Below the pieces are notes generated by a model. The model saw only the letters and a program-made list of their open reading frames with translations. It ran no database searches and was not told where the DNA came from. This document shows positions 1 through 64,000 of a DNA stretch of 64,000 nt, one piece after another. The DNA lies in the NCBI RefSeq assembly GCF_007556595.1, contig NZ_VJNB01000007.1:1-64000 (forward strand), given 5' to 3'. Every line of letters begins with the position of its first letter. The stretch's first letter is position 1. This DNA is from Tepidimonas alkaliphilus (GTDB lineage Bacteria; Pseudomonadota; Gammaproteobacteria; Burkholderiales; Burkholderiaceae_C). A program made the position numbers and the translations under genes.

Positions 1-158
1 AGCTGCCCAAGGACAAAGAGATGGTGATGCCGGGCGACAACGTGACGCTGACGGTCAAGCTGATTGCGCCGATTGCGATGGAGGAAGGCTTGCGCTTTGC
101 CATCCGCGAAGGCGGTCGCACCGTGGGTGCCGGCGTCGTCACCAAGATCATCGAGTGA
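1..158 (+). CDS. tuf: Elongation factor Tu, C-terminal fragment
   Basis: This is the 3' end of tuf, cut by the window start; it is read from base 3 to the TGA at 156-158. The visible part contains [15 protein letters not shown] and ends [14 protein letters not shown], the invariant C-terminus of domain 3 of EF-Tu, which delivers aminoacyl-tRNA to the ribosome. It lies 13 nt upstream of rpsJ, the usual end of the str operon in betaproteobacteria. Identification is secure from the C-terminal 51 residues. Confidence 0.97.
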
Positions 159-171
159 GGCGCGGCGCACC

Positions 172-483
172 ATGACCAAACAAAAAATCCGCATTCGCCT
201 CAAGGCGTTTGACTACAAGCTGATCGATGCTTCGGCGGCGCAGATCGTCGATACCGCCAAGCGCACCGGCGCCATCGTGCGCGGCCCTGTGCCGCTGCCG
301 ACACGTTTGAAGCGCTTCGACATCCTGCGCTCGCCGCACGTTAACAAGACCAGCCGCGACCAGTTTGAGATCCGCACGCACCAGCGCTTGATGGACATCG
401 TCGATCCGACCGACAAGACGGTCGATGCGCTGATGAAGTTGGACTTGCCGGCCGGCGTGGACGTCGAGATCAAGCTCCAGTAA
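172..483 (+). CDS. rpsJ: 30S ribosomal protein S10
   Basis: The protein has 103 residues, the standard length for S10, and begins [19 protein letters not shown]; it contains the RGPVPLPTR segment typical of S10/NusE. Besides its place in the small subunit, S10 acts as NusE in transcription antitermination. The ATG at 172 was chosen over upstream in-frame starts because those lie inside tuf. It follows tuf by 13 nt and is separated from rplC by 174 nt with a hairpin and a strong promoter, so it probably belongs mainly to the tuf transcript. Confidence 0.98.
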
Positions 484-505
484 GCGGCGCTGCAGCTGCT
501 GGTGC

Positions 506-534
506 TTGACACGCGAAAGCCCTCAATCTACAAT
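506..534 (+). promoter_or_regulatory. Sigma-70 promoter of the S10 operon
   Basis: A near-consensus promoter is visible: TTGACA at 506-511, a 17-bp spacer, and TACAAT at 529-534. Transcription would begin near 541, giving a leader of about 117 nt before rplC. The -10 element lies inside the loop and 3' arm of the hairpin at 518-542, so the promoter and the end of the upstream unit share the same bases. Confidence 0.85.
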
Positions 535-566
535 TGAGGGCTTCGCTTTTTTGCGAAGGCTTTTTG
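518..566 (+). terminator. Candidate terminator after rpsJ, overlapping the promoter
   Basis: A perfect 10-bp stem AGCCCTCAAT (518-527) / ATTGAGGGCT (533-542) with a 5-nt loop is followed four bases later by six Ts. A second small hairpin, CTTCGC (541-546) / GCGAAG (553-558), uses that T run as its loop and is followed by GCTTTTTG. Together they look like the end of the str-operon transcript. The T run does not directly abut the first stem, so efficiency is uncertain. Confidence 0.6.
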
Positions 567-657
567 CAACCAGGGTGCGTCTGGCTTGGCAGGTTGTCCA
601 GGTCAGGCGCCTGACCCATCAGGCCCGGCCAATTGCAGTCGGGACGTGGAGATAACG

Positions 658-1317
658 ATGAGTCTGAGCAACTCTTTGGGGTTGTTGGGCCGCAAGGTGG
701 GCATGATGCGCCTGTTCACCGAAGAAGGCGACATGGTGCCTGTCACGGTGGTGGATGTCTCCAACAACCGTGTGGTCCAAGTGAAGGTGCAGGCCACCGA
801 TGGCTACGACGCCTTGCAGGTGGCTTATGGCAAGCGGCGCGCCTCGCGCGTGACCAAGCCGATGGCCGGGCACTACGCCAAAGCGGGCGTGGAAGCGGGT
901 GAAATCTTGCGCGAATTTCGCGTGACGCCGGAGGTGGCGGCGCGCTACGCGCCGGGCGCGGTGCTGCAGGTGGGCGAGCTGTTCCAGCCCGGTCAAAAAG
1001 TGGATGTGCAAGGCACCAGCATCGGTAAAGGTTTCGCGGGCACCATCAAGCGGCACAACTTCGGCTCGCAGCGCGCCTCGCACGGCAACAGCCGCTCGCA
1101 CAATGTGCCGGGTTCCATTTCGATGGCGCAGGATCCGGGCCGCGTCTTTCCTGGCAAGCGCATGACCGGCCACATGGGTCACGAGACGGTGACCGTGCAA
1201 AACCTCGACATCGTGCGGGTGGACGCCGAGCGTCAGCTGCTGTTGATCAAAGGTGCGGTGCCCGGCGCCAAGGGTGGCTTCGTGACCGTGCGTCCGGCCG
1301 TCAAGGCCGCCAAGTAA
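658..1317 (+). CDS. rplC: 50S ribosomal protein L3
   Basis: L3 of 219 residues, beginning [18 protein letters not shown], with the conserved [15 protein letters not shown] and [17 protein letters not shown] stretches around the methylated Gln site. L3 binds 23S rRNA near the peptidyl transferase centre and initiates large-subunit assembly. The start at 658 has a GGAG six bases upstream; the longer reading frame to 586 lacks L3 homology. It is the first gene behind the S10-operon promoter. Confidence 0.98.
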
Positions 1318-1323
1318 GGAGCG

Positions 1324-1950
1324 ATGCGCATGCAAGTCGAACTCCTCAACGAACAAGGTCAGGCCACCGCCACCGTCGAGGTGCCTGAAACCGTTTTCGG
1401 GCGCGAATTCAACGAGGCGTTGGTGCACCAGCTGGTGGTGGCCTACCAGGCCAACGCCCGCCAAGGCACGCGCGCGCAAAAAGACCGCGGCGCCGTCAAG
1501 CACACCACCCGCAAGCCCTTCCGTCAAAAAGGCACCGGCAACGCCCGTGCGGGGATGAACTCCTCGCCGCTGTGGCGCGGCGGCGGCAAGATCTTCCCGA
1601 GCAGCCCGGACGAGAATTTCTCGCACAAGCTCAACAAAAAGATGTACCGCGCCGGCATGGCTTCGATCTTTTCGCAGCTGGTGCGCGAGGGCCGGCTGTC
1701 GGTGGTGGATTCGATCAAGGTCGAGGCGCCCAAGACCAAGCTGCTGGCCAGCAAGCTCAAGGCCATGAACCTGAGCTCGGCGCTGATCATCGCCGACGAG
1801 ATTGACGAAAACCTCTACCTGGCGTCGCGCAACCTGCCCAATGTGCGGGTGGTGGAGCCGCGCCACGCCGATCCGGTGTCGCTGGTGCACTTCAAGAAGG
1901 TGCTGGTCACCAAGGGCGCGCTGGACAAGATCAAGGAGATGTTCGCATGA
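1324..1950 (+). CDS. rplD: 50S ribosomal protein L4
   Basis: L4 of 208 residues with the conserved loop region [20 protein letters not shown] that extends into the exit tunnel. In many bacteria L4 also represses its own operon, but no such site is proposed here. The start at 1324 sits three bases from AAGGAG, while an ATG two codons later (1330) is better spaced, so the first two residues are uncertain. It overlaps rplW by 4 nt, which suggests translational coupling. Confidence 0.97.
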
Positions 1951-2261
1951 GCCAGCGGAAATTCGACGAAGGTCGCCTGATGCAGGTGCTGGTGGCGCCG
2001 ATCATCTCGGAAAAAGCCACGCGCGTCGGCGAGGCCACCAACACCTATCTGTTCAAGGTGCTGCGCGACGCCGAAAAGCCCGAAATCAAGGCGGCGGTGG
2101 AGCTGCTGTTCAACGTCAAGGTCAAGGATGTCAACGTCCTGAACCAAAAAGGCAAGGTCAAGCGCTTCGGCAAGATCACGGGGCGTCGCGACCATGTGCG
2201 CAAAGCCTACGTGACGCTGGCCGAGGGCCAGGAAATCCAATTTGGCGCTGAAGGGGCCTGA
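1947..2261 (+). CDS. rplW: 50S ribosomal protein L23
   Basis: L23 of 104 residues with [15 protein letters not shown] near the N-terminus and [17 protein letters not shown] in the extended loop. It lies at the tunnel exit and docks trigger factor and SRP. Its ATG overlaps the rplD stop as ATGA. A start at the internal Met (MQVLVAPI) is possible, but the longer form matches Burkholderiales orthologues. Confidence 0.97.
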
Positions 2262-2266
2262 TCACC

Positions 2267-3091
2267 ATGGCAGTCATCAAGATGAAGCCGACCTCGCCAG
2301 GCCGTCGCGGCATGGTGAAGGTCACGCGCGAAAACCTCCACAAGGGCCCTGGTTACGCGCCCCTGCTGGAGCCGCTGAAGAAGCATTCGGGCCGCAACAA
2401 CCACGGCCACATCACGGTGCGCCACCAAGGCGGCGGCGCCAAGCATCACTACCGTATCATCGACTTCCGCCGCGACAAGGACAACATCCCGGCCAAGGTC
2501 GAGCGACTCGAATACGATCCGAACCGCAGCGCGCACATCGCGCTGGTGTGCTACGCTGATGGCGAGCGCCGCTACATCATCGCTCCGCGCGGGCTGGAGG
2601 TTGGCCAGACCATCGTCAGCGGGCCGGAGTCGCCGATCCGGGTGGGCAACACGCTGCCGATCCGCAACATCCCGGTGGGCTCCACGATCCACTGCATCGA
2701 GCTCAAGCCTGGCAAAGGCGCGCAGCTGGTGCGCTCGGCTGGCACCTCGGCGGTGCTGCTGGCGCGCGAGGGTGTCTATGCGCAAGTGCGATTGCGCTCC
2801 GGCGAAGTGCGCAAGGTGCACGTGGACTGCCGCGCCACCATCGGCGAAGTTTCCAACCCCGAGCACAGCCTGCGCCAAATCGGCAAGGCCGGCGTCAAGC
2901 GCCACATGGGCATTCGCCCAACCGTGCGCGGCGTGGCAATGAACCCGATCGACCACCCGCACGGCGGTGGCGAGGGCCGCACCGGCACCGGTCAGCCGCC
3001 GCGCGATCCGTGGGGCAACCTGACCAAGGGCTACCGCACCCGCCGCAATCGCCGCACGCAGAACATGATCGTGTCGCGCCGCAAGAAGTAA
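2267..3091 (+). CDS. rplB: 50S ribosomal protein L2
   Basis: L2 of 274 residues, beginning [19 protein letters not shown], with the C-terminal signature [19 protein letters not shown] that contains the conserved histidine near the peptidyl transferase centre. It starts 5 nt after rplW. Length and motifs are standard. Confidence 0.98.
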
Positions 3092-3102
3092 AGGGTTGAG
3101 CC

Positions 3103-3378
3103 ATGTCGCGTTCACTGAAAAAAGGCCCGTTCGTCGATCATCATCTGATGGCCAAGGTCGAAAAAGCCCTGGCCAGCAAGGACAAAAAGCCGATCAAGAC
3201 CTGGTCGCGGCGCTCCACGATCCTGCCCGAGTTCATTGGGCTGACGATTGCGGTGCACAACGGGCGTCAGCATGTGCCGGTTTACATCACCGAGCAAATG
3301 GTGGGCCACAAGCTCGGCGAGTTTTCGCTGACGCGCACCTTCAAAGGCCACCCCGGCGACAAGAAGGCCAAGAAGTAA
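3103..3378 (+). CDS. rpsS: 30S ribosomal protein S19
   Basis: S19 of 91 residues, beginning [20 protein letters not shown], with the family core [16 protein letters not shown] and the [17 protein letters not shown] segment. It binds the head of the 30S subunit with S13. It is 11 nt downstream of rplB and 12 nt upstream of rplV in the same operon. Confidence 0.98.
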
Positions 3379-3390
3379 GGAAAGAGATCC

Positions 3391-3720
3391 ATGGAAACCC
3401 GCTGTATCGTTCGCGGCGTGCGCCTGTCGGCTCAAAAGGGCCGGCTGGTGGCCGACCTGATTCGCGGCAAGAAGGTGGACCAGGCGCTCAACATCCTGGC
3501 CTTCACGCCGAAGAAGGCTGCCGGCATCATCCGCAAGGCGCTGCTGTCCGCCATCGCCAACGCCGAACACAACGAAGGCGCCGACATCGACGAGCTGAAG
3601 GTCAAGACCATTCACGTCGAGCAGGGCGCCACGCTCAAGCGCTTCACCGCGCGTGCCAAGGGTCGCGGCAACCGCATCAGCAAGCCGACCTGCCACATTT
3701 ACGTGACCGTGGGGAACTGA
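3391..3720 (+). CDS. rplV: 50S ribosomal protein L22
   Basis: L22 of 109 residues. The body [20 protein letters not shown] and the hairpin-loop end [17 protein letters not shown] are typical; the loop lines the exit tunnel opposite L4. A GGAAAGAG purine run precedes the ATG at 3391. It is followed 16 nt later by rpsC. Confidence 0.97.
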
Positions 3721-3736
3721 CAAGGAAAGGAAGACC

Positions 3737-4600
3737 ATGGGGCAAAAAATCCATCCTACGGGCTTTCGCCTGTCGGTGACCCGCAACTGGGCCAGCCGCT
3801 GGTACGCCAACAACCGCGAATTCGCGGGCATGCTGGCCGACGACATCAAGGTTCGCGCCTACCTGCGCGAAAAACTCAAAAACGCGGCGGTGTCGCGCAT
3901 CGTGATCGAGCGTCCGGCCAAAAACGCCCGCATCACCATTTACTCGGCCCGTCCGGGGGTGGTGATTGGCAAGAAAGGCGAGGACATCGAGCGCCTGAAA
4001 AAAGATCTGGCGCAGATGCTGGGCGTGCCGGTGGCCGTCAACATCGAGGAAATCCGCAAGCCTGAGGTTGACGCGCAACTGATCGCCGACTCGATCACCC
4101 AGCAGCTTGAGAAGCGCATTATGTTTCGCCGCGCGATGAAGCGCGCGATGCAAAACGCCATGCGCCTGGGCGCGCAAGGCGTCAAGATCATGTCGTCGGG
4201 CCGCTTGAATGGCATCGAGATCGCGCGCACCGAGTGGTATCGCGAAGGCCGCGTGCCGCTGCACACGCTGCGCGCCGACATCGATTACGGCGCCTCGGTG
4301 GCCAAGACCACTTACGGCACCATCGGGGTGAAAGTCTGGGTTTACAAAGGAGACACGCTGGGCCGCAACGATGTGCCGTCGCTGGACAGCACGCCGCGCC
4401 CGGCTGATGAAGAGCGTCGCAGCCGCGGCGCGCGCCGTGACGGCGCGCGCACGGCTCGGGGCGCGGCCCGCCGCGGTGGCGCCCATGCTGCACCGGCTGA
4501 TGGCTCTGACAAGCCCGCCGAGGCCACCGCGCAGCCTGCCGTTAAGCGCGTTCAAGCCAACGCACCCGCCTCTGCAGCGGCGGACGGCCAAGGAGTTTGA
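3737..4600 (+). CDS. rpsC: 30S ribosomal protein S3 with a long basic C-terminal tail
   Basis: S3 of 287 residues, beginning [18 protein letters not shown]. The KH domain motif [15 protein letters not shown] and the C-terminal domain ending [19 protein letters not shown] are canonical. About 70 further residues follow, rich in Arg, Ala and Asp/Glu, with no fold that I recognise. Long low-complexity tails on S3 occur in Burkholderiales, so this is probably lineage-specific and not a fusion. The rplP start codon lies 2 nt after its stop. Confidence 0.97.
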
Positions 4601-4602
4601 TC

Positions 4603-5019
4603 ATGTTGCAACCTGCTCGTCGCAAATTCCGCAAAGAGCACAAAGGCCGCAACACCGGCGTGGCCACCAGCGGCACCACGGTGGTGTTCGGCGATTACGG
4701 TCTGAAGGCGGTGGGGCGCGGTCGCCTGACCGCGCGCCAAATCGAGGCCGCGCGCCGCGCCATCAGCCGCCACGTCAAGCGTGGCGGGCGGATCTGGATT
4801 CGCGTCTTTCCGGATAAGCCCATCACCCAGAAACCGGCTGAAGTCCGCATGGGCAACGGCAAGGGCAACGTTGAATATTACGTCGCCGAAATCCAGCCCG
4901 GCAAAGTGCTCTACGAAATCATGGGCGTGCCGGAGCAGCTCGCGCGCGAAGCCTTTGCGCTGGCGGCGGCCAAGCTGCCAATGCCCACCACGTTTGTCAC
5001 GCGCATGTTGGGCCAGTGA
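4603..5019 (+). CDS. rplP: 50S ribosomal protein L16
   Basis: L16 of 138 residues beginning [19 protein letters not shown], with [18 protein letters not shown] and [19 protein letters not shown], typical of the tRNA-contacting core. The ATG at 4603 was preferred to a TTG two codons upstream because nearly all L16 proteins begin MLQP. AAGGAG at 4590-4595 is suitably placed. Confidence 0.98.
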
Positions 5020-5031
5020 GGAGGATCGTCC

Positions 5032-5229
5032 ATGAAAGCCGCTGAACTGCGCCAAAAAGACGTGCAGGCGTTGCAGGCCGAAATTCGTTCGCTGCAGCGC
5101 GCCCACTTCAACCTGCGGATGCAGAAAGCCACGCAACAGCTGACCAATACGGCGGCGCTGCGGCAGACACGCCGCGCCGTCGCGCGGGCCAAGACGATTC
5201 TGGCTGAAAAGCTGGCCGCCGGGCAATAA
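5032..5229 (+). CDS. rpmC: 50S ribosomal protein L29
   Basis: L29 of 65 residues: [18 protein letters not shown] followed by the helical hairpin with [19 protein letters not shown]. It lies beside L23 at the tunnel exit. GAGGA precedes the start. It is 12 nt after rplP and 12 nt before rpsQ. Confidence 0.97.
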
Positions 5230-5241
5230 GGAGCGACCACC

Positions 5242-5505
5242 ATGACGCAAGGCAAGATCAAGCGCACCCTGATCGGCAAGGTGGTCAGCGACAAGCGCGC
5301 CAAGACCATCACCGTGCTGGTGGAGCGGCGGGTCAAGCATCCGCTCTACGACAAAATCGTCATCAAATCGAGCAAATACCACGCGCACGACGAAAACGGC
5401 GAATACAAGCTCGGCGACATCGTCGAAATCACCGAAAGCCGTCCGCTGTCCAAGACCAAAAACTGGATCGCGACGCGGCTGGTGCAAAAAGCCTCGGAAG
5501 TCTGA
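5242..5505 (+). CDS. rpsQ: 30S ribosomal protein S17
   Basis: S17 of 87 residues with the OB-fold core [20 protein letters not shown] and the [16 protein letters not shown] motif. It is the last ribosomal gene in this block: a strong terminator follows at 5558-5585, so rplN and the spc genes are not contiguous here. The S10 operon thus ends at rpsQ, as in the classical S10 unit. Confidence 0.97.
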
Positions 5506-5557
5506 CGCCGTGCCCCGCGGGCCAGGAAAAACCTGGCTTGCGGGCAGGGATAAGCCG

Positions 5558-5585
5558 AAACGGCCGACAATGTCGGCCGTTTTTT
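5558..5585 (+). terminator. Rho-independent terminator of the S10 operon
   Basis: A 10-bp stem, AAACGGCCGA (5558-5567) with TCGGCCGTTT (5573-5582), has a 5-nt loop and runs into six Ts ending at 5585. It stands 52 nt after rpsQ and 16 nt before the peroxiredoxin start. Confidence 0.9.
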
Positions 5586-5601
5586 GTTGCAGGAGTTCGC
5601 C

Positions 5602-6126
5602 ATGATCCAAGTCGGCGACCGCTTGCCCGATGTGGTGTTGATGGAGTATTGCGAGGCCAGCACGCCCGGCTGCGCGCTGGGCCCCCAGCCGGTGCGCGTG
5701 CGCGAGGCGGCCGCGGGCAAGCTCGTGGCGCTGTTTGCGGTGCCGGGGGCTTTCACGCCCACATGTTCGACCCGGCACTTGCCTGGTTACCTGCAGCGTT
5801 ACGATGAGCTGCGCGCCGCAGGCGTCAAGGAGATCTGGTGCGTCAGCGTCAACGACGCCTTCGTCATGCACGCCTGGGGCCGCGAGCAGGGAGCCAACGG
5901 CAAGATCCGCATGCTCGCCGATGGCAGCGCCGAGTTTGCGCGCGCCACGGGGTTGACGTTGGATTTAACCGCTCGAGGTTTGGGGCTGCGCAGCAACCGC
6001 TACTCCATGCTGGTGCAGGATGGCATCGTGCGCGTCCTCAACGTCGAAGGAGCCGGGGCGTTGGAAGTCAGCGATGCCGACACCTTGCTGGCTCAGCTGC
6101 GCTCGTGGTCGGCGCAAGTCGGCTGA
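5602..6126 (+). CDS. Peroxiredoxin, Prx5 type
   Basis: A 174-residue thiol peroxidase of the AhpC/TSA Prx5 subfamily. The peroxidatic cysteine is Cys55 in the signature PGAFTPTCSTRHLPGY. Such enzymes reduce hydrogen peroxide and organic peroxides in the cytosol, with glutathione/glutaredoxin or thioredoxin as reductant. The ATG at 5602 has AGGAG seven bases upstream. Two further cysteines (Cys17 and Cys24) lie in an N-terminal segment that is usually variable; whether one is resolving is unknown. It lies directly behind the S10 terminator and is probably transcribed alone or by readthrough. Confidence 0.9.
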   Translation: MIQVGDRLPDVVLMEYCEASTPGCALGPQPVRVREAAAGKLVALFAVPGAFTPTCSTRHLPGYLQRYDELRAAGVKEIWCVSVNDAFVMHAWGREQGANGKIRMLADGSAEFARATGLTLDLTARGLGLRSNRYSMLVQDGIVRVLNVEGAGALEVSDADTLLAQLRSWSAQVG

Positions 6127-6666
6127 TCACAGTTCCAGCTTGAGGTAGTGCGCGCCGGGCAGCGGGTTGTGGTAATACGGCGCGACCTCTTCGAAGCCCA
6201 GCTCCTGATACAGCGCTCGGGCGGCTTCCATGTCGCGCAGCGTATCCAGCAGCATGCAGTCGTAGCCGGCCTGGCGCGCCAGGGCGATGATGTGCTCGGC
6301 CAGCTGGCGCCCCAACCCGAACCCGCGAAACGGGCGGCGCACAAACAGCCGCTTCATCTCGCAGGCGTTGCCGTGGTCGCTTTCAAACAACGGCCGCAGC
6401 GCGCAGCAGCCTGCCGGCTCGCCGTCCACGCGCACCAGCACGAGCGCGGCCAGCGGCGGCGGGTAGGCGCCGGCGGGGTCATCCAGCTCGGCGGCAAACC
6501 CCTGAAAACCCAAATCGATGCCGATGTCGTCCTGGTATTCGCGCAACAGCGCCCGCGCCGCCTCCACATCGGCGCGCGCGGCCTGCGCGTCAATTGTGAG
6601 CCATTCCAGCTCGGGGGTGACGGCCTGCTCGGGGGGGCGGGTCGCCGGTCTGGGGGATGGGTTCAT
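6127..6666 (-). CDS. GNAT family N-acetyltransferase
   Basis: A 179-residue acetyltransferase with the acetyl-CoA binding loop RRPFRGFGLGRQLAEHII (motif A) and the C-terminal YQELGFEEVAPYYHNPL typical of small GNATs close to the phosphinothricin/amino-acid acetyltransferase type. Substrate cannot be inferred. The ATG at 6666 was taken because the frame continues upstream into non-homologous sequence. It lies downstream of the cytochrome b561 gene on the same strand (44 nt gap), convergent with the peroxiredoxin (their ends abut at 6126/6127). Confidence 0.8.
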   Translation of the reverse strand: MNPSPRPATRPPEQAVTPELEWLTIDAQAARADVEAARALLREYQDDIGIDLGFQGFAAELDDPAGAYPPPLAALVLVRVDGEPAGCCALRPLFESDHGNACEMKRLFVRRPFRGFGLGRQLAEHIIALARQAGYDCMLLDTLRDMEAARALYQELGFEEVAPYYHNPLPGAHYLKLEL

Positions 6667-6710
6667 GGGCCGGATGATACGGGCCGCCGGCGCCGCCAGC
6701 CAAGAGCCCT

Positions 6711-7394
6711 TTAGCCCAGCCAAAGCTCGGCTTGCACGATGGCCCAGGTGAGCATCGCGCTCAGTAGCGCCAGCGCCACGGCGCGCCAGCGCTCGCGCGC
6801 GCCGTCGGCGCTGGCGGGCGTGCCGACAGGCAGCCGCTTGTCGCCGTGCAGCATTGGCGGCAGCAGCGCCTGGCCCCGCCAGTGATAGACCCCAATGGCG
6901 GCCACGTGCAGGCCGACCAGCGCCAGCACGATCAGTTTGCCGGTGCTCTTGTGCCAGGCGGTCGCGGCATACGCCGTGCTCGATTCGACATAGCGGGCCA
7001 GCGGCCCGACGAATGCGATCTCGTCGTCGCTGATCAGCCCGGTACCCACTTGCACGGCCAAGGCGAGCAACAGCGCCCACACCGACAGCGCTCCCAGCGG
7101 CGAGTGGCCGATGCTCACCTCCGCTGGAGCGCGCCCGCGCAGGTAAGCCCAAAGGGTGGCGGGGCTGTAGAGAAAACTGCCAAAACGCGACCAGCGCCCG
7201 CCCCACAGCCCCCAGAACAAACGGAATAGTAGCAGAGCCAACACGGCGTAGCCCAGGCGCTGATGCCACGTCATCCAGTTGCCGCCAAGGTTGCCGGTGA
7301 TGACAAGCCCCGCCACCGAGGCTGCCAGCAGCCAGTGAAACAGCCGTGTGGGCAGATCCCACACCCGCACGGCCTCAGTCTGAGCTTGGGTCAT
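6711..7394 (-). CDS. Cytochrome b561 family membrane protein
   Basis: A 227-residue integral membrane protein starting MTQAQTEAVRVWDLPTRLFH. It has about four or five hydrophobic segments with the haem-ligand histidines expected of the bacterial diheme b561 family, including RLFHWLL near the N-terminus, WMTWHQRLGYAVLA, AWHKSTGKLIV and LVGLHVAAIGVYHW. It passes electrons between quinone and a periplasmic cytochrome. The divergently transcribed c-type cytochrome at 7520 is a frequent partner. An upstream in-frame start (7454) is unlikely because its extra residues are not conserved in type. Confidence 0.85.
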   Translation of the reverse strand: MTQAQTEAVRVWDLPTRLFHWLLAASVAGLVITGNLGGNWMTWHQRLGYAVLALLLFRLFWGLWGGRWSRFGSFLYSPATLWAYLRGRAPAEVSIGHSPLGALSVWALLLALAVQVGTGLISDDEIAFVGPLARYVESSTAYAATAWHKSTGKLIVLALVGLHVAAIGVYHWRGQALLPPMLHGDKRLPVGTPASADGARERWRAVALALLSAMLTWAIVQAELWLG

Positions 7395-7519
7395 GATTGT
7401 TGGATCTCCATCGAAAGCCGCGGGGAACCGCTGCACGTTCCACGCGCTCAGCATACACTGTGCGGGGCATTCACCGATGTCTCGCCCTTTGGGTGCAACT
7501 GCTGCAGGAGGAAGTTCCC

Positions 7520-7972
7520 ATGCTGATTCGATCCTTGACGACCTTGGCGGTGGCCACGCTGGCCGCCGTGGGCGTGCACGCGCAGCCGCTGTTTCAAAAG
7601 CCCGAGGACGCGGTCAAATACCGGCAGGCGGCGTTCACCGTGATGGGGGCGCACTTTAGCCGCATTGGCGCCATGGTGCAGGGGCGCGTGCCGTTCGACG
7701 CCAAAGTGGCGCAGGACAGCGCTGCGGTGGTGGCGAGCATGGCGGCGCTGCCGTGGGCGGGCTTTACCCCCGACACCGAAAAAATCAAAAGCCGCACCAA
7801 GCCCGAGGCGTGGATGGAAATGGACAAGGTGCGCGCCGGCGCCGACAAGATGATGAAAGCCGTGGCCGAGCTGCAAGCCGCTGCGCGCACCGGCAACCTC
7901 GACGCGGTGAAGAAAACCTTCGGCGAGGCGGCGGCCACCTGCAAGGCGTGCCACGACGCTTACCGGGAGTAA
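7520..7972 (+). CDS. Cytochrome c' / c556 family protein
   Basis: A 150-residue periplasmic cytochrome with a signal peptide (MLIRSLTTLAVATLAAVGVHA) and a single C-terminal haem site CKACH, followed by the final DAYRE. The four-helix layout and C-terminal CxxCH are those of cytochrome c'. Such proteins bind NO or act as electron carriers, often with a b561. GGAGGA precedes the start. The 125-nt gap to the b561 gene should hold both promoters, but I could not mark a convincing one. Confidence 0.88.
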   Translation: MLIRSLTTLAVATLAAVGVHAQPLFQKPEDAVKYRQAAFTVMGAHFSRIGAMVQGRVPFDAKVAQDSAAVVASMAALPWAGFTPDTEKIKSRTKPEAWMEMDKVRAGADKMMKAVAELQAAARTGNLDAVKKTFGEAAATCKACHDAYRE

Positions 7973-7993
7973 GCAGGTCGGCGCGGCGCCTGG

Positions 7994-8491
7994 CTAGCCG
8001 AGCAGCTTGTCCAGCAGGCTGGCCAGCGCATCGAAGTCGGGCGGGCCCACGTAGCGCTTGACGATGCGGCCCTGCCGATCGACGATGAACGTGGTGGGCG
8101 TGAGCTTGACGTCGCCCCAAGCGCGCGCCAGCTCGCCGTCGCGATCCAGCGCCACCTGAAATGGCAGCTGGCGCGTGCGCGTGAAGTTGGCGACCCACTC
8201 AGGCGGGTCGTAGCTCATGGCCACCGCCACAGTCTCAAACCCGCGCGCGGCAAAACGCTGATGCGTCTGCACCAGTTGCGGCATTTCTTTGACGCAGCTG
8301 GCGCATGTGGTGGCCCAAAAATTGACCAACAGCACCTTGCCTTGCAGCTCGGCCATGGTGAGCGTGCGGCCATCGAGCAAGTGAAAGGTTGAAGCGGGGG
8401 CGCGCTCGGCGCCGGCGCAGCCAGTCAGCGCGCCGGCCCAAGCGGCCCACCAAGGGGCTGCGAGCAACCAAGGGCGTAAGCGAACGTGCAT
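7994..8491 (-). CDS. TlpA-like thioredoxin-fold lipoprotein
   Basis: A 165-residue envelope protein with a lipoprotein signal (lipobox LTGC, Cys25) followed by a redoxin domain. The active site is WATTCASCVKEMP, a CxxC motif of the TlpA/ResA class, and the cis-proline loop is KLTPTTFIVD. It likely acts as a periplasmic disulfide reductase, for example in cytochrome c or metalloprotein maturation. The neighbouring c-type cytochrome fits this, but the pairing is inference. An ATG further upstream (8533) would hide the lipobox and was rejected. Confidence 0.85.
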   Translation of the reverse strand: MHVRLRPWLLAAPWWAAWAGALTGCAGAERAPASTFHLLDGRTLTMAELQGKVLLVNFWATTCASCVKEMPQLVQTHQRFAARGFETVAVAMSYDPPEWVANFTRTRQLPFQVALDRDGELARAWGDVKLTPTTFIVDRQGRIVKRYVGPPDFDALASLLDKLLG

Positions 8492-8556
8492 AAGGGCAAA
8501 TCCAGAAATCCTCGGATGGGATGACAGCGTCATTTGCGGTTAGGATGGGCCCCATC

Positions 8557-8955
8557 ATGACGACCCGATCCTCCGCACGGCGGCCGCTGCGAGTGCTGGT
8601 GGCCGATGACAACCCCCTGAACCTGCGGCTGGCCACCCGCATTCTGCGCGAAATGGGCCACAGCGGCATGCTGGTCAGCGACGGCCACAAGGTGTTGGAG
8701 GCGCTGCAGGCGCAAACGTTCGATTTGGTGCTGATGGACGTCACCATGCCCGGCATGGACGGGGTGGAGGCGCTGCGCGCATGGCGCGCCCGTGAAGCCG
8801 CGCTTGGCGCTCGGCGCACGCCGGTCATCATGGTGACCGCCTACGACCTGCCGGAAGATCGCCGTCGTCTGCTGGAGGCCGGCGCCGATGGCTACGTGGC
8901 CAAGCCGCTGGAGCCCGAGCGCCTGGCGGCGGAGATCCAGCGCGTGCTGGGCTAG
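8557..8955 (+). CDS. Single-domain response regulator
   Basis: A 132-residue receiver domain with no output domain: LRVLVADDNPLNLRLATRIL contains the acidic pair, VLMDVTMPGMDG the phospho-acceptor Asp, VIMVTAYD the Thr and GYVAKPLEPERL the Lys. It is 15 nt upstream of the large hybrid kinase, so it probably receives phosphate from or exchanges it with that kinase's HPt domain. ATGs at 8521 and 8545 are in frame; 8557 was chosen because AGGA lies 11 bases upstream and the domain begins soon after. Confidence 0.88.
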   Translation: MTTRSSARRPLRVLVADDNPLNLRLATRILREMGHSGMLVSDGHKVLEALQAQTFDLVLMDVTMPGMDGVEALRAWRAREAALGARRTPVIMVTAYDLPEDRRRLLEAGADGYVAKPLEPERLAAEIQRVLG

Positions 8956-8970
8956 CGCGGGGGCGGGCCG

Positions 8971-14350
<5,380 letters not shown>

Positions 14351-14364
<14 letters not shown>

Positions 14365-15310
14365 GGCTGCGCCCCCTGATTGGCCGGTGCGCAAGCCGCG
14401 CCTGCTGCTGGTGGACGATCAGCCGGTGCACCTGCAGGTGCTCTACCGCACGCTGGCGGCTGAACACCAGCTGTTCATGGCCACCAGCGGCGAGCAAGCC
14501 CTCAAAGTGGCGCACGAGCAGCGCCCCGACCTGATCTTGCTGGATGTGGTCATGCCCGGGCTGGATGGCTTTGCGGTGTTGCGCGCGCTGCGCGCCGAGC
14601 GCGACACCGCCGACATCCCGGTCATCTTCGTCACCGCGCACAGCGACGACGGCATCGAGACGCAGTGCTTGGAGGCTGGCGCGGTCGATTTCATCCCCAA
14701 GCCGATCAACCCCAGCGTGGTGCGCGCGCGCGTGCGCACGCACCTGACGCTGAAGTTTCAGTCCGATTTGCTGCGCGCGCTGGCCTTCGTCGATGGCCTG
14801 ACCGGCGTGGCCAACCGGCGCCAATTCGACGAGCGCTTGGCGGTGGAGTGGGCGCGCGCGCAGCGTCACGGCAGCGCACTGAGCCTCATCTTGGTGGATG
14901 TCGATCATTTCAAAGCCTACAACGACCACTACGGCCACCAAGCCGGGGACGACGCGCTGCGCCGCGTCGCGGCGTGTCTGAGGGAGCACGTGCGCCGTGG
15001 CACCGACCTGGTGGCCCGCTACGGCGGCGAGGAGTTCGCTTGCCTGTTGCCCGATACGGCGCTGGCCGATGCCGAGCGGCTGGCCCGCCGTCTGCTGCAA
15101 GCGGTGCTGGCGCTGGCCATCCCGCACCGCTATGGCTCGCCCTCGGGGGTGCTGACCGCCAGTTTTGGCGTGGCGGCGCGCGAAGGCGCGGGTTTTTCCG
15201 ACGGACAGCCAGCGCAGCTGCTCGGGCTGGCCGATGCCCAGCTCTACGAGGCCAAGCGGTTGGGTCGCGCGCGGGTGTGCGCGGCCCGCTTGGGCGATGA
15301 TGCCCGCTGA
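14351..15310 (+). CDS. Response regulator with diguanylate cyclase output (REC-GGDEF)
   Basis: A 319-residue protein with an N-terminal receiver (RLLLVDDQPVHLQVL, LILLDVVMPGLDG, Lys in FIPKPINP) and a C-terminal GGDEF domain. The active-site loop is GGEEF in ARYGGEEFACLLP, so c-di-GMP synthesis is expected. RGTD stands at the position of the inhibitory I-site five residues before it, so product inhibition is likely. The ATG at 14351 overlaps the kinase gene. The kinase above is the obvious phosphodonor. Confidence 0.92.
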
Positions 15311-15337
15311 ATCACGGGGTCGAGGCCAGCTGCAGGC

Positions 15338-15763
15338 TCAAGAACGGCGGGCCAGCCGTTGGCGCGCCTGCTGCAGCCGCTCTTCCAAGTAGGGCCCGTA
15401 AAAGTCAGCCAATCCCATGCCTTCCATGCGTTCGGCCAGCTCTCGCCCTTGGGCGTCGAGAAACAGCAAGGTGGGGGCCACCGTCACGCGCCATGCGCGC
15501 GCCTGCTCATAGCCGGTGGTGCGCCGAGCGCCGAAGGTTTCCAGCGGCGTGCTGCGGTCCAGCATATCGATTTGCACCGCCTGCACCTCGCCGCGGCGCA
15601 GCATCGGCAACAAATGATGGCGACGCACCACGTCGCAAAATGCGCAGCCGCGCAACGTCACCATCACCACCAGCGGCTCGCCGCGCGCCGCAGCGGCCTG
15701 CGCCGCTTGCGGCAGTGACGACGGAACGGGCAGCTGATCGTCGAGCGGGGCAGTGCTGGCCAT
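15338..15763 (-). CDS. Thioredoxin-like protein with CxxC motif
   Basis: A 141-residue protein with a thioredoxin-like fold: a VVMVTLRGCAFCDVVRRHHL active-site segment (CAFC) and the cis-proline WRVTVAPTLLFLDAQG. No signal peptide is apparent from the ATG at 15763; a longer start at 15805 overlaps the divergent lipoprotein gene. It resembles SoxW-like or DsbD-gamma-like proteins, but a specific partner cannot be named. Confidence 0.75.
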   Translation of the reverse strand: MASTAPLDDQLPVPSSLPQAAQAAAARGEPLVVMVTLRGCAFCDVVRRHHLLPMLRRGEVQAVQIDMLDRSTPLETFGARRTTGYEQARAWRVTVAPTLLFLDAQGRELAERMEGMGLADFYGPYLEERLQQARQRLARRS

Positions 15764-15803
15764 GATCGAGAAATCGACGCGCTTCAGGTTAGGATGCGAA
15801 ACC

Positions 15804-16397
15804 ATGGCATTGTGCTACGCAGTGGCCCGGCGTGCATGGCGCAGCGTCTTATCCTTCGCGATGGGCGTGATCTTGGCCGGCTGCAGCGCCGCGTTGGATT
15901 GGCGCGAGGCCGGGTTGACCGCTGCAGTGCCGGCGCTGCTGCCCTGCAAGCCCGAGCGCGCCGAGCGCGCCGTGCCACTGCTGGGGCCGCAGGCTGCGCC
16001 CGTGACGTTGCGCATGGCCAGCTGCGCTGCCGATGGTGTGACGTGGGCGGTGGCGGAGGCAGCCCTGCCCGCAGCCGCTTCCGCAGAGGCAGCCTTGACC
16101 GCTTGGCAGCGCGCCTCGTGGGCGACGTTGGGGTTGGCCCAGGCCGAAGGCGCAGCTGCGCTGCCCCCCGGCTGGGCCGAGGTGCCATGCGTCGGTCGCG
16201 GCGCCACGCTGCAGCGCTGCCTGCGCGGGCCGGGCCGCGCGCCGGATGGCCGTGCGGTGATGGCCGAGCTGCACTGGAGCGCGCGCGAGGGCTGGATCGT
16301 GCAGGCGGCGGCCTATGCCCCGCCGGAGCGCGCGCCGACGCCGCTGGCGCGCGAGACCTTCTTCGGCGCCTTGGTCTGGCGCGGCGCTGTCCCATAA
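15804..16397 (+). CDS. Putative lipoprotein of unknown function
   Basis: A 197-residue protein with a lipoprotein-type signal (hydrophobic stretch then LAGCSAALDW, lipobox cysteine at about residue 29). The remainder is Ala-rich and I recognise no domain. The ATG at 15804 has AGGA nine bases before it. Its stop shares one base with the start of the EIIA-Man gene, so it appears to be the first gene of the pts operon, although a functional link is not evident. Confidence 0.65.
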   Translation: MALCYAVARRAWRSVLSFAMGVILAGCSAALDWREAGLTAAVPALLPCKPERAERAVPLLGPQAAPVTLRMASCAADGVTWAVAEAALPAAASAEAALTAWQRASWATLGLAQAEGAAALPPGWAEVPCVGRGATLQRCLRGPGRAPDGRAVMAELHWSAREGWIVQAAAYAPPERAPTPLARETFFGALVWRGAVP

Positions 16398-16843
16398 TGC
16401 AGGGCATCGTGAACGGCATCTTGGTCATCGCGCACGCGCCGCTGGCCTCCGCGCTGCGGCAGTGCGTGCTGCATGTCTTTCCCGAGGCGCAATGCGTCAT
16501 CGATGCGCTGGACGTGCCGCCGGATCAGCCGCCTGAAGTGACGTTGGCGCAGGCGCGCGCGCGGCTGGCCGCCCGCGGTGGCGGCGACATGCTGGTGTTG
16601 ACCGATTTGATCGGGGCCACGCCATGCAACGTCGCTGCCCAGTTGGGTGACGGCGTGCACACCTTCGTGGTCACCGGCGTCAACCTGCCGATGTTGTTGC
16701 GCGCCTTCACTTACCGGCATGAGCCGATCGCCAGTCTGGCGGCGCGCGCCACCGCCGGCGGCGCTCAGGGGGTGATGCCGCTGAAACCCGCGACACCATG
16801 CCCGCCCGGGCTGGTGCCGCCCTCTCCTGCACACGATCCATGA
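16397..16843 (+). CDS. PTS EIIA component, mannose family (PtsM type)
   Basis: A 148-residue EIIA-Man domain protein. The phosphorylatable histidine is His13 in GILVIAHAPLASALR, and the DMLVLTDLIGATPCNVA segment is typical of the fold. No EIIB, EIIC or EIID partners are nearby, so it is probably regulatory, as proposed for the ptsM-ptsH-ptsI system of Cupriavidus, where the PTS affects polyhydroxyalkanoate storage. ATGA overlap with ptsH (4 nt) shows coupling. Confidence 0.88.
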   Translation: MQGIVNGILVIAHAPLASALRQCVLHVFPEAQCVIDALDVPPDQPPEVTLAQARARLAARGGGDMLVLTDLIGATPCNVAAQLGDGVHTFVVTGVNLPMLLRAFTYRHEPIASLAARATAGGAQGVMPLKPATPCPPGLVPPSPAHDP

Positions 16844-17109
16844 TCCAGCGTCAAGCCACGATCCAGAATCAGTTGGGGCTGCACGCCCGCGCCGCGGCCA
16901 AGCTGACCAAGTTGGCCAGCAGCTTTGCGTGCGAGGTCTGGATGAGCCGCCATGGCCGTCGCATCAACGCCAAGAGCATCATGGGGGTGATGATGCTGGC
17001 CGCGGGGCAAGGCGCCACCGTGGACATCGAGTGCGACGGCCCCGATGAGCAGCAAGCCATGGAGGCGCTGCTGGCGCTCATCAACGACAAGTTTGGGGAG
17101 GGGCAATGA
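16840..17109 (+). CDS. ptsH: Phosphocarrier protein HPr
   Basis: HPr of 89 residues, beginning MIQRQATIQNQLGLHARAAA. The EI-phosphorylated histidine is His15 and the HPr-kinase site is Ser46 in NAKSIMGVMML. Both regulatory sites are therefore intact, matching the presence of hprK at 23901. It overlaps the gene before and the gene after by 4 nt each. Confidence 0.95.
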   Translation: MIQRQATIQNQLGLHARAAAKLTKLASSFACEVWMSRHGRRINAKSIMGVMMLAAGQGATVDIECDGPDEQQAMEALLALINDKFGEGQ

Positions 17110-18833
17110 CGCTGACGCTGCACGGCCAGGCCGTCTCTCGCGGCGTGGCCATCGGGCGCGCCGTGCTAGCGGCAGCCAGCCGCGTTGATGTGGCGCACTA
17201 CTTCATCGCGCCGCAGCAGGTGGACGACGAACTGGCCCGCCTGCGGCGGGCGCGTGACTGCGTGGTGGAAGAAATCGAGCGCCTGCGCCAGGGGCTGGCG
17301 CACGACACGGTGGGGGCGCACGCCGAGCTGGCCGCGCTGCTGGAGGTGCACCTGATGCTGCTGCAAGACGAGCAGCTGCAAGACGGCGTCAAGCACTGGG
17401 TCACCGAGCGACGCTACAACGCCGAGTGGGCGCTGACGGCCCAGCTGGAAGTGGTGGCGCGCCAGTTCGACGACATGGAGGACCCGTACCTGCGCGAGCG
17501 CCGCGCCGATCTGGAGCAGGTGGTGGAGCGGCTGCTGCGTGCGCTGCGCGGGGCGCCCTCGCCGGTGGCGGCGGCGCCGGCGCCCCAGGGCCGGGGCGAG
17601 CCGCTGGTGCTGGTGGCGCACGACCTGTCGCCGGCGGACATGCTGCATTTCAAGCACGGGGTGTTTGCCGGCTTTGTGACCGATGTCGGCGGGCGCACCA
17701 GCCACACCGCCATCGTGGCGCGCAGCCTGGAGATTCCGGCGGTGGTCGGCGTGCGCAACGCCAGCCAGCTGGTGCGGCAAGACGACCTGGTCATCATCGA
17801 CGGCGAGGCCGGGGTGGTGATCGTCGATCCCTCGCCGATGATGCTGGCCGAATACGGCTACAAGCAGCGCCAGGGCGAGATCGAGCGCGAGAAGCTCGCG
17901 CGCATCAAGAACACCCCGGCGGTGACGCTGGACGGCCAGCGTGTGGAGCTGCTGGCCAACATCGAGCTGCCGGAAGACACCCTGCCAGCGTTGTCGGTGG
18001 GGGCGGTTGGCGTGGGGCTGTTTCGCACCGAATTTTTGTTCATGGGCCGCGGCGGCCAACTGCCGGATGAAGATGAGCAATACGAAGCCTACCGCCGCGC
18101 GGTGGAGGGCATGCACGGCTTGCCGGTGACGATCCGCACGGTGGACGTCGGCGCCGACAAGCCGCTGGAGGCGCACCGGCGCGACGACCACCTCAACCCT
18201 GCGCTGGGCCTGCGCGCGATCCGCTGGAGCCTGGCCGAGCCCGCGATGTTCCTGACGCAGCTGCGCGCCATCCTGCGCGCGGCTGCGCACGGCAAGGTCA
18301 ACGTGCTGATTCCGATGGTGGCGCACCTCAGCGAGGTGCGCCAGGTGCACGCCATGCTGGCCAAGGCGCGCGAGCAGCTCGACCGCCGCGGCGAAGTGTA
18401 TGGCCCGGTGCGCGTCGGTGCGATGATCGAAGTGCCCGCGGCAGCGTTGGCGGTGCGGTTGTTTTTGCGTCACTTCGATTTTTTGTCGATCGGCACCAAC
18501 GACCTGATCCAATATGCGCTGGCCATCGACCGCGTGGACGAGTCGGTGGCGCACCTCTACGACCCCCTGCACCCGGCGGTGCTGCGGCTGGTGGCCGACA
18601 CGATCGCGGCGGCGCAGGAAGCCGGCAAGCCCGTCAGCATTTGCGGCGAAATGGCTGGCGACGTCACGCTGACGCGGCTGCTGCTCGGGCTGGGGTTGCG
18701 CAGCTTCTCGATGCACCCGACGCAAATTTTGCCGGTCAAGCAGCAGGTGCTGCGCAGCGACACGCGCAAGCTGCGCGCCTGGGCGCAGCAAGTGGTGGCC
18801 AGCGACGAGCCGGCTCAGTGGCTGGTGGACTGA
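17106..18833 (+). CDS. ptsI: PTS enzyme I
   Basis: Enzyme I of 575 residues, the usual length. It transfers phosphate from PEP to HPr. The active-site histidine is His200 in GGRTSHTAIVARSLEIPAVV; the PEP-binding barrel contains LFRTEFLFMGR and the C-terminal signature DFLSIGTNDLIQYALAIDR. It is the last gene of the operon. With no sugar permease in the window, its output probably goes to the regulatory EIIA-Man upstream. Confidence 0.95.
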   Translation: MTLTLHGQAVSRGVAIGRAVLAAASRVDVAHYFIAPQQVDDELARLRRARDCVVEEIERLRQGLAHDTVGAHAELAALLEVHLMLLQDEQLQDGVKHWVTERRYNAEWALTAQLEVVARQFDDMEDPYLRERRADLEQVVERLLRALRGAPSPVAAAPAPQGRGEPLVLVAHDLSPADMLHFKHGVFAGFVTDVGGRTSHTAIVARSLEIPAVVGVRNASQLVRQDDLVIIDGEAGVVIVDPSPMMLAEYGYKQRQGEIEREKLARIKNTPAVTLDGQRVELLANIELPEDTLPALSVGAVGVGLFRTEFLFMGRGGQLPDEDEQYEAYRRAVEGMHGLPVTIRTVDVGADKPLEAHRRDDHLNPALGLRAIRWSLAEPAMFLTQLRAILRAAAHGKVNVLIPMVAHLSEVRQVHAMLAKAREQLDRRGEVYGPVRVGAMIEVPAAALAVRLFLRHFDFLSIGTNDLIQYALAIDRVDESVAHLYDPLHPAVLRLVADTIAAAQEAGKPVSICGEMAGDVTLTRLLLGLGLRSFSMHPTQILPVKQQVLRSDTRKLRAWAQQVVASDEPAQWLVD

Positions 18834-18865
18834 GTCGCAAGGTCGCCGCGTAGCCATAATAACGA

Positions 18866-18877
18866 ACGAACGTTCGT
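18866..18877. promoter_or_regulatory. Palindromic operator upstream of fadD
   Basis: ACGAACGTTCGT is a perfect 12-bp palindrome, within a longer run AACGAACGAACGTTCGTGTT (18861-18880). Its form is that of TetR-family operators, and it stands 126 nt upstream of the acyl-CoA synthetase start. Fatty-acid degradation genes of betaproteobacteria are commonly repressed by TetR regulators (PsrA, FadP, LiuR types), so it is a good candidate for such a site. The cognate regulator is not in this window. Confidence 0.6.
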
Positions 18878-19003
18878 GTTTTCCCTAATCGGGCGTTCCG
18901 ATGGTCTGCGGCTGGCCGATAATGGCCGCGCAGCGAGCGCTGGCGTGCGCGCCAGCGTCGATGCCTCTGGCTGAGTCCGCCCTTTTTTGCAGCAGGAGAC
19001 CCC

Positions 19004-20740
19004 ATGAGCGTGACCCAACCGCAGCCGCCCCGCGCGGTGAGCAGCGCTGACAAACCCTGGCTGGCCGCCTACCCTGAAGGGGTGCCCGCCGAGATCGACG
19101 CCAGCCTCTACCCATCGCTGGTGGCGCTGATGGAGGAAAGCTTTGCCAAATACGCTCAGCGCCCGGCCTACAGCTTCCTCGGCAAGGAGTGGACGTACGC
19201 GCAGGTGGACGAGCTGTCGCGCGCGCTGGCGGCGTATCTGCAGGGCTTGGGGCTGCCGCGCGGCGAGCGCGTGGCGGTGATGATGCCCAACTGCATCCAG
19301 TATCCGGTGGCGGTGGCGGCCATCCTGCGCGCCGGCTACGTGTTGGTCAACGTCAACCCGCTCTACACCGCGCGCGAGCTGGAGCATCAGCTCAAGGACA
19401 GCGGCGCGCGCGCCATCGTCATCATCGAGAACTTCGCGCATACGCTGCAGCAGTGCTTGCCGAACACGCCGGTGCAGCACGTGATCCTGGCCGCGATGGG
19501 CGACCTGCTGGGCCTCAAGGGCGCGGTGGTCAACGCCGTGGTGCGCCACGTCAAGAAGCTGGTGCCGCCGTTTGAGCTGCCGCAGGCGGTGCGCTTCAAC
19601 GCGGCTCTGGCCCAAGGTCGCCGCAGCGCCTACCACCGGCCCAACATCGGCCCCAACGACATCGCGGTGCTGCAATACACCGGGGGGACCACCGGCGTCA
19701 GCAAAGGCGCGGTGCTGCTGCACCGCAACCTGATCGCCAACGTGCTGCAGTCCGAGGCATGGGAGGCGCCGGCGCGGCGCACCATTCCAGCCAGCGAGCA
19801 GCCCACCGCGGTGTGCGCGCTGCCGCTCTACCACATCTTCGCTTTCACGGTGAACATGATGCTGGGCATGCGCACCGGCGGCAAGACGATCCTGATCCCC
19901 AACCCGCGCGACCTGCCGGCGGTGCTCAAGGAGCTGCGCCAGCACACCTTCCACACTTTCCCGGCGGTCAACACGCTGTTCAACGCGCTGCTGAACCATC
20001 CGGAGTTCGACACCGTCAACTGGCGCAACCTGCGCGTGGCGCTGGGCGGCGGCATGGCGGTGCAGGCGGCGGTGGCCAAGCGCTGGCTGGAGCGCACCGG
20101 CTGCCCGATCTGCGAGGGCTACGGCCTGAGCGAGACCAGCCCCTCGGCGGCGTGCAACCCCGTCACAGCCAAGACCTTCAGCGGCACCATTGGCGTGCCG
20201 ATTCCCAGCACCGAGATGAAGTGCATCGACGACGAGGGGCGCGAGGTGCCGGTGGGCACGCCGGGCGAGATCGCCATCCGCGGCCCGCAGGTCATGGCCG
20301 GCTATTGGCAGCGTCCGGAGGAGACTGCGCGCGTGATGACCGCCGATGGCTTCTTCCGCACCGGCGACATCGGCGTGATGGACGAGCGCGGCTACTTCAA
20401 GATCGTCGACCGCAAGAAGGACATGATCCTGGTGTCGGGCTTCAACGTTTATCCGAACGAAATCGAAGACGTCGTGGCGCAGATGGAAGGGGTGCTGGAG
20501 TGCGCGGCGGTGGGCATTCCGGACGAGCACTCCGGCGAGGCGGTCAAGCTGGTGGTGGTGCGCAAGGATCCGGCGCTGACCGAGGCGCACATCCGCGAGT
20601 ATTGCGCCGCCAACCTGACCGGCTACAAACGGCCCAAGGTGATCGAGTTCCGCACCGAGCTGCCGAAGACGCCGGTGGGCAAGATTTTGCGGCGAGAATT
20701 GCGGGGTACGCCGCAACCCCCCGCCACCCCCACCGCCTGA
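19004..20740 (+). CDS. fadD: Long-chain fatty-acid-CoA ligase
   Basis: An acyl-CoA synthetase of 578 residues. The AMP/P-loop motif YTGGTTGVSKGAVLLH, the GYGLSETSP motif and the C-terminal YFKIVDRKKDMILVSGFNVYPNE hinge are all present, and the final catalytic Lys is in TPVGKILRREL. It activates fatty acids for beta-oxidation or lipid synthesis. AGGAG precedes the ATG at 19004. It has its own upstream region with the palindromic operator, so fatty-acid-dependent control is likely. Substrate chain length cannot be fixed from sequence. Confidence 0.9.
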   Translation: MSVTQPQPPRAVSSADKPWLAAYPEGVPAEIDASLYPSLVALMEESFAKYAQRPAYSFLGKEWTYAQVDELSRALAAYLQGLGLPRGERVAVMMPNCIQYPVAVAAILRAGYVLVNVNPLYTARELEHQLKDSGARAIVIIENFAHTLQQCLPNTPVQHVILAAMGDLLGLKGAVVNAVVRHVKKLVPPFELPQAVRFNAALAQGRRSAYHRPNIGPNDIAVLQYTGGTTGVSKGAVLLHRNLIANVLQSEAWEAPARRTIPASEQPTAVCALPLYHIFAFTVNMMLGMRTGGKTILIPNPRDLPAVLKELRQHTFHTFPAVNTLFNALLNHPEFDTVNWRNLRVALGGGMAVQAAVAKRWLERTGCPICEGYGLSETSPSAACNPVTAKTFSGTIGVPIPSTEMKCIDDEGREVPVGTPGEIAIRGPQVMAGYWQRPEETARVMTADGFFRTGDIGVMDERGYFKIVDRKKDMILVSGFNVYPNEIEDVVAQMEGVLECAAVGIPDEHSGEAVKLVVVRKDPALTEAHIREYCAANLTGYKRPKVIEFRTELPKTPVGKILRRELRGTPQPPATPTA

Positions 20741-20749
20741 AGCTCCGCC

Positions 20750-21502
20750 ATGGCCCGCATCGCCGTCATCAGCGCCGTCGATGAAGAACTGTCCGAAATC
20801 CTGCGCCTGATGCCCGATGAGCGCAAGGTGCAGGCCGCCGGGCGCACCTTCTGGCAGGGCCACCTGCAGGGGCATGAGGTGGTGGCGGTGCTGTGCGGCA
20901 TCGGCAAGGTGGCCGGCGCTGCCACTGCCGCCGTGCTGCACGAGCGCTTCAACCCGCAGTATGTGCTGTTCACCGGCGTGGCCGGCGGACTGGCGCCGGG
21001 CGTGCAGGTCGGCGACGTGGTGGTCGGCACGCACTACCTGCAGCACGACCTGAGCGCCGCGCCGCTGTTTCCGCGCTGGGAGGTGCCGGGCGCCGGCATC
21101 AGCCGCTACCCTGCGGACGCGGTGCTGGTGCAGGTGCTGACGGAGGCGGCGCGCGACGCGGTGACGTGGCTGCCCAAGCTTGTCAGCGAGCAGACGCTGC
21201 GCGCCTTCGGCCTGCACCGCCCGACGGTGCACCAAGGCCTGATCGTCAGCGGCGACCGCTTCATCACCAGCGTGGCGGAGTCCGAGGCGCTGCGGCGCGA
21301 CCTGCCGGATGCCCTGGCGGTGGACATGGAAAGCGCCGCGGTGGCGCAGGTGTGCGCCGACTACGGCACGCCGTTTGCGGCGGTGCGCACACTGTCGGAC
21401 CGCGCCGACGACGAGGCGCACGTGGACTTCCAGGCGTTCATGCGCGACGTGGCGCGCCACTACAGCGCGCGCATCGTGCGCAAGGCGCTCAACCTGCTCT
21501 GA
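20750..21502 (+). CDS. mtnN: 5'-methylthioadenosine/S-adenosylhomocysteine nucleosidase
   Basis: A 250-residue purine nucleosidase of the MTA/SAH type: GIGKVAGAATAAVLHERF, FTGVAGGLAPGVQVGDVVVG, VSGDRFI and the substrate-binding ALAVDMESAAVAQVC (catalytic Asp appears in the later LSDRADDEA). It recycles the by-products of SAM-dependent reactions and feeds homoserine-lactone precursor metabolism. It starts 9 nt after fadD, suggesting co-transcription, and converges with corA. Confidence 0.88.
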   Translation: MARIAVISAVDEELSEILRLMPDERKVQAAGRTFWQGHLQGHEVVAVLCGIGKVAGAATAAVLHERFNPQYVLFTGVAGGLAPGVQVGDVVVGTHYLQHDLSAAPLFPRWEVPGAGISRYPADAVLVQVLTEAARDAVTWLPKLVSEQTLRAFGLHRPTVHQGLIVSGDRFITSVAESEALRRDLPDALAVDMESAAVAQVCADYGTPFAAVRTLSDRADDEAHVDFQAFMRDVARHYSARIVRKALNLL

Positions 21503-21540
21503 GGCGCGGTGCTGCCGCCGCCAGCCCGCGGCGTGTCGCT

Positions 21541-22527
21541 TCAACGCAGCCAGCCGCGGCGGCGGAAGTACCACATCGGCCCGAGCGCACTGGCCACCAT
21601 CAGCGCCAGCGCGAACGGATAGCCCCACTTCCACTCCAGTTCCGGCATGAACTGGAAGTTCATGCCGTAGATGCTGGCGATCAGCGTCGGCGGCAGCAGC
21701 GCCACGCTGGCCACCGAGAAGATCTTGATGATCTTGTTCTGGTTGATGTTGATGAAGCCGATGGTGGCGTCCATCAGGAAGTTGATCTTGTCGAACAGGA
21801 ACGAGGTGTGCCCCTCCAGCGAGTCGATGTCGCGCAGGATCTGGCGCGCGTCCTCGAACTGCTCGGCTGACAGCAGCCGCATGCGCATCAGGAAGCTGAT
21901 GGCGCGGCGCGTGTCCATCATGTCGCGCCGGATGCGGCCCGACAGATCCTCGTGGCGCGCGATGGCCGACAGCACCTGCTGCGCGGTGTCGTCGGTGAGC
22001 TGGCCCGACAGCACCTGCGCGCTGATGGTTTCCAGCTCGTCGTGCACGCCCTCCAGGATGTCGGCGCAGTATTCGACGTCGGTGTCGTAGAGCGCCAGCA
22101 GCACGTCCTTGGCGTCGTCGATCAGGCCCGGCATACGCCGTGCGCGCAGCCGCAGCAGGCGAAACACCGGCAGGTCTTCGTCGTGGATCGAGAACAGCAC
22201 GCCGTGGCTTTTCAGCTCCGGGTTGCGGTCGTTGAGGATGAAGGCCACGCGCACGTGGCGCGGGTCGTCCTCGTCGTCGATCAGGAAGTCCGAGCGCACG
22301 TGCAACTCGCCGTTGTCCTCCTCGAAGAAGCGCGCCGACTCCTCGATGTCCTCGTCCATCGCATCCTCGGGGATCGACAGGCCGAAGTGCTGGCGCACCC
22401 AGCGCCGTTCCTCCGGCGTCGGCGACTCCATGTCAACCCAGATCGGCGCGCAGCGCGCCAAATCCTCGGGCGACTCGATGTCTTCTTGAACGAGACGGCC
22501 GTTGACGAGCGTAAAGACGTTGAGCAT
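21541..22527 (-). CDS. corA: CorA-type magnesium/cobalt transporter
   Basis: A 328-residue CorA protein: a large acidic N-terminal cytosolic domain, then two C-terminal transmembrane helices with the diagnostic YGMNFQFMPE loop (GMN motif). CorA is the constitutive Mg2+ channel of many bacteria. It is notable that mgtE and mgtC, with an elaborate leader, occur 11 kb away. The gene has a long upstream region to 22931 with only a weak -10-like element for its own strand. Confidence 0.93.
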   Translation of the reverse strand: MLNVFTLVNGRLVQEDIESPEDLARCAPIWVDMESPTPEERRWVRQHFGLSIPEDAMDEDIEESARFFEEDNGELHVRSDFLIDDEDDPRHVRVAFILNDRNPELKSHGVLFSIHDEDLPVFRLLRLRARRMPGLIDDAKDVLLALYDTDVEYCADILEGVHDELETISAQVLSGQLTDDTAQQVLSAIARHEDLSGRIRRDMMDTRRAISFLMRMRLLSAEQFEDARQILRDIDSLEGHTSFLFDKINFLMDATIGFININQNKIIKIFSVASVALLPPTLIASIYGMNFQFMPELEWKWGYPFALALMVASALGPMWYFRRRGWLR

Positions 22528-22931
22528 GGGGAACCCCAGGCGACGACCAAAGCAGACGGTGACGAATCGATGGCTGGCATGGCGCTGGCCCGCGCGGAAG
22601 GGCCTGGCGCGGCCACCGTCACCTGCATGGGGTCGTCATCAGGGGGCAACGGCGCGGCGCATCAAGCCACCCACGCGGGCCCGCGACTCGGGCTGCTGTC
22701 CACGGATGTGCTCCATTCAACCGTTTGGCATCAACGATGCCGCGCGCATTATGGCACCGAAGCCCTGCGGGTCGCATGCCGCGCTTGATGGCGCCGCAGG
22801 CTTGTCACCGCGGTTTCATCGCGGCATAGTAGGGGTGCGAATCCGAGGCGAGGTATCGCTTGACTTGGATCCGCATCGGGGCCCGGCCCGTCGGCGGCTG
22901 GGTCTGTGTCAGCTACGCAAGGAGGCCTGTC
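22528..22931. other. 404-nt gap between divergent corA and hpf
   Basis: No gene was found. For corA (minus strand) there is an extended -10-like TGCCATAAT at 22748-22756, with no -35 element. For hpf, a perfect AAGGAGG stands at 22919-22925; no clear promoter was found. A minus-strand frame from a TTG at 22649 begins PPDDDP but lacks a Shine-Dalgarno sequence and is not annotated. Confidence 0.5.
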
Positions 22932-23264
22932 ATGAACCTGACCATCAGCGGACACCACCTGGAGGTCACGCCAGCGCTGCGTCAATACGTCACCACCAAG
23001 CTGGGCCGTATCGCGCGCCATTTTGATCAGGTGGTGGACATCCGCGTCCTGTTGTCGGTGGACAACATCAAGGACAAGGATCACCGCCAGAAGGCCGAGT
23101 GCAACATCCACGTCAAAGGCAAGGAGATTTACGCCGAAAGCACGCACGCCGACCTCTATGCGGCGGTGGACGAGCTGGCCGACAAGCTCGACCGCCAGGT
23201 GCTGCGCTACAAAGACAAAGTCCAAGAGCACCACCACTTGCCACTGAAGCGCGAACTCGGCTAA
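22932..23264 (+). CDS. hpf: Ribosome hibernation promoting factor
   Basis: A 110-residue short HPF of the RaiA/YhbH family, beginning [20 protein letters not shown]; the basic helix [20 protein letters not shown] and [17 protein letters not shown] are typical. It inactivates 70S ribosomes by dimerisation in slow growth. AAGGAGG is six bases before the ATG. In related bacteria it usually follows rpoN; here that neighbour is replaced by corA on the other strand. A terminator follows, then ptsN and hprK. Confidence 0.93.
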
Positions 23265-23297
23265 AGGGGCGCCCCTGCGCCGCTGTTGCTGCGCTGC

Positions 23298-23329
23298 AAC
23301 AAACCGCCTGCCTTTGCAGGCGGTTTGTT
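23298..23329 (+). terminator. Terminator-like hairpin after hpf
   Basis: A perfect 14-bp stem, AACAAACCGCCTGC (23298-23311) with GCAGGCGGTTTGTT (23316-23329), with loop CTTT. The downstream side is T/G-rich (GTTGGGGG) and not a pure T run, so termination may be partial and allow some readthrough into ptsN. Confidence 0.7.
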
Positions 23330-23396
23330 GTTGGGGGTGTGGGCAAAACACAACGCGGCGGCGTATCATCCGCAGTCCCGAAGGGGGTCTTCATCC

Positions 23397-23867
23397 ATGA
23401 ATCGACTGTCCGCCATCCTGCCTCCGGAGCATGTGCTCGTGGCTGTGGACGCCACGAGCAAGAAGCGCGCCTTTGAGGAAGCCGGTTTGCTGTTTGAATC
23501 GCTGCACGGGCTCAACCGCGCCCTCATCACCGACAGCCTGTTTGCGCGCGAGCGGCTGGGTTCCACCGGGCTTGGCCATGGGGTGGCCATCCCGCACGGG
23601 CGCATCAAGGGCCTGAAGCAGCCGATGGCGGCGGTGTTTCGCTTGGCGCAACCCATCGGCTTTGACGCTCCCGATGAGCAGCCGGTCAGCCTGCTGATCT
23701 TCCTGCTGGTGCCGGAGGCGGCTACGCAGAAGCACTTGGAAATCCTGTCAGAGATCGCCGAGCTGCTCAGCGACGCGCAATTGCGCGAGCAGATGAAGGC
23801 TGCCGACAACCCCGCCACGTTGCACGGGTTGATCGCCGGCTGGCAGTCGGCGCACGCCGCCGCTTGA
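23397..23867 (+). CDS. ptsN: PTS EIIA-Ntr regulatory protein
   Basis: A 156-residue EIIA-Ntr with the phosphorylation site His67 in GHGVAIPHGRIKGL. It is the end-point of the nitrogen-related phosphorelay and in proteobacteria regulates potassium handling and storage metabolism. Here the HPr and EI genes upstream are of the sugar-type ptsMHI unit, and no npr or ptsP is in the window. It lies 33 nt before hprK. Confidence 0.93.
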   Translation: MNRLSAILPPEHVLVAVDATSKKRAFEEAGLLFESLHGLNRALITDSLFARERLGSTGLGHGVAIPHGRIKGLKQPMAAVFRLAQPIGFDAPDEQPVSLLIFLLVPEAATQKHLEILSEIAELLSDAQLREQMKAADNPATLHGLIAGWQSAHAAA

Positions 23868-23900
23868 GCGGCGCGCTGCGCCGCGCTTTGAGCCCTGCCG

Positions 23901-24854
23901 ATGAAGCCGCGCGCCATCAGCGCCGACGTGCTGTTTGAGCGCCACCGCGAGACCTTGAAATGGGAGTGGGTCGCGGGGCAAAGCGCCAGCGAGCGCCGCT
24001 TCGACGACAAGGCGGTGGCCGAGGCGCGCTCCGGCGCCGACCTGGTCGGCTACCTGAACTACATCCACCCCTATCGCGCCCAGGTGCTGGGCGCGCGCGA
24101 GGTGGCCTACCTGCACAACGCCACCGACGAGGACTGCCGCCGGCGCGTGGCGCGCATCGTGACGCTGGAGCCGCCGCTGCTGGTGGTGGCCGACGGCCAG
24201 CCGCCGCCGCAGGAGCTGGTGGCGATGTGCGAGCGCGCGCACATCCCGCTGTTTGCCACCGCGGCCTCAGCGGCGTTTGTGATCGATGTGCTGCGCGCCT
24301 ACCTGTCGCGCCACTTTGCCGAACGCACGACGATGCACGGGGTGTTCATGGACATCCTCGGGCTGGGGGTGCTGATCACCGGCGAGTCGGGGCTGGGCAA
24401 GAGCGAGCTGGGACTGGAGCTGATCTCGCGCGGGCACGGGCTGGTGGCCGACGACGCGGTGGATCTCTACCGCGTCAACCAGACCACGATCGAGGGCCGC
24501 TGCCCGGAGCTGCTGCAGAACCTGCTGGAGGTGCGCGGCATCGGCCTGCTGGACATCAAGGCCATCTTCGGCGAGACGGCGGTGCGGCGCAAAATGCGGC
24601 TGCGCTTGATCGTGCACCTGGTGCGGCTGGCCACGTTGGAGCGCGACTACGAACGGCTGCCGGGCGAGCCGCTGCACCAGGACGTGCTCGGGGTGGCGAT
24701 CCGCAAAACCGTTATCCCCGTGGTGGCCGGGCGCAACATGGCGGTGCTGGTGGAGGCGGCGGTGCGCAACACCGTGCTGCAGCTGCGCGGCATCGACACC
24801 TACCAGGAGTTCGTGCAACGCCAGCGCGCCGCCATGCTGCGCGACGACGGCTAG
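23901..24854 (+). CDS. hprK: HPr kinase/phosphorylase
   Basis: A 317-residue HPrK/P. The P-loop GESGLGKS starts at residue 161, after the conserved [17 protein letters not shown], and [20 protein letters not shown] is the family signature. It phosphorylates HPr at Ser46, which is conserved in the ptsH gene at 16840. The hpf-ptsN-hprK order is typical of betaproteobacteria. It converges with fur. Confidence 0.93.
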
Positions 24855-24872
24855 CCTTGCTTGAGGTTCAGG

Positions 24873-25319
24873 TCAGGCGCTGCGGCGCGGGGGGCGGCTG
24901 CGGTGAGGGCAGTCTTCGCGCGTGCAATGGGCGTAGAGCGACAGCGCGTGCTCTTGCAAGCGAAAGCCGCGCTCTTGCGCGATGGCCTGTTGGCGCCGCT
25001 CGATCTCGGCGTCGTAAAACTCTTCGACGCGCCCGCAGTCCAGGCAGACCAAGTGGTCGTGGTGCTGCCCCTCGTTGAGTTCATAGACGGCCTTGCCGGA
25101 CTCAAAATTGCTGCGCACCAAGATGCCGGCCTGCTCAAACTGCGTCAGCACGCGATAGACGGTGGCCAGCCCGATGTCGGCTTGTTCCTCCAGCAGCGCC
25201 TTGAACACATCTTCGGCGGTCATATGGCGCTGGCGGCCGGACTGGAAGATCTCCAGGATCTTCAGCCGCGGCAGCGTGGCTTTGAGTCCGGTGCTTTTGA
25301 GCTCGTCAAGACGCGACAT
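24873..25319 (-). CDS. fur: Ferric uptake regulator Fur
   Basis: Fur of 148 residues starting [22 protein letters not shown]. The DNA-recognition region [18 protein letters not shown], the metal site [16 protein letters not shown] and a second C-terminal cysteine pair (CTREDC) are present. It represses iron uptake with Fe2+. The ATG at 25319 was chosen because the frame upstream carries unrelated sequence. It is divergent from bamE, a conserved arrangement in this group. Confidence 0.95.
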
Positions 25320-25431
25320 CGGCAGGGGTTCCAAGGCGGCGCCCCAGCCTGCATAAGGTCGTGGCGCGCCACTACAATGCGACAAGCCCGATGATATAAC
25401 CGCACGCCAATGCCGTGCGCATGGCAAGCCG

Positions 25432-26016
25432 ATGTCCGATATGAAGCGCCTTCGACCCACGCATCTTTCCCTGGCCCGCACAGCCCGCTGGGCCGCGTGG
25501 GCGTGCCTGGCGGCAGGCGTGGCGGGTTGCGCCTCCTGGTCGCAGACTGCGCAACGCCTGGCGACGCTGGGCGGGGCGCTGACGCCTTATCGCATGGACA
25601 TCCAGCAAGGCAATGTGGTGGTGCGCGAGCAAGTGGAGGCGCTGCAGCCCGGTATGCCGCGCGCGCAGGTGCAGGCCATTCTCGGCACGCCGCTGGTGGC
25701 CAGCATCTTCCATGCCGACCGCTGGGATTATGTGTTCACCTTCCAGCGCCAGGGGCAGCCGCCGCAGCGCCGCGTGGTGTCGGTGTTTTTCGACGGCGAG
25801 CGGCTGGCGCGCGTGCAGGCCGACGGCGAGCTGCCCAGCGAGCGCGAGTTTGTCGCCGAGCTGCAGGTTCGCCGTCCCTCGGGCCCGCCGCCCGCGCTGG
25901 AGGCCAGCGAGGCGCAGCTGCGCGCCGCCGAAGGCCGCGCTGCCGCCGCGTCCGCGTCTCCCGCTGCAGAGCCGCCGGCGCCCGCGGACGCCTATCCGCC
26001 GCTGGAGGCGCGCTAG
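25432..26016 (+). CDS. bamE: Outer-membrane assembly lipoprotein BamE
   Basis: A 194-residue SmpA/OmlA-family lipoprotein: the lipobox VAGC is followed by the BamE domain, with [20 protein letters not shown] and [19 protein letters not shown]. It belongs to the BAM complex that inserts outer-membrane beta-barrels. About 60 C-terminal residues are a low-complexity Ala/Pro/Glu tail, longer than in enterobacteria. A start at 25441 is equally possible. Confidence 0.9.
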
Positions 26017-26092
26017 GATCGCCCCTGCCCGCAAGGCTGAGGCGACGGTGGAGCCGCTCACGCTTGTCTCTCCAAGGTTCGTTTTGCCGCGC

Positions 26093-26914
26093 ATGACCTC
26101 TCCCGTTGTTCCGCCCTACCCCGTGGCCGTGGCCGGCGCCAGCGGCCGCATGGGTCGCATGCTGATCGAGGCGGTGCTGGCCGCCGACGACTGCCGGCTT
26201 AGCGCCGCGCTGGACCGCGCCGACAGCCCCGCGCTGGGGCAGGACGCGGCGGCGTTTGCCGGGCGCTCAAGCGGCGTGGCCATCAGCGCCGACCTCGACG
26301 CGGCGCTTCAGCGCAGCCGCTTTCTGATCGACTTCACGCGCCCGCAGGGCACCATGACGCACCTGGAGGCGTGCGTGCGCCACGGCGTGGCGATGGTGAT
26401 CGGCACCACCGGCTTCGACGAGGCGCAGAAGGCCGCGATCGCGCGCGCCGCCGAGCGCATTCCGGTGGTGCTGGCGCCCAACATGAGCGTCGGCGTCAAC
26501 GTGACGCTCAAGCTGCTGGAGCTGGCGGCGCAGGCGCTGCGCGACGGCTACGACGTCGAAATCGTCGAGGCGCATCACCGCCACAAGGTGGATGCGCCCA
26601 GCGGCACGGCGCTGAAAATGGGTGAGGTGATCGCCGCGGCGCAGGGCCGGCGTCTGCAGGACTGCGCGGTTTACCAGCGCGTCGGCCACACCGGCGAGCG
26701 GCCCGCCGGCGCCATCGGCTTTGCCACCGTGCGCGGCGGCGACGTGATCGGCGACCACACGGTGATGTTCCTCGGCAGCGGCGAGCGCATCGAGATCACG
26801 CACAAATCCAGCAGCCGCGCCACCTACGCGCAGGGCAGCCTGCGCGCGGTGCGCTTCCTGGCGGGGCGCGCAAGCGGGCTGTATGACATGTTCGACGTGC
26901 TCGGACTGCGCTGA
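26093..26914 (+). CDS. dapB: 4-hydroxy-tetrahydrodipicolinate reductase
   Basis: DapB of 273 residues, second step of the diaminopimelate/lysine branch. The nucleotide fold [13 protein letters not shown] is near the N-terminus, GTTGF follows, and the catalytic [15 protein letters not shown] signature is intact. The ATG at 26093 was selected because this is where similarity starts; the frame is open far upstream. It follows bamE by 76 nt. Confidence 0.95.
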
Positions 26915-26963
26915 AATGCCCCGCGCTGGCCCGGATCAACCCTGTGACGAGGAGGCAAGCACG

Positions 26964-27683
<720 letters not shown>

Positions 27684-27824
27684 CGCTTCCCGCCGGCTCG
27701 GCTGCGCAAGAGCCCGCGGCCTCGATACAATCGTTTCGACTGATGCAACCTGCGGCTTGGCCGCTGCCGCCTGCGCGCCACGGGCGTGCACGCGCTGCGG
27801 CCTTGCGTTTTTCTGCTGTCGGCC

Positions 27825-30527
27825 ATGCAAGACGCCTATTCCCCCCGCGACATCGAGGCGCAAGCCCAAGCCGCTTGGGCGGCGCGCGACGCCTACCGCG
27901 TCGTTGAGGATCCTGCCAAGCCCAAGTTCTACGCTTGCTCGATGCTGCCGTACCCCAGCGGCAAGCTGCACATGGGGCACGTGCGCAACTACACCCTCAA
28001 CGACATGATGGCGCGCCAGCTGCGCATGAAGGGCTACAACGTCCTGATGCCGATGGGCTGGGATGCCTTTGGCCTGCCGGCGGAAAACGCCGCCATCAAA
28101 AACGGCGTGCCGCCGGCGAAGTGGACCTACGACAACATCGCCTACATGAAGCGGCAGATGCAGGCCCTGGGCCTGGCCATCGACTGGAGCCGCGAGATCG
28201 CCACCTGCCGCCCCGACTACTACAAGTGGAACCAGTGGCTGTTCCTGAAGATGCTGGAAAAGGGCATCGCCTACCGCAAGACGCAGGTGGTCAACTGGGA
28301 CCCGGTCGATCAGACCGTGCTGGCCAACGAGCAGGTCATCGACGGGCGCGGCTGGCGCACCGGCGCGCTGGTGGAAAAGCGCGAGATTCCCGGCTACTAC
28401 CTGGCGATCACGAAGTACGCCGAGGAGCTGCTGTCGGCGGTGGCCGACCCGGACGATCCGAACTTTCTGGCCGGCTGGCCCGAGCGCGTGCGGCTGATGC
28501 AGGAAAACTGGATCGGCAAGAGCGAGGGCGTGCGCTTTGCCTTCCCGCACGACATCCGCGACGAGCGCGGCCATCTGATCCAGGACGGTCGTCTGTGGGT
28601 GTTCACCACCCGCGCCGACACCATCATGGGCGTGACCTTCTGCGCCGTGGCGCCGGAGCACCCACTGGCGGCGCACGCGGCGTGCGGCAACCCGGCGCTT
28701 GCGGCCTTCATCGAGCGCTGCAAGCTCGGCGGTACCACCGAGGCCGAGCTGGCGCTGAAGGAAAAGGAGGGCATGCCGACGGGCCTCGTGGTCACGCACC
28801 CGCTCACCGGCGAGGCGGTGCCGGTGTGGGTCGGCAACTACGTGCTGATGGGCTACGGCGACGGCGCGGTGATGGGCGTGCCGGCGCACGACGAGCGCGA
28901 CTTCGCCTTCGCCAAGAAGTATGGTTTGCCGATCAAGCCGGTCATCGCGGTGGAGGGGGAGACGTTTTCCGCCGACGCCTGGGCCGAGTGGTACGCCGAC
29001 AAGCAGCGCGGCCGCTGCGTCAACTCCGGCCCGCTCAATGGCTTGCCCTACCAGGCCGCCGTGGACAAGGTGGCCGAGTTGCTGGCCGCCCAGGGCCTGG
29101 GCGAGAAGAAGGTCACTTACCGCCTGCGCGACTGGGGCATCAGCCGCCAGCGCTACTGGGGCACGCCGATCCCGATCATCCACTGCGACGACTGCGGCCC
29201 CGTGCCGGTGCCGTACGAGGACCTGCCGGTGGTGCTGCCGGAAGATCTCATCCCCGACGGCAGCGGCAACCCGCTGGCCAGGTGCGAAGCGTTCCTGAAG
29301 GTCGATTGCCCGAAGTGCGGCAAGCCGGCGCGGCGCGAGACCGACACCATGGACACCTTCGTCGATTCGTCCTGGTACTTCATGCGCTACTGCGACCCGC
29401 ACCTGGACGACGCGATGGTCGGCGCGGGCACGCGTCACTGGATGCCGATGGATCAATACATCGGCGGCATCGAGCACGCGATCCTGCACCTGCTGTATGC
29501 GCGCTTCTGGACCAAGGTGATGCGTGACCTGGGGCTGGTGCAGGTGGACGAGCCGTTCCAGCGCCTGCTGACGCAGGGCATGGTGCTCAACCACATCTAC
29601 AGCCGCCGCACCGCCAAGGGCGGCAAGGAATACTTCTGGCCGCACGACGTGGAAAACGTCCTCGACGAGGGCGGGCGCATCGTCGGCGCGCGCTTGAAGC
29701 GCGACGTGCCCAGCGCCGACGGCGTGCTGCCGGCCGGCACGCCAATCGACTACGAGGGCGTCGGCACGATGTCCAAGTCGAAGAACAACGGCGTCGATCC
29801 GCAGGATCTGATCGAGAAGTATGGCGCCGACACCGCGCGGCTCTACACCATGTTCACCGCGCCGCCGGAGGCCACGCTGGAGTGGAACGACGCCGCGGTG
29901 GAGGGCAGCCACCGCTTCCTGAAGCGCGTCTGGGCGTTCGGCCAGCGGCTGGCGGCGATGGACTTCAGCGCCGCACAGCAGGCGGTACAGGGCGCGGGGT
30001 CGCTGGCCGAGGTGGCGTTCGGCCCGCGCGCCAAGGCGCTGCGCCACGAGATCCACAGCGTGCTCAAGCAGGTGGACTACGACTACCAGCGCATGCAGTA
30101 CAACACCGTGGTGTCGGGCTGCATGAAGATGCTCAACGCGCTGGAGGCGTTCGACCCGGCGGACGAGCCCGGCGGCGGCGTGGCGCTGATCGAGGGCTTC
30201 GGCATCCTGCTGCGCTGCCTGTACCCGGCCACGCCGCACCTCACCTGGGTGCTGTGGCAGCGGCTCGGCTACGCCGGGGCGCTCGGCGACCTGCTGGATG
30301 CGCCGTGGCCGCAGCCGGACGAAGCGGCGCTGCGCCGCGATGAGCTGCAGCTGGTGCTGCAGATCAACGGCAAGGTGCGCGGCAGCCTGACCGTGCCGGC
30401 CAAGGCCGATGCCGCCGCGATCGAGGCGCTGGCGCGCCAGGCGCCGGAGGTGGCGCGCTTCGGCGAGGGCCGCACGCCGAAGAAGGTGATCGTGGTGCCG
30501 GGGCGCCTGGTCAACGTGGTGGTGTGA
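27825..30527 (+). CDS. leuS: Leucyl-tRNA synthetase
   Basis: LeuRS of 900 residues. The class I HIGH-type motif HMGH is at 49-52 and the KMSKS-type motif TMSKSK at 648-653; the editing insertion and the C-terminal [15 protein letters not shown] are present. The ATG at 27825 (MQDAYSPRD) was taken; a start 13 codons upstream is open but unlikely. lptE follows 4 nt later. holA, normally next, is 6 kb away. Confidence 0.96.
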
Positions 30528-30531
30528 CGAG

Positions 30532-31059
30532 ATGGGCCTGCCGCGCCGCGCGCTCTTGGCTGCCGCCACGGCAGGCGCGGCGCTGGCCGGCTGCGGCTTC
30601 CGGCTGCGCGGGCAGGGGCTGGCGTTCGCGTTTCGCTCGCTGCGGCTGCAGGGCGTGCTGGACGGCGATGTCGCTGCGGCGCTGCGCGCGCAGCTGCAAG
30701 CCAGCGGCGTGCAGGTGCTGCAGCCGCGCCGCGCGGCCGCCCCCGCCGGAGCCGTCGCGCCGGTGCCGGACGTGGTGCTGGAGATCCTGCAGGACCAGCG
30801 CGAGCGCGTGGTGGTCGGCACCACCACCGCCGGCCAGGTGCGCGAGCTGCTGCTGCGCCGGCGCGTGCGCTTCGCGCTGCGCACGCCGGACGGGCGCGAG
30901 CTGATCGAGCCAACCGAGCTGCAGCAGGAGCGCGAGCAGAGCTTCGCCGAGACCGTGGTGCTCGGCAAGGAAGCCGAGGAGGCGCTGCTGTTCGACGACA
31001 TGCGCACGGCGATCGTGCGCCAGCTGCTGGTGCGCTTAAGCCGCGTGCAGGGCCTTTGA
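30532..31059 (+). CDS. lptE: LPS-assembly lipoprotein LptE
   Basis: A 175-residue LptE (RlpB) protein with lipobox LAGCGFRLRG, the invariant start of this family, and the ERVVVG and TPDGRELI stretches. It is the plug of the LptD translocon for lipopolysaccharide in the outer membrane. It lies 4 nt downstream of leuS and ends just before a terminator, so the usual cotranscribed holA is absent from this unit. Confidence 0.92.
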   Translation: MGLPRRALLAAATAGAALAGCGFRLRGQGLAFAFRSLRLQGVLDGDVAAALRAQLQASGVQVLQPRRAAAPAGAVAPVPDVVLEILQDQRERVVVGTTTAGQVRELLLRRRVRFALRTPDGRELIEPTELQQEREQSFAETVVLGKEAEEALLFDDMRTAIVRQLLVRLSRVQGL

Positions 31060-31071
31060 ACCCGCGGCGCG

Positions 31072-31091
31072 GCCCCGGTGGGGCGTTTTTT
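31072..31091 (+). terminator. Terminator after leuS-lptE
   Basis: GCCCC (31072-31076) and GGGGC (31080-31084) form a short, very GC-rich stem with a GGT loop, followed by G and six Ts (31086-31091). It closes the leuS-lptE unit before the chemoreceptor gene. Confidence 0.75.
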
Positions 31092-31168
31092 GAACCGCTG
31101 TCACGATGCGCGGTTAGACTTCCATCAGCGTATCAATCCTTTCAAAGCTAAGCATTCAGGAGTCCATC

Positions 31169-33049
31169 ATGGCGTGGGGCCAATCGCTGCGGGGCCGCTT
31201 GATGCTGCTGACCACCGCGTTGACGGTGGTCAGCGTGGCCATCGTTTCCACCATCAACATCGTGATCGCGCAGCGCTCGCTGGCGCAGACCGTGGAGCAG
31301 GACGGACGCGCGCTGGCGCTGGCGCGCGCCACGGCGGTGGCCGAATGGGTGCAAGGGGCGCGCCGCGCGGTGCAAGCCATGCTGCCCGCCGTGGCGGCGG
31401 ACGACCCGCTGCCGGTGCTGCAAATGATGGTCAAGGCCGCTGGCTTTGACACCACTTACATCGGCTGGGCTGACAAGCGCTACTTGTTCTCGTCACCGCA
31501 AAATCTGCCGCCTACCTACGACCCCACCGCCCGGCCTTGGTATCAAGCGGCGGTGGCGACCCCCGGCGTCGCGTTGACAGAGCCCTACGTCGATGCCGGC
31601 ACGAAGAAGCTGGTCATCACCGTGGCGGCGGCGCTGCGCGAAGGCGGACAGGTGCGCGGCGTGGTGGCCGGCGATATTTTCATGGACGTGGTGCAGGCCA
31701 ACATCGACGCCATCAAGCCCACGCCGTCCAGCTTGGCTTTTATCGTGACGAAAGATGGCCGCTTTGTGGCCCATCCGGATGCGCAGCTGATCTTGCAGCC
31801 GACGGCCCGTTTCAGCGAGGCGCTCAGCGCCGAAGCGCTGGCAGCGCTGGATCAGGGCAGCCAACGCGTGCGCTGGCAGGGCACCGACTGGTTGCTGGTG
31901 GGGCAGCCGATTGCGGGCACCGATTGGCGGCTGGTGATCGCGCTGCACGAGAGCGAGGCGATGGCCGCCATGCGCGCGCTGGAGCTCAACTCGCTGATTG
32001 GCGCGGTGCTGGTCGGCGTGGTCAGCGCCTTGCTGGTGGGCTGGTTGGTGCACCACTCGCTGGCGTCGCTGCGTCGCCTTGACCGCGCGTTGCTGGAGGT
32101 GGCCTCGGGCGACAGCGACCTGACGCGGCGCCTGCCCACCGACGGCGTCACCGAAGTGGCGCGCATCAGCGAGCACTTCAACACCTTTGTGGCCAAGTTG
32201 CAGGCGGTGCTGATCGACATTCGCCAGGCCAGCGCCCAGGTGCACACAGCGGCGGAAGAAATCTCGGCCGGCAACCTTGATCTTTCTTCGCGCACCGAGG
32301 CAGCGGCTTCCAGCCTGCAGCAGACCGCGGCCACCATGGAGCAGATGAACGCCACCGTGGCGCAGACGGCCCAGCATGCACGGCAGGCCAGCCAGCGCGC
32401 CGACGAGGTCTCAGCAGCGGCGCAGCGCGGCGGGCACGTCATGGCCGAGGTCACCACGCGCATGGCCAACATCTCGGCCACGTCGCAAAAGGTGGGCGAC
32501 ATCGTCAACGTCATCGACGGCATTGCCTTTCAGACCAACATTCTGGCGCTCAACGCCGCGGTGGAGGCGGCGCGCGCCGGCGAAGCGGGCCGCGGGTTTG
32601 CGGTGGTGGCCGGCGAGGTGCGCGCGCTGGCCCAGCGCAGCGCGCAGGCAGCGCGCGAGATCAAAGCGCTGATCGAGTCGTCGGTGGCGGAAGTGCGCGA
32701 AGGCTCGGCGATGGTCAACCAGGCGGGCGAAGAAATTCAACGCGTCGTGCAGGCCATCCAGGGCTTGACGACCATGATGCGCGACATCGCCGCCGCGGTG
32801 GAAGAGCAGCGCAGCGGCATCGAGCAGATTGGCGCGGCGGTGTCCTCGCTGGACCAAAGCACGCAGCAGAATGCAGCGTTGGTGGAAGAAGGCGCCGCTG
32901 CGGCCACGGCGCTGAAACAACAGGCCGCCGAGTTGGCCGCGGCGGTGGCGCGTTTTCGCGTCGATCACGGGGCCCCGGCGGCGGCGCAGCTGGCGGTGCC
33001 TCCTGCCCAACCCCAAACCACGCCTCCAGCGCTGCCGCCGGCGGCTTGA
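31169..33049 (+). CDS. Methyl-accepting chemotaxis protein with Cache-type sensor
   Basis: A 626-residue chemoreceptor. One transmembrane helix (about 10-32) is followed by a periplasmic dCache-like domain (about 35-275, with [13 protein letters not shown] typical of Cache), a second helix, HAMP and the signalling domain. The hairpin tip [20 protein letters not shown] is canonical. The C-terminus is a Pro/Ala tail with no CheR-binding pentapeptide. The ligand is unknown, although such Cache domains often bind amino or organic acids. It sits in the insertion between lptE and holA. Confidence 0.92.
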
Positions 33050-33086
33050 CGCCGCCTGCTTGGCCGCCGAGGCGCAGGTATGCGGC

Positions 33087-33815
33087 TCACTCGGCGGTGC
33101 TGGGGCTCCAAAACGCTTGCCGCACCGCCGGCAGCGCCGCGATGCGGCGCACCAACGCGTCGAGCTCGTCGGCATCGACGCTGGTGGCGGTCAAGGTCGC
33201 TTCGATTTCCACATCCTCGTCGCCAAAGGCATGGATGTCGAGCTCGCGCACGGGGTAGCGGTAGCGCTCCAGCTCCGCCTCCAGCACCGTCAACACTTCC
33301 TTTTGACGCTCTTTGTCGGCGATCACATACACGGTGTTGGTGACTTCCACCGACTCCACGTCCAGCGGCTGGCGGTTGATGGCGTTGACCACCGGGCGCA
33401 GAAGGGTGTTGGCGGCCAGCACGAACAGCGTGCCCAGCGCCGCCTCCAGCAGCAAGCCCGCACCGCAAGCCACGCCGATGGCTGCCGAGCCCCACAGCGT
33501 GGCGGCGGTGTTGATGCCGCGGATGTTGCCCTCCTCGCGCATGATGACGCCGGCGCCGAGGAACCCGACCCCCGAGACGACATACGCCACCACGTGCAAG
33601 GGGCTTGGGGTGCCGCCGTAGAGCGCGTGAAAGCGCATGGCGATATCGACGAACAGCGCGGCGCCAAGCGCCACCAGCACGTTGGTGCGCAGCCCGGCGG
33701 TGCGCTGTCGGTATTGCCGCTCCAGCCCGATCAAGCCGCCGAGCACAAACGCCAATGTCAAGCTGGCCAAGGTGTTGAGCGCGGCAGCGCCGTCGAGGTG
33801 GTGCAGCATCAGCAT
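33087..33815 (-). CDS. mgtC: MgtC family protein
   Basis: A 242-residue membrane protein: LAFVLGGLIGLERQYRQRTAGLRT and VVSGVGFLGAGVIMREEGNIRGINTAA are the MgtC signatures, followed by a C-terminal cytosolic domain. MgtC proteins favour survival at low Mg2+ and in some species inhibit the F-type ATPase. The ATG at 33815 has GGAG six bases upstream; a TTG four codons earlier is less likely. It lies 116 nt downstream of mgtE on the same strand with a hairpin between them. Confidence 0.9.
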   Translation of the reverse strand: MLMLHHLDGAAALNTLASLTLAFVLGGLIGLERQYRQRTAGLRTNVLVALGAALFVDIAMRFHALYGGTPSPLHVVAYVVSGVGFLGAGVIMREEGNIRGINTAATLWGSAAIGVACGAGLLLEAALGTLFVLAANTLLRPVVNAINRQPLDVESVEVTNTVYVIADKERQKEVLTVLEAELERYRYPVRELDIHAFGDEDVEIEATLTATSVDADELDALVRRIAALPAVRQAFWSPSTAE

Positions 33816-33825
33816 GGTCGGCTCC

Positions 33826-33862
33826 AAAAGCCCGGGCGGGGCCAGCGGTCAACCGCCCGGGC
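33826..33862 (-). terminator. Hairpin between mgtE and mgtC, possible attenuator
   Basis: On the minus strand a perfect 10-bp stem GCCCGGGCGG / CCGCCCGGGC (plus-strand 33853-33862 and 33830-33839) with a 13-nt loop is followed by TTTT and then directly by the mgtC Shine-Dalgarno GGAG. The four-T tract is short, so it may be a weak terminator or attenuator, or a processing or stability element separating mgtC from mgtE expression. Confidence 0.5.
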
Positions 33863-33931
33863 AAATCGTGAAATTTACGACCGCACGATGGCGATCGCGT
33901 GACACGTCATCGGCCCGCTGGGCGTCGCGCC

Positions 33932-35353
33932 TCACGCTCCGGCGGCTTGCCGCAGCGTATCGCCCATGACCACGTAGGCGATGCCAAAGTAGATGAACAC
34001 CCCCACCAAGTCCATGACCGAGGTGATCAGCGGCGACGACAGCGTGGCCGGGTCCGTGCCGATGCGCCGTGCCGCAAACGGCAGCAGCGCCCCGATGATG
34101 CCGCCCAGCGCCGTGCAGGTCAGCATCGCCAGCCCGACCACCAGCAGCACGTCCGGGCCGACGCCTTTGCTGAAGTAGGCCAGCACCGCCTCCAGCAGCG
34201 CGATGACCACCCCCAGCGCCGCCGCCACTGGCAGCTCGCGCCGGATCACGCGCCAAAGGTCACGCCACTTCAGCTTGACCTCGCCCAGCGCCATGGCCCG
34301 GATGACCAGCGTGGCCGACTGGCTGCCGGTGTTGCCGCCCATGTCCACGATCGGCGCGATGAAGGCCGCCAGCACGATGACCTGCGACAACAGCTCCTCC
34401 TGCTCGGCGACGAAGGTGCTGGTCAGGATGCCGAAGAAGGTCAGGACGACCAGCCAGAACACCCGCACGCCGAACATCCGCTTGAACGGCGTGTTCAGGA
34501 TATCCAGATCGACCGAGCCCGCGGAGGTCAGCGCCGCCGTGCCGCCGAAGCGCGCCAGTTGCGAGGCGTCTTCGCGCTTTTCGATCTCCATCGCGTCATC
34601 GACGGTGACGATGCCGATCATCTTGTCGCCGCCGTTGACCACCGGCAGCGCCAGCAGGCCGTAGCGACGGATCAGCTCGGCGGCCTTCAGACGTGGCCAG
34701 GTGGCGCGCGCAAACACCGGGTCGCGCCGCATCACCTCGGCGACGGTGGCCTTGTCGTCGGCCAGCAGCAGGTCGCGCAGCGACACCGTGCCGCGCAGAC
34801 GGAAGTGCTGGTCGAGCACATAGATGACGTAGATGGTCTCCTTGTCCGGCGCGGTGGCGCGCACGTGCGCCAGCGCTTCGGCCACTGTCATCTCTGGGGC
34901 GACATAGACGTAGTCCGAGGTCGTCACCGAGCCGACCGTGCCTTCGGGGTAGGAAGCCAGCTTCAGGATGTCGTCGCGCTCGACCTTGGCCAGCGCCGGC
35001 AGCAGCTTCTGGCGCGCTTCTTCGCCCAAGCGGTTGAACAGATCGGCGCGGTCATCTGAGGGCATGTGCTCGAAGAGCTGCACCACGGCCTCGCGCGGCA
35101 TGGCGCGCAGCAGCTCGTCCTGCCGCGCCGGCGGGAAGTGCGCAAACAGCTCGGCGCGCTGCGGCGCGGCCAGCAGCAACAGCAGCGCCACCGTGTCCTC
35201 GATCGAGGCGCTTTCCAGCGCTTCGACAAGGTCGGACGGATGGGTGCGCTTGACCAGGTGCGCAAAGCCGACGGCGTCGCGCGAGCGCGTCAGCGTGCGC
35301 ACCGCAAACAACAGGTCTTCGCGGGTGATGGCGGTGGACTTCAGTTCGGTCAT
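33932..35353 (-). CDS. mgtE: MgtE-type magnesium transporter
   Basis: A 473-residue MgtE: an N-terminal Mg2+-sensing superhelix (repeats such as LFEHMPSDDRADLFNRL), a tandem CBS pair (about 150-260, including LPVVNGGDKMIGIVTVDD) and a five-helix membrane domain with the pore signature AFIAPIVDMGGNTGSQSATL. MgtE is a gated Mg2+ channel that closes at high internal Mg2+. The ATG at 35353 was chosen over 35368 because GGGAG lies seven bases upstream. That Shine-Dalgarno is buried in a 10-bp stem and a leader ORF precedes it (see those entries), so expression is probably controlled at translation. Confidence 0.95.
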   Translation of the reverse strand: MTELKSTAITREDLLFAVRTLTRSRDAVGFAHLVKRTHPSDLVEALESASIEDTVALLLLLAAPQRAELFAHFPPARQDELLRAMPREAVVQLFEHMPSDDRADLFNRLGEEARQKLLPALAKVERDDILKLASYPEGTVGSVTTSDYVYVAPEMTVAEALAHVRATAPDKETIYVIYVLDQHFRLRGTVSLRDLLLADDKATVAEVMRRDPVFARATWPRLKAAELIRRYGLLALPVVNGGDKMIGIVTVDDAMEIEKREDASQLARFGGTAALTSAGSVDLDILNTPFKRMFGVRVFWLVVLTFFGILTSTFVAEQEELLSQVIVLAAFIAPIVDMGGNTGSQSATLVIRAMALGEVKLKWRDLWRVIRRELPVAAALGVVIALLEAVLAYFSKGVGPDVLLVVGLAMLTCTALGGIIGALLPFAARRIGTDPATLSSPLITSVMDLVGVFIYFGIAYVVMGDTLRQAAGA

Positions 35354-35354
35354 G

Positions 35355-35407
35355 GCGTGCTCCCTCAACGTTGGAGGTGGGCCGCAAGCCAGCCCACGGG
35401 AGCACGC
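35355..35407 (-). promoter_or_regulatory. Stem sequestering the mgtE Shine-Dalgarno
   Basis: In the minus-strand RNA, GCGTGCTCCC (plus 35398-35407) pairs perfectly over 10 bp with GGGAGCACGC (plus 35355-35364), which contains the whole mgtE Shine-Dalgarno and ends one base before the ATG. A second 6-bp hairpin, GTGGGC/GCCCAC (35392-35397 with 35377-35382), stacks inside it. When folded, ribosome access to mgtE should be blocked. The 5' arm begins seven bases after the leader ORF stop codon. Confidence 0.8.
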
Positions 35408-35413
35408 TGCGCG

Positions 35414-35563
35414 CTACGGCTTGCGACGCCGTAACGTCGCGCAGGAGCGAACGCCGCCGTGGGCCAGGGCTGGCCCGGTTGATGTCAAGAATCGAACAGG
35501 CATCGGGCGATCCGGCGCACAGGCCGGCTCAGGCTCAGGCTCAGGTTCAGGATCTGGATCCAT
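35414..35563 (-). CDS. MgtL-like leader peptide upstream of mgtE
   Basis: A 49-codon ORF with an ideal AAGGAG (plus 35570-35575) six bases before its ATG. The product begins MDPDPEPEPEPEP: six consecutive acidic-proline pairs at residues 2-13; it ends in a basic LRRRKP. Enterobacterial MgtL (start MEPDPTP) uses such residues to make translating ribosomes fall apart when Mg2+ is low, switching on mgtA. This ORF precedes the Mg2+ transporter mgtE, so the same role is inferred. It is not proven that it is translated. It shows no homology to a larger protein family that I recognise. Confidence 0.7.
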   Translation of the reverse strand: MDPDPEPEPEPEPACAPDRPMPVRFLTSTGPALAHGGVRSCATLRRRKP

Positions 35564-35639
35564 GGCGCGCTCCTTGTCGTGGTCAAAGGTCAAGCCGAAG
35601 GCTGCCCGAGCGGGCAATCCTCGAACCATCCAGCCTGGA

Positions 35640-35850
35640 CAGAGCGAGTGCTGGAGAATGCGAACGCGCGCTGTTAGCCAAGCAAATTTTGGCCTCCAGT
35701 TCTGAGAGGCCAAGGTATCAGGCTAACCACGACTTGGTGTCAAACCAAGTTGCGTCATCGCCAGCTGCCTGCATGAGGCAGCCAGCCGATGCGATGCACC
35801 GAAGACCGACCAACCTCACGCAGACCGAGTTAACCGACAACTCGAACTGT
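35640..35850 (-). ncRNA. Structured 5' region of the mgtE leader RNA
   Basis: Four hairpins are visible in the minus-strand transcript before the leader ORF. Plus-strand coordinates: CGAGTT/AACTCG (35826-35831, 35839-35844); GCTGCCT/AGGCAGC (35764-35770, 35776-35782); ACTTGGT/ACCAAGT (35732-35738, 35744-35750); and a nested pair with outer stem GTTAGCC/GGCTAAC (35673-35679, 35721-35727) enclosing TTGGCCTC/GAGGCCAA (35689-35696, 35706-35713). No match to the M-box consensus that I know. It may be a metal-sensing or scaffold domain; its boundaries are approximate. Confidence 0.5.
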
Positions 35851-35884
35851 CCACGTGTGAAGTCTCCGAAAACCGGGGATTCCC

Positions 35885-35893
35885 ATTATAGCA
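35885..35893 (-). promoter_or_regulatory. Extended -10 promoter of the mgtE leader
   Basis: On the minus strand TGCTATAAT combines a consensus -10 (TATAAT) with the TGn extension. No -35 is present at the expected distance, as is allowed for extended -10 promoters. It lies in the otherwise GC-rich gap after the arginase stop. The start site would be near 35878, giving a 5' leader of about 525 nt to the mgtE ATG. Confidence 0.7.
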
Positions 35894-35935
35894 ATTTTGT
35901 TTGGCGCGCCGGCGCGCTTCGGCGCACCCCTTTCG

Positions 35936-36877
35936 CTAACCGCGCCGGCGTACCTGGTGCTCGCGCATCAACGTGCTCTTGCCGAACAGGCTTTCCACCA
36001 GCTCCACCGCCACGCGCGCGGTGCGGTTGCGCTCGTCCAGCGCCGGGTTGAGCTCGACGATATCAAGGCTGGCCAGCCGTCCGGTGTCGGCGATCATCTC
36101 CATGCACAGCTGCGCCTCGCGGTAGGTTGGGCCGCCGGGCACGGTGGTGCCGACGCCAGGGGCGATCTCAGGGTCAAGAAAGTCCACGTCGAAGCTGACG
36201 TGCAGATGGGTCTGTTCGTCCAGGCCGGCCAGCGCCTGCTCCATGGTGGCGCGCATGCCCATCTCGTCGATGTAGCGCATGTCATACACCTCCAGCCGCT
36301 GCGCGTGCACGAAGCGCTTCTCGCCGGCATCGACGCTGCGGATGCCGATCTGGCGTACCTCGGTGGGGCGCAGTGCGGCGCCTGAGCCGCCGAGCTCGAC
36401 CAGCTCCGGCGGACCGAAGCCGCACAGCACCGCCACCGGCATGCCGTGCAGGTTGCCGCTGGGGGTGATCGCGCAGGTGTTGAAGTCGGCGTGGGCGTCC
36501 AGCCACAGCACGCGCAGCTTGCGGCCCTGCTCGCGACAGTGCCGCGCCACGGCGCCGATGGAGCCGATCGCCAGGCTGTGGTCGCCGCCGAGCAGGATCG
36601 GCACGCGGCCGGCGCGCAGCTCGGCGCGCACGGCATCGTGCACCGCGCGGTTCCACGCCGCCACCTCCGGCAGGTGGCGGTAGCCGCCGTGCGCCGGCTG
36701 CCAGGGGTTGGCCGGGCCGTGCAGGTTGCCGCGATCGATCACGTCGAGCCCGAGCGCGCGCAGGGCTTCGGCCAGCCCCGCCACGCGCAGCGCTTCCGGA
36801 CCCATCGACGCCCCGCGCGCGCCCGCCCCCACGTCTGTGGGCGCGCCGATCAGGGTAACGGCAACAGAAGATTCCAT
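35936..36877 (-). CDS. Arginase (ureohydrolase family)
   Basis: A 313-residue ureohydrolase with all Mn2+-binding motifs: GGDHSLAIGSIGA, WLDAHADFNT and SFDVDFLDP. The LHGMPVAVLCG segment is typical of arginase rather than agmatinase. The expected reaction is arginine to ornithine and urea. The ATG at 36877 was chosen; a TTG 11 codons upstream is open. It is divergent from holA (69 nt) and upstream of the mgtE leader on the same strand. Agmatinase or formiminoglutamase activity cannot be wholly excluded. Confidence 0.88.
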   Translation of the reverse strand: MESSVAVTLIGAPTDVGAGARGASMGPEALRVAGLAEALRALGLDVIDRGNLHGPANPWQPAHGGYRHLPEVAAWNRAVHDAVRAELRAGRVPILLGGDHSLAIGSIGAVARHCREQGRKLRVLWLDAHADFNTCAITPSGNLHGMPVAVLCGFGPPELVELGGSGAALRPTEVRQIGIRSVDAGEKRFVHAQRLEVYDMRYIDEMGMRATMEQALAGLDEQTHLHVSFDVDFLDPEIAPGVGTTVPGGPTYREAQLCMEMIADTGRLASLDIVELNPALDERNRTARVAVELVESLFGKSTLMREHQVRRRG

Positions 36878-36946
36878 GGATGGCGATTCCCGAGCAAGAC
36901 GCAACGTCAAGGCGGCGGAATCTTACGCTGCCTAGAATGCCGCTTC

Positions 36947-38005
36947 ATGCAGGTCAGCCCCACCGAATTGCCGGCCCAGCTGCAGCGTGGGCTGCGATCC
37001 CTCTACGTGGTGAACGGGGACGAAGCGCTGCTGACGCAGGAGGCGTGCGATGCGATCCGCGCCGCCGCGCGCGCCGCCGGCTGCAGCGAACGCACTGTCT
37101 TCACCGTGAACGCGGCGCAGGCGGACTGGAGCGCGATCCTGGCCGCCGGCGCGGAGCGGAGCCTGTTCGCGCAGCGGCGGCTGGTGGAAATCCGCATCCC
37201 TTCGGGCAAACCGGGCAAGGACGGCGCCGAGGCGCTGCAGCGGCTGGCGCCGCAGGCCGCCGCCAGCCCCGACACGGTGACGCTGGTGGTGCTGCCGCGG
37301 CTGGATGGGGCGGCGCTCAAGAGCGCGTGGTTCGCGGCGCTGGCCGAGCACGGCGTGGCGGTGCGGGTGGAGCCGGTGGAGCGCGCGCAGCTGCCGGGCT
37401 GGATCGCGCAGCGGCTGCAGGCGCAGGGCCAGCACGTGGCCGCCGGCGAGGAGGGGCTGCGCACGCTGGCCTTCATCGCCGAGCGGGTGGAGGGCAACCT
37501 GCTGGCGGCGCACCAGGAGATCGCCAAGCTCGGCCTGCTGTACCCGGCCGGCGAGCTGTCGTTCGAGCAGGTGCGCGCGGCGGTGCTGGATGTGGCGCGC
37601 TTCGATCCGTTCCGGCTGCCGGAGGCGGTGCTGGACGGCGCGCTGGCGCGCGCGCAGCGCATGCTGGAGGGCCTGCGCGGCGAGGGCGTGGCGCCGGTGC
37701 CGGTGCACTGGGCGCTGGCCGAGGAGCTGCGCTTGCTGCATCGCGCGCGGCTGGCGCTGGAGGCCGGGCAGCCGCTGCCGCTGGTGCTGCGCCACGAGCG
37801 CCTATGGGGGCCGCGCGAGCGGCGCGTGGAGCGCGTGCTGCCCCGCCTCAGCAGCGTGCAGACCGGGGGGTGGGTGGTGCAGGCGCACGAGGTGGACGGG
37901 GTCATCAAAGGCTTGGCGCATCCGGATTGGCCTGCGGATCCGTGGCAGGCGCTGACGCGTCTGGCGTTGGGGGTGGCGGCGGGCTGCGCCCGCGCCCAGG
38001 TTTGA
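36947..38005 (+). CDS. holA: DNA polymerase III subunit delta
   Basis: HolA of 352 residues: a start typical of the family (LYVVNGDEALLTQEACDAIR), then EIRIPSGKPGKDGAEAL and RVEGNLLAAHQEIAKL. It is the clamp-loader subunit that opens the beta sliding clamp. The ATG at 36947 starts the conserved region. In related genomes it follows lptE; here 5.9 kb with five genes separates them. Confidence 0.93.
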   Translation: MQVSPTELPAQLQRGLRSLYVVNGDEALLTQEACDAIRAAARAAGCSERTVFTVNAAQADWSAILAAGAERSLFAQRRLVEIRIPSGKPGKDGAEALQRLAPQAAASPDTVTLVVLPRLDGAALKSAWFAALAEHGVAVRVEPVERAQLPGWIAQRLQAQGQHVAAGEEGLRTLAFIAERVEGNLLAAHQEIAKLGLLYPAGELSFEQVRAAVLDVARFDPFRLPEAVLDGALARAQRMLEGLRGEGVAPVPVHWALAEELRLLHRARLALEAGQPLPLVLRHERLWGPRERRVERVLPRLSSVQTGGWVVQAHEVDGVIKGLAHPDWPADPWQALTRLALGVAAGCARAQV

Positions 38006-38037
38006 ACGGGCGGCGTCTTCTGTTACGATCCGAGCCC

Positions 38038-38652
38038 ATGCGTCGATGGTGGATGATCGCATGGGTCGCCCTGGCGTGCAGCGTGCAGGCGGCGCCCCAA
38101 GGGGAGGACAGCGAAGCGGCGGTGCTGGGGGCGTCCAGCGCCGAGACCGCGCCCGCTGTTTGGATGCAACGGCTGCAAACCATGGGCAGCGAAACCGGGG
38201 CGGTGGCCAGCCAATTGCTCGACACCGCCCTCAGCCTGGTGGGGGTTCCGTATCGCAAAGGCGGCAACTCGCCCCAGGTTGGCTTTGACTGCAGCGGCTT
38301 TGTGCGCTATGTGTACGGACAAGCGCTTGGCTTGGCGCTGCCGCGCCGGGCGGTGGAGCAAGCGCAAAGCGCCACGCCCATTTCACGCGACGAGTTGCGC
38401 CCGGGCGATTTGGTCTTTTTCAACACCATGCGCCGGGCCTTCAGCCATGTGGGCGTCTATCTGGGCGATGGCAAGTTCGTGCACGCGCCGCGCAAAGGCG
38501 ACCACGTCAAGGTCAGTGACATGAACGAGCGCTACTGGGCGCAACGCTACAACGGCGCGCGTCGCATCGAGTGGAGCGACGCCCAGGCGCTGCGGATGCT
38601 GCCGCAAGCAGCCGGCGCGTGGCTGACAGCGCCGCCCAGCCGAGAGCGCTGA
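38038..38652 (+). CDS. NlpC/P60 family cell-wall hydrolase
   Basis: A 204-residue secreted protein with an N-terminal signal (MRRWWMIAWVALACSVQA) and a C-terminal NlpC/P60 peptidase domain. The catalytic cysteine is in FDCSGFVRYVYG, histidine in FSHVGVYLGDG and the third residue in KFVHAPRKG. It probably cleaves peptidoglycan stem peptides in the periplasm. It starts 32 nt after holA. Confidence 0.9.
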   Translation: MRRWWMIAWVALACSVQAAPQGEDSEAAVLGASSAETAPAVWMQRLQTMGSETGAVASQLLDTALSLVGVPYRKGGNSPQVGFDCSGFVRYVYGQALGLALPRRAVEQAQSATPISRDELRPGDLVFFNTMRRAFSHVGVYLGDGKFVHAPRKGDHVKVSDMNERYWAQRYNGARRIEWSDAQALRMLPQAAGAWLTAPPSRER

Positions 38653-38689
38653 ACAAGGCTTGAAGGACGCCGTTGATCCCCTGACGCTT

Positions 38690-39292
38690 TTACGGGGATG
38701 GCGCCGTCAGCAGTCGCTCCAGATCGCGCCGCAGCGTGGCGCTGTCGGGCGCGGTGATGCTGCTGTACGCCAGCACCGTGCGACCGTCGCGGCTGATCAA
38801 GTATTTGTAAAAATTCCACTTCGGCGTGGTGCCGGTGCGCTCGGCCAGTTGCTTGAACAACGGGTTGGCCTCAGAGCCGCGCACATGACTTTTGGCGAAC
38901 ATCGGGAACTGAACGCCAAAGGTGTTTTCGCAAAACTCGGCGATCTGCCGGTTGGTGCCAGGTTCTTGCTGGCCGAAGTCATTGGACGGAAAGCCCAACA
39001 CCACCAGCCCGCGCTCGCGGTAGCGGCGGTAGAGCTCTTCCAAGCCCTTGTATTGCTGAGTAAACCCGCAATAGCTGGCGGTGTTGACCACCAGCACCAC
39101 TCGGCCTGCGTATTGACACAGGTTTTGCGGCTTTTCGTCCTGCAAACGCGGAAAGGTGTGCTGCAAGATGGGCGGGCAGTCCGTTGCGGCTGCCGACGCG
39201 CCCGGCAGGGGGGCTGCCTGCGCCGCCCCGGGTGAGGGTGTCAGGATCATCATCCAACCCATCCAAGTCAACCCCAGTGCCGTCGCCCGCAT
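38690..39292 (-). CDS. Glutathione peroxidase family protein, exported
   Basis: A 200-residue glutathione-peroxidase-fold enzyme with an N-terminal hydrophobic signal sequence, so probably periplasmic. The active site is NTASYCGFTQQY, with Cys in place of selenocysteine, then GFPSNDFGQQEPGT and WNFYKYLI carry the partner Gln and Trp. Such Cys-type enzymes usually use thioredoxin. It converges with the NlpC/P60 gene, with 37 nt between. Confidence 0.9.
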   Translation of the reverse strand: MRATALGLTWMGWMMILTPSPGAAQAAPLPGASAAATDCPPILQHTFPRLQDEKPQNLCQYAGRVVLVVNTASYCGFTQQYKGLEELYRRYRERGLVVLGFPSNDFGQQEPGTNRQIAEFCENTFGVQFPMFAKSHVRGSEANPLFKQLAERTGTTPKWNFYKYLISRDGRTVLAYSSITAPDSATLRRDLERLLTAPSP

Positions 39293-39425
39293 GCATCGCC
39301 TCGCAAGACCGCATTCATCATCTCTGCGCCGTCATCGTAGTTTGGCCTTGCCGAGGCGACGGGGGCGCCCAGCGGTAACCCGCCTGGCACTGGGGCCATG
39401 ACCGCAGCGTCGATCGAGCATGCCA

Positions 39426-42191
39426 TCAGCCCAGCACCGCCTGCCACAGGCGGCGCACCGCAGCCGCTTCGGCCTGCACGTCGGCGGGGTCGATCTGGGT
39501 GGATGCCTCATCAAGCCGCGCGCGGTGCTGCCGCTGGCGCAGTTGCCGGTAGGCGTCGGCGGCGGCTTGACCGACGCCGGCGGGCAGCAGGCCGGCGGCC
39601 TCGGCGCGCTGCAGCAGCGCGATGTTGCCGGCGTTGGCGCGCAGCGGCGGGTGCGCCGCGCTGTGCGCCAGCACCAGGTACTGCACGGCAAACTCCACGT
39701 CGATCATGCCGCCGGGGCTGTGCTTGAGGTCGAAGCGGCCGGCGCGCACCGGGTGCGCGTCGTAGAGGCGCTGGCGCATCGCGCGGATCTCGGCCGCCAG
39801 CGCCGTGGGGTCGCGCGGGGCGGTGATGACGGCTTCGCGCACAGCGTCGAAGCGCTCGCGCAGTTCGGGGCTGCCGACCACGAAGCGCGCGCGCGTCATC
39901 GCCTGGTGCTCCCAGGTCCAGGCGGTGTTGCTGCCGCGGTTCTGCTGGTAGTCGGCGTAGGCCTGGAAGGTGGTGACCAGCAGTCCGGAGTTGCCGTTGG
40001 GCCGCAGCGCGGTGTCGATCTCGAACAGGTCGCCCTCGCCGGTCTTGACGGTGAGCCAGTTGATCAGCTTGCGCACGAAGGCGGCGTAGGCCTCGGGGGC
40101 GCGCTCGTCGTCGTCGTCGTAGACGAAGACGATGTCGAGGTCGCTGCCGTAGCCGAGCTCCTTGCCGCCGAGCTTGCCGTAGCCGATGATGGCGTGGCGC
40201 GGCTCGTCCCGGTGACGCTGCTTCAAGCGCTGCCAGCACCAGCGGCCGGTGACGTCCAGCACCGCATCCGCCAGGGCGCTGAGCTCGTCGGCGACCTGCT
40301 CCACCGTCAGCAGCCCCTCGACGTCGCGCGCCAGCGTGCGGAACACCTCGGCGTGGTGGGCGCGGCGCAGCAGGTCCAGCAGCGCTTCGTCGTCGTCCTC
40401 GCCGGTCTTGTGCAGCGCCCAACGGCGCGCTTCCAGCTCGGCGACGAAGGTGGCGGCGTCGAAGCGTGTCTCGTAGAGTTCGGCGCTGGCCAGCTCGTCG
40501 ATGACGCCCGGGTGGCGCATCAGGTAGCGCGCCGGCCAGCGCGCCGCGCCCAGCACGCGCAGCAGCCGCTCATGCACGGCGGGGCGCTCCTGCAGCAGCG
40601 CCAGGTAGCTCTCGCGGCGCAGCAGCGGCTCCAGCCAGTCCGCCAGCCGCACCGCCGCGGTTTCGCTCGCCCGCCCTTCGTCCACCCAGGCCAGCGTGCG
40701 CTCCAGCAGCCGCACCAGGCGCGTGCGCGCTTCGTCGCGCAGCGCCTGCACGCGCGGGTGGTCGAGCCAAGGGCGCAGGCGCTCGGCCAGCGCGGGCGGG
40801 CAATGCGGCAGCAGGGCGCCGAGGTCTTCGCCGCCGGCGCGCCCGTGGCCAGGGCAGCCTTTGCCGTTGCAGCCAGGGCCGTGGCCGTCGCCGCCCAGCA
40901 GGGTGTCGAACTCCTGCGCCACCACCTCGCGGTGGGCATCCAGCGTGCTTAAAAAAGTGGGGATATCAGCAAAGCCCATCGTCGCGGCGATCCAGGCCAG
41001 GTCGTCGTCGCGCGTGGGCAGCACATGCGTTTGCTGGTCGTCCAGATACTGGATGCGGTGTTCCACCCGACGCAGAAACGTGTAAGCCTCAGCCAGCTGG
41101 CGTGCTTTGTCGGCCGGCATCAGGCCGGCGCGCTGCAGCCGCTGCAGCGCCTGCAGCGTCGGGCGCGTGCGCAGCTCCGGAAAGCGCCCGCCGCGCACCA
41201 CCTGCAGCAGCTGCACGATAAACTCGATTTCGCGGATGCCGCCGCGCGACAGTTTGACGTCGTAAGCCCGCTCCGGGTGACCCGCCGCCCGCTTGGCGGC
41301 GTGGTCACGGATCTGCCGATGCAGACGGCGCAGCGCTTCGAACACGGCGTAATCGAGATAACGGCGAAACACAAACGGCAGCACCACCGGGCGCAGCCAA
41401 GCGCCGCTGCCATCCCGCCGCGCGCTGTCGGCTGGGGCGACGACGCGGCTCTTGAGCCATGCAAAGCGTTCCCATTCGCGCCCGTGCGCCTGGAAATAAT
41501 CTTCCAGCGCGCCCAGCGACACCGCCGGCGGGCCGGAGTTGCCGTTGGGCCGCAGCGCCAAATCGACCCGGAAACACTGGCCGTGTTCGGTGATGTCGCT
41601 GATGAGCGCTTGCATGCGCCGCACCAGCTTGGCAAAGTATTCGTGGTTGCTGATGCGTTGGCGACCCTCGGCGTTGCCGGCGGTCTCGCCGTCGCTTTCA
41701 TACACATAGACCAGATCGATGTCGCTGGAGACGTTGAGCTCGCGCGCGCCCAGCTTGCCCATGCCGACCACCCACCACCCGCACGGGCGGCGGCCATCGG
41801 GCAGCGGCGCTGGCGCGCCCTCGCCAGGGGGCGAATCCTCAGCCAACGGCGGGCCGTGCAGGGCGTCGAGCTCGGTGCGCGCTTGCTGCGCGGCTTCGTC
41901 CAGCACCACTTCGGCCAGCGCCGTGACCGCGCCGGTGATCGCGGCAAGCTCCGCTGCCTGTTCGCAGTCCAGCACCGCCAACCGTTCCAGCGTCAGATGG
42001 CGCAAAATGCGCAGCGCCGCGCTGCGTTCGTGGCCGCGCTGGCGCAGCGCAGCCAGCGTGGCGCGCAGCGTGGTCGCGTCGGGCATCCCGGGCGGCAGCA
42101 GTGCCCGCTCGTCGGCGTAGCGGCGCCGCACCCGTTGCACGAAACGGCTGTGCTCGGCGCTGGCCGAACCGGCGCTGGCGCTCGTGATCAT
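39426..42191 (-). CDS. glnE: Glutamine synthetase adenylyltransferase/adenylyl-removing enzyme
   Basis: GlnE of 921 residues with two nucleotidyltransferase domains: the N-terminal deadenylylase with SSDIDLVYVYES and the C-terminal adenylylase with GYGSDLDIVFVYDDDD, plus GGIREIEFIVQLLQV and GGMIDVEFAVQYLV. It switches glutamine synthetase activity in response to PII. ATG at 42191 gives the standard length; another ATG at 42224 would overlap the divergent gene. Neither has a clear Shine-Dalgarno. Confidence 0.95.
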   Translation of the reverse strand: MITSASAGSASAEHSRFVQRVRRRYADERALLPPGMPDATTLRATLAALRQRGHERSAALRILRHLTLERLAVLDCEQAAELAAITGAVTALAEVVLDEAAQQARTELDALHGPPLAEDSPPGEGAPAPLPDGRRPCGWWVVGMGKLGARELNVSSDIDLVYVYESDGETAGNAEGRQRISNHEYFAKLVRRMQALISDITEHGQCFRVDLALRPNGNSGPPAVSLGALEDYFQAHGREWERFAWLKSRVVAPADSARRDGSGAWLRPVVLPFVFRRYLDYAVFEALRRLHRQIRDHAAKRAAGHPERAYDVKLSRGGIREIEFIVQLLQVVRGGRFPELRTRPTLQALQRLQRAGLMPADKARQLAEAYTFLRRVEHRIQYLDDQQTHVLPTRDDDLAWIAATMGFADIPTFLSTLDAHREVVAQEFDTLLGGDGHGPGCNGKGCPGHGRAGGEDLGALLPHCPPALAERLRPWLDHPRVQALRDEARTRLVRLLERTLAWVDEGRASETAAVRLADWLEPLLRRESYLALLQERPAVHERLLRVLGAARWPARYLMRHPGVIDELASAELYETRFDAATFVAELEARRWALHKTGEDDDEALLDLLRRAHHAEVFRTLARDVEGLLTVEQVADELSALADAVLDVTGRWCWQRLKQRHRDEPRHAIIGYGKLGGKELGYGSDLDIVFVYDDDDERAPEAYAAFVRKLINWLTVKTGEGDLFEIDTALRPNGNSGLLVTTFQAYADYQQNRGSNTAWTWEHQAMTRARFVVGSPELRERFDAVREAVITAPRDPTALAAEIRAMRQRLYDAHPVRAGRFDLKHSPGGMIDVEFAVQYLVLAHSAAHPPLRANAGNIALLQRAEAAGLLPAGVGQAAADAYRQLRQRQHRARLDEASTQIDPADVQAEAAAVRRLWQAVLG

Positions 42192-42199
42192 AATGTGGC

Positions 42200-45100
42200 G
42201 TGACTCCAACCCAGGTTCCTCCATCCCCGCCATGGCCGTGGCGCCTGTGGGCCGCGGCCTGCACCGCGCTGTGGGGGCTGGCGCTGGCCTGGTGGTTGGC
42301 GCTGCTGCTGGCCTGGGCGGCCTTGCAGTGGTGGATTGTGCCGCGCGCCGACGCCTGGCGGATCGCGTTGGAGGCGGCAGCCACACGCGCGCTGGGGGTG
42401 CGCACCAGCTTGCAGCGGCTGGAAGTGGCCGGCGGCGGCTTGACCCCACACTTGATCCTGCACGGCCTGCGCCTGCACGACGCGCAGGGACGCGAAGCGC
42501 TGCACGTGCCCCAGGCGCAGGTGGTGCTGTCGCCGCGCGCGCTGCTAACGTTGGGGCTGGAGCAGTTGGTGATCGACGGCTTGGATGTGCAGGTCAGGCG
42601 CCGGGCCGACGGGCGCATCCTGGTGGCCGGCATCGAGCTCAGCGCCGATGCGAGCCAGCGCTCGCTGGCCGACTGGCTGTTGGCGCAGCGCGAGGTGGTG
42701 TTGCGCGGCGCGCGCATCGAGTGGATCGACGAGCAGCGCCCGCACGCCCCGCCGCTGGTGCTGCACGATGTGCTGGCGTTGGCGCGAAATTCAGGTTGGC
42801 GGCATGAACTGCGCCTGGACGCCACTCCGCCGCCTGGGTGGGGCCAGCGGCTGAGCTGGCGCGCGCGCTTCACCCAGCCGCCGTGGCAATTGGAGCGCGG
42901 CGACTGGCGGCGCTGGTCGGGGCCGTGGTATTTGGAGGCGCCGCAGCTGGAGGCGGCGCCGTGGGCCCAGGCGGTGGATCTAACCCCTTGGGGGCTGCGG
43001 TCCTTGCAAGGACGCGGGGCGCTGCGCGCCTGGGGCGAGCTGCGCGCCGGTCACTGGGAAGCGCTGATCGCCGATGTGCGCGTCGAGGGTGTGCAGGTGC
43101 GCTGGAGTGGTGCAGCGCGCGAGCCGCTGGCGCTGGCGCATGCGCATGGCCGCATCGAGGCGCGGCGCGACGGGCCGCGCGTGCAGTGGCGCACGCAAGG
43201 GCTGGCGCTGCGCGCGGCGGACGGCGCAGACTGGCCGCGCGGCGATGTCGAATTGAGCTACACGCTGGATGACCAAGGCGACTGGCGAGCCTGGAGCGTG
43301 CGCGCCGACCGGCTCGATCTGGACGTGTTGCAGCGCCTGGGCCGGGTGCTGCCGCTGGGCGCCGCCAGCCGCTGGTTGGAGGCGCTGCGCCCGCGTGGCC
43401 TGGCCCAAGGGCTGGAGTTGCACTGGCAAGCGCCGCCCCAGCCCGGCCAGCCTGCGCGTTGGTCGGGGCGTGCCCGCGTGCACCGGCTGGCGCTGGCTGC
43501 AGGCGAGGCCCCCGCCGAGCCGGGCCGATGGGGACGCCCGGGCGTCGAGGGGATGGACGCCGATGTTGAGCTGGACGAGCGGGGGGGGCGCGCCAGCGTG
43601 GCCCTGCGGCGCGGCGCGGTCATTTTGCCCGGCGGTCTGGAAGAACCGCGCCTGCCGCTGGAGGAGTTGACCGCGCAGGTGCGCTGGCGGTTGGATGGCC
43701 ATGGCCCCGAAGTCGAGGTGACCGAGCTGCGCCTGGCCAACGCCGACCTGCAAGGGCAAGGGCGCTTGCGCTGGCGCGCAGCGCGGCCCGCGCCAAGCGC
43801 GCCGACATCCCACGGCCCCGGCGTGCTGGATCTGGATGTGCGTCTGAGCCGCGTCGAGGGTTCGCGCGTCGTGCGTTACCTGCCGCTGGCCGTGGGTCCC
43901 GACACCCGCGCCTACCTCAAGGCGGCGATCCGCTCGGGGCGCGCCAGCGACGTGCGCTTCCAAGTGCAAGGGGATCTGGCGCATTTTCCGTTTGCCCAGC
44001 CGCAGCAGGGAACCTTTGCCGTGCGGGCGCGCTTGCACGATGTGACGCTGGACTACGCGCCGCGTGACCTGCTGCCAGCTGGACAGCCGTCCTGGCCAAT
44101 GCTGCAGGGCCTGCAGGCCGAGCTGCGCATCGATGGCACGCGGCTGGAGGTGCGCGACGCCCGCGGCGGGGTGGCGGGTCTGCCCTCGTTGCGCGTGGCG
44201 TCGGCGCAGGCGCAGATTCCGGACTTGCTGGCCGCTGCCCCGCGGCTTCAGGTGCAGGGGGTGGTGCGCGGGCCAGCGGTCGAGGCGCTGCGCTTCGTCG
44301 CCCAGTCGCCGGTGCGCGGCTACACCGGCGGCGCGCTGGACGCCGCGCAGGCCAGCGGGGCGGTGGAGGTGGCGTTGGAGCTGGCCATGCCGCTGGATCA
44401 TGTCGAAGACACGCGCGTGCGCGGGCAGGTGCGTCTGGCGGGCAACGACCTGCGGTTGCATACGAATGCGCCCACCCTGCGCGAGCTACGCGGCACGCTG
44501 GACTTCACCGAGCAAGGCTTTCGCGTCGCGCAAGCCAGCGCCCGGTTGCTGGGCGGCGAGCTGCGCTTCAGCGGCGGTCTGCAACCGGGGGATGAAGGCC
44601 AGGTGCGCTTTCAAGGCCAGGGGGTCGCCACCGCCGCGGGCCTGGCGGCCAGCCCCGATTGGGCCTGGGCGCGCTGGCTGGGCGCGGCGGCGCAGGGCGA
44701 GGCGCGCTACACGGTGGCGTTGCAGGTGCAGGGCGGCGACCTCGATCTGACGGTGGACAGCGACCTGCGCGGTCTGGCGCTGAACCTGCCGGCGCCGCTG
44801 ACCAAGCCGGCCAGCGCCCCTTGGCCTCTGCGTGTGACGGTGCAGCCTTTGCCTGCTGCGCGCGACGGTGCGCCGCGCGATCGCCTGCAGCTGCGCCTGC
44901 AGGGCGAGACCTTGCCAGGCGCTGGGCTGCGGGCCGAATACGAGCGCGAACACCGCGCCGGGCGCGTGCTGGTGCGCCGAGGGCGTCTTGGTCTTGGAAC
45001 GGATGGGCCGGCATGGCCCGACGATGGCGTGCTGGCGGTGCTGCGGTTGCCGACGCTGGATGCCGATGCTTGGCAGGCCCGTATTGCCGGCGGGGGCGGG

Positions 45101-46267
45101 GCGGAGCTGACCGCCTCCGACGCGGCGTCTTACCTGCCAACCCGCTACGACGTTCGAGTGGATCAGCTGCGCTGGGCTGGGCGCACCTTCGAGGCGCTGG
45201 GCTTGTCGGGCGCCCGCCAGGGCGAGCTTTGGCGTCTGACGGTGGCCGCGCCCCAGCTGGAGGGTCGCGTGGAGTGGGATGCCGCCCAGTCGCGCGTGAC
45301 CGCCCGGTTGGCGCGCTTGCGCTTGCCCCCGGGAGCCGATGTCGAGGTCGAGCGGTTGGCCGCACAGCCCCGCGCGTTGCCCGCCATCGATTTGGTGGTG
45401 GACGATTTGGAGCTGGGCGGGCGCGCCTTGGGACGGCTGGAGCTGCGGGCTGTCAATCAAGATGCCGAAGCGGGCGGCGGCGCGCGCCCATGGCGGCTGG
45501 AGACGCTGCAACTGACGCTGCCAGAGGCGCGCCTGAGCGCGCATGGCCACTGGGCGCCGACGGCGGCGCTGACGGGGCCGAACCAAGCCGTCAGCGCCCG
45601 GCGCACCACCCTGCAATTGCGGCTGGAGATCGACGACGCCGGGGCGCTGCTGCAGCGCCTGGGCTGGGCTGGGGCGTTGCGTGGCGGTCGCGGTCGGCTG
45701 CAGGGCCAGTTGGATTGGCTGGGCTCCCCGCTGTCGTTGCACACCCCGACGCTGGCCGGCGAGCTGGAGCTGGAGCTGCAGCGCGGCCAATTTCTCAAAG
45801 CCGATCCCGGCCTGGCCAAATTGCTCGGCGTGCTCAGCCTGCAATCGCTGCCGCGGCGCTTGGCGCTGGATTTCCGCGACGTGTTCAGCGAAGGGTTTGC
45901 GTTCGATCGCGTGCGCGGGCACGTGCAGTTGGCGCGGGGGGTGGCCAGCACACGCGATTTGCAAATGCGCGGCGTCAACGCCGCCGTGCTGATGGAGGGC
46001 AGCGCCGACCTGGTGCGCGAGACCGCCGACCTCACCGCCGTGATCGTGCCCGAGCTCAATGCTGGCACGGCCTCGCTGCTGGCGGCGTTGGTCAACCCCG
46101 CCACAGGGCTGGGCACCTTTTTGGCCCAGCTGGTGTTGCGCCAGCCGTTGCAGGCCGCCGCCACCCAAACTTACCGCATCAGCGGGCCGTGGGACGATCC
46201 GCACGTGGAGCGGCTGCCACGGCCCGCGCCTGAGACGTCGTTGCCGATTTCGGAGCGAACCCCATGA
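42200..46267 (+). CDS. yhdP: YhdP family AsmA-like envelope protein
   Basis: A 1355-residue AsmA-like protein: one N-terminal transmembrane helix (about 12-45) followed by a very long periplasmic region rich in beta-strands, ending in the conserved LVNPATGLGTFLAQLVLRQPL. YhdP proteins form bridge-like conduits for phospholipid transfer to the outer membrane with TamB and YdbH. The GTG at 42200 is 8 nt from the divergent glnE start and has no Shine-Dalgarno, so the exact start is uncertain. The nitrilase gene overlaps its stop by 4 nt. Confidence 0.9.
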   Translation: MTPTQVPPSPPWPWRLWAAACTALWGLALAWWLALLLAWAALQWWIVPRADAWRIALEAAATRALGVRTSLQRLEVAGGGLTPHLILHGLRLHDAQGREALHVPQAQVVLSPRALLTLGLEQLVIDGLDVQVRRRADGRILVAGIELSADASQRSLADWLLAQREVVLRGARIEWIDEQRPHAPPLVLHDVLALARNSGWRHELRLDATPPPGWGQRLSWRARFTQPPWQLERGDWRRWSGPWYLEAPQLEAAPWAQAVDLTPWGLRSLQGRGALRAWGELRAGHWEALIADVRVEGVQVRWSGAAREPLALAHAHGRIEARRDGPRVQWRTQGLALRAADGADWPRGDVELSYTLDDQGDWRAWSVRADRLDLDVLQRLGRVLPLGAASRWLEALRPRGLAQGLELHWQAPPQPGQPARWSGRARVHRLALAAGEAPAEPGRWGRPGVEGMDADVELDERGGRASVALRRGAVILPGGLEEPRLPLEELTAQVRWRLDGHGPEVEVTELRLANADLQGQGRLRWRAARPAPSAPTSHGPGVLDLDVRLSRVEGSRVVRYLPLAVGPDTRAYLKAAIRSGRASDVRFQVQGDLAHFPFAQPQQGTFAVRARLHDVTLDYAPRDLLPAGQPSWPMLQGLQAELRIDGTRLEVRDARGGVAGLPSLRVASAQAQIPDLLAAAPRLQVQGVVRGPAVEALRFVAQSPVRGYTGGALDAAQASGAVEVALELAMPLDHVEDTRVRGQVRLAGNDLRLHTNAPTLRELRGTLDFTEQGFRVAQASARLLGGELRFSGGLQPGDEGQVRFQGQGVATAAGLAASPDWAWARWLGAAAQGEARYTVALQVQGGDLDLTVDSDLRGLALNLPAPLTKPASAPWPLRVTVQPLPAARDGAPRDRLQLRLQGETLPGAGLRAEYEREHRAGRVLVRRGRLGLGTDGPAWPDDGVLAVLRLPTLDADAWQARIAGGGGAELTASDAASYLPTRYDVRVDQLRWAGRTFEALGLSGARQGELWRLTVAAPQLEGRVEWDAAQSRVTARLARLRLPPGADVEVERLAAQPRALPAIDLVVDDLELGGRALGRLELRAVNQDAEAGGGARPWRLETLQLTLPEARLSAHGHWAPTAALTGPNQAVSARRTTLQLRLEIDDAGALLQRLGWAGALRGGRGRLQGQLDWLGSPLSLHTPTLAGELELELQRGQFLKADPGLAKLLGVLSLQSLPRRLALDFRDVFSEGFAFDRVRGHVQLARGVASTRDLQMRGVNAAVLMEGSADLVRETADLTAVIVPELNAGTASLLAALVNPATGLGTFLAQLVLRQPLQAAATQTYRISGPWDDPHVERLPRPAPETSLPISERTP

Positions 46268-47094
46268 ACGTTGCTGCTGTGCAAATGGTCTCTGGCCCCG
46301 ATCTGCAAGCCAATTTGGAGCAGGCGCGCGGCCTGTTGCAACAAGCCCAGCGCGCCGGCGCCGAGCTGGCGGTGCTGCCGGAGTATTTTGGCTTCATGGG
46401 TTGGCGCGAAACCGACAAGCTGCAACTGGCCGAAGCGTGGGGGCACGGCCCCATGCAAGCGTTCTTGGCGCAGCAGGCGCAGACCCTCGGTCTGTGGATC
46501 GTGGGCGGCACGGTGCCGCTGGCCACCGATGACCCGCAGCGAGTGGCCAACGCCTCGCTGGTCTATGACCCGCAAGGCCGTTGTGTGGCGCGTTATGACA
46601 AGATTCATCTGTTTCGCTTTCACGATGGCCAACGGGGCTACGATGAAGCCGCGGTGCTCAAAGCCGGCGAGCAGCCGGTGACGTTCGCGCTGCGCGATCG
46701 CGCTGGCCACGTCTGGCGCGTCGGTTTAAGCGTCTGCTACGACTTGCGCTTTGCGGAGCTCTACCGTCTGCTCGCGGCGGATGTGCTGGTGGTGCCGGCA
46801 GCCTTTACTTACGTGACCGGCCAAGCGCACTGGGAGGTGCTGCTGCGCGCGCGCGCAATCGAAAACCAGGCTTACGTCATCGCCAGCGGACAGGGGGGCG
46901 AGCACCCCAATGGTCGCCAGACTTGGGGCCAAAGCATGGTGGTCGATCCCTGGGGCGAGGTGCTGGCCCAACAGTCTCGCGGCCCAGGCGTGGTGGTGGC
47001 CGAGCTCAGCCGCGCGCGGTTGCAAGAGGTGCGCCAGCGGCTGCCGGCGTTGCAGCACCGACGGCTGCTGCTGGGGGCGCCGCAGCTCTCTTAA
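46264..47094 (+). CDS. Carbon-nitrogen hydrolase (nitrilase superfamily, NIT1-like)
   Basis: A 276-residue amidase with the nitrilase triad: Glu in LPEYFGFMG, Lys in RYDKIHLFRF and Cys in LSVCYDLRFAELYR. The DKIHLF and YVIASGQGGEHPNGRQTWG segments match the deaminated-glutathione amidase (NIT1/YbeM) group, which repairs deaminated glutathione. It overlaps yhdP by 4 nt, a linkage typical of Burkholderiales and Neisseriales. Confidence 0.88.
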   Translation: MNVAAVQMVSGPDLQANLEQARGLLQQAQRAGAELAVLPEYFGFMGWRETDKLQLAEAWGHGPMQAFLAQQAQTLGLWIVGGTVPLATDDPQRVANASLVYDPQGRCVARYDKIHLFRFHDGQRGYDEAAVLKAGEQPVTFALRDRAGHVWRVGLSVCYDLRFAELYRLLAADVLVVPAAFTYVTGQAHWEVLLRARAIENQAYVIASGQGGEHPNGRQTWGQSMVVDPWGEVLAQQSRGPGVVVAELSRARLQEVRQRLPALQHRRLLLGAPQLS

Positions 47095-47240
47095 CGCGGG
47101 GGATCGTCCTGTTGGGACGAGGGCTGGCTGAGGTTGTCCGAAGGCGGCTCGCCGCGCTTGCGGCCCGCAAACATCGTCCACCATACGATCAAGACAAACA
47201 GCAGCAGCGCGCCCAGCGCTTCAAGCAACAACAGCGTCAT
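47091..47240 (-). CDS. Small single-pass membrane protein
   Basis: A 49-residue product beginning MTLLLLEALGALLLFVLIVWW, one transmembrane helix, then a polar tail with Lys/Arg and Ser/Pro/Gln. Function unknown. It overlaps the end of the nitrilase gene by 4 nt on the opposite strand. Its start codon overlaps the start of mltA in the other direction (CATGATG), leaving no room for a Shine-Dalgarno upstream of either gene that is outside the other's coding region. Confidence 0.5.
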   Translation of the reverse strand: MTLLLLEALGALLLFVLIVWWTMFAGRKRGEPPSDNLSQPSSQQDDPPR

Positions 47241-48567
47241 GATGCTTGGGATCTCCGCACACGCCCAACCCCTCGGAAGGACTGCGACCGCGGCGGCCAT
47301 TCTGGCGCTTGCGGCCTGCAGCACCCCGGCGCCGGTGACTCAGCCCGCCATCGAGCCTGTTGCAGCGGAGTCTTCGGCGGCGGCGCCAGTTCCCGCCGTC
47401 CCGCCGGCGTGGCCGCCGTTGCCATTGGCGTCGGCGGAAGCGGCGGCGGGCATGCCGGATGATACGCAGCTGGCCCCTGTGCTGGCGCCGCAGCACCCCA
47501 TCTGGGCATGGGCCGACGCCGCGCCGTTGCCGCCGCCGCTGCTGCGCGCGCAGGCGCTGTGGCAGCCAGTGCGCTACCGCGACCTGCCCGGCTGGGGCCG
47601 CGACCCGCTGCACGACGTCTGGAATGCCTGGCTGCGCAGCTGCGAGCGACCGGCTGCGCCGTGGGGGGCGCTGTGCCCACAGATTCGGCGCCTGACGCTG
47701 GCCGACGCCGAGGCGCGCTACGTCTGGGTCATGCGCCACTGGCAGCCGTATCGCGTGCTGGCGCTGGACGGCAGCGTGCCTGCCGGGCTGCTCACCGGCT
47801 ACTACGAGCCAGAGCTGCCGGCGCGGCGCCAGCGCGACGCCGTGCACCGCGTGCCGCTGTATGCGCCGCCGCCGGCGCTGGCCGCCGCCGCCGGCCAGCC
47901 GTGGCGCACCCGGCGCCAGATCGACGCCGACCCGCAGGTGCAGGCGCTGCTGGCGCCGCACGTGCTGGCGTGGCTGGCCGATCCGCTCGATGCGCTGCTG
48001 CTGCACATCCAGGGTTCGGGCCGGTTGCGCATCACCGAACCGGATGGCCAGGTGCGGCTGGTGCGGCTGGCGTTTGCCGCCCACAACGGCCACCCCTACC
48101 AGAGCGTGATGCGCACACTGTTGCAGCGCGGCGAAATCCGCGAAGGCACCTGGGAGGCGCTGCGCGCCTGGGCTGCGGCCAACCCCGAGCGGCTCGACGA
48201 GCTGCTGTGGACCAACCCGCGCGTGGTGTTCTTCCGCGAGGAGTCGCTGGATGCGCTGGCGGCGCAGGCCGGACCGCGCGGCGCGCAAGGCGTGGCCCTC
48301 ACCCCGGGGCGCTCGGTGGCGGTGGATCGCGAGGCTGTGCCGTATGGCACGCCGCTGTGGCTGGTCTCCAGCGGGCCGGTGGCGCGCCTGCAGCGCCTCG
48401 TGCTGGCGCAGGACACCGGCGCGGCCATCGTCGGTGCGGCGCGCGCGGACTTCTTCGCTGGCTGGGGCGAGCCGGCCTACCCGCTGGCGGCGGGGCTGAA
48501 GCAACCGCTGCAGCTGTGGGCGCTGTGGCCGCGTGCGCAGCCGCTGCCGCCGCTGCCTGGGGCGTGA
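47239..48567 (+). CDS. mltA: Membrane-bound lytic murein transglycosylase A
   Basis: A 442-residue lipoprotein (lipobox LAACS) with the MltA barrel domain (LTGYYEPELPARR, LHIQGSGRLRI) and the C-terminal 3D domain (VLAQDTGAAIVGAARADFF) that carries catalytic aspartates. It cleaves peptidoglycan glycan strands to 1,6-anhydro products at the outer membrane. Two adjacent ATGs (47239 and 47242) are possible starts. A Pro/Ala-rich linker of about 60 residues follows the signal. Confidence 0.92.
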   Translation: MMLGISAHAQPLGRTATAAAILALAACSTPAPVTQPAIEPVAAESSAAAPVPAVPPAWPPLPLASAEAAAGMPDDTQLAPVLAPQHPIWAWADAAPLPPPLLRAQALWQPVRYRDLPGWGRDPLHDVWNAWLRSCERPAAPWGALCPQIRRLTLADAEARYVWVMRHWQPYRVLALDGSVPAGLLTGYYEPELPARRQRDAVHRVPLYAPPPALAAAAGQPWRTRRQIDADPQVQALLAPHVLAWLADPLDALLLHIQGSGRLRITEPDGQVRLVRLAFAAHNGHPYQSVMRTLLQRGEIREGTWEALRAWAAANPERLDELLWTNPRVVFFREESLDALAAQAGPRGAQGVALTPGRSVAVDREAVPYGTPLWLVSSGPVARLQRLVLAQDTGAAIVGAARADFFAGWGEPAYPLAAGLKQPLQLWALWPRAQPLPPLPGA

Positions 48568-48624
48568 CCCCACAGCCCGCAGGAGGCGTGCGCACTTTTC
48601 AATCAATCTCCGGAGCAAGCATCC

Positions 48625-49701
48625 ATGACCCGACGCATCGGCATCCTCACCGGCGGGGGCGACTGCCCCGGCCTCAACGCCGTCATCCGTGCCGTGGCCA
48701 AGTCGCTGATGCGCCAGTGCGGCGCCGAGGTGCTGGGCATCGAGGACGGCTTTGCCGGCCTGATGGAGGCCAGCCCCCGCGTGCGCCCGCTGCCGTGGGA
48801 GGCGGTCAGCGGCATCCTGATGCGCGGCGGCACGATCCTGGGCACCAGCAACCGCGCCAACCCGCTGCAGGACGAGGCCACCGCCGCGCGCGTGCTGCGC
48901 CACGCGCAGGCGCTGGGGCTGGAGGGGCTGGTGGTGATCGGCGGCGACGGCACGATGGCGCTGGCGCACGGGCTGGCGCAGCGCGGCCTGCGCGTCGTCG
49001 GCGTGCCCAAGACGATCGACAACGACATCCCGGGCTGCGAGCGCAGCTTCGGCTTCGACACCGCGGTGGCCACCGTCACCGAGGCGATCGAGCGGCTGCA
49101 GACCACCGCCGAGAGCCACGGCCGCGTCATGATCGTCGAGACCATGGGCCGCTGGGCTGGCTGGATCGCGCTGGAGGCGGGGCTGGCCGGCGCGGCCGAC
49201 GTCATCCTGCTGCCGGAGATCGCGTTCGACGTCGAAGCCGTGGCGGCGGTGTGCCGGGCGCGCGCGCAGCGCCGGCGCCACACGCTGGTGTGCATCGGCG
49301 AGGGCGCCAGGCCCGCCGGCGGCGAGCCGACCGTGCAGGCCATGCACGCCGACCGCCCCGAGCCGCTGCGCCTGGGCGGGGTGGCGCACGTGCTGGCCGC
49401 GGCGCTGCAGCCGCGCGTGCCGGTGGAGGTGCGCGCCACCGTGCTCGGCCACGTGCAGCGCGGCGGCAGCCCGACCCCGTTCGACCGTGTGCTGGCCACA
49501 CAGTATGGCAACGAGGCCGCGCAGCTGGTCATGGCGGGCGCCTGGGGCCGCATGGTCACGCTGCAGCAGGGGCGCCTGAGCAGCGTCGCGCTGGCCGACG
49601 CCGCGCACGGCAACCGCCAGGTGCCGCTGGATCATCCGCTGCTGCGCGCCGCGCGGCAGATTGGCGTCAGCTTGGGCGAGCCATCAGCGCAAGAGGCGTG
49701 A
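48625..49701 (+). CDS. 6-phosphofructokinase
   Basis: A 358-residue PfkA-family enzyme. The substrate loops are GILTGGGDCPGLNAVIRAV near the N-terminus, VIGGDGTMALA, PKTIDNDIPG and ETMGRWAGWIAL. Gly at the position of E. coli Gly104 (GGDGT) usually indicates ATP use, while Lys at the position of Gly124 (PKTIDND) is shared with PPi enzymes. The donor therefore needs testing. A sequence GGAG lies about 10 bases upstream of the ATG. Confidence 0.88.
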   Translation: MTRRIGILTGGGDCPGLNAVIRAVAKSLMRQCGAEVLGIEDGFAGLMEASPRVRPLPWEAVSGILMRGGTILGTSNRANPLQDEATAARVLRHAQALGLEGLVVIGGDGTMALAHGLAQRGLRVVGVPKTIDNDIPGCERSFGFDTAVATVTEAIERLQTTAESHGRVMIVETMGRWAGWIALEAGLAGAADVILLPEIAFDVEAVAAVCRARAQRRRHTLVCIGEGARPAGGEPTVQAMHADRPEPLRLGGVAHVLAAALQPRVPVEVRATVLGHVQRGGSPTPFDRVLATQYGNEAAQLVMAGAWGRMVTLQQGRLSSVALADAAHGNRQVPLDHPLLRAARQIGVSLGEPSAQEA

Positions 49702-49856
49702 GGCCGGCGCTGCGGAGCGCTGGAGCTGTCGCTGCGGCGACAACCGGCGCGCCCGGCATTTAGGGTTTTCCCGAAAAAAGGCGCGCAAGCGGCTGCACGC
49801 GGCGACCGCGTTGCGGCATAGTCACGGCTTTGCAACTTTTTCAACAGGTGAGACGG

Positions 49857-51434
49857 ATGAACTTGCAACGCACGTTGATGGTGATGGCAGCGGCGTTCGC
49901 GCTGGGGGCTTCGGGGGCTTGGGCCAAGGCCTTCCGCTGGGCCAGCGCCGGCGAGATTCCCTCGTGGGACATCCACTCGCAGAACAATGCGCTGTCCAAC
50001 GGCATCCATGCCGCGGTTTACGAATCACTGGTTTATTACAACAGCAAGACCTTCAAGGTCGAGCCGCTGCTGGCGCAGAGCTGGCGCGAGATCAGCCCGA
50101 CGCAGATCCGCTTCACGCTGCGCAAGGGGGTCAAGTTCCACGACGGCGCGCCGCTGACCGCTGACGATGTGGTGTTTTCGATCCAGCGGGCGATGGCCAA
50201 GACGTCCAACTTTGCCATTTTCACGCAGGGCATCGAGCGCGCCGTCAAAGTGGACGACCACACGGTGGACATCGTGCTGAAGGGCCCCAACCCGGTTCTG
50301 CTCAATCAGCTGACTGAGCTGCGCATCATGAACAAGGCGTGGGCGGAGAAAAACCGCTCCGTCGAGCCTAAAGACATGAAGTCCAACGACGAAAACTTTG
50401 CCCACCGCAACGCCAACGGCACCGGGCCGTTTCGCCTCAAGCAGTGGGTGCCGGATCAGCGTTTGGTGCTGGAGCGCAACCCCGACTACTGGGGCAAGCC
50501 CGACACCAACGTCACCGAAATCATCTATACCCCGATCAAGGCCGATGCCACCCGCATGGCCGCGCTGTTGTCGGGCGAAGTCGATTTCGTTCTGGATCCC
50601 ACGCCGCAAGATCTGCCGCGTCTGCGCAACAACCCCAACCTCAAGGTCATCGATGGGGTGGAAAACCGCACCATTTTCCTCGGCATGGATCAGTTCCGCG
50701 ACGAGCTGCCGGGCAGCAACGTCAAGGGCAAGAATCCGCTGAAGGATCTGCGCGTGCGCAAGGCGCTTTATCAAGCCATCGATATCGACACCATCCACCG
50801 TGTCACGATGCGCGGCCTGAGCCAGCCCACCGGCGCGCTGGTGGCGCCGCAGGTCGCGGGCTGGAGCGAAGCGGTGCACAAGCGGCTGCCCTATGACGTG
50901 GAGGCGGCCCGGCGCCTGCTGGCCGAAGCCGGCTATAAAGACGGCTTTGAGGTCGATTTTGCCTGCCCGAACAACCGCTACATCAACGACGAGCAAATCT
51001 GCCAGGCGATCACGGCGATGTGGGCCAAGATTGGCGTCAAGGCCAAGCTGCGCACGCTGCCGCTGACCACGTATTTCCCGATGATTCAGCGCTATGAGGC
51101 CAGCATCTACATGCTCGGCTGGGGCGTGCCGACGTTCGACGCGCTCTACAGCCTGCAGTCGCTGGCGCGCACGCCGGGCCAGGGCGGCGACGGTAACTAC
51201 AACGCCGGGCGCTACAGCAACCCCAAGATGGACGCGCTGATCGACCGCGCCAAGACCGAGACCGACCCCTACATCCGCCCGCGCTTGTTGACCGAGGCGT
51301 TGCAGCTGCACAACGACGAGGTGGTGCACATTCCGTTGCACAACCAAGTGATCCCCTGGGCGATGAAAAAGAACGTTGAGGTCGTGCACCGCGCCGACAA
51401 CCGCATCGATTGGCGGGTGCTCAGAGTCAATTAA
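49857..51434 (+). CDS. Peptide ABC transporter substrate-binding protein
   Basis: A 525-residue periplasmic binding protein of the DppA/OppA family (SBP_bac_5), with a signal peptide (MNLQRTLMVMAAAFALGASGAWA). Features include RFTLRKGVKFHDGAPLTADD, the family signature. It captures di- or oligopeptides, or related ligands, for the importer encoded downstream. The 155-nt gap after the phosphofructokinase holds an imperfect GGGTTTTCCC element (49763-49772) but no strong promoter. Confidence 0.92.
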   Translation: MNLQRTLMVMAAAFALGASGAWAKAFRWASAGEIPSWDIHSQNNALSNGIHAAVYESLVYYNSKTFKVEPLLAQSWREISPTQIRFTLRKGVKFHDGAPLTADDVVFSIQRAMAKTSNFAIFTQGIERAVKVDDHTVDIVLKGPNPVLLNQLTELRIMNKAWAEKNRSVEPKDMKSNDENFAHRNANGTGPFRLKQWVPDQRLVLERNPDYWGKPDTNVTEIIYTPIKADATRMAALLSGEVDFVLDPTPQDLPRLRNNPNLKVIDGVENRTIFLGMDQFRDELPGSNVKGKNPLKDLRVRKALYQAIDIDTIHRVTMRGLSQPTGALVAPQVAGWSEAVHKRLPYDVEAARRLLAEAGYKDGFEVDFACPNNRYINDEQICQAITAMWAKIGVKAKLRTLPLTTYFPMIQRYEASIYMLGWGVPTFDALYSLQSLARTPGQGGDGNYNAGRYSNPKMDALIDRAKTETDPYIRPRLLTEALQLHNDEVVHIPLHNQVIPWAMKKNVEVVHRADNRIDWRVLRVN

Positions 51435-51583
51435 GAAGACACCGGCGCGTCGCCTCGTCTTAGGGGCTGCGGTTCCGTTTTCGAGGTCAAGCAAAACGGC
51501 AGCGCGGCCATCCACCCCAATGCCAAGGGGCAGGAGCGGGTGGCTTGCCGCTGGGCGATGGACGTTGCAAGGGGAGTCCACCG

Positions 51584-52564
51584 ATGGTGGCTTTTATCGT
51601 GCGCCGCCTCATGCAGGCGGCGTTGGTGATGCTGGCCGTGGCGTTCGTGGCCTTCATGCTGTTCCAGTACGTGGGCGACCCCGTGCTGCAGATCCTGGGG
51701 CAGGACGCCACGCCTGAGGAAGTGGCGCGCGTGCGCGCCGAGCTGGGGCTGGACCAGCCCTTTGTCGTGCAGTTCGCGCACTTCGTCGGTCAGGCGCTGC
51801 AGGGCAACTTCGGCGTCAGCCTGCGCCAGGGCGCTCCGGTGGCGCAGCTGATCGCCGAGCGGCTGCCGGCGACGCTGGAGCTGGCGCTGGTGGCCGCGGC
51901 GCTGGCCTTGGTGGTCGGCATCCCGATGGGGGTGTACGCGGCGCTCAAGCGCGGCACCTGGCTGGCGCAGCTGTTCATGACGCTGTCGCTGCTGGGGGTG
52001 TCGCTGCCGACGTTCCTGATCGGCATCGTGCTGATCCTGGTGTTCGCGGTGCAGCTGGGCTGGCTGCCCAGCTTCGGCCGCGGCGAGGTGGTGCAGCTGG
52101 GCTGGTTCTCGAGCGGCCTGCTGGCCCCGGGCGGCTGGCGCCACTTGGTGCTGCCGGCGCTGACGCTGGCGATGTTTCAGCTCGCGCTGATCATGCGGCT
52201 GGTGCGCGCGGAGATGCTGGAGGTGCTGCGCACCGACTACATCAAGTTCGCGCGCGCGCGCGGACTCACCGACCGCGCGATCCACTTCGGCCATGCGCTG
52301 AAGAACACGCTGGTGCCGGTCATCACCATTACCGGGCTGCAGCTGGGCGGCCTGATCGCGTTCGCGATCATCACCGAGACGGTGTTCCAGTGGCCCGGCA
52401 TGGGGCTGCTGTTCATCCAGGCGGTGACCTTCGCCGACATTCCGGTGATGGCGGCCTACCTGTGCCTGATCGCGCTGATCTTCGTCGTCATCAACCTGAT
52501 CGTCGACCTGCTGTACTTCGCGGTCGATCCGCGCCTGCGCGTGGAGCGCGCCGGCGGTCACTGA
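51584..52564 (+). CDS. Peptide ABC transporter permease, DppB type
   Basis: A 326-residue integral membrane permease, starting MVAFIVRRLMQAALVMLAVA, with the cytoplasmic EAA loop VRAEMLEVLRTDYIKFARARGL typical of OppB/DppB. About six helices are predicted from hydrophobicity. AAGGGGAG precedes the ATG. It follows the binding protein by 149 nt and precedes the DppC-type gene by 62 nt. Confidence 0.92.
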   Translation: MVAFIVRRLMQAALVMLAVAFVAFMLFQYVGDPVLQILGQDATPEEVARVRAELGLDQPFVVQFAHFVGQALQGNFGVSLRQGAPVAQLIAERLPATLELALVAAALALVVGIPMGVYAALKRGTWLAQLFMTLSLLGVSLPTFLIGIVLILVFAVQLGWLPSFGRGEVVQLGWFSSGLLAPGGWRHLVLPALTLAMFQLALIMRLVRAEMLEVLRTDYIKFARARGLTDRAIHFGHALKNTLVPVITITGLQLGGLIAFAIITETVFQWPGMGLLFIQAVTFADIPVMAAYLCLIALIFVVINLIVDLLYFAVDPRLRVERAGGH

Positions 52565-52626
52565 ACGCGGGCGCACGCGCCATGCCCGCACCGCACGGCG
52601 CGCTCATCACCAAAGGAGTCCTGGCT

Positions 52627-53538
52627 ATGCGTGGAATCTGGATGCGCTGGTGGGACAGCGACATCGGCTACAGCTTTCGCCGTTCACCCACCGCGATGCT
52701 GGCGGCGGCGATCGCGCTGGTGTGCGGCCTGGCCGCGCTGCTGGCGCCGTGGGTGGCGCCGCACAACCCGTTCGACCTGGCCAGCCTCGATCTGGCTGAT
52801 GCGCGCCTGCCGCCGGTGTGGTACCCGGAGGGCACGTGGCGCTACCCGCTTGGCACCGACGACCAGGGGCGCGACATCCTGTCGGCGCTGATCTACGGCG
52901 CGCGCATCTCGCTGTTCGTCGGGCTGGTGTCGGTGGCGCTGTCGGTGGCGGTCGGCGTGGCGCTGGGGCTGCTGGCCGGCTTCGTCGGCGGCTGGCTGGA
53001 TGCGCTGCTGATGCGGCTGTGCGACGTGATGCTGTCGTTTCCGGCCATCCTGATCGCGCTGCTGATCGCCGGCGTCGGCAAGGCGCTGTTTCCGAACGCG
53101 CACGAGACGCTGGCGTTCGGCGTGCTGATCACCTCCATCACGCTGACCGGCTGGGTGCAGTACGCGCGCACGGTGCGCGGCTCCACGCTGGTGGAGCGGC
53201 AGAAGGAGTACGTGCAGGCCGCGCGCGTCATCGGCGTGGCGCCGTGGCGCATCATGCTGCGTCACGTGCTGCCCAATGTGCTGGGTCCCGTGCTGGTGCT
53301 GGCCACCATCCATGTCGCCACCGCCATCATCACCGAGGCGACGCTGTCGTTCCTCGGGGTCGGCGCGCCGCCCACCGCGCCGTCGCTGGGCACCCTGGTG
53401 CGCATCGGCAACGACTACCTGTTCTCCGGCGAGTGGTGGATCACCATCTTCCCCGGACTGATGCTGGTGCTGATCGCGCTGTCGGTCAACCTGCTGGGCG
53501 ACTGGCTGCGCGATGCGCTCAACCCGCGCCTGCGCTGA
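52627..53538 (+). CDS. Peptide ABC transporter permease, DppC type
   Basis: A 303-residue permease of the OppC/DppC type. PLGTDDQGRDILSALIYGARIS is the N-terminal domain signature, and RQKEYVQAARVIGVAPWRIM is the EAA loop. The ATG at 52627 has AAAGGAG eight bases upstream and was preferred over 52582. Co-transcribed with its neighbours. Confidence 0.92.
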   Translation: MRGIWMRWWDSDIGYSFRRSPTAMLAAAIALVCGLAALLAPWVAPHNPFDLASLDLADARLPPVWYPEGTWRYPLGTDDQGRDILSALIYGARISLFVGLVSVALSVAVGVALGLLAGFVGGWLDALLMRLCDVMLSFPAILIALLIAGVGKALFPNAHETLAFGVLITSITLTGWVQYARTVRGSTLVERQKEYVQAARVIGVAPWRIMLRHVLPNVLGPVLVLATIHVATAIITEATLSFLGVGAPPTAPSLGTLVRIGNDYLFSGEWWITIFPGLMLVLIALSVNLLGDWLRDALNPRLR

Positions 53539-53554
53539 AAAAGGAGGGAGGACG

Positions 53555-54550
53555 ATGGACAAGCTGCTCGAGGTGCAGGACCTGGTGGTGGAATTTCCGA
53601 CCCGCCGCGGCGTGTTGCGCGCGCTGGACGGCGTCTCGTTCGACATCGCGCCGGGCGAAATCCTGGGCGTGGTGGGCGAGTCGGGCGCCGGCAAGTCGCT
53701 CACCGGCGCGGCCATCATCGGCCTGCTGGAGCCGCCAGGGCGCATCGCCGGCGGCCAGATCCGGCTGCAGGGCCGGCGCATCGACGATTTGCCGCCGCAC
53801 GAGATGCGGCGCATCCGCGGCCGGCGCATCGGGGCGATCTTCCAGGATCCGCTGACGTCGCTGAACCCGCTCTACACCATCGGGCGGCAGTTGACCGAGA
53901 CCATCCAGACGCACCTAGACGTCTCCGCCGCCGAGGCGCGCCGCCGCGCCATCGAGCTGCTGAAGGACACCGGCATCCCGGCCGCGGAGGAGCGCATCGA
54001 CCACTACCCGCACCAGTTCTCCGGCGGCATGCGCCAGCGCGTTGTCATCGCGCTGGCGCTGGCGGCCGAGCCGCAGCTGGTGGTGGCCGACGAGCCGACC
54101 ACGGCGCTGGACGTCTCGATCCAGGCGCAGATCATCACACTGCTGAAGCGCATCTGCCGCGAGCGCGGCGCCGCGGTGATGCTGATCACGCACGACATGG
54201 GCGTGATCGCCGAGACCTGCGACCGCGTCGCGGTGCTCTATGCGGGCCGCGTGGCCGAGATCGGCCCGGTGCACGAGGTCATCCACCGCCCCGCGCACCC
54301 CTACACCGCCGGGCTGATGCGCTGCATCCCCGACATGGAGACCGAGCGTGAGCGGCTGCACCAGATCGACGGCGCGATGCCGCGGTTGTCGGAGATTCCG
54401 CACGGCTGCGCGTTTCACCCGCGCTGCCCGCAGGCGATGCTGCGCTGCCACGACGCGCGCCCCCCGCTGATGCCGGCCGGCGCCACCCGCGCCGCCTGCT
54501 GGCTGCACGAGCCGGCCGCCACCGCGGCCGCCCTGGAGACCGCCCGATGA
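53555..54550 (+). CDS. Peptide ABC transporter ATP-binding protein, DppD type
   Basis: A 331-residue ABC ATPase: Walker A GESGAGKS, signature SGGMRQR, Walker [12 protein letters not shown], and the oligopeptide C-terminal extension with cysteines ([16 protein letters not shown]) that binds an iron-sulfur cluster in the family. AAGGAGG precedes the ATG. It overlaps the next gene by 4 nt. Confidence 0.93.
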
Positions 54551-55566
54551 TCGCCCCCGTGACCGAGACGAGCGCCGTCCCGCTGGTGGCGGTGCACGAC
54601 CTGGCGCGCACGTTCGACGTGTCGGCGCCGTGGCTCAACCGCGTGTTGGAGCGCAAGCCGCGCCAGCTGCTGCACGCGGTCGATGGCGTCAGCTTCGAGA
54701 TCGCGCGCGGCCAGACGCTGGCGCTGGTGGGCGAGTCCGGCTGCGGCAAGAGCACGGTGGCGCGGCTGCTGGTGGGGCTGTATGCGCCGACGCGCGGGCA
54801 AGTGCGCTTCGACGGGCAGGACGTGCACGCCACGCTGGCCACGCGCCAGGCGCGCGCGCTGCGGCGGCGCATGCAGATGATCTTCCAGGACCCCTACGCC
54901 AGCCTGAACCCGCGCTGGCGCGTGCAGGACATCGTCGCCGAGCCGCTGCGCGAGCACGGGCTGGTACGCGACCGCGCCGCGCTGCGCGAGCGCGTGGCCG
55001 AGCTGCTGCGCGCGGTGGGCCTGAGCCCCCACGATATGACCAAGTACCCGCACCAGTTCTCCGGCGGGCAGCGCCAGCGCATCTCGATCGCGCGCGCGCT
55101 GGCCACGCAGCCGCAGTTCCTGGTGTGCGACGAGCCGACCTCGGCGCTGGATGTGTCGGTGCAGGCGCAGGTGCTCAACCTGATGAAGGACCTGCAGCGC
55201 CAGCACGGGCTGACCTACCTGTTCATCAGCCACAACCTGGCCGTGGTGCGCCATGTCAGCGACCAGGTCGGCGTGATGTACCTGGGGCGGCTGGTGGAAC
55301 TCGCGGACAAGCGCACGCTGTTCGCGCAGCCGCGCCATCCCTACACCCGCATGCTGTTGGAAGCGATCCCCAAGCTGCATGCGATAGGCCAGGCGCGCAC
55401 CCCGGTGCAGGGCGAGGTGCCCAACCCGCTCAACCCGCCCGGCGGCTGCGCCTTCCACCCGCGCTGTCCGCATGCGGATGCGCGCTGCAAGGCCGAGCGG
55501 CCGGCGCTGCAGACGATCGGCGGCGTGCGCGTGGCCTGCCACGCGGTGCAGGAGGGGCGGATCTGA
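54547..55566 (+). CDS. Peptide ABC transporter ATP-binding protein, DppF type
   Basis: A 339-residue ABC ATPase: Walker [10 protein letters not shown], signature [13 protein letters not shown], Walker [13 protein letters not shown] and the same cysteine-rich extension ([16 protein letters not shown]). It pairs with the preceding ATPase as a heterodimer. Last gene of the importer operon; the chemoreceptor starts 147 nt later on the same strand. Confidence 0.93.
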
Positions 55567-55713
55567 CGCGCGGTCAACGCTTGACAGCGCAGTCTTGCGC
55601 TCAACCGTCGAGCGCGCAGCGGGGGGACTGAAATCGTAGGGACCACGGGATCTTGTAAGCTTGTGGCGATCATCGGGTCGTCATCATCAAGGAGGCCGCT
55701 GCGCGGAAAAAAT

Positions 55714-57372
55714 ATGATTACCCCCCCCCCCCCCCCCCCTTCTAAATTCGCTTTTTTATCCCGCATCAGCATCAGCCAGCGCCTTCTTGCGGTTGCGTTG
55801 ATCGTTTCGGTCGGCTTGGCGTTGTTGGCGGCGTATGCGTGGACGAGTCTTACGCACGTCAAAGACCTGGCCCGGCGCACCGAGCAGGTTCGGGTTCAGC
55901 AGCTGGCGCAGGCCGCGGCGATGGAGCTCAACGTTACCCGCATTTCGCTGCAATTGCGCCACGCCATGCTGGCGCGCAACGAGCGCGAGCGCCAGGAAGC
56001 GGTGGAGGACATCCAAGCCAAGCGCCGCTTGATCGAAGAGACCTTGCGCGCTTACGAAGCCTCGCTGTTTACTCCTCAAGGCAAGGCTTTGTTTGCCAAG
56101 TTGCCGCCAGCATTTGAAAACTTTTGGCGCGTCGGTCATGAAAATCTGCAGTTGATTTTGCAAGGACAGCGCGAATCGGCCTTTGCTTATTTGGTGGATC
56201 ACACCATACCCGCGCGCAATCAGGTGCTGTCGGCTTTGGCGGAGACCGTGGATTACCAGCGCAAGCGCCTGGTGACCGATATTGCCGAGATGAACGCCCA
56301 TGTCGATCGCACGCTGCGGGCCATTTTGCTGCTCGTGGTGATGTGCGCCGTGCTGCTTTTTTTGGCGGTCTTTTACATCGAACGCTTGCTGCAACAGCGC
56401 ATCCGTATGACCAAGACGGTGGCCGAGCAGGTGCGCGGCGGCGACCTGTCGCGGTCTCAAAGCCGTTGGCTGCAAGATGAATTTGGCCCGCTGGTGCAGG
56501 CCATGGAAGACATGCGAGAGCGGCTGCGCCAGGTGGTCAGCGAAGTGCGTCAAGGCGCGCAGAGCGTGGAGCAATCCAGCCAGCACGTGGCCGATGACAA
56601 CGCCGCCATCGCCGGCTTGATGCAAGATCTGTCCGTTTCGCTGCAGGCCACCTCCAAAGCTTCCGAGCAGCTGGCGCTCAAAGTGCAGCAAAACTTTGAT
56701 CACGCCCGGCAGGCGACGGCGCTGGCCCATGACGCCGCTTCGGTGGCGCAACGCGGCGGAGAGGTGGTGGGGGATGTGGTGAAAACGATGGAGGAAATCC
56801 ACGCCTCCTCGCAGCGCATCAAAGAAATCATCGCGGTGATCGAGGGCATTGCCTTCCAAACCAACATTCTCGCGCTCAACGCCTCGGTGGAGGCGGCCCG
56901 GGCGGGTGAACAGGGGCGGGGCTTTGCGGTGGTGGCCGGCGAAGTCCGTGCGCTGGCGCAGCGCAGCTCGCAAGCGGCGCATGAAATCAAGCGCTTGATC
57001 GGCGCCAGCGCCGAGCGTGTGACGGCTGGCTCCGAGCTGGTGGCCAAAGCCGGCGCCACCATGCAAGAAATCGTGCAGGCGATTGGTCGCGTCAACGCCA
57101 TGGTCCATGAAGTCGATGCCGCCAGCGCCGACCAACGTCGCAGTTTGCAAGAAGTGCAAGCGGCGATTCGCGCCATGGAAGCCAGCATCACGCAGACCGC
57201 CGACCGGGTGCACAAACTCAGCGTTTCAGCGGCGCAGCTGGGCCAGACCTCGCAGGCGTTGGTGTCGTCGGTGGCCTATTTCAGAGATGATGAGACGTCG
57301 GCCAACGTTTCCGCCGCCAGACACAGGTCGGCCCACGCCTTGCCCTTGTCCACCGGGTTGCGCAGCAGGTAG
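55714..57372 (+). CDS. Methyl-accepting chemotaxis protein with a poly-C tract at its start
   Basis: A 552-residue chemoreceptor: helix at about 20-42, a periplasmic helical (4HB-like) sensor to about 205, a second helix to about 227, HAMP-like linker and signalling domain with [20 protein letters not shown]. The ATG at 55714 is followed after two codons by 19 Cs coding six prolines ([12 protein letters not shown]). AAGGAGG lies unusually far upstream (55689-55695, 18 nt). A GTG at 55663 is in frame but weaker. The last 97 nt overlap the convergent udg. No CheR pentapeptide is seen. Confidence 0.85.
55721..55739 (+). repeat. C(19) homopolymer tract in the chemoreceptor start
   Basis: Nineteen consecutive Cs follow ATGATTA. 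With 19 Cs the chemoreceptor frame is open. With 20 Cs the frame reads TTC TAA immediately after the tract. With 18 Cs it ends at a TGA about 20 codons later. Tracts of this kind mutate by slipped-strand mispairing, giving ON/OFF switching. Sequencing or assembly error in the count is possible. Confidence 0.9.
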
Positions 57373-58250
57373 GCCGGGTGGTAGGACACCACCACCGGCA
57401 GCGTGAGCTCCCCGAGGCGCGCCTGGAACACGCGCCCGCGCAGCCGGCCCAGCGGCGCACGCGCGGCTTCAGCCGGCGGCAGGCAGCCGCCTTCGGCCAG
57501 CAGCGTCTGCGCCGCAAAGCGTCCCAGCGCCAGCACGAGGCGCGGCTGCAGCAGCGCGATCTGGCGCAGCAGATAGGGCGCGCAGCGCGCGATTTCCTCC
57601 GGCTCCGGGTTGCGGTTGCGCGGCGGGCGGCATTTGAGCACGTTGGCGATGTAAACGCCGTGGCCGCGCTGCAGGTCCAGCGCCGCCAGCATCCGATCCA
57701 GCAGCCGCCCGGCGCGGCCGACGAACGGCTCGCCCTGGCGGTCTTCCTCCTCGCCCGGGGCCTCGCCGACGATCAGCCAGGTCGGCCGGCGGTCGCCGAC
57801 ACCCGGCACCGCGCGCTGGCGGCACGCGGCCAGCCCGCAGCGCTGGCAGGCGTGGATCGCCGCTTCCAGCGCCGGCCAGTCGAGCGTGGCGATGTCGGCG
57901 TGGGGCGCGGGATCGGGCGGCGGCGCCGGGTCACCCAGAGGGGGCTGCGGCGGCACCGGGCTGGTGGCGGCGGTGGGCTCCGCCTGGACGGGGACGGCCC
58001 ATCCGGTCGGCGATCCCGCCCTCGAGGCGGGCCCGCTGCGCACCGCGGCCATGGCGTCTGCGGACTCAGTCTCCTGCGCGCGGGGGGGCGGGCCACGGCG
58101 GGCCGTCGCCCCGATCGCCGGCGCGCCACCGTCCGCCCCCGGCGGACGCGGCAGCAGCGCGCGCGGCTGCCACCACGCGGGCACGCCGATCTCGGCCAGC
58201 AGGGCCGAGCGGCGCTCGTCGAGCCAGGGCAGGGCGCGCGGCAGGTTCAT
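57276..58250 (-). CDS. Uracil-DNA glycosylase, family 4
   Basis: A 324-residue family 4 UDG. The catalytic core has cysteines for a [4Fe-4S] cluster ([19 protein letters not shown] and [13 protein letters not shown]), motif [21 protein letters not shown] and motif [10 protein letters not shown]. About 110 N-terminal residues are Pro/Ala-rich and not part of the enzyme domain. It starts 4 nt into the end of rimI (ATGA) and overlaps the chemoreceptor tail by 97 nt at its 3' end. Confidence 0.9.
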
Positions 58251-58828
58251 CGGGGCGTGGCGGTGGCGTCAGGCGCGGGGCGCAGGTCAAGCCGCATGAC
58301 GATGGCGTCCTCGCGGCGCTGCGCCGTGTCGGGATAGTAATCCTTGCGCACGCCGGCTTCCACCCAGCCGCAGCGGGCGTAGAGCGCGCGCGCGGCGGCG
58401 TTGCTGCGCCGCACCTCCAGCCACAGCTGGGCAAAACCCTGCGCGCGGCCCCAGTCCGCCAGCGCCCGCAGCATCCAGCCGCCCCAGCCGTGGCGCTGGT
58501 GCACCGGCGCCACCGTGACGTCGAGCAAATGCCCTTCCTCCACCCCCGGCATCGCCACCAGGAAGCCGAGCAGCCAGTCGCCCTCCGGCGTGGCCGGCGC
58601 GTGCACCCAGTGCGGCGGGTCGTGGCGCGGATCCGGGCGGCGCGCCAGCACGCGCGCCCAGTGCCCGGCGGCCAGCGAATCCTCGTAATGGCGCCGGCTC
58701 CACGGGTGCGGGTGTGCGGTTTTGGCCACCTCGGCCACCGCGTCCAGGTCGGCGGCGGTCATCGGACGCCACAGCAGCGCCGCGTCAGCGGAAACCGCTG
58801 GCTGGGTGTCGTCCACCAAAGGGTTCAT
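58247..58828 (-). CDS. rimI: Ribosomal protein S18 alanine N-acetyltransferase
   Basis: A 193-residue GNAT: WRPMTAADLDAVAEVAKTAH, HLLDVTVAPVHQRHGWGGWML (acetyl-CoA loop) and LEVRRSNAAARALYARCGW are the RimI signatures. It acetylates the N-terminal alanine of S18. Placed between tsaB and udg as in many proteobacteria. The ATG at 58828 fits this length; 11 nt separate it from tsaB. Confidence 0.9.
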   Translation of the reverse strand: MNPLVDDTQPAVSADAALLWRPMTAADLDAVAEVAKTAHPHPWSRRHYEDSLAAGHWARVLARRPDPRHDPPHWVHAPATPEGDWLLGFLVAMPGVEEGHLLDVTVAPVHQRHGWGGWMLRALADWGRAQGFAQLWLEVRRSNAAARALYARCGWVEAGVRKDYYPDTAQRREDAIVMRLDLRPAPDATATPR

Positions 58829-58839
58829 CGTCCGCCTTG

Positions 58840-59610
58840 TCAACTGGCGACGCGGCTGGCGCGCAGCGCCACTTGCTCGTCCACCGTCAACGCCACCTTG
58901 TCGCGCACGTAGAGCGGCTGCGCGCCGTGCGCGCCGACGCAGCGCCCAGCCGCCACACCCGCAGCCGCCAGGCGCAGCAAGGCGCGCGCGCACGGCAGCG
59001 TCGCGCCACCGGCCTCGGTGCGCCACGCTGGGGGTAGCCGCTCGCCATAGACGCCGGCGACGTTGCCGGCGTGCAGCGCGCCGCACTCTTGCGGCAGATC
59101 CTCGGGGCGGCGCAGGTGCGGGCCGTCCAGTTCGCGCCAACCGAGCGCGGCGTCCCAAGCGTAGCGGGCCACGTAGACCTCGTCCATGCGCGCGTCCAGC
59201 GCCGCGTGCACGGTGAGCTGCACGGCGGCCGGCGCGTGGCGCGCGCGCGCGGCCTCCGCCACCGCCAGCAGGGTGCCCAGCGGCAGCACCGGCACCCCGC
59301 CAGGCCGTGCCCCGGCGGCCAGCCCCTGCACCACCGCGCAGGCGGTGCGCAGCCCGGTGAACGAGCCCGGCCCGTGGCCGAAGACGATGCCGTCCAGCTC
59401 CGCCAACCGCCAGCCGACGCGCTGCAGCAGCGCCATGATCGAGGGCAGCAGCGTCGCCGACGCCTGCGCGCCGCCCTCGCCTTCGTGCCACGCGAGCGGC
59501 TCGGCGACCCCGGCCGCGCCGACGGCCACGCTCAGCGCCGAGGCGCTCGTGTCCAGCGCCAGCCAGCGCTGCAGGCCGGGGCGCAGGATCGGGGTCGCGG
59601 CTGTGTCCAT
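58840..59610 (-). CDS. tsaB: tRNA threonylcarbamoyladenosine biosynthesis protein TsaB
   Basis: TsaB of 256 residues: WLALDTSASALSVAVG at the N-terminus, FGHGPGSFTGLRTACAVVQGLA (dimerisation and nucleotide region) and LDARMDEVYVARY. It partners TsaD in making t6A37 on ANN-decoding tRNAs. The ATG at 59610 was chosen over an upstream start. Confidence 0.92.
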   Translation of the reverse strand: MDTAATPILRPGLQRWLALDTSASALSVAVGAAGVAEPLAWHEGEGGAQASATLLPSIMALLQRVGWRLAELDGIVFGHGPGSFTGLRTACAVVQGLAAGARPGGVPVLPLGTLLAVAEAARARHAPAAVQLTVHAALDARMDEVYVARYAWDAALGWRELDGPHLRRPEDLPQECGALHAGNVAGVYGERLPPAWRTEAGGATLPCARALLRLAAAGVAAGRCVGAHGAQPLYVRDKVALTVDEQVALRASRVAS

Positions 59611-59803
59611 GACGGCGATTATCCTCGGTGAGGGTGCAGCGAAGCGCGGGTCGGCATCCACGGCCAGTCCTCTGACATCTTCGTGTTACGGCAAGGCCAA
59701 CGTCGGTCTGCCGTCCCAGGGTGGGCGACAGCTTTGCTAGACTCCCGCGGCAAGCGGCGCCCTTTCTACGGCGCCGGCCTGTTCGGATTGCGTAGGAGGA
59801 GCC

Positions 59804-60346
59804 GTGTCCCACCCCGACCTCGCCCAGTCGCGCGCGCCCGCCGGTCTGTCGCTGCGCGAGCGCTGGCCGATGATGACGCTGTATGAGCGCTTTGAGCAGG
59901 TGGTGGCGATCATTTTGTCGGCGGTGATCGCGGTCATCATCGTGACGTCGCTGGTGCAGCTGATCCGCGTCGTCTTCACGCTGCTGGTGCTGGATGCGTT
60001 CAACCCGCTCGACCACACGGTGTTCCAGACCGTGTTTGGCATGATCATGACGCTGCTGATCGCGATGGAGTTCAAGCACTCCATCGTGCGCGTCGTCATG
60101 GGCCACGACAGCATCGTGCAGGTCAAGACGGTGGTGCTGATCGCGCTGATTGCGCTGTCGCGCAAGTTCGTGATCCTGGATCCGCAAACGTCGCCAGCCA
60201 AAGTGGCGGCGTTGTCAGGCGCGGCGCTGGCGCTGGGCATCGTCTACTGGCTGATGCGCGAGCGCGACCAGCGGGCGCTGGAGGCGCAACAGGCCGCGGC
60301 CCGCGCCGCCAAAGAGGAGCATGCGCATGGCGATGCAGGACGCTAG
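59804..60346 (+). CDS. PsiE-like phosphate-starvation-inducible membrane protein
   Basis: A 180-residue membrane protein with about four helices and the PsiE core (FGMIMTLLIAMEFKHSIVRVV, VLIALIALSRKFVILD). Function in phosphate starvation is by family name only. The start is GTG with GGAGGA before it. Its 3' end overlaps the HtrA gene by 20 nt. In the 5' gap a TGCTAGACT extended -10-like element stands around 59733, with no clear -35. Confidence 0.8.
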   Translation: MSHPDLAQSRAPAGLSLRERWPMMTLYERFEQVVAIILSAVIAVIIVTSLVQLIRVVFTLLVLDAFNPLDHTVFQTVFGMIMTLLIAMEFKHSIVRVVMGHDSIVQVKTVVLIALIALSRKFVILDPQTSPAKVAALSGAALALGIVYWLMRERDQRALEAQQAAARAAKEEHAHGDAGR

Positions 60347-61505
60347 CCCCCACGGAAGCCGGCCCGCCGCGCCGCGCGGCGATCCAGTGGTGCGCCGGTT
60401 GCTGTGGCTGGCGCTGCTGGTGGCGCTGCTGATGGCGTGGTGGCGCTTGCTGCCTGGGCTGGCTCAGCGTTGGACGCCCGCCGCGCCCGCGCCAGCGGCC
60501 GAGCGCACCGTCACGCCGCGCGGCGACCTGGCCGCCGACGAACGCGCCACCATCGAGCTGTTCGAGAAGGCGCGCGACTCGGTCGTCTTCATCTCCACCG
60601 CGCAGGTGGTGCGCGATGCCTGGACGCGCAACGTCTGGGAGGTGCCGCGCGGCACCGGCTCCGGCTTCATCTGGGACGACGCCGGCCACGTCGTCACCAA
60701 CTACCACGTCATCGAGGGGGCGTCGTCGGCCACCGTGCGGCTCGCGGACGGGCGCGACTACCGCGCCGCGCTGGTGGGGGCCTCGCCGGCGCACGACATT
60801 GCGGTGCTGCGCATCGGGGTGGGCTTCAAGCGCCCGCCGCCGGTGCCGGTGGGCACCAGCCACGACCTGAAGGTCGGGCAGAAGGTGTTTGCGATCGGCA
60901 ACCCGTTCGGGCTGGACTGGACGCTGACCACTGGCATCGTCTCGGCGCTGGACAGGACGCTCGACGGCGGTCCCGGCAAGCCGCCGATCGAGCACCTGAT
61001 CCAGACCGACGCGGCGATCAACCCCGGCAACTCCGGCGGGCCGCTGCTCGATTCGGCTGGTCGGCTGATCGGCATCAACACCGCGATCTACAGCCCGTCG
61101 GGCGCCTCGGCCGGCATCGGCTTTGCGGTGCCGGTGGACACGGTGGCGCGCGTGGTGCCGCAGCTGATCCAGCACGGGCGCTACGTGCGCCCGGCGCTGG
61201 GCATCGAGGTGGACGAGACGCTCAATCAGCGACTGGCCGCCGCCACTGGCGTGGAGGGGGTCTATGTGCTGCGCGTGCAGCCGCGCGGCGCGGCGGAGCA
61301 GGCCGGGCTGCAGGGCGTGCGCATGACGCCCGAGGGCCTGGTGCCGGGCGACGTGATCGTGGCAGTGGAGGGCAAGCCCGTCAGCGGCGTCGGCCCGCTG
61401 CTGGCGCGGCTGGACGACTTCCGCGTTGGCGACACCGTGCGGCTGAGCGTGCGCCGCGGCGAGCAGACGCGCGAGGTGACGGTGACGCTGCAGCCGGGCG
61501 TTTAA
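60327..61505 (+). CDS. Trypsin-like serine protease, HtrA/DegP family
   Basis: A 392-residue membrane-anchored protease: one N-terminal helix (about 24-43), catalytic triad His127 (TNYHVIEG), Asp157 (AHDIAVLRI) and Ser236 (NPGNSGGPL), then a single PDZ domain (about 290-390). This layout resembles DegS. Likely a periplasmic quality-control or stress-signalling protease. The ATG at 60327 is seven bases from GAGGAG, better spaced than 60321. Confidence 0.93.
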   Translation: MAMQDASPHGSRPAAPRGDPVVRRLLWLALLVALLMAWWRLLPGLAQRWTPAAPAPAAERTVTPRGDLAADERATIELFEKARDSVVFISTAQVVRDAWTRNVWEVPRGTGSGFIWDDAGHVVTNYHVIEGASSATVRLADGRDYRAALVGASPAHDIAVLRIGVGFKRPPPVPVGTSHDLKVGQKVFAIGNPFGLDWTLTTGIVSALDRTLDGGPGKPPIEHLIQTDAAINPGNSGGPLLDSAGRLIGINTAIYSPSGASAGIGFAVPVDTVARVVPQLIQHGRYVRPALGIEVDETLNQRLAAATGVEGVYVLRVQPRGAAEQAGLQGVRMTPEGLVPGDVIVAVEGKPVSGVGPLLARLDDFRVGDTVRLSVRRGEQTREVTVTLQPGV

Positions 61506-61516
61506 GGGCAAGGCCG

Positions 61517-62698
61517 TCAGCGCCGCACCACCACCAGGCCCTTGAGGTACTCGCCTTCCGGGAAGGCCAGCCCCACCGGATGGTCCGGCGCGCCGCCGTG
61601 GCGCGCCAGGATCGCCGCCTCCACCCCGGCTTCGTGCGCCGCGCTGGCGACGATCTTCTGGAACAGCTCCACGCCGACGGCGCCGGAGCACGAGTAGGTC
61701 AGCAGCAACCCGCCGGGCGGCAGCAGCTTGAACGCCAGCCGGTTGACGTCCTTGTAGGCGCGCGCGGCGCGCTCCAGGTGCGCGGCGCTGGGGGCGAGCT
61801 TGGGCGGGTCGAGCACGATCAAGTCGAAGCGTCGCCCCTCGGCAACAAAGGCGCGCAGCGTGGCGTTGACGTCGGCGTCCAGCCACGTGCAGCGCGCCTC
61901 ATCCAGGCCGTTGAGCGCCACGTGCGCCCGCGCGCGCTGCAGCGCCGGGGCGCTCGAATCGACCGAGACGACGTGGCGCGCGCCGCCGCTGAGCGCCGCC
62001 AGCGTGAAGCCACCGGTGTAGCAGTAGGCGTTGAGCACCTCGGCGCAGCCGAAGCGGCGCACCAGTTCGGCGCAGGCGCGGCGGCTGTCGCGCTGGTCGA
62101 GGTAGTAGCCGGTCTTGTGGCCGGTGGCCACATCCAGCGTCAGCCGCCAGCCGTGCTCGCGGATCGTCACCTCGGTGGGGCCGCCGCCGCGCAGCCAGCC
62201 GGTCACCGGGGGCAGCCCCTCGAGCTGGCGCACGCCGCTGTCGGAGCGCTCGTAAAGACGGGCGCAGCCGGTGAGTTGGATGAGCAAATCCGCCAGCCGA
62301 TCTTTGTGCCGCTCCACGCCGCTGGCCCCAAACTGGGCCACCAGGGTGTCGGCATAGCGATCCACGATCAGCCCCGGCAGGCCGTCGGATTCACCGTGAA
62401 CCAAGCGCACGCCGTCGCTGTCGATCGCCAGCCGCGCGCGCAGATCCAGCGCCGCGCGCAGCCGCCGCTCGAAGAACGCAGCGTCGATGCGCTCGGCTTC
62501 TTCGAAACTCCACGCCCGCACCCGGATGCGCGACGCTGGCGCATACGCCCCCCACGCAAGGAAGCGGCCGTCAACCGCCTCCACCCGCACCGTCTCGCCC
62601 AAGTCAGCACGCCCGCTTTCCATCGCGGTGTCGAACACCCACGGGTGGCGGCGCAGCAGCGAGCGTTCTTTGCCCGCCTTCAATCGGATCGTCTTCAT
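61517..62698 (-). CDS. rlmI: 23S rRNA cytosine-C5 methyltransferase, RlmI type
   Basis: A 393-residue SAM methyltransferase: an N-terminal PUA-like region (IRLKAGKERSLLRRHPWVF), then the Rossmann core (EVLNAYCYTGGFTLAALSGG) with DLIVLDPPKLAPS and TYSCSGAVGVELF. By family it makes m5C1962 in 23S rRNA. The ATG at 62698 starts the PUA region. Confidence 0.9.
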   Translation of the reverse strand: MKTIRLKAGKERSLLRRHPWVFDTAMESGRADLGETVRVEAVDGRFLAWGAYAPASRIRVRAWSFEEAERIDAAFFERRLRAALDLRARLAIDSDGVRLVHGESDGLPGLIVDRYADTLVAQFGASGVERHKDRLADLLIQLTGCARLYERSDSGVRQLEGLPPVTGWLRGGGPTEVTIREHGWRLTLDVATGHKTGYYLDQRDSRRACAELVRRFGCAEVLNAYCYTGGFTLAALSGGARHVVSVDSSAPALQRARAHVALNGLDEARCTWLDADVNATLRAFVAEGRRFDLIVLDPPKLAPSAAHLERAARAYKDVNRLAFKLLPPGGLLLTYSCSGAVGVELFQKIVASAAHEAGVEAAILARHGGAPDHPVGLAFPEGEYLKGLVVVRR

Positions 62699-62731
62699 GG
62701 GGGCGGATTGTCCCACCCCGCATGCTGGCTC

Positions 62732-63160
62732 TCAGGGCCGCAGATACACAAAGCCTTCGCGCGCTTGCAGCTTGGCCACTTCGGCCACGCCCGACGGCAC
62801 GACCTTGGCTTCCGGCACGAGCTTGTTGGCATCGATGCGGCGCGCCACCAGCGTGTTGTTGCAGACGCGGAACTCTACGCCGCGGTTGGCCAGCTCGGCG
62901 ATCGCGCCGGCAAACGGCTGATCTTGCTGGTTGGTCGCGCCTTCCAGCAAGAAATCGATGCCCAGCCCGTGCGCCACGACCACGATTTTGGCGGAGGGGT
63001 CGGCATTCAGATGGTTGCGGATGTTGCCGATGGCCCGCGTGGCTTGCGGAATGCCTTCGCTCAAGTGGTACACCACTTTGATCGGCTCGGCAGCCTGCGC
63101 GGTCATTGTCAGCGTCAGGGATGCCAGCCACATCATCCAGCAGCGCCATAGTTTGAGCAC
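62732..63160 (-). CDS. DsrE-family protein with signal peptide
   Basis: A 142-residue protein with an N-terminal signal ending MTAQAAEPIKVVYHL and a DsrE/DsrF-like fold (VAHGLGIDFLLEG, IAELANRGVEFRVCNNTL). It may take part in periplasmic sulfur handling, but no partners are near. The start is GTG at 63160 with AAGGAG eight bases upstream. A single cysteine is conserved in the expected place. Confidence 0.85.
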   Translation of the reverse strand: MLKLWRCWMMWLASLTLTMTAQAAEPIKVVYHLSEGIPQATRAIGNIRNHLNADPSAKIVVVAHGLGIDFLLEGATNQQDQPFAGAIAELANRGVEFRVCNNTLVARRIDANKLVPEAKVVPSGVAEVAKLQAREGFVYLRP

Positions 63161-63232
63161 GATGCGGTCTCCTTTCGCTCCTTGCACGTCAAACGGACAG
63201 ATCCGCGCTGGCGGATCATGCTTTGACAATTG

Positions 63233-64000
63233 TCAGCTGTTTGGCTGCCCCTGACCAGCGCGGGGTTTCCCGCAAGCGGCTGCTGGCGGCTGCGGGGCTG
63301 GGCTGCTGGCGCGATGCTGCGCGCGCGGGTGAGCCGCCTCATAGACGCGGCTTAAGTGTTGAAAATCCAAGCGCGTGTAAAGCTGCGTGCTGGCGATGCT
63401 GGCGTGCCCGAGCAGCTCTTGCACCCCGCGCAAATCGCCGCTGGATTGCAGCACATGGCTGGCGCAGCTGTGGCGCAGCATGTGCGGGTGGACGTGGATG
63501 GCGAGTCCGGCCTGACGCGCCAGGGCGGCCAGGGCCCGCCGCGCCACTTGGGGGGTCAGCCGCGCGCCGCGCGCGCCGACAAACAGCGCGGGTTGCGACG
63601 CCGCCGCGCCGAGCCAGGCCGCGCGCGCCTGCAGCCAGTCGCGCAGCGCGGCCTGGGCCGCCACCCCCACCGGCACCGAGCGCCATTTGCCGCCTTTGCC
63701 GCACACGTGCACTTCGGCGCTGTCCAAATCGACCCAGCCGCGCGCGCTGGGGCTGGGGTGGATGTCCAGCCCTAGCAGCTCGCCCAAGCGCAAGCCGCTG
63801 CTGTAGAGCAGTTCGGCCATGGCCCGATCGCGCAGGCGCAGCGGCTCATCCTGCGGCTCGCCGCTGGCCGACTGGACGAGCTGCAACGCCTGCTCCACCG
63901 ACAGCGCTTTGGGCAGCGCCCGCGACGCCTTGGGCGCGCGCACGCCAGTGACCGGGTGCGCGTCCATCCAGCCTTGCCTCCCCACCCAACGGTAGAAGCC
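63233..64000 (-). CDS. xerC: Tyrosine recombinase XerC, N-terminus outside the window
   Basis: The C-terminal 250-odd residues of XerC, which resolves chromosome dimers at dif with XerD. All catalytic residues are present: Arg in GLRLGELLGL, His-x-x-Arg in HPHMLRHSCAS, His in LLGHASI and Tyr in STQLYTRLD. The frame is open to the window edge and reads GFYRWVGRQGW, part of the N-terminal domain. The C-terminal tail after YEAAHPRAQ is longer than usual by about 25 residues. Confidence 0.9.
   Translation of the reverse strand, partial: GFYRWVGRQGWMDAHPVTGVRAPKASRALPKALSVEQALQLVQSASGEPQDEPLRLRDRAMAELLYSSGLRLGELLGLDIHPSPSARGWVDLDSAEVHVCGKGGKWRSVPVGVAAQAALRDWLQARAAWLGAAASQPALFVGARGARLTPQVARRALAALARQAGLAIHVHPHMLRHSCASHVLQSSGDLRGVQELLGHASIASTQLYTRLDFQHLSRVYEAAHPRAQHRASSPAPQPPAAACGKPRAGQGQPNS

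Follow-up and report, generated by a model that had tools for sequence, protein, structure and literature searches.

Two short open reading frames (ORFs), uORF1 and uORF2, stand in tandem in the leader of the magnesium transporter gene mgtE of Tepidimonas alkaliphilus; both are conserved in relatives, both are linked to genes of Mg2+-type transport, and a stem over the next gene's ribosome-binding site is tied to uORF2. The arrangement probably represents an MgtL/MgtQ-type system of tandem leader peptides that controls translation of Mg2+ transport operons.

Organisation of the mgtE leader

The window (the whole 64,000-nucleotide stretch that was analysed, from contig NZ_VJNB01000007.1) carries the locus on its minus strand, where an extended -10 promoter, TGC-TATAAT (35885..35893), is read from the sequence and precedes an mgtE leader RNA of about 525 nt; no two-hexamer promoter was returned by a consensus scan of the window leader, and TTGAC was seen by eye upstream of the same place in 10 of 18 other leaders. 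On this strand, uORF1 (35816..35854) runs for 12 codons from a GTG start to a TGA stop, reads MDSSSCRLTRSA and follows the Shine-Dalgarno sequence CGGAG (35868-35864), and uORF2 (35414..35563) runs for 49 codons, reading MDPDPEPEPEPEPACAPDRP..., from an ATG to the stop TAG (35416-35414), with a Shine-Dalgarno AAGGAG (35575-35570) at a spacing of 6 nt from the start codon. The magnesium transporter MgtE (33932..35353, minus; 473 aa, ATG at 35353) is assigned by Pfam (PF03448, PF00571, PF01769) and by NCBIfam TIGR00400 (328 bits), and is followed by an mgtC/SapB-family gene (33087..33815, minus; PF02308, PF21770) starting at ATG 33815, TTG 33827 also being possible. The promoter, the leader and the 49-codon ORF with its AAGGAG had been described in an earlier, sequence-only reading of this DNA and are confirmed from the sequence, as is the order of mgtE and downstream mgtC by the Pfam and NCBIfam assignments.

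By eye, a strong intrinsic-terminator-like hairpin, GCCCGGGCGG...CCGCCCGGGC-TTTT (33861-33826, minus), separates mgtE from mgtC, and its T-run is followed directly by the Shine-Dalgarno of mgtC. Within the window leader a single intrinsic-terminator-like site was found (35713-35689), against 0.9 expected by chance. Rfam gave no match at gathering score across the whole window, and six related loci searched at E<=1 yielded just two sub-threshold microRNA families; a known Rfam Mg2+ riboswitch (M-box or mgtA leader) was ruled out by the absence of covariance-model matches in the window and these six loci.

Conservation of uORF2

The product of uORF2 begins MDPDPEPEPEPEP, six acidic-proline pairs. 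ATG followed by Asp-Pro-Asp-Pro-Glu-Pro-Glu-Pro occurs once in the T. alkaliphilus genome, and a looser four-pair motif was found in two of 399 genomes of the order, in the second of which it opens an unrelated 258-aa protein; distant relatives, too, have the shorter start MDPDP, preceded by a Shine-Dalgarno, upstream of mgtE. Absence of the leader ORF from relatives had been named beforehand as grounds for abandoning the earlier reading; MDPDP or a close variant was found upstream of mgtE at 14 of 29 loci of the MgtE subfamily, comprising 23 from an MgtE-only scan and six family genomes (window included), or at 12 of 27 once L058 and L059 are merged with L014 and L020, with which they respectively appear to share a species. 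This recurrence and conservation led to rejection of uORF2 as an orphan or chance ORF. The variants upstream of mgtE are MDPDP, MDPEP, VDPDP, MNPDP and MEPGP, with a Shine-Dalgarno that is nearly always clear and is weak in L022.

In the motif-independent MgtE scan, uORF2 is borne by eight of the 23 loci (L002, L003, L005, L010, L014, L020, L021, L022) and absent from the other 15, namely eight of Stenotrophomonas, four of Desulfovibrionaceae, L018, L019 and the remote L024. A close mgtE is present in six of 250 family genomes, all six having (M/V)DPDP with a Shine-Dalgarno upstream, and none of 51 further loci with an MgtE match less than 40% identical (several of them through CBS domains only) carries uORF2, from which it follows that the leader belongs to one MgtE subfamily. 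The four Desulfovibrionaceae mgtE leaders (L011, L012, L016, L017), in which MDPDP is absent upstream of mgtE, hold Shine-Dalgarno-preceded short ORFs with M(S/P)SDS and MDSH or MDN starts, M(S/P)SDS being seen in three of these loci and the L016 sequence being too short to show it.

Across 12 mgtE leaders the third positions of codons 2-5 are all variable and the first and second positions are fixed, except for one case in codon 2 and one in codon 4, which indicates that selection acts on the peptide. The comparison of synonymous and nonsynonymous change proposed earlier thus shows an acidic-proline start conserved as a peptide; since the mgtE-first search demanded Asp/Glu and then CC at codons 2-3, codons 4-5 being free, conservation at codons 2-3 stems in part from the search itself. 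The MNPDP variant (L005) was recovered from an alignment. Many relatives continue MDPDP-S-R/W-S/R-C/R; by eye the peptides diverge beyond the start, and uORF2 ranges across leaders from 20 to 57 codons (uORF1 from 12 to 37).

The six-pair run is unique to the window among 23 leaders and was rejected as a functional signature, so that the longer motif emphasised in the sequence-only reading gives way to MDPDP as the conserved part. The run (35560-35525) is a six-base repeat, (GA-x-CC-x)6, in which slippage could alter run length, and judged by its sequence it looks like an expansion of that repeat.

A second conserved leader ORF, uORF1

uORF1, opening with GTGGACAGTnnCAGT (MDSxS..), lies upstream of uORF2 in 17 of 21 leaders; it was not found in L092, in L117 (within 700 nt), or in L021 and L022, both of which have another acidic ATG ORF at its place. 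In the window the promoter-proximal GTGGACAGT-nn-CAGT translates as MDSSSCRLTRSA, and before MgtA-type, mgtC and Nramp-family genes uORF1 reads MDSASCCSELKRAVMAATCSAV and similar. In L018, uORF1 is present and uORF2 absent. In an alignment of nine leaders, all gaps within uORF1 are multiples of three. The 15 nt of GTGGACAGTnnCAGT (35854-35840 in the window) are near-fixed, including the third positions of the first five codons, a constancy that exceeds what the peptide needs and may reflect an operator or RNA element in addition.

Between the two ORFs, a stretch W-(P/T/S)-T-(H/R)-R-x-R is conserved by eye in the alignment of L088, L089, L090, L095, L096, L099, L101, L106 and L107, all of them leaders of MgtA-type, mgtC or Nramp-type genes, and perhaps belongs to a further small protein.

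Genes downstream of the leader

A gene-blind pattern (GGAG, 3-10 nt, RTG GAY CCN GAN CC) was sought in 250 family genomes and occurred at 25 places in 24 of them, of which 15 are short ORFs that precede Mg2+-type genes, namely mgtE at six places (L087, L092, L102-L105), an MgtA-type P-type ATPase at six (L088, L089, L095, L099, L106, L107), an Nramp-family gene for which Mg2+ transport is putative at two (L090, L096) and mgtC at one (L101). The presence of the same leader before MgtA-type ATPase, mgtC and Nramp-family genes means that the system is not special to mgtE, the gene before which the earlier reading placed it. Pfam assigns all six ATPases (Cation_ATPase_N), both Nramp genes and MgtC; just the N-terminal part is in view for four of the six ATPases, and their Mg2+ type rests on an NCBIfam TIGR01524 match of L088, a fragment scoring 260 bits, below the whole-protein cut-off, together with likeness to L088. 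The other ten places were not counted as leaders (L085, L086, L091, L093, L094, L097, L098, L100, L108, L109), L094 and L108, near MgtE_N-like or mgtC-like reading frames, being excluded as unsure. A reversed control pattern is commoner, at about 62 places against 25, so the motif is not over-represented and its location alone is striking.

A small gene, gene X or gene Y, often stands between leader and transporter. Gene X, for an uncharacterised and probably secreted protein of about 230-260 aa (..VDDAAI..GQCQxEW..), occupies this place in L005, L010, L056, L095, L099, L106, L107, L117 and Stenotrophomonas loci; neither Pfam nor NCBIfam matched its L117 copy. Gene Y encodes a small protein like the MgtE N domain alone and lies between uORF2 and the transporter in L088, L089 and L092; the L089 copy is MgtE_N-like at E=2.7e-5, just under the Pfam cut-off, and the L092 copy has no Pfam match.

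The same gene-blind search across 300 genomes of the order gave 17 places, of which the window, L088 and L117 (before gene X, with no transporter in view) look genuine, and the other 14 showed by eye no Mg2+-type gene in the listed frames. Approached from the gene, 25 mgtA places in 24 of 150 family genomes include four with MDPDP within the upstream 1.5 kb and one further place with uORF1 only.

A stem over the ribosome-binding site

A ten-base pairing in the window between GCGTGCTCCC (35407-35398) and GGGAGCACGC (35364-35355) forms a predicted stem (35355..35407, minus; p=0.003 against shuffles) that covers the mgtE ribosome-binding site; its 5' arm begins 9 nt downstream, counted from the first base of the stop codon of uORF2. 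Such a masking stem was detected at p<=0.03 in 11 of 23 uORF2-linked leaders (the window, L002, L087, L088, L090, L096, L102, L106 and L107, 9 of 16; L089 and L117, 2 of 7), the other 12 giving none at that threshold. Measured from the first base of the uORF2 stop, the arm begins at 9-19 nt in every one of the 11 (6-16 nt after the stop). At control starts not next to uORF2, a stem was found at one of 22 mgtA starts and none of 11 mgtE starts; 300 shuffles were used per test and 150 per control, and L128, L144 and L147 gave no start, leaving 22 of the 25 mgtA places. The stems are equivalent in relatives, with letters that differ between groups, and since leaders within a group are related the 11 are not independent. 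Where a small gene intervenes, the stem masks that gene and not the transporter. The start codon used for L101 may be wrong, and L005 was scored at its first listed start (p=0.236), the second giving p=0.050.

Shuffled sequences fold as well as the entire stem region of the window does (z -0.83), and the full window leader folds better than its own shuffles (z -3.95). An alternative fold linking uORF2 translation to access to the ribosome-binding site was sought in 16 leaders, without any consistent direction of effect. Of 12 leaders searched for a segment that could compete for the masking arm, two, L002 and the window, had one at p<0.05. In the window the strongest such segment is the Shine-Dalgarno of uORF2 itself (p=0.043); it would be accessible only in the absence of an initiating ribosome, and amounts to no more than a lead.

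Further upstream, a possible attenuator pairing (35767..35825, minus) joins 35825-35813, over the uORF1 stop, to 35779-35767 through 13 nt of complementarity (p=0.007 against shuffles), 35779-35767 also forming a local hairpin by eye. Long-range pairings of 9-13 nt over the uORF1 stop, with differing letters, are present in the window, L002, L003, L005 and L133 (p 0.007-0.040); at p<=0.05 such pairing was found in seven of 21 leaders and a competing pairing of the second arm in four of 21 (window p=0.764). No structure common to all leaders was found.

Distribution and descent

Within the genus an MgtE match is confined to one of 11 genomes, the window's own, so that the module was probably acquired, and a close mgtE is likewise found in one of 220 genomes of the order, again that of the window; with six of 250 in the family, these counts describe a patchy module that probably moves between species. 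The restriction within the genus, uORF1 (35854-35816) and the masking stem are features beyond the sequence-only reading.

On a tree of 27 chosen MgtE proteins (without L007, L017 and the near-copies L058 and L059), the uORF2 label requires five changes against 9.0 for shuffled labels, with one of 500 shuffles as low. The label occurs on both deep branches of the MgtE subfamily and is absent from Stenotrophomonas and Desulfovibrionaceae; L022 and L060, both on long branches, group together, and their placement may be wrong. A single early origin of uORF2 followed by losses would be the simpler reading.

A proposed mechanism and its alternatives

The joining of an MgtL-like start to an mgtQ-like masking stem leads to the proposal of Mg2+-dependent drop-off on uORF2. 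Both ORFs, with their acidic starts (MDSxS, then MDPDP), would be translated in the leader; at low free Mg2+ the Met-Asp-Pro-Asp-Pro start would make the early ribosome prone to fall off uORF2, completion or non-completion of which would decide the fate of the stem hiding the next gene's ribosome-binding site, and uORF1 would form a first, similar gate. Uptake genes would in this way be set by ribosome stability, not by a protein or a ligand-binding RNA. Translation, drop-off, the Mg2+ signal and low-Mg2+ induction are suggested by analogy with MgtL and MgtQ and by the transporters' job. A ribosome finishing uORF2 would itself tend to open the stem, which taken alone gives the opposite sign, expression at high Mg2+. 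Counted against the tandem-switch reading are the 15 of 23 scan loci without uORF2, its absence from all 51 loci with an MgtE match under 40% identical, its presence at only four of 25 mgtA places, the 12 of 23 leaders without a stem, the lack of a consistent alternative pairing, the commoner reversed control and the unexceptional z of the window stem region (-0.83).

That effect of a finishing ribosome is central to an explanation considered rather unlikely, in which uORF2 would be plain translational coupling: ribosomes that finish it would open the stem and allow the next gene to be translated, the acidic-proline start would set the fraction that finishes, thereby reporting in a general way on ribosome health or on bL31/EttA-type factors, and the transporter would be made when ribosomes are stable, with Mg2+ not the specific signal. 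With their arms starting at 9-19 nt, counted from the first base of the stop, all 11 stems lie where a terminating ribosome could reach them or only slightly farther off, as coupling would have it, and no consistent competitor structure was found; coupling nevertheless leaves unexplained why the motif precedes four Mg2+-type transport gene families rather than genes at large, and its sign makes little sense for mgtA-type importers. Somewhat less likely again is a leader whose action lies mainly in its RNA or DNA, as an undescribed riboswitch or a post-promoter operator, with the near-fixed 15 nt of GTGGACAGTnnCAGT as its key and the ORFs secondary. Such an element would account for third-position constancy in the first five uORF1 codons, for the attenuator-like pairings over the uORF1 stop in seven of 21 leaders and for the better-than-shuffled fold of the window leader (z -3.95), but it fits poorly with uORF1 gaps in multiples of three in nine aligned leaders, with uORF2 codons 2-5 that vary almost only at third positions, and with the lack of a relevant Rfam match in the window and six related loci or of a structure common to all leaders.

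Sensing of proline or of charged tRNA-Pro by uORF2, instead of Mg2+, as has been proposed for mgtP and early on for mgtL, is very improbable. Two to six proline codons do stand at the uORF2 start, and enterobacterial mgtC and mgtA are reported to be preceded by proline-rich leader ORFs (PMC3641672); however, an acidic residue at position 4, left free in the mgtE-first search, is retained in 11 of 12 mgtE leaders, almost matching the prolines in conservation, and Pro-Pro is found within the first five codons of none of 23 leaders, occurring later in some.

Under the preferred reading, that of a Mg2+-responsive tandem leader-peptide system, the paired leader peptides before several unrelated Mg2+-type transporter genes suggest that the ribosome itself may act as the sensor. 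A wider proposal, offered tentatively and with less confidence than the tandem system itself, is that a regulon in Burkholderiales and scattered other Proteobacteria may place the tandem module before MgtE, MgtA-type ATPase, MgtC and Nramp-family genes, sensing Mg2+ through ribosome stability, with unmasking of the ribosome-binding site as its output, and may have evolved apart from, or spread far beyond, the enterobacterial MgtL. If true, acidic-proline ribosome destabilisation would be a portable Mg2+ sensor across bacteria and transporter families and no enterobacterial curiosity confined to mgtA, and the leader would be one of few examples with two such ORFs arranged in tandem. Natural variants make the idea testable, including MDPDP, MDPEP, MNPDP and MEPGP, the six-pair expansion of the window, and uORF1 without MDPDP (L018, L133). 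A search of the open literature, covering titles and abstract openings and with subscription papers mostly outside it, returned no report of a leader peptide before mgtE or of MgtL-type leaders outside enterobacteria.

Comparison with known systems

In Bacillus, the M-box (ykoK) riboswitch precedes mgtE and provides Mg2+-linked control by a leader. Unlike the M-box, the window leader gives no Rfam match and has conserved ORFs instead.

In E. coli and Salmonella the start of MgtL is reported to destabilise the ribosome when Mg2+ is low and thereby to raise mgtA expression, an effect opposed by EttA and bL31 and exerted via Rho termination (PMC11282234, PMC11552253). The likeness to MgtL pointed out in the sequence-only reading is borne out by the first five residues, M-acidic-Pro-Asp-Pro, which match the E. 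coli MgtL record, and by a short ORF that follows a Shine-Dalgarno, lies within the long leader of a Mg2+ importer gene and has an acidic-proline start conserved at the peptide level in 12 mgtE leaders; some related leaders precede an MgtA-type ATPase. The leaders differ from that of MgtL in their second uORF, in having as visible switch a ribosome-binding-site stem adjoining the uORF2 stop, and in serving mgtE, mgtC and Nramp-family genes. Of the MgtL-like reading overall, the conserved acidic-proline ORF therefore stands, and the six-pair run and the restriction to mgtE fall away; a likeness of five residues fits independent origin and common descent alike.

Tandem short ORFs in a single leader of a Mg2+ operon are shared with the Salmonella mgtCBR leader, where mgtM is reported to respond to ATP via adenines and mgtP to proline, both acting on transcription (PMC3641672). 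In Salmonella mgtQ, translation of mgtB is reported to depend on acidic codons 2 and 5, via a masking stem-loop (PMC8092293). The leaders described here resemble mgtQ in their early acidic codons followed by a stem-loop that masks the next gene's ribosome-binding site, such a stem lying beside the uORF in 11 of 23 leaders, the window among them, and depart from it in that mgtQ has eight codons and lies between mgtC and mgtB, whereas two tandem uORFs here occupy the 5' end of the transcript. With its second uORF and its stem, the layout resembles Salmonella mgtQ-mgtB more than the Rho-terminator arrangement of MgtL.
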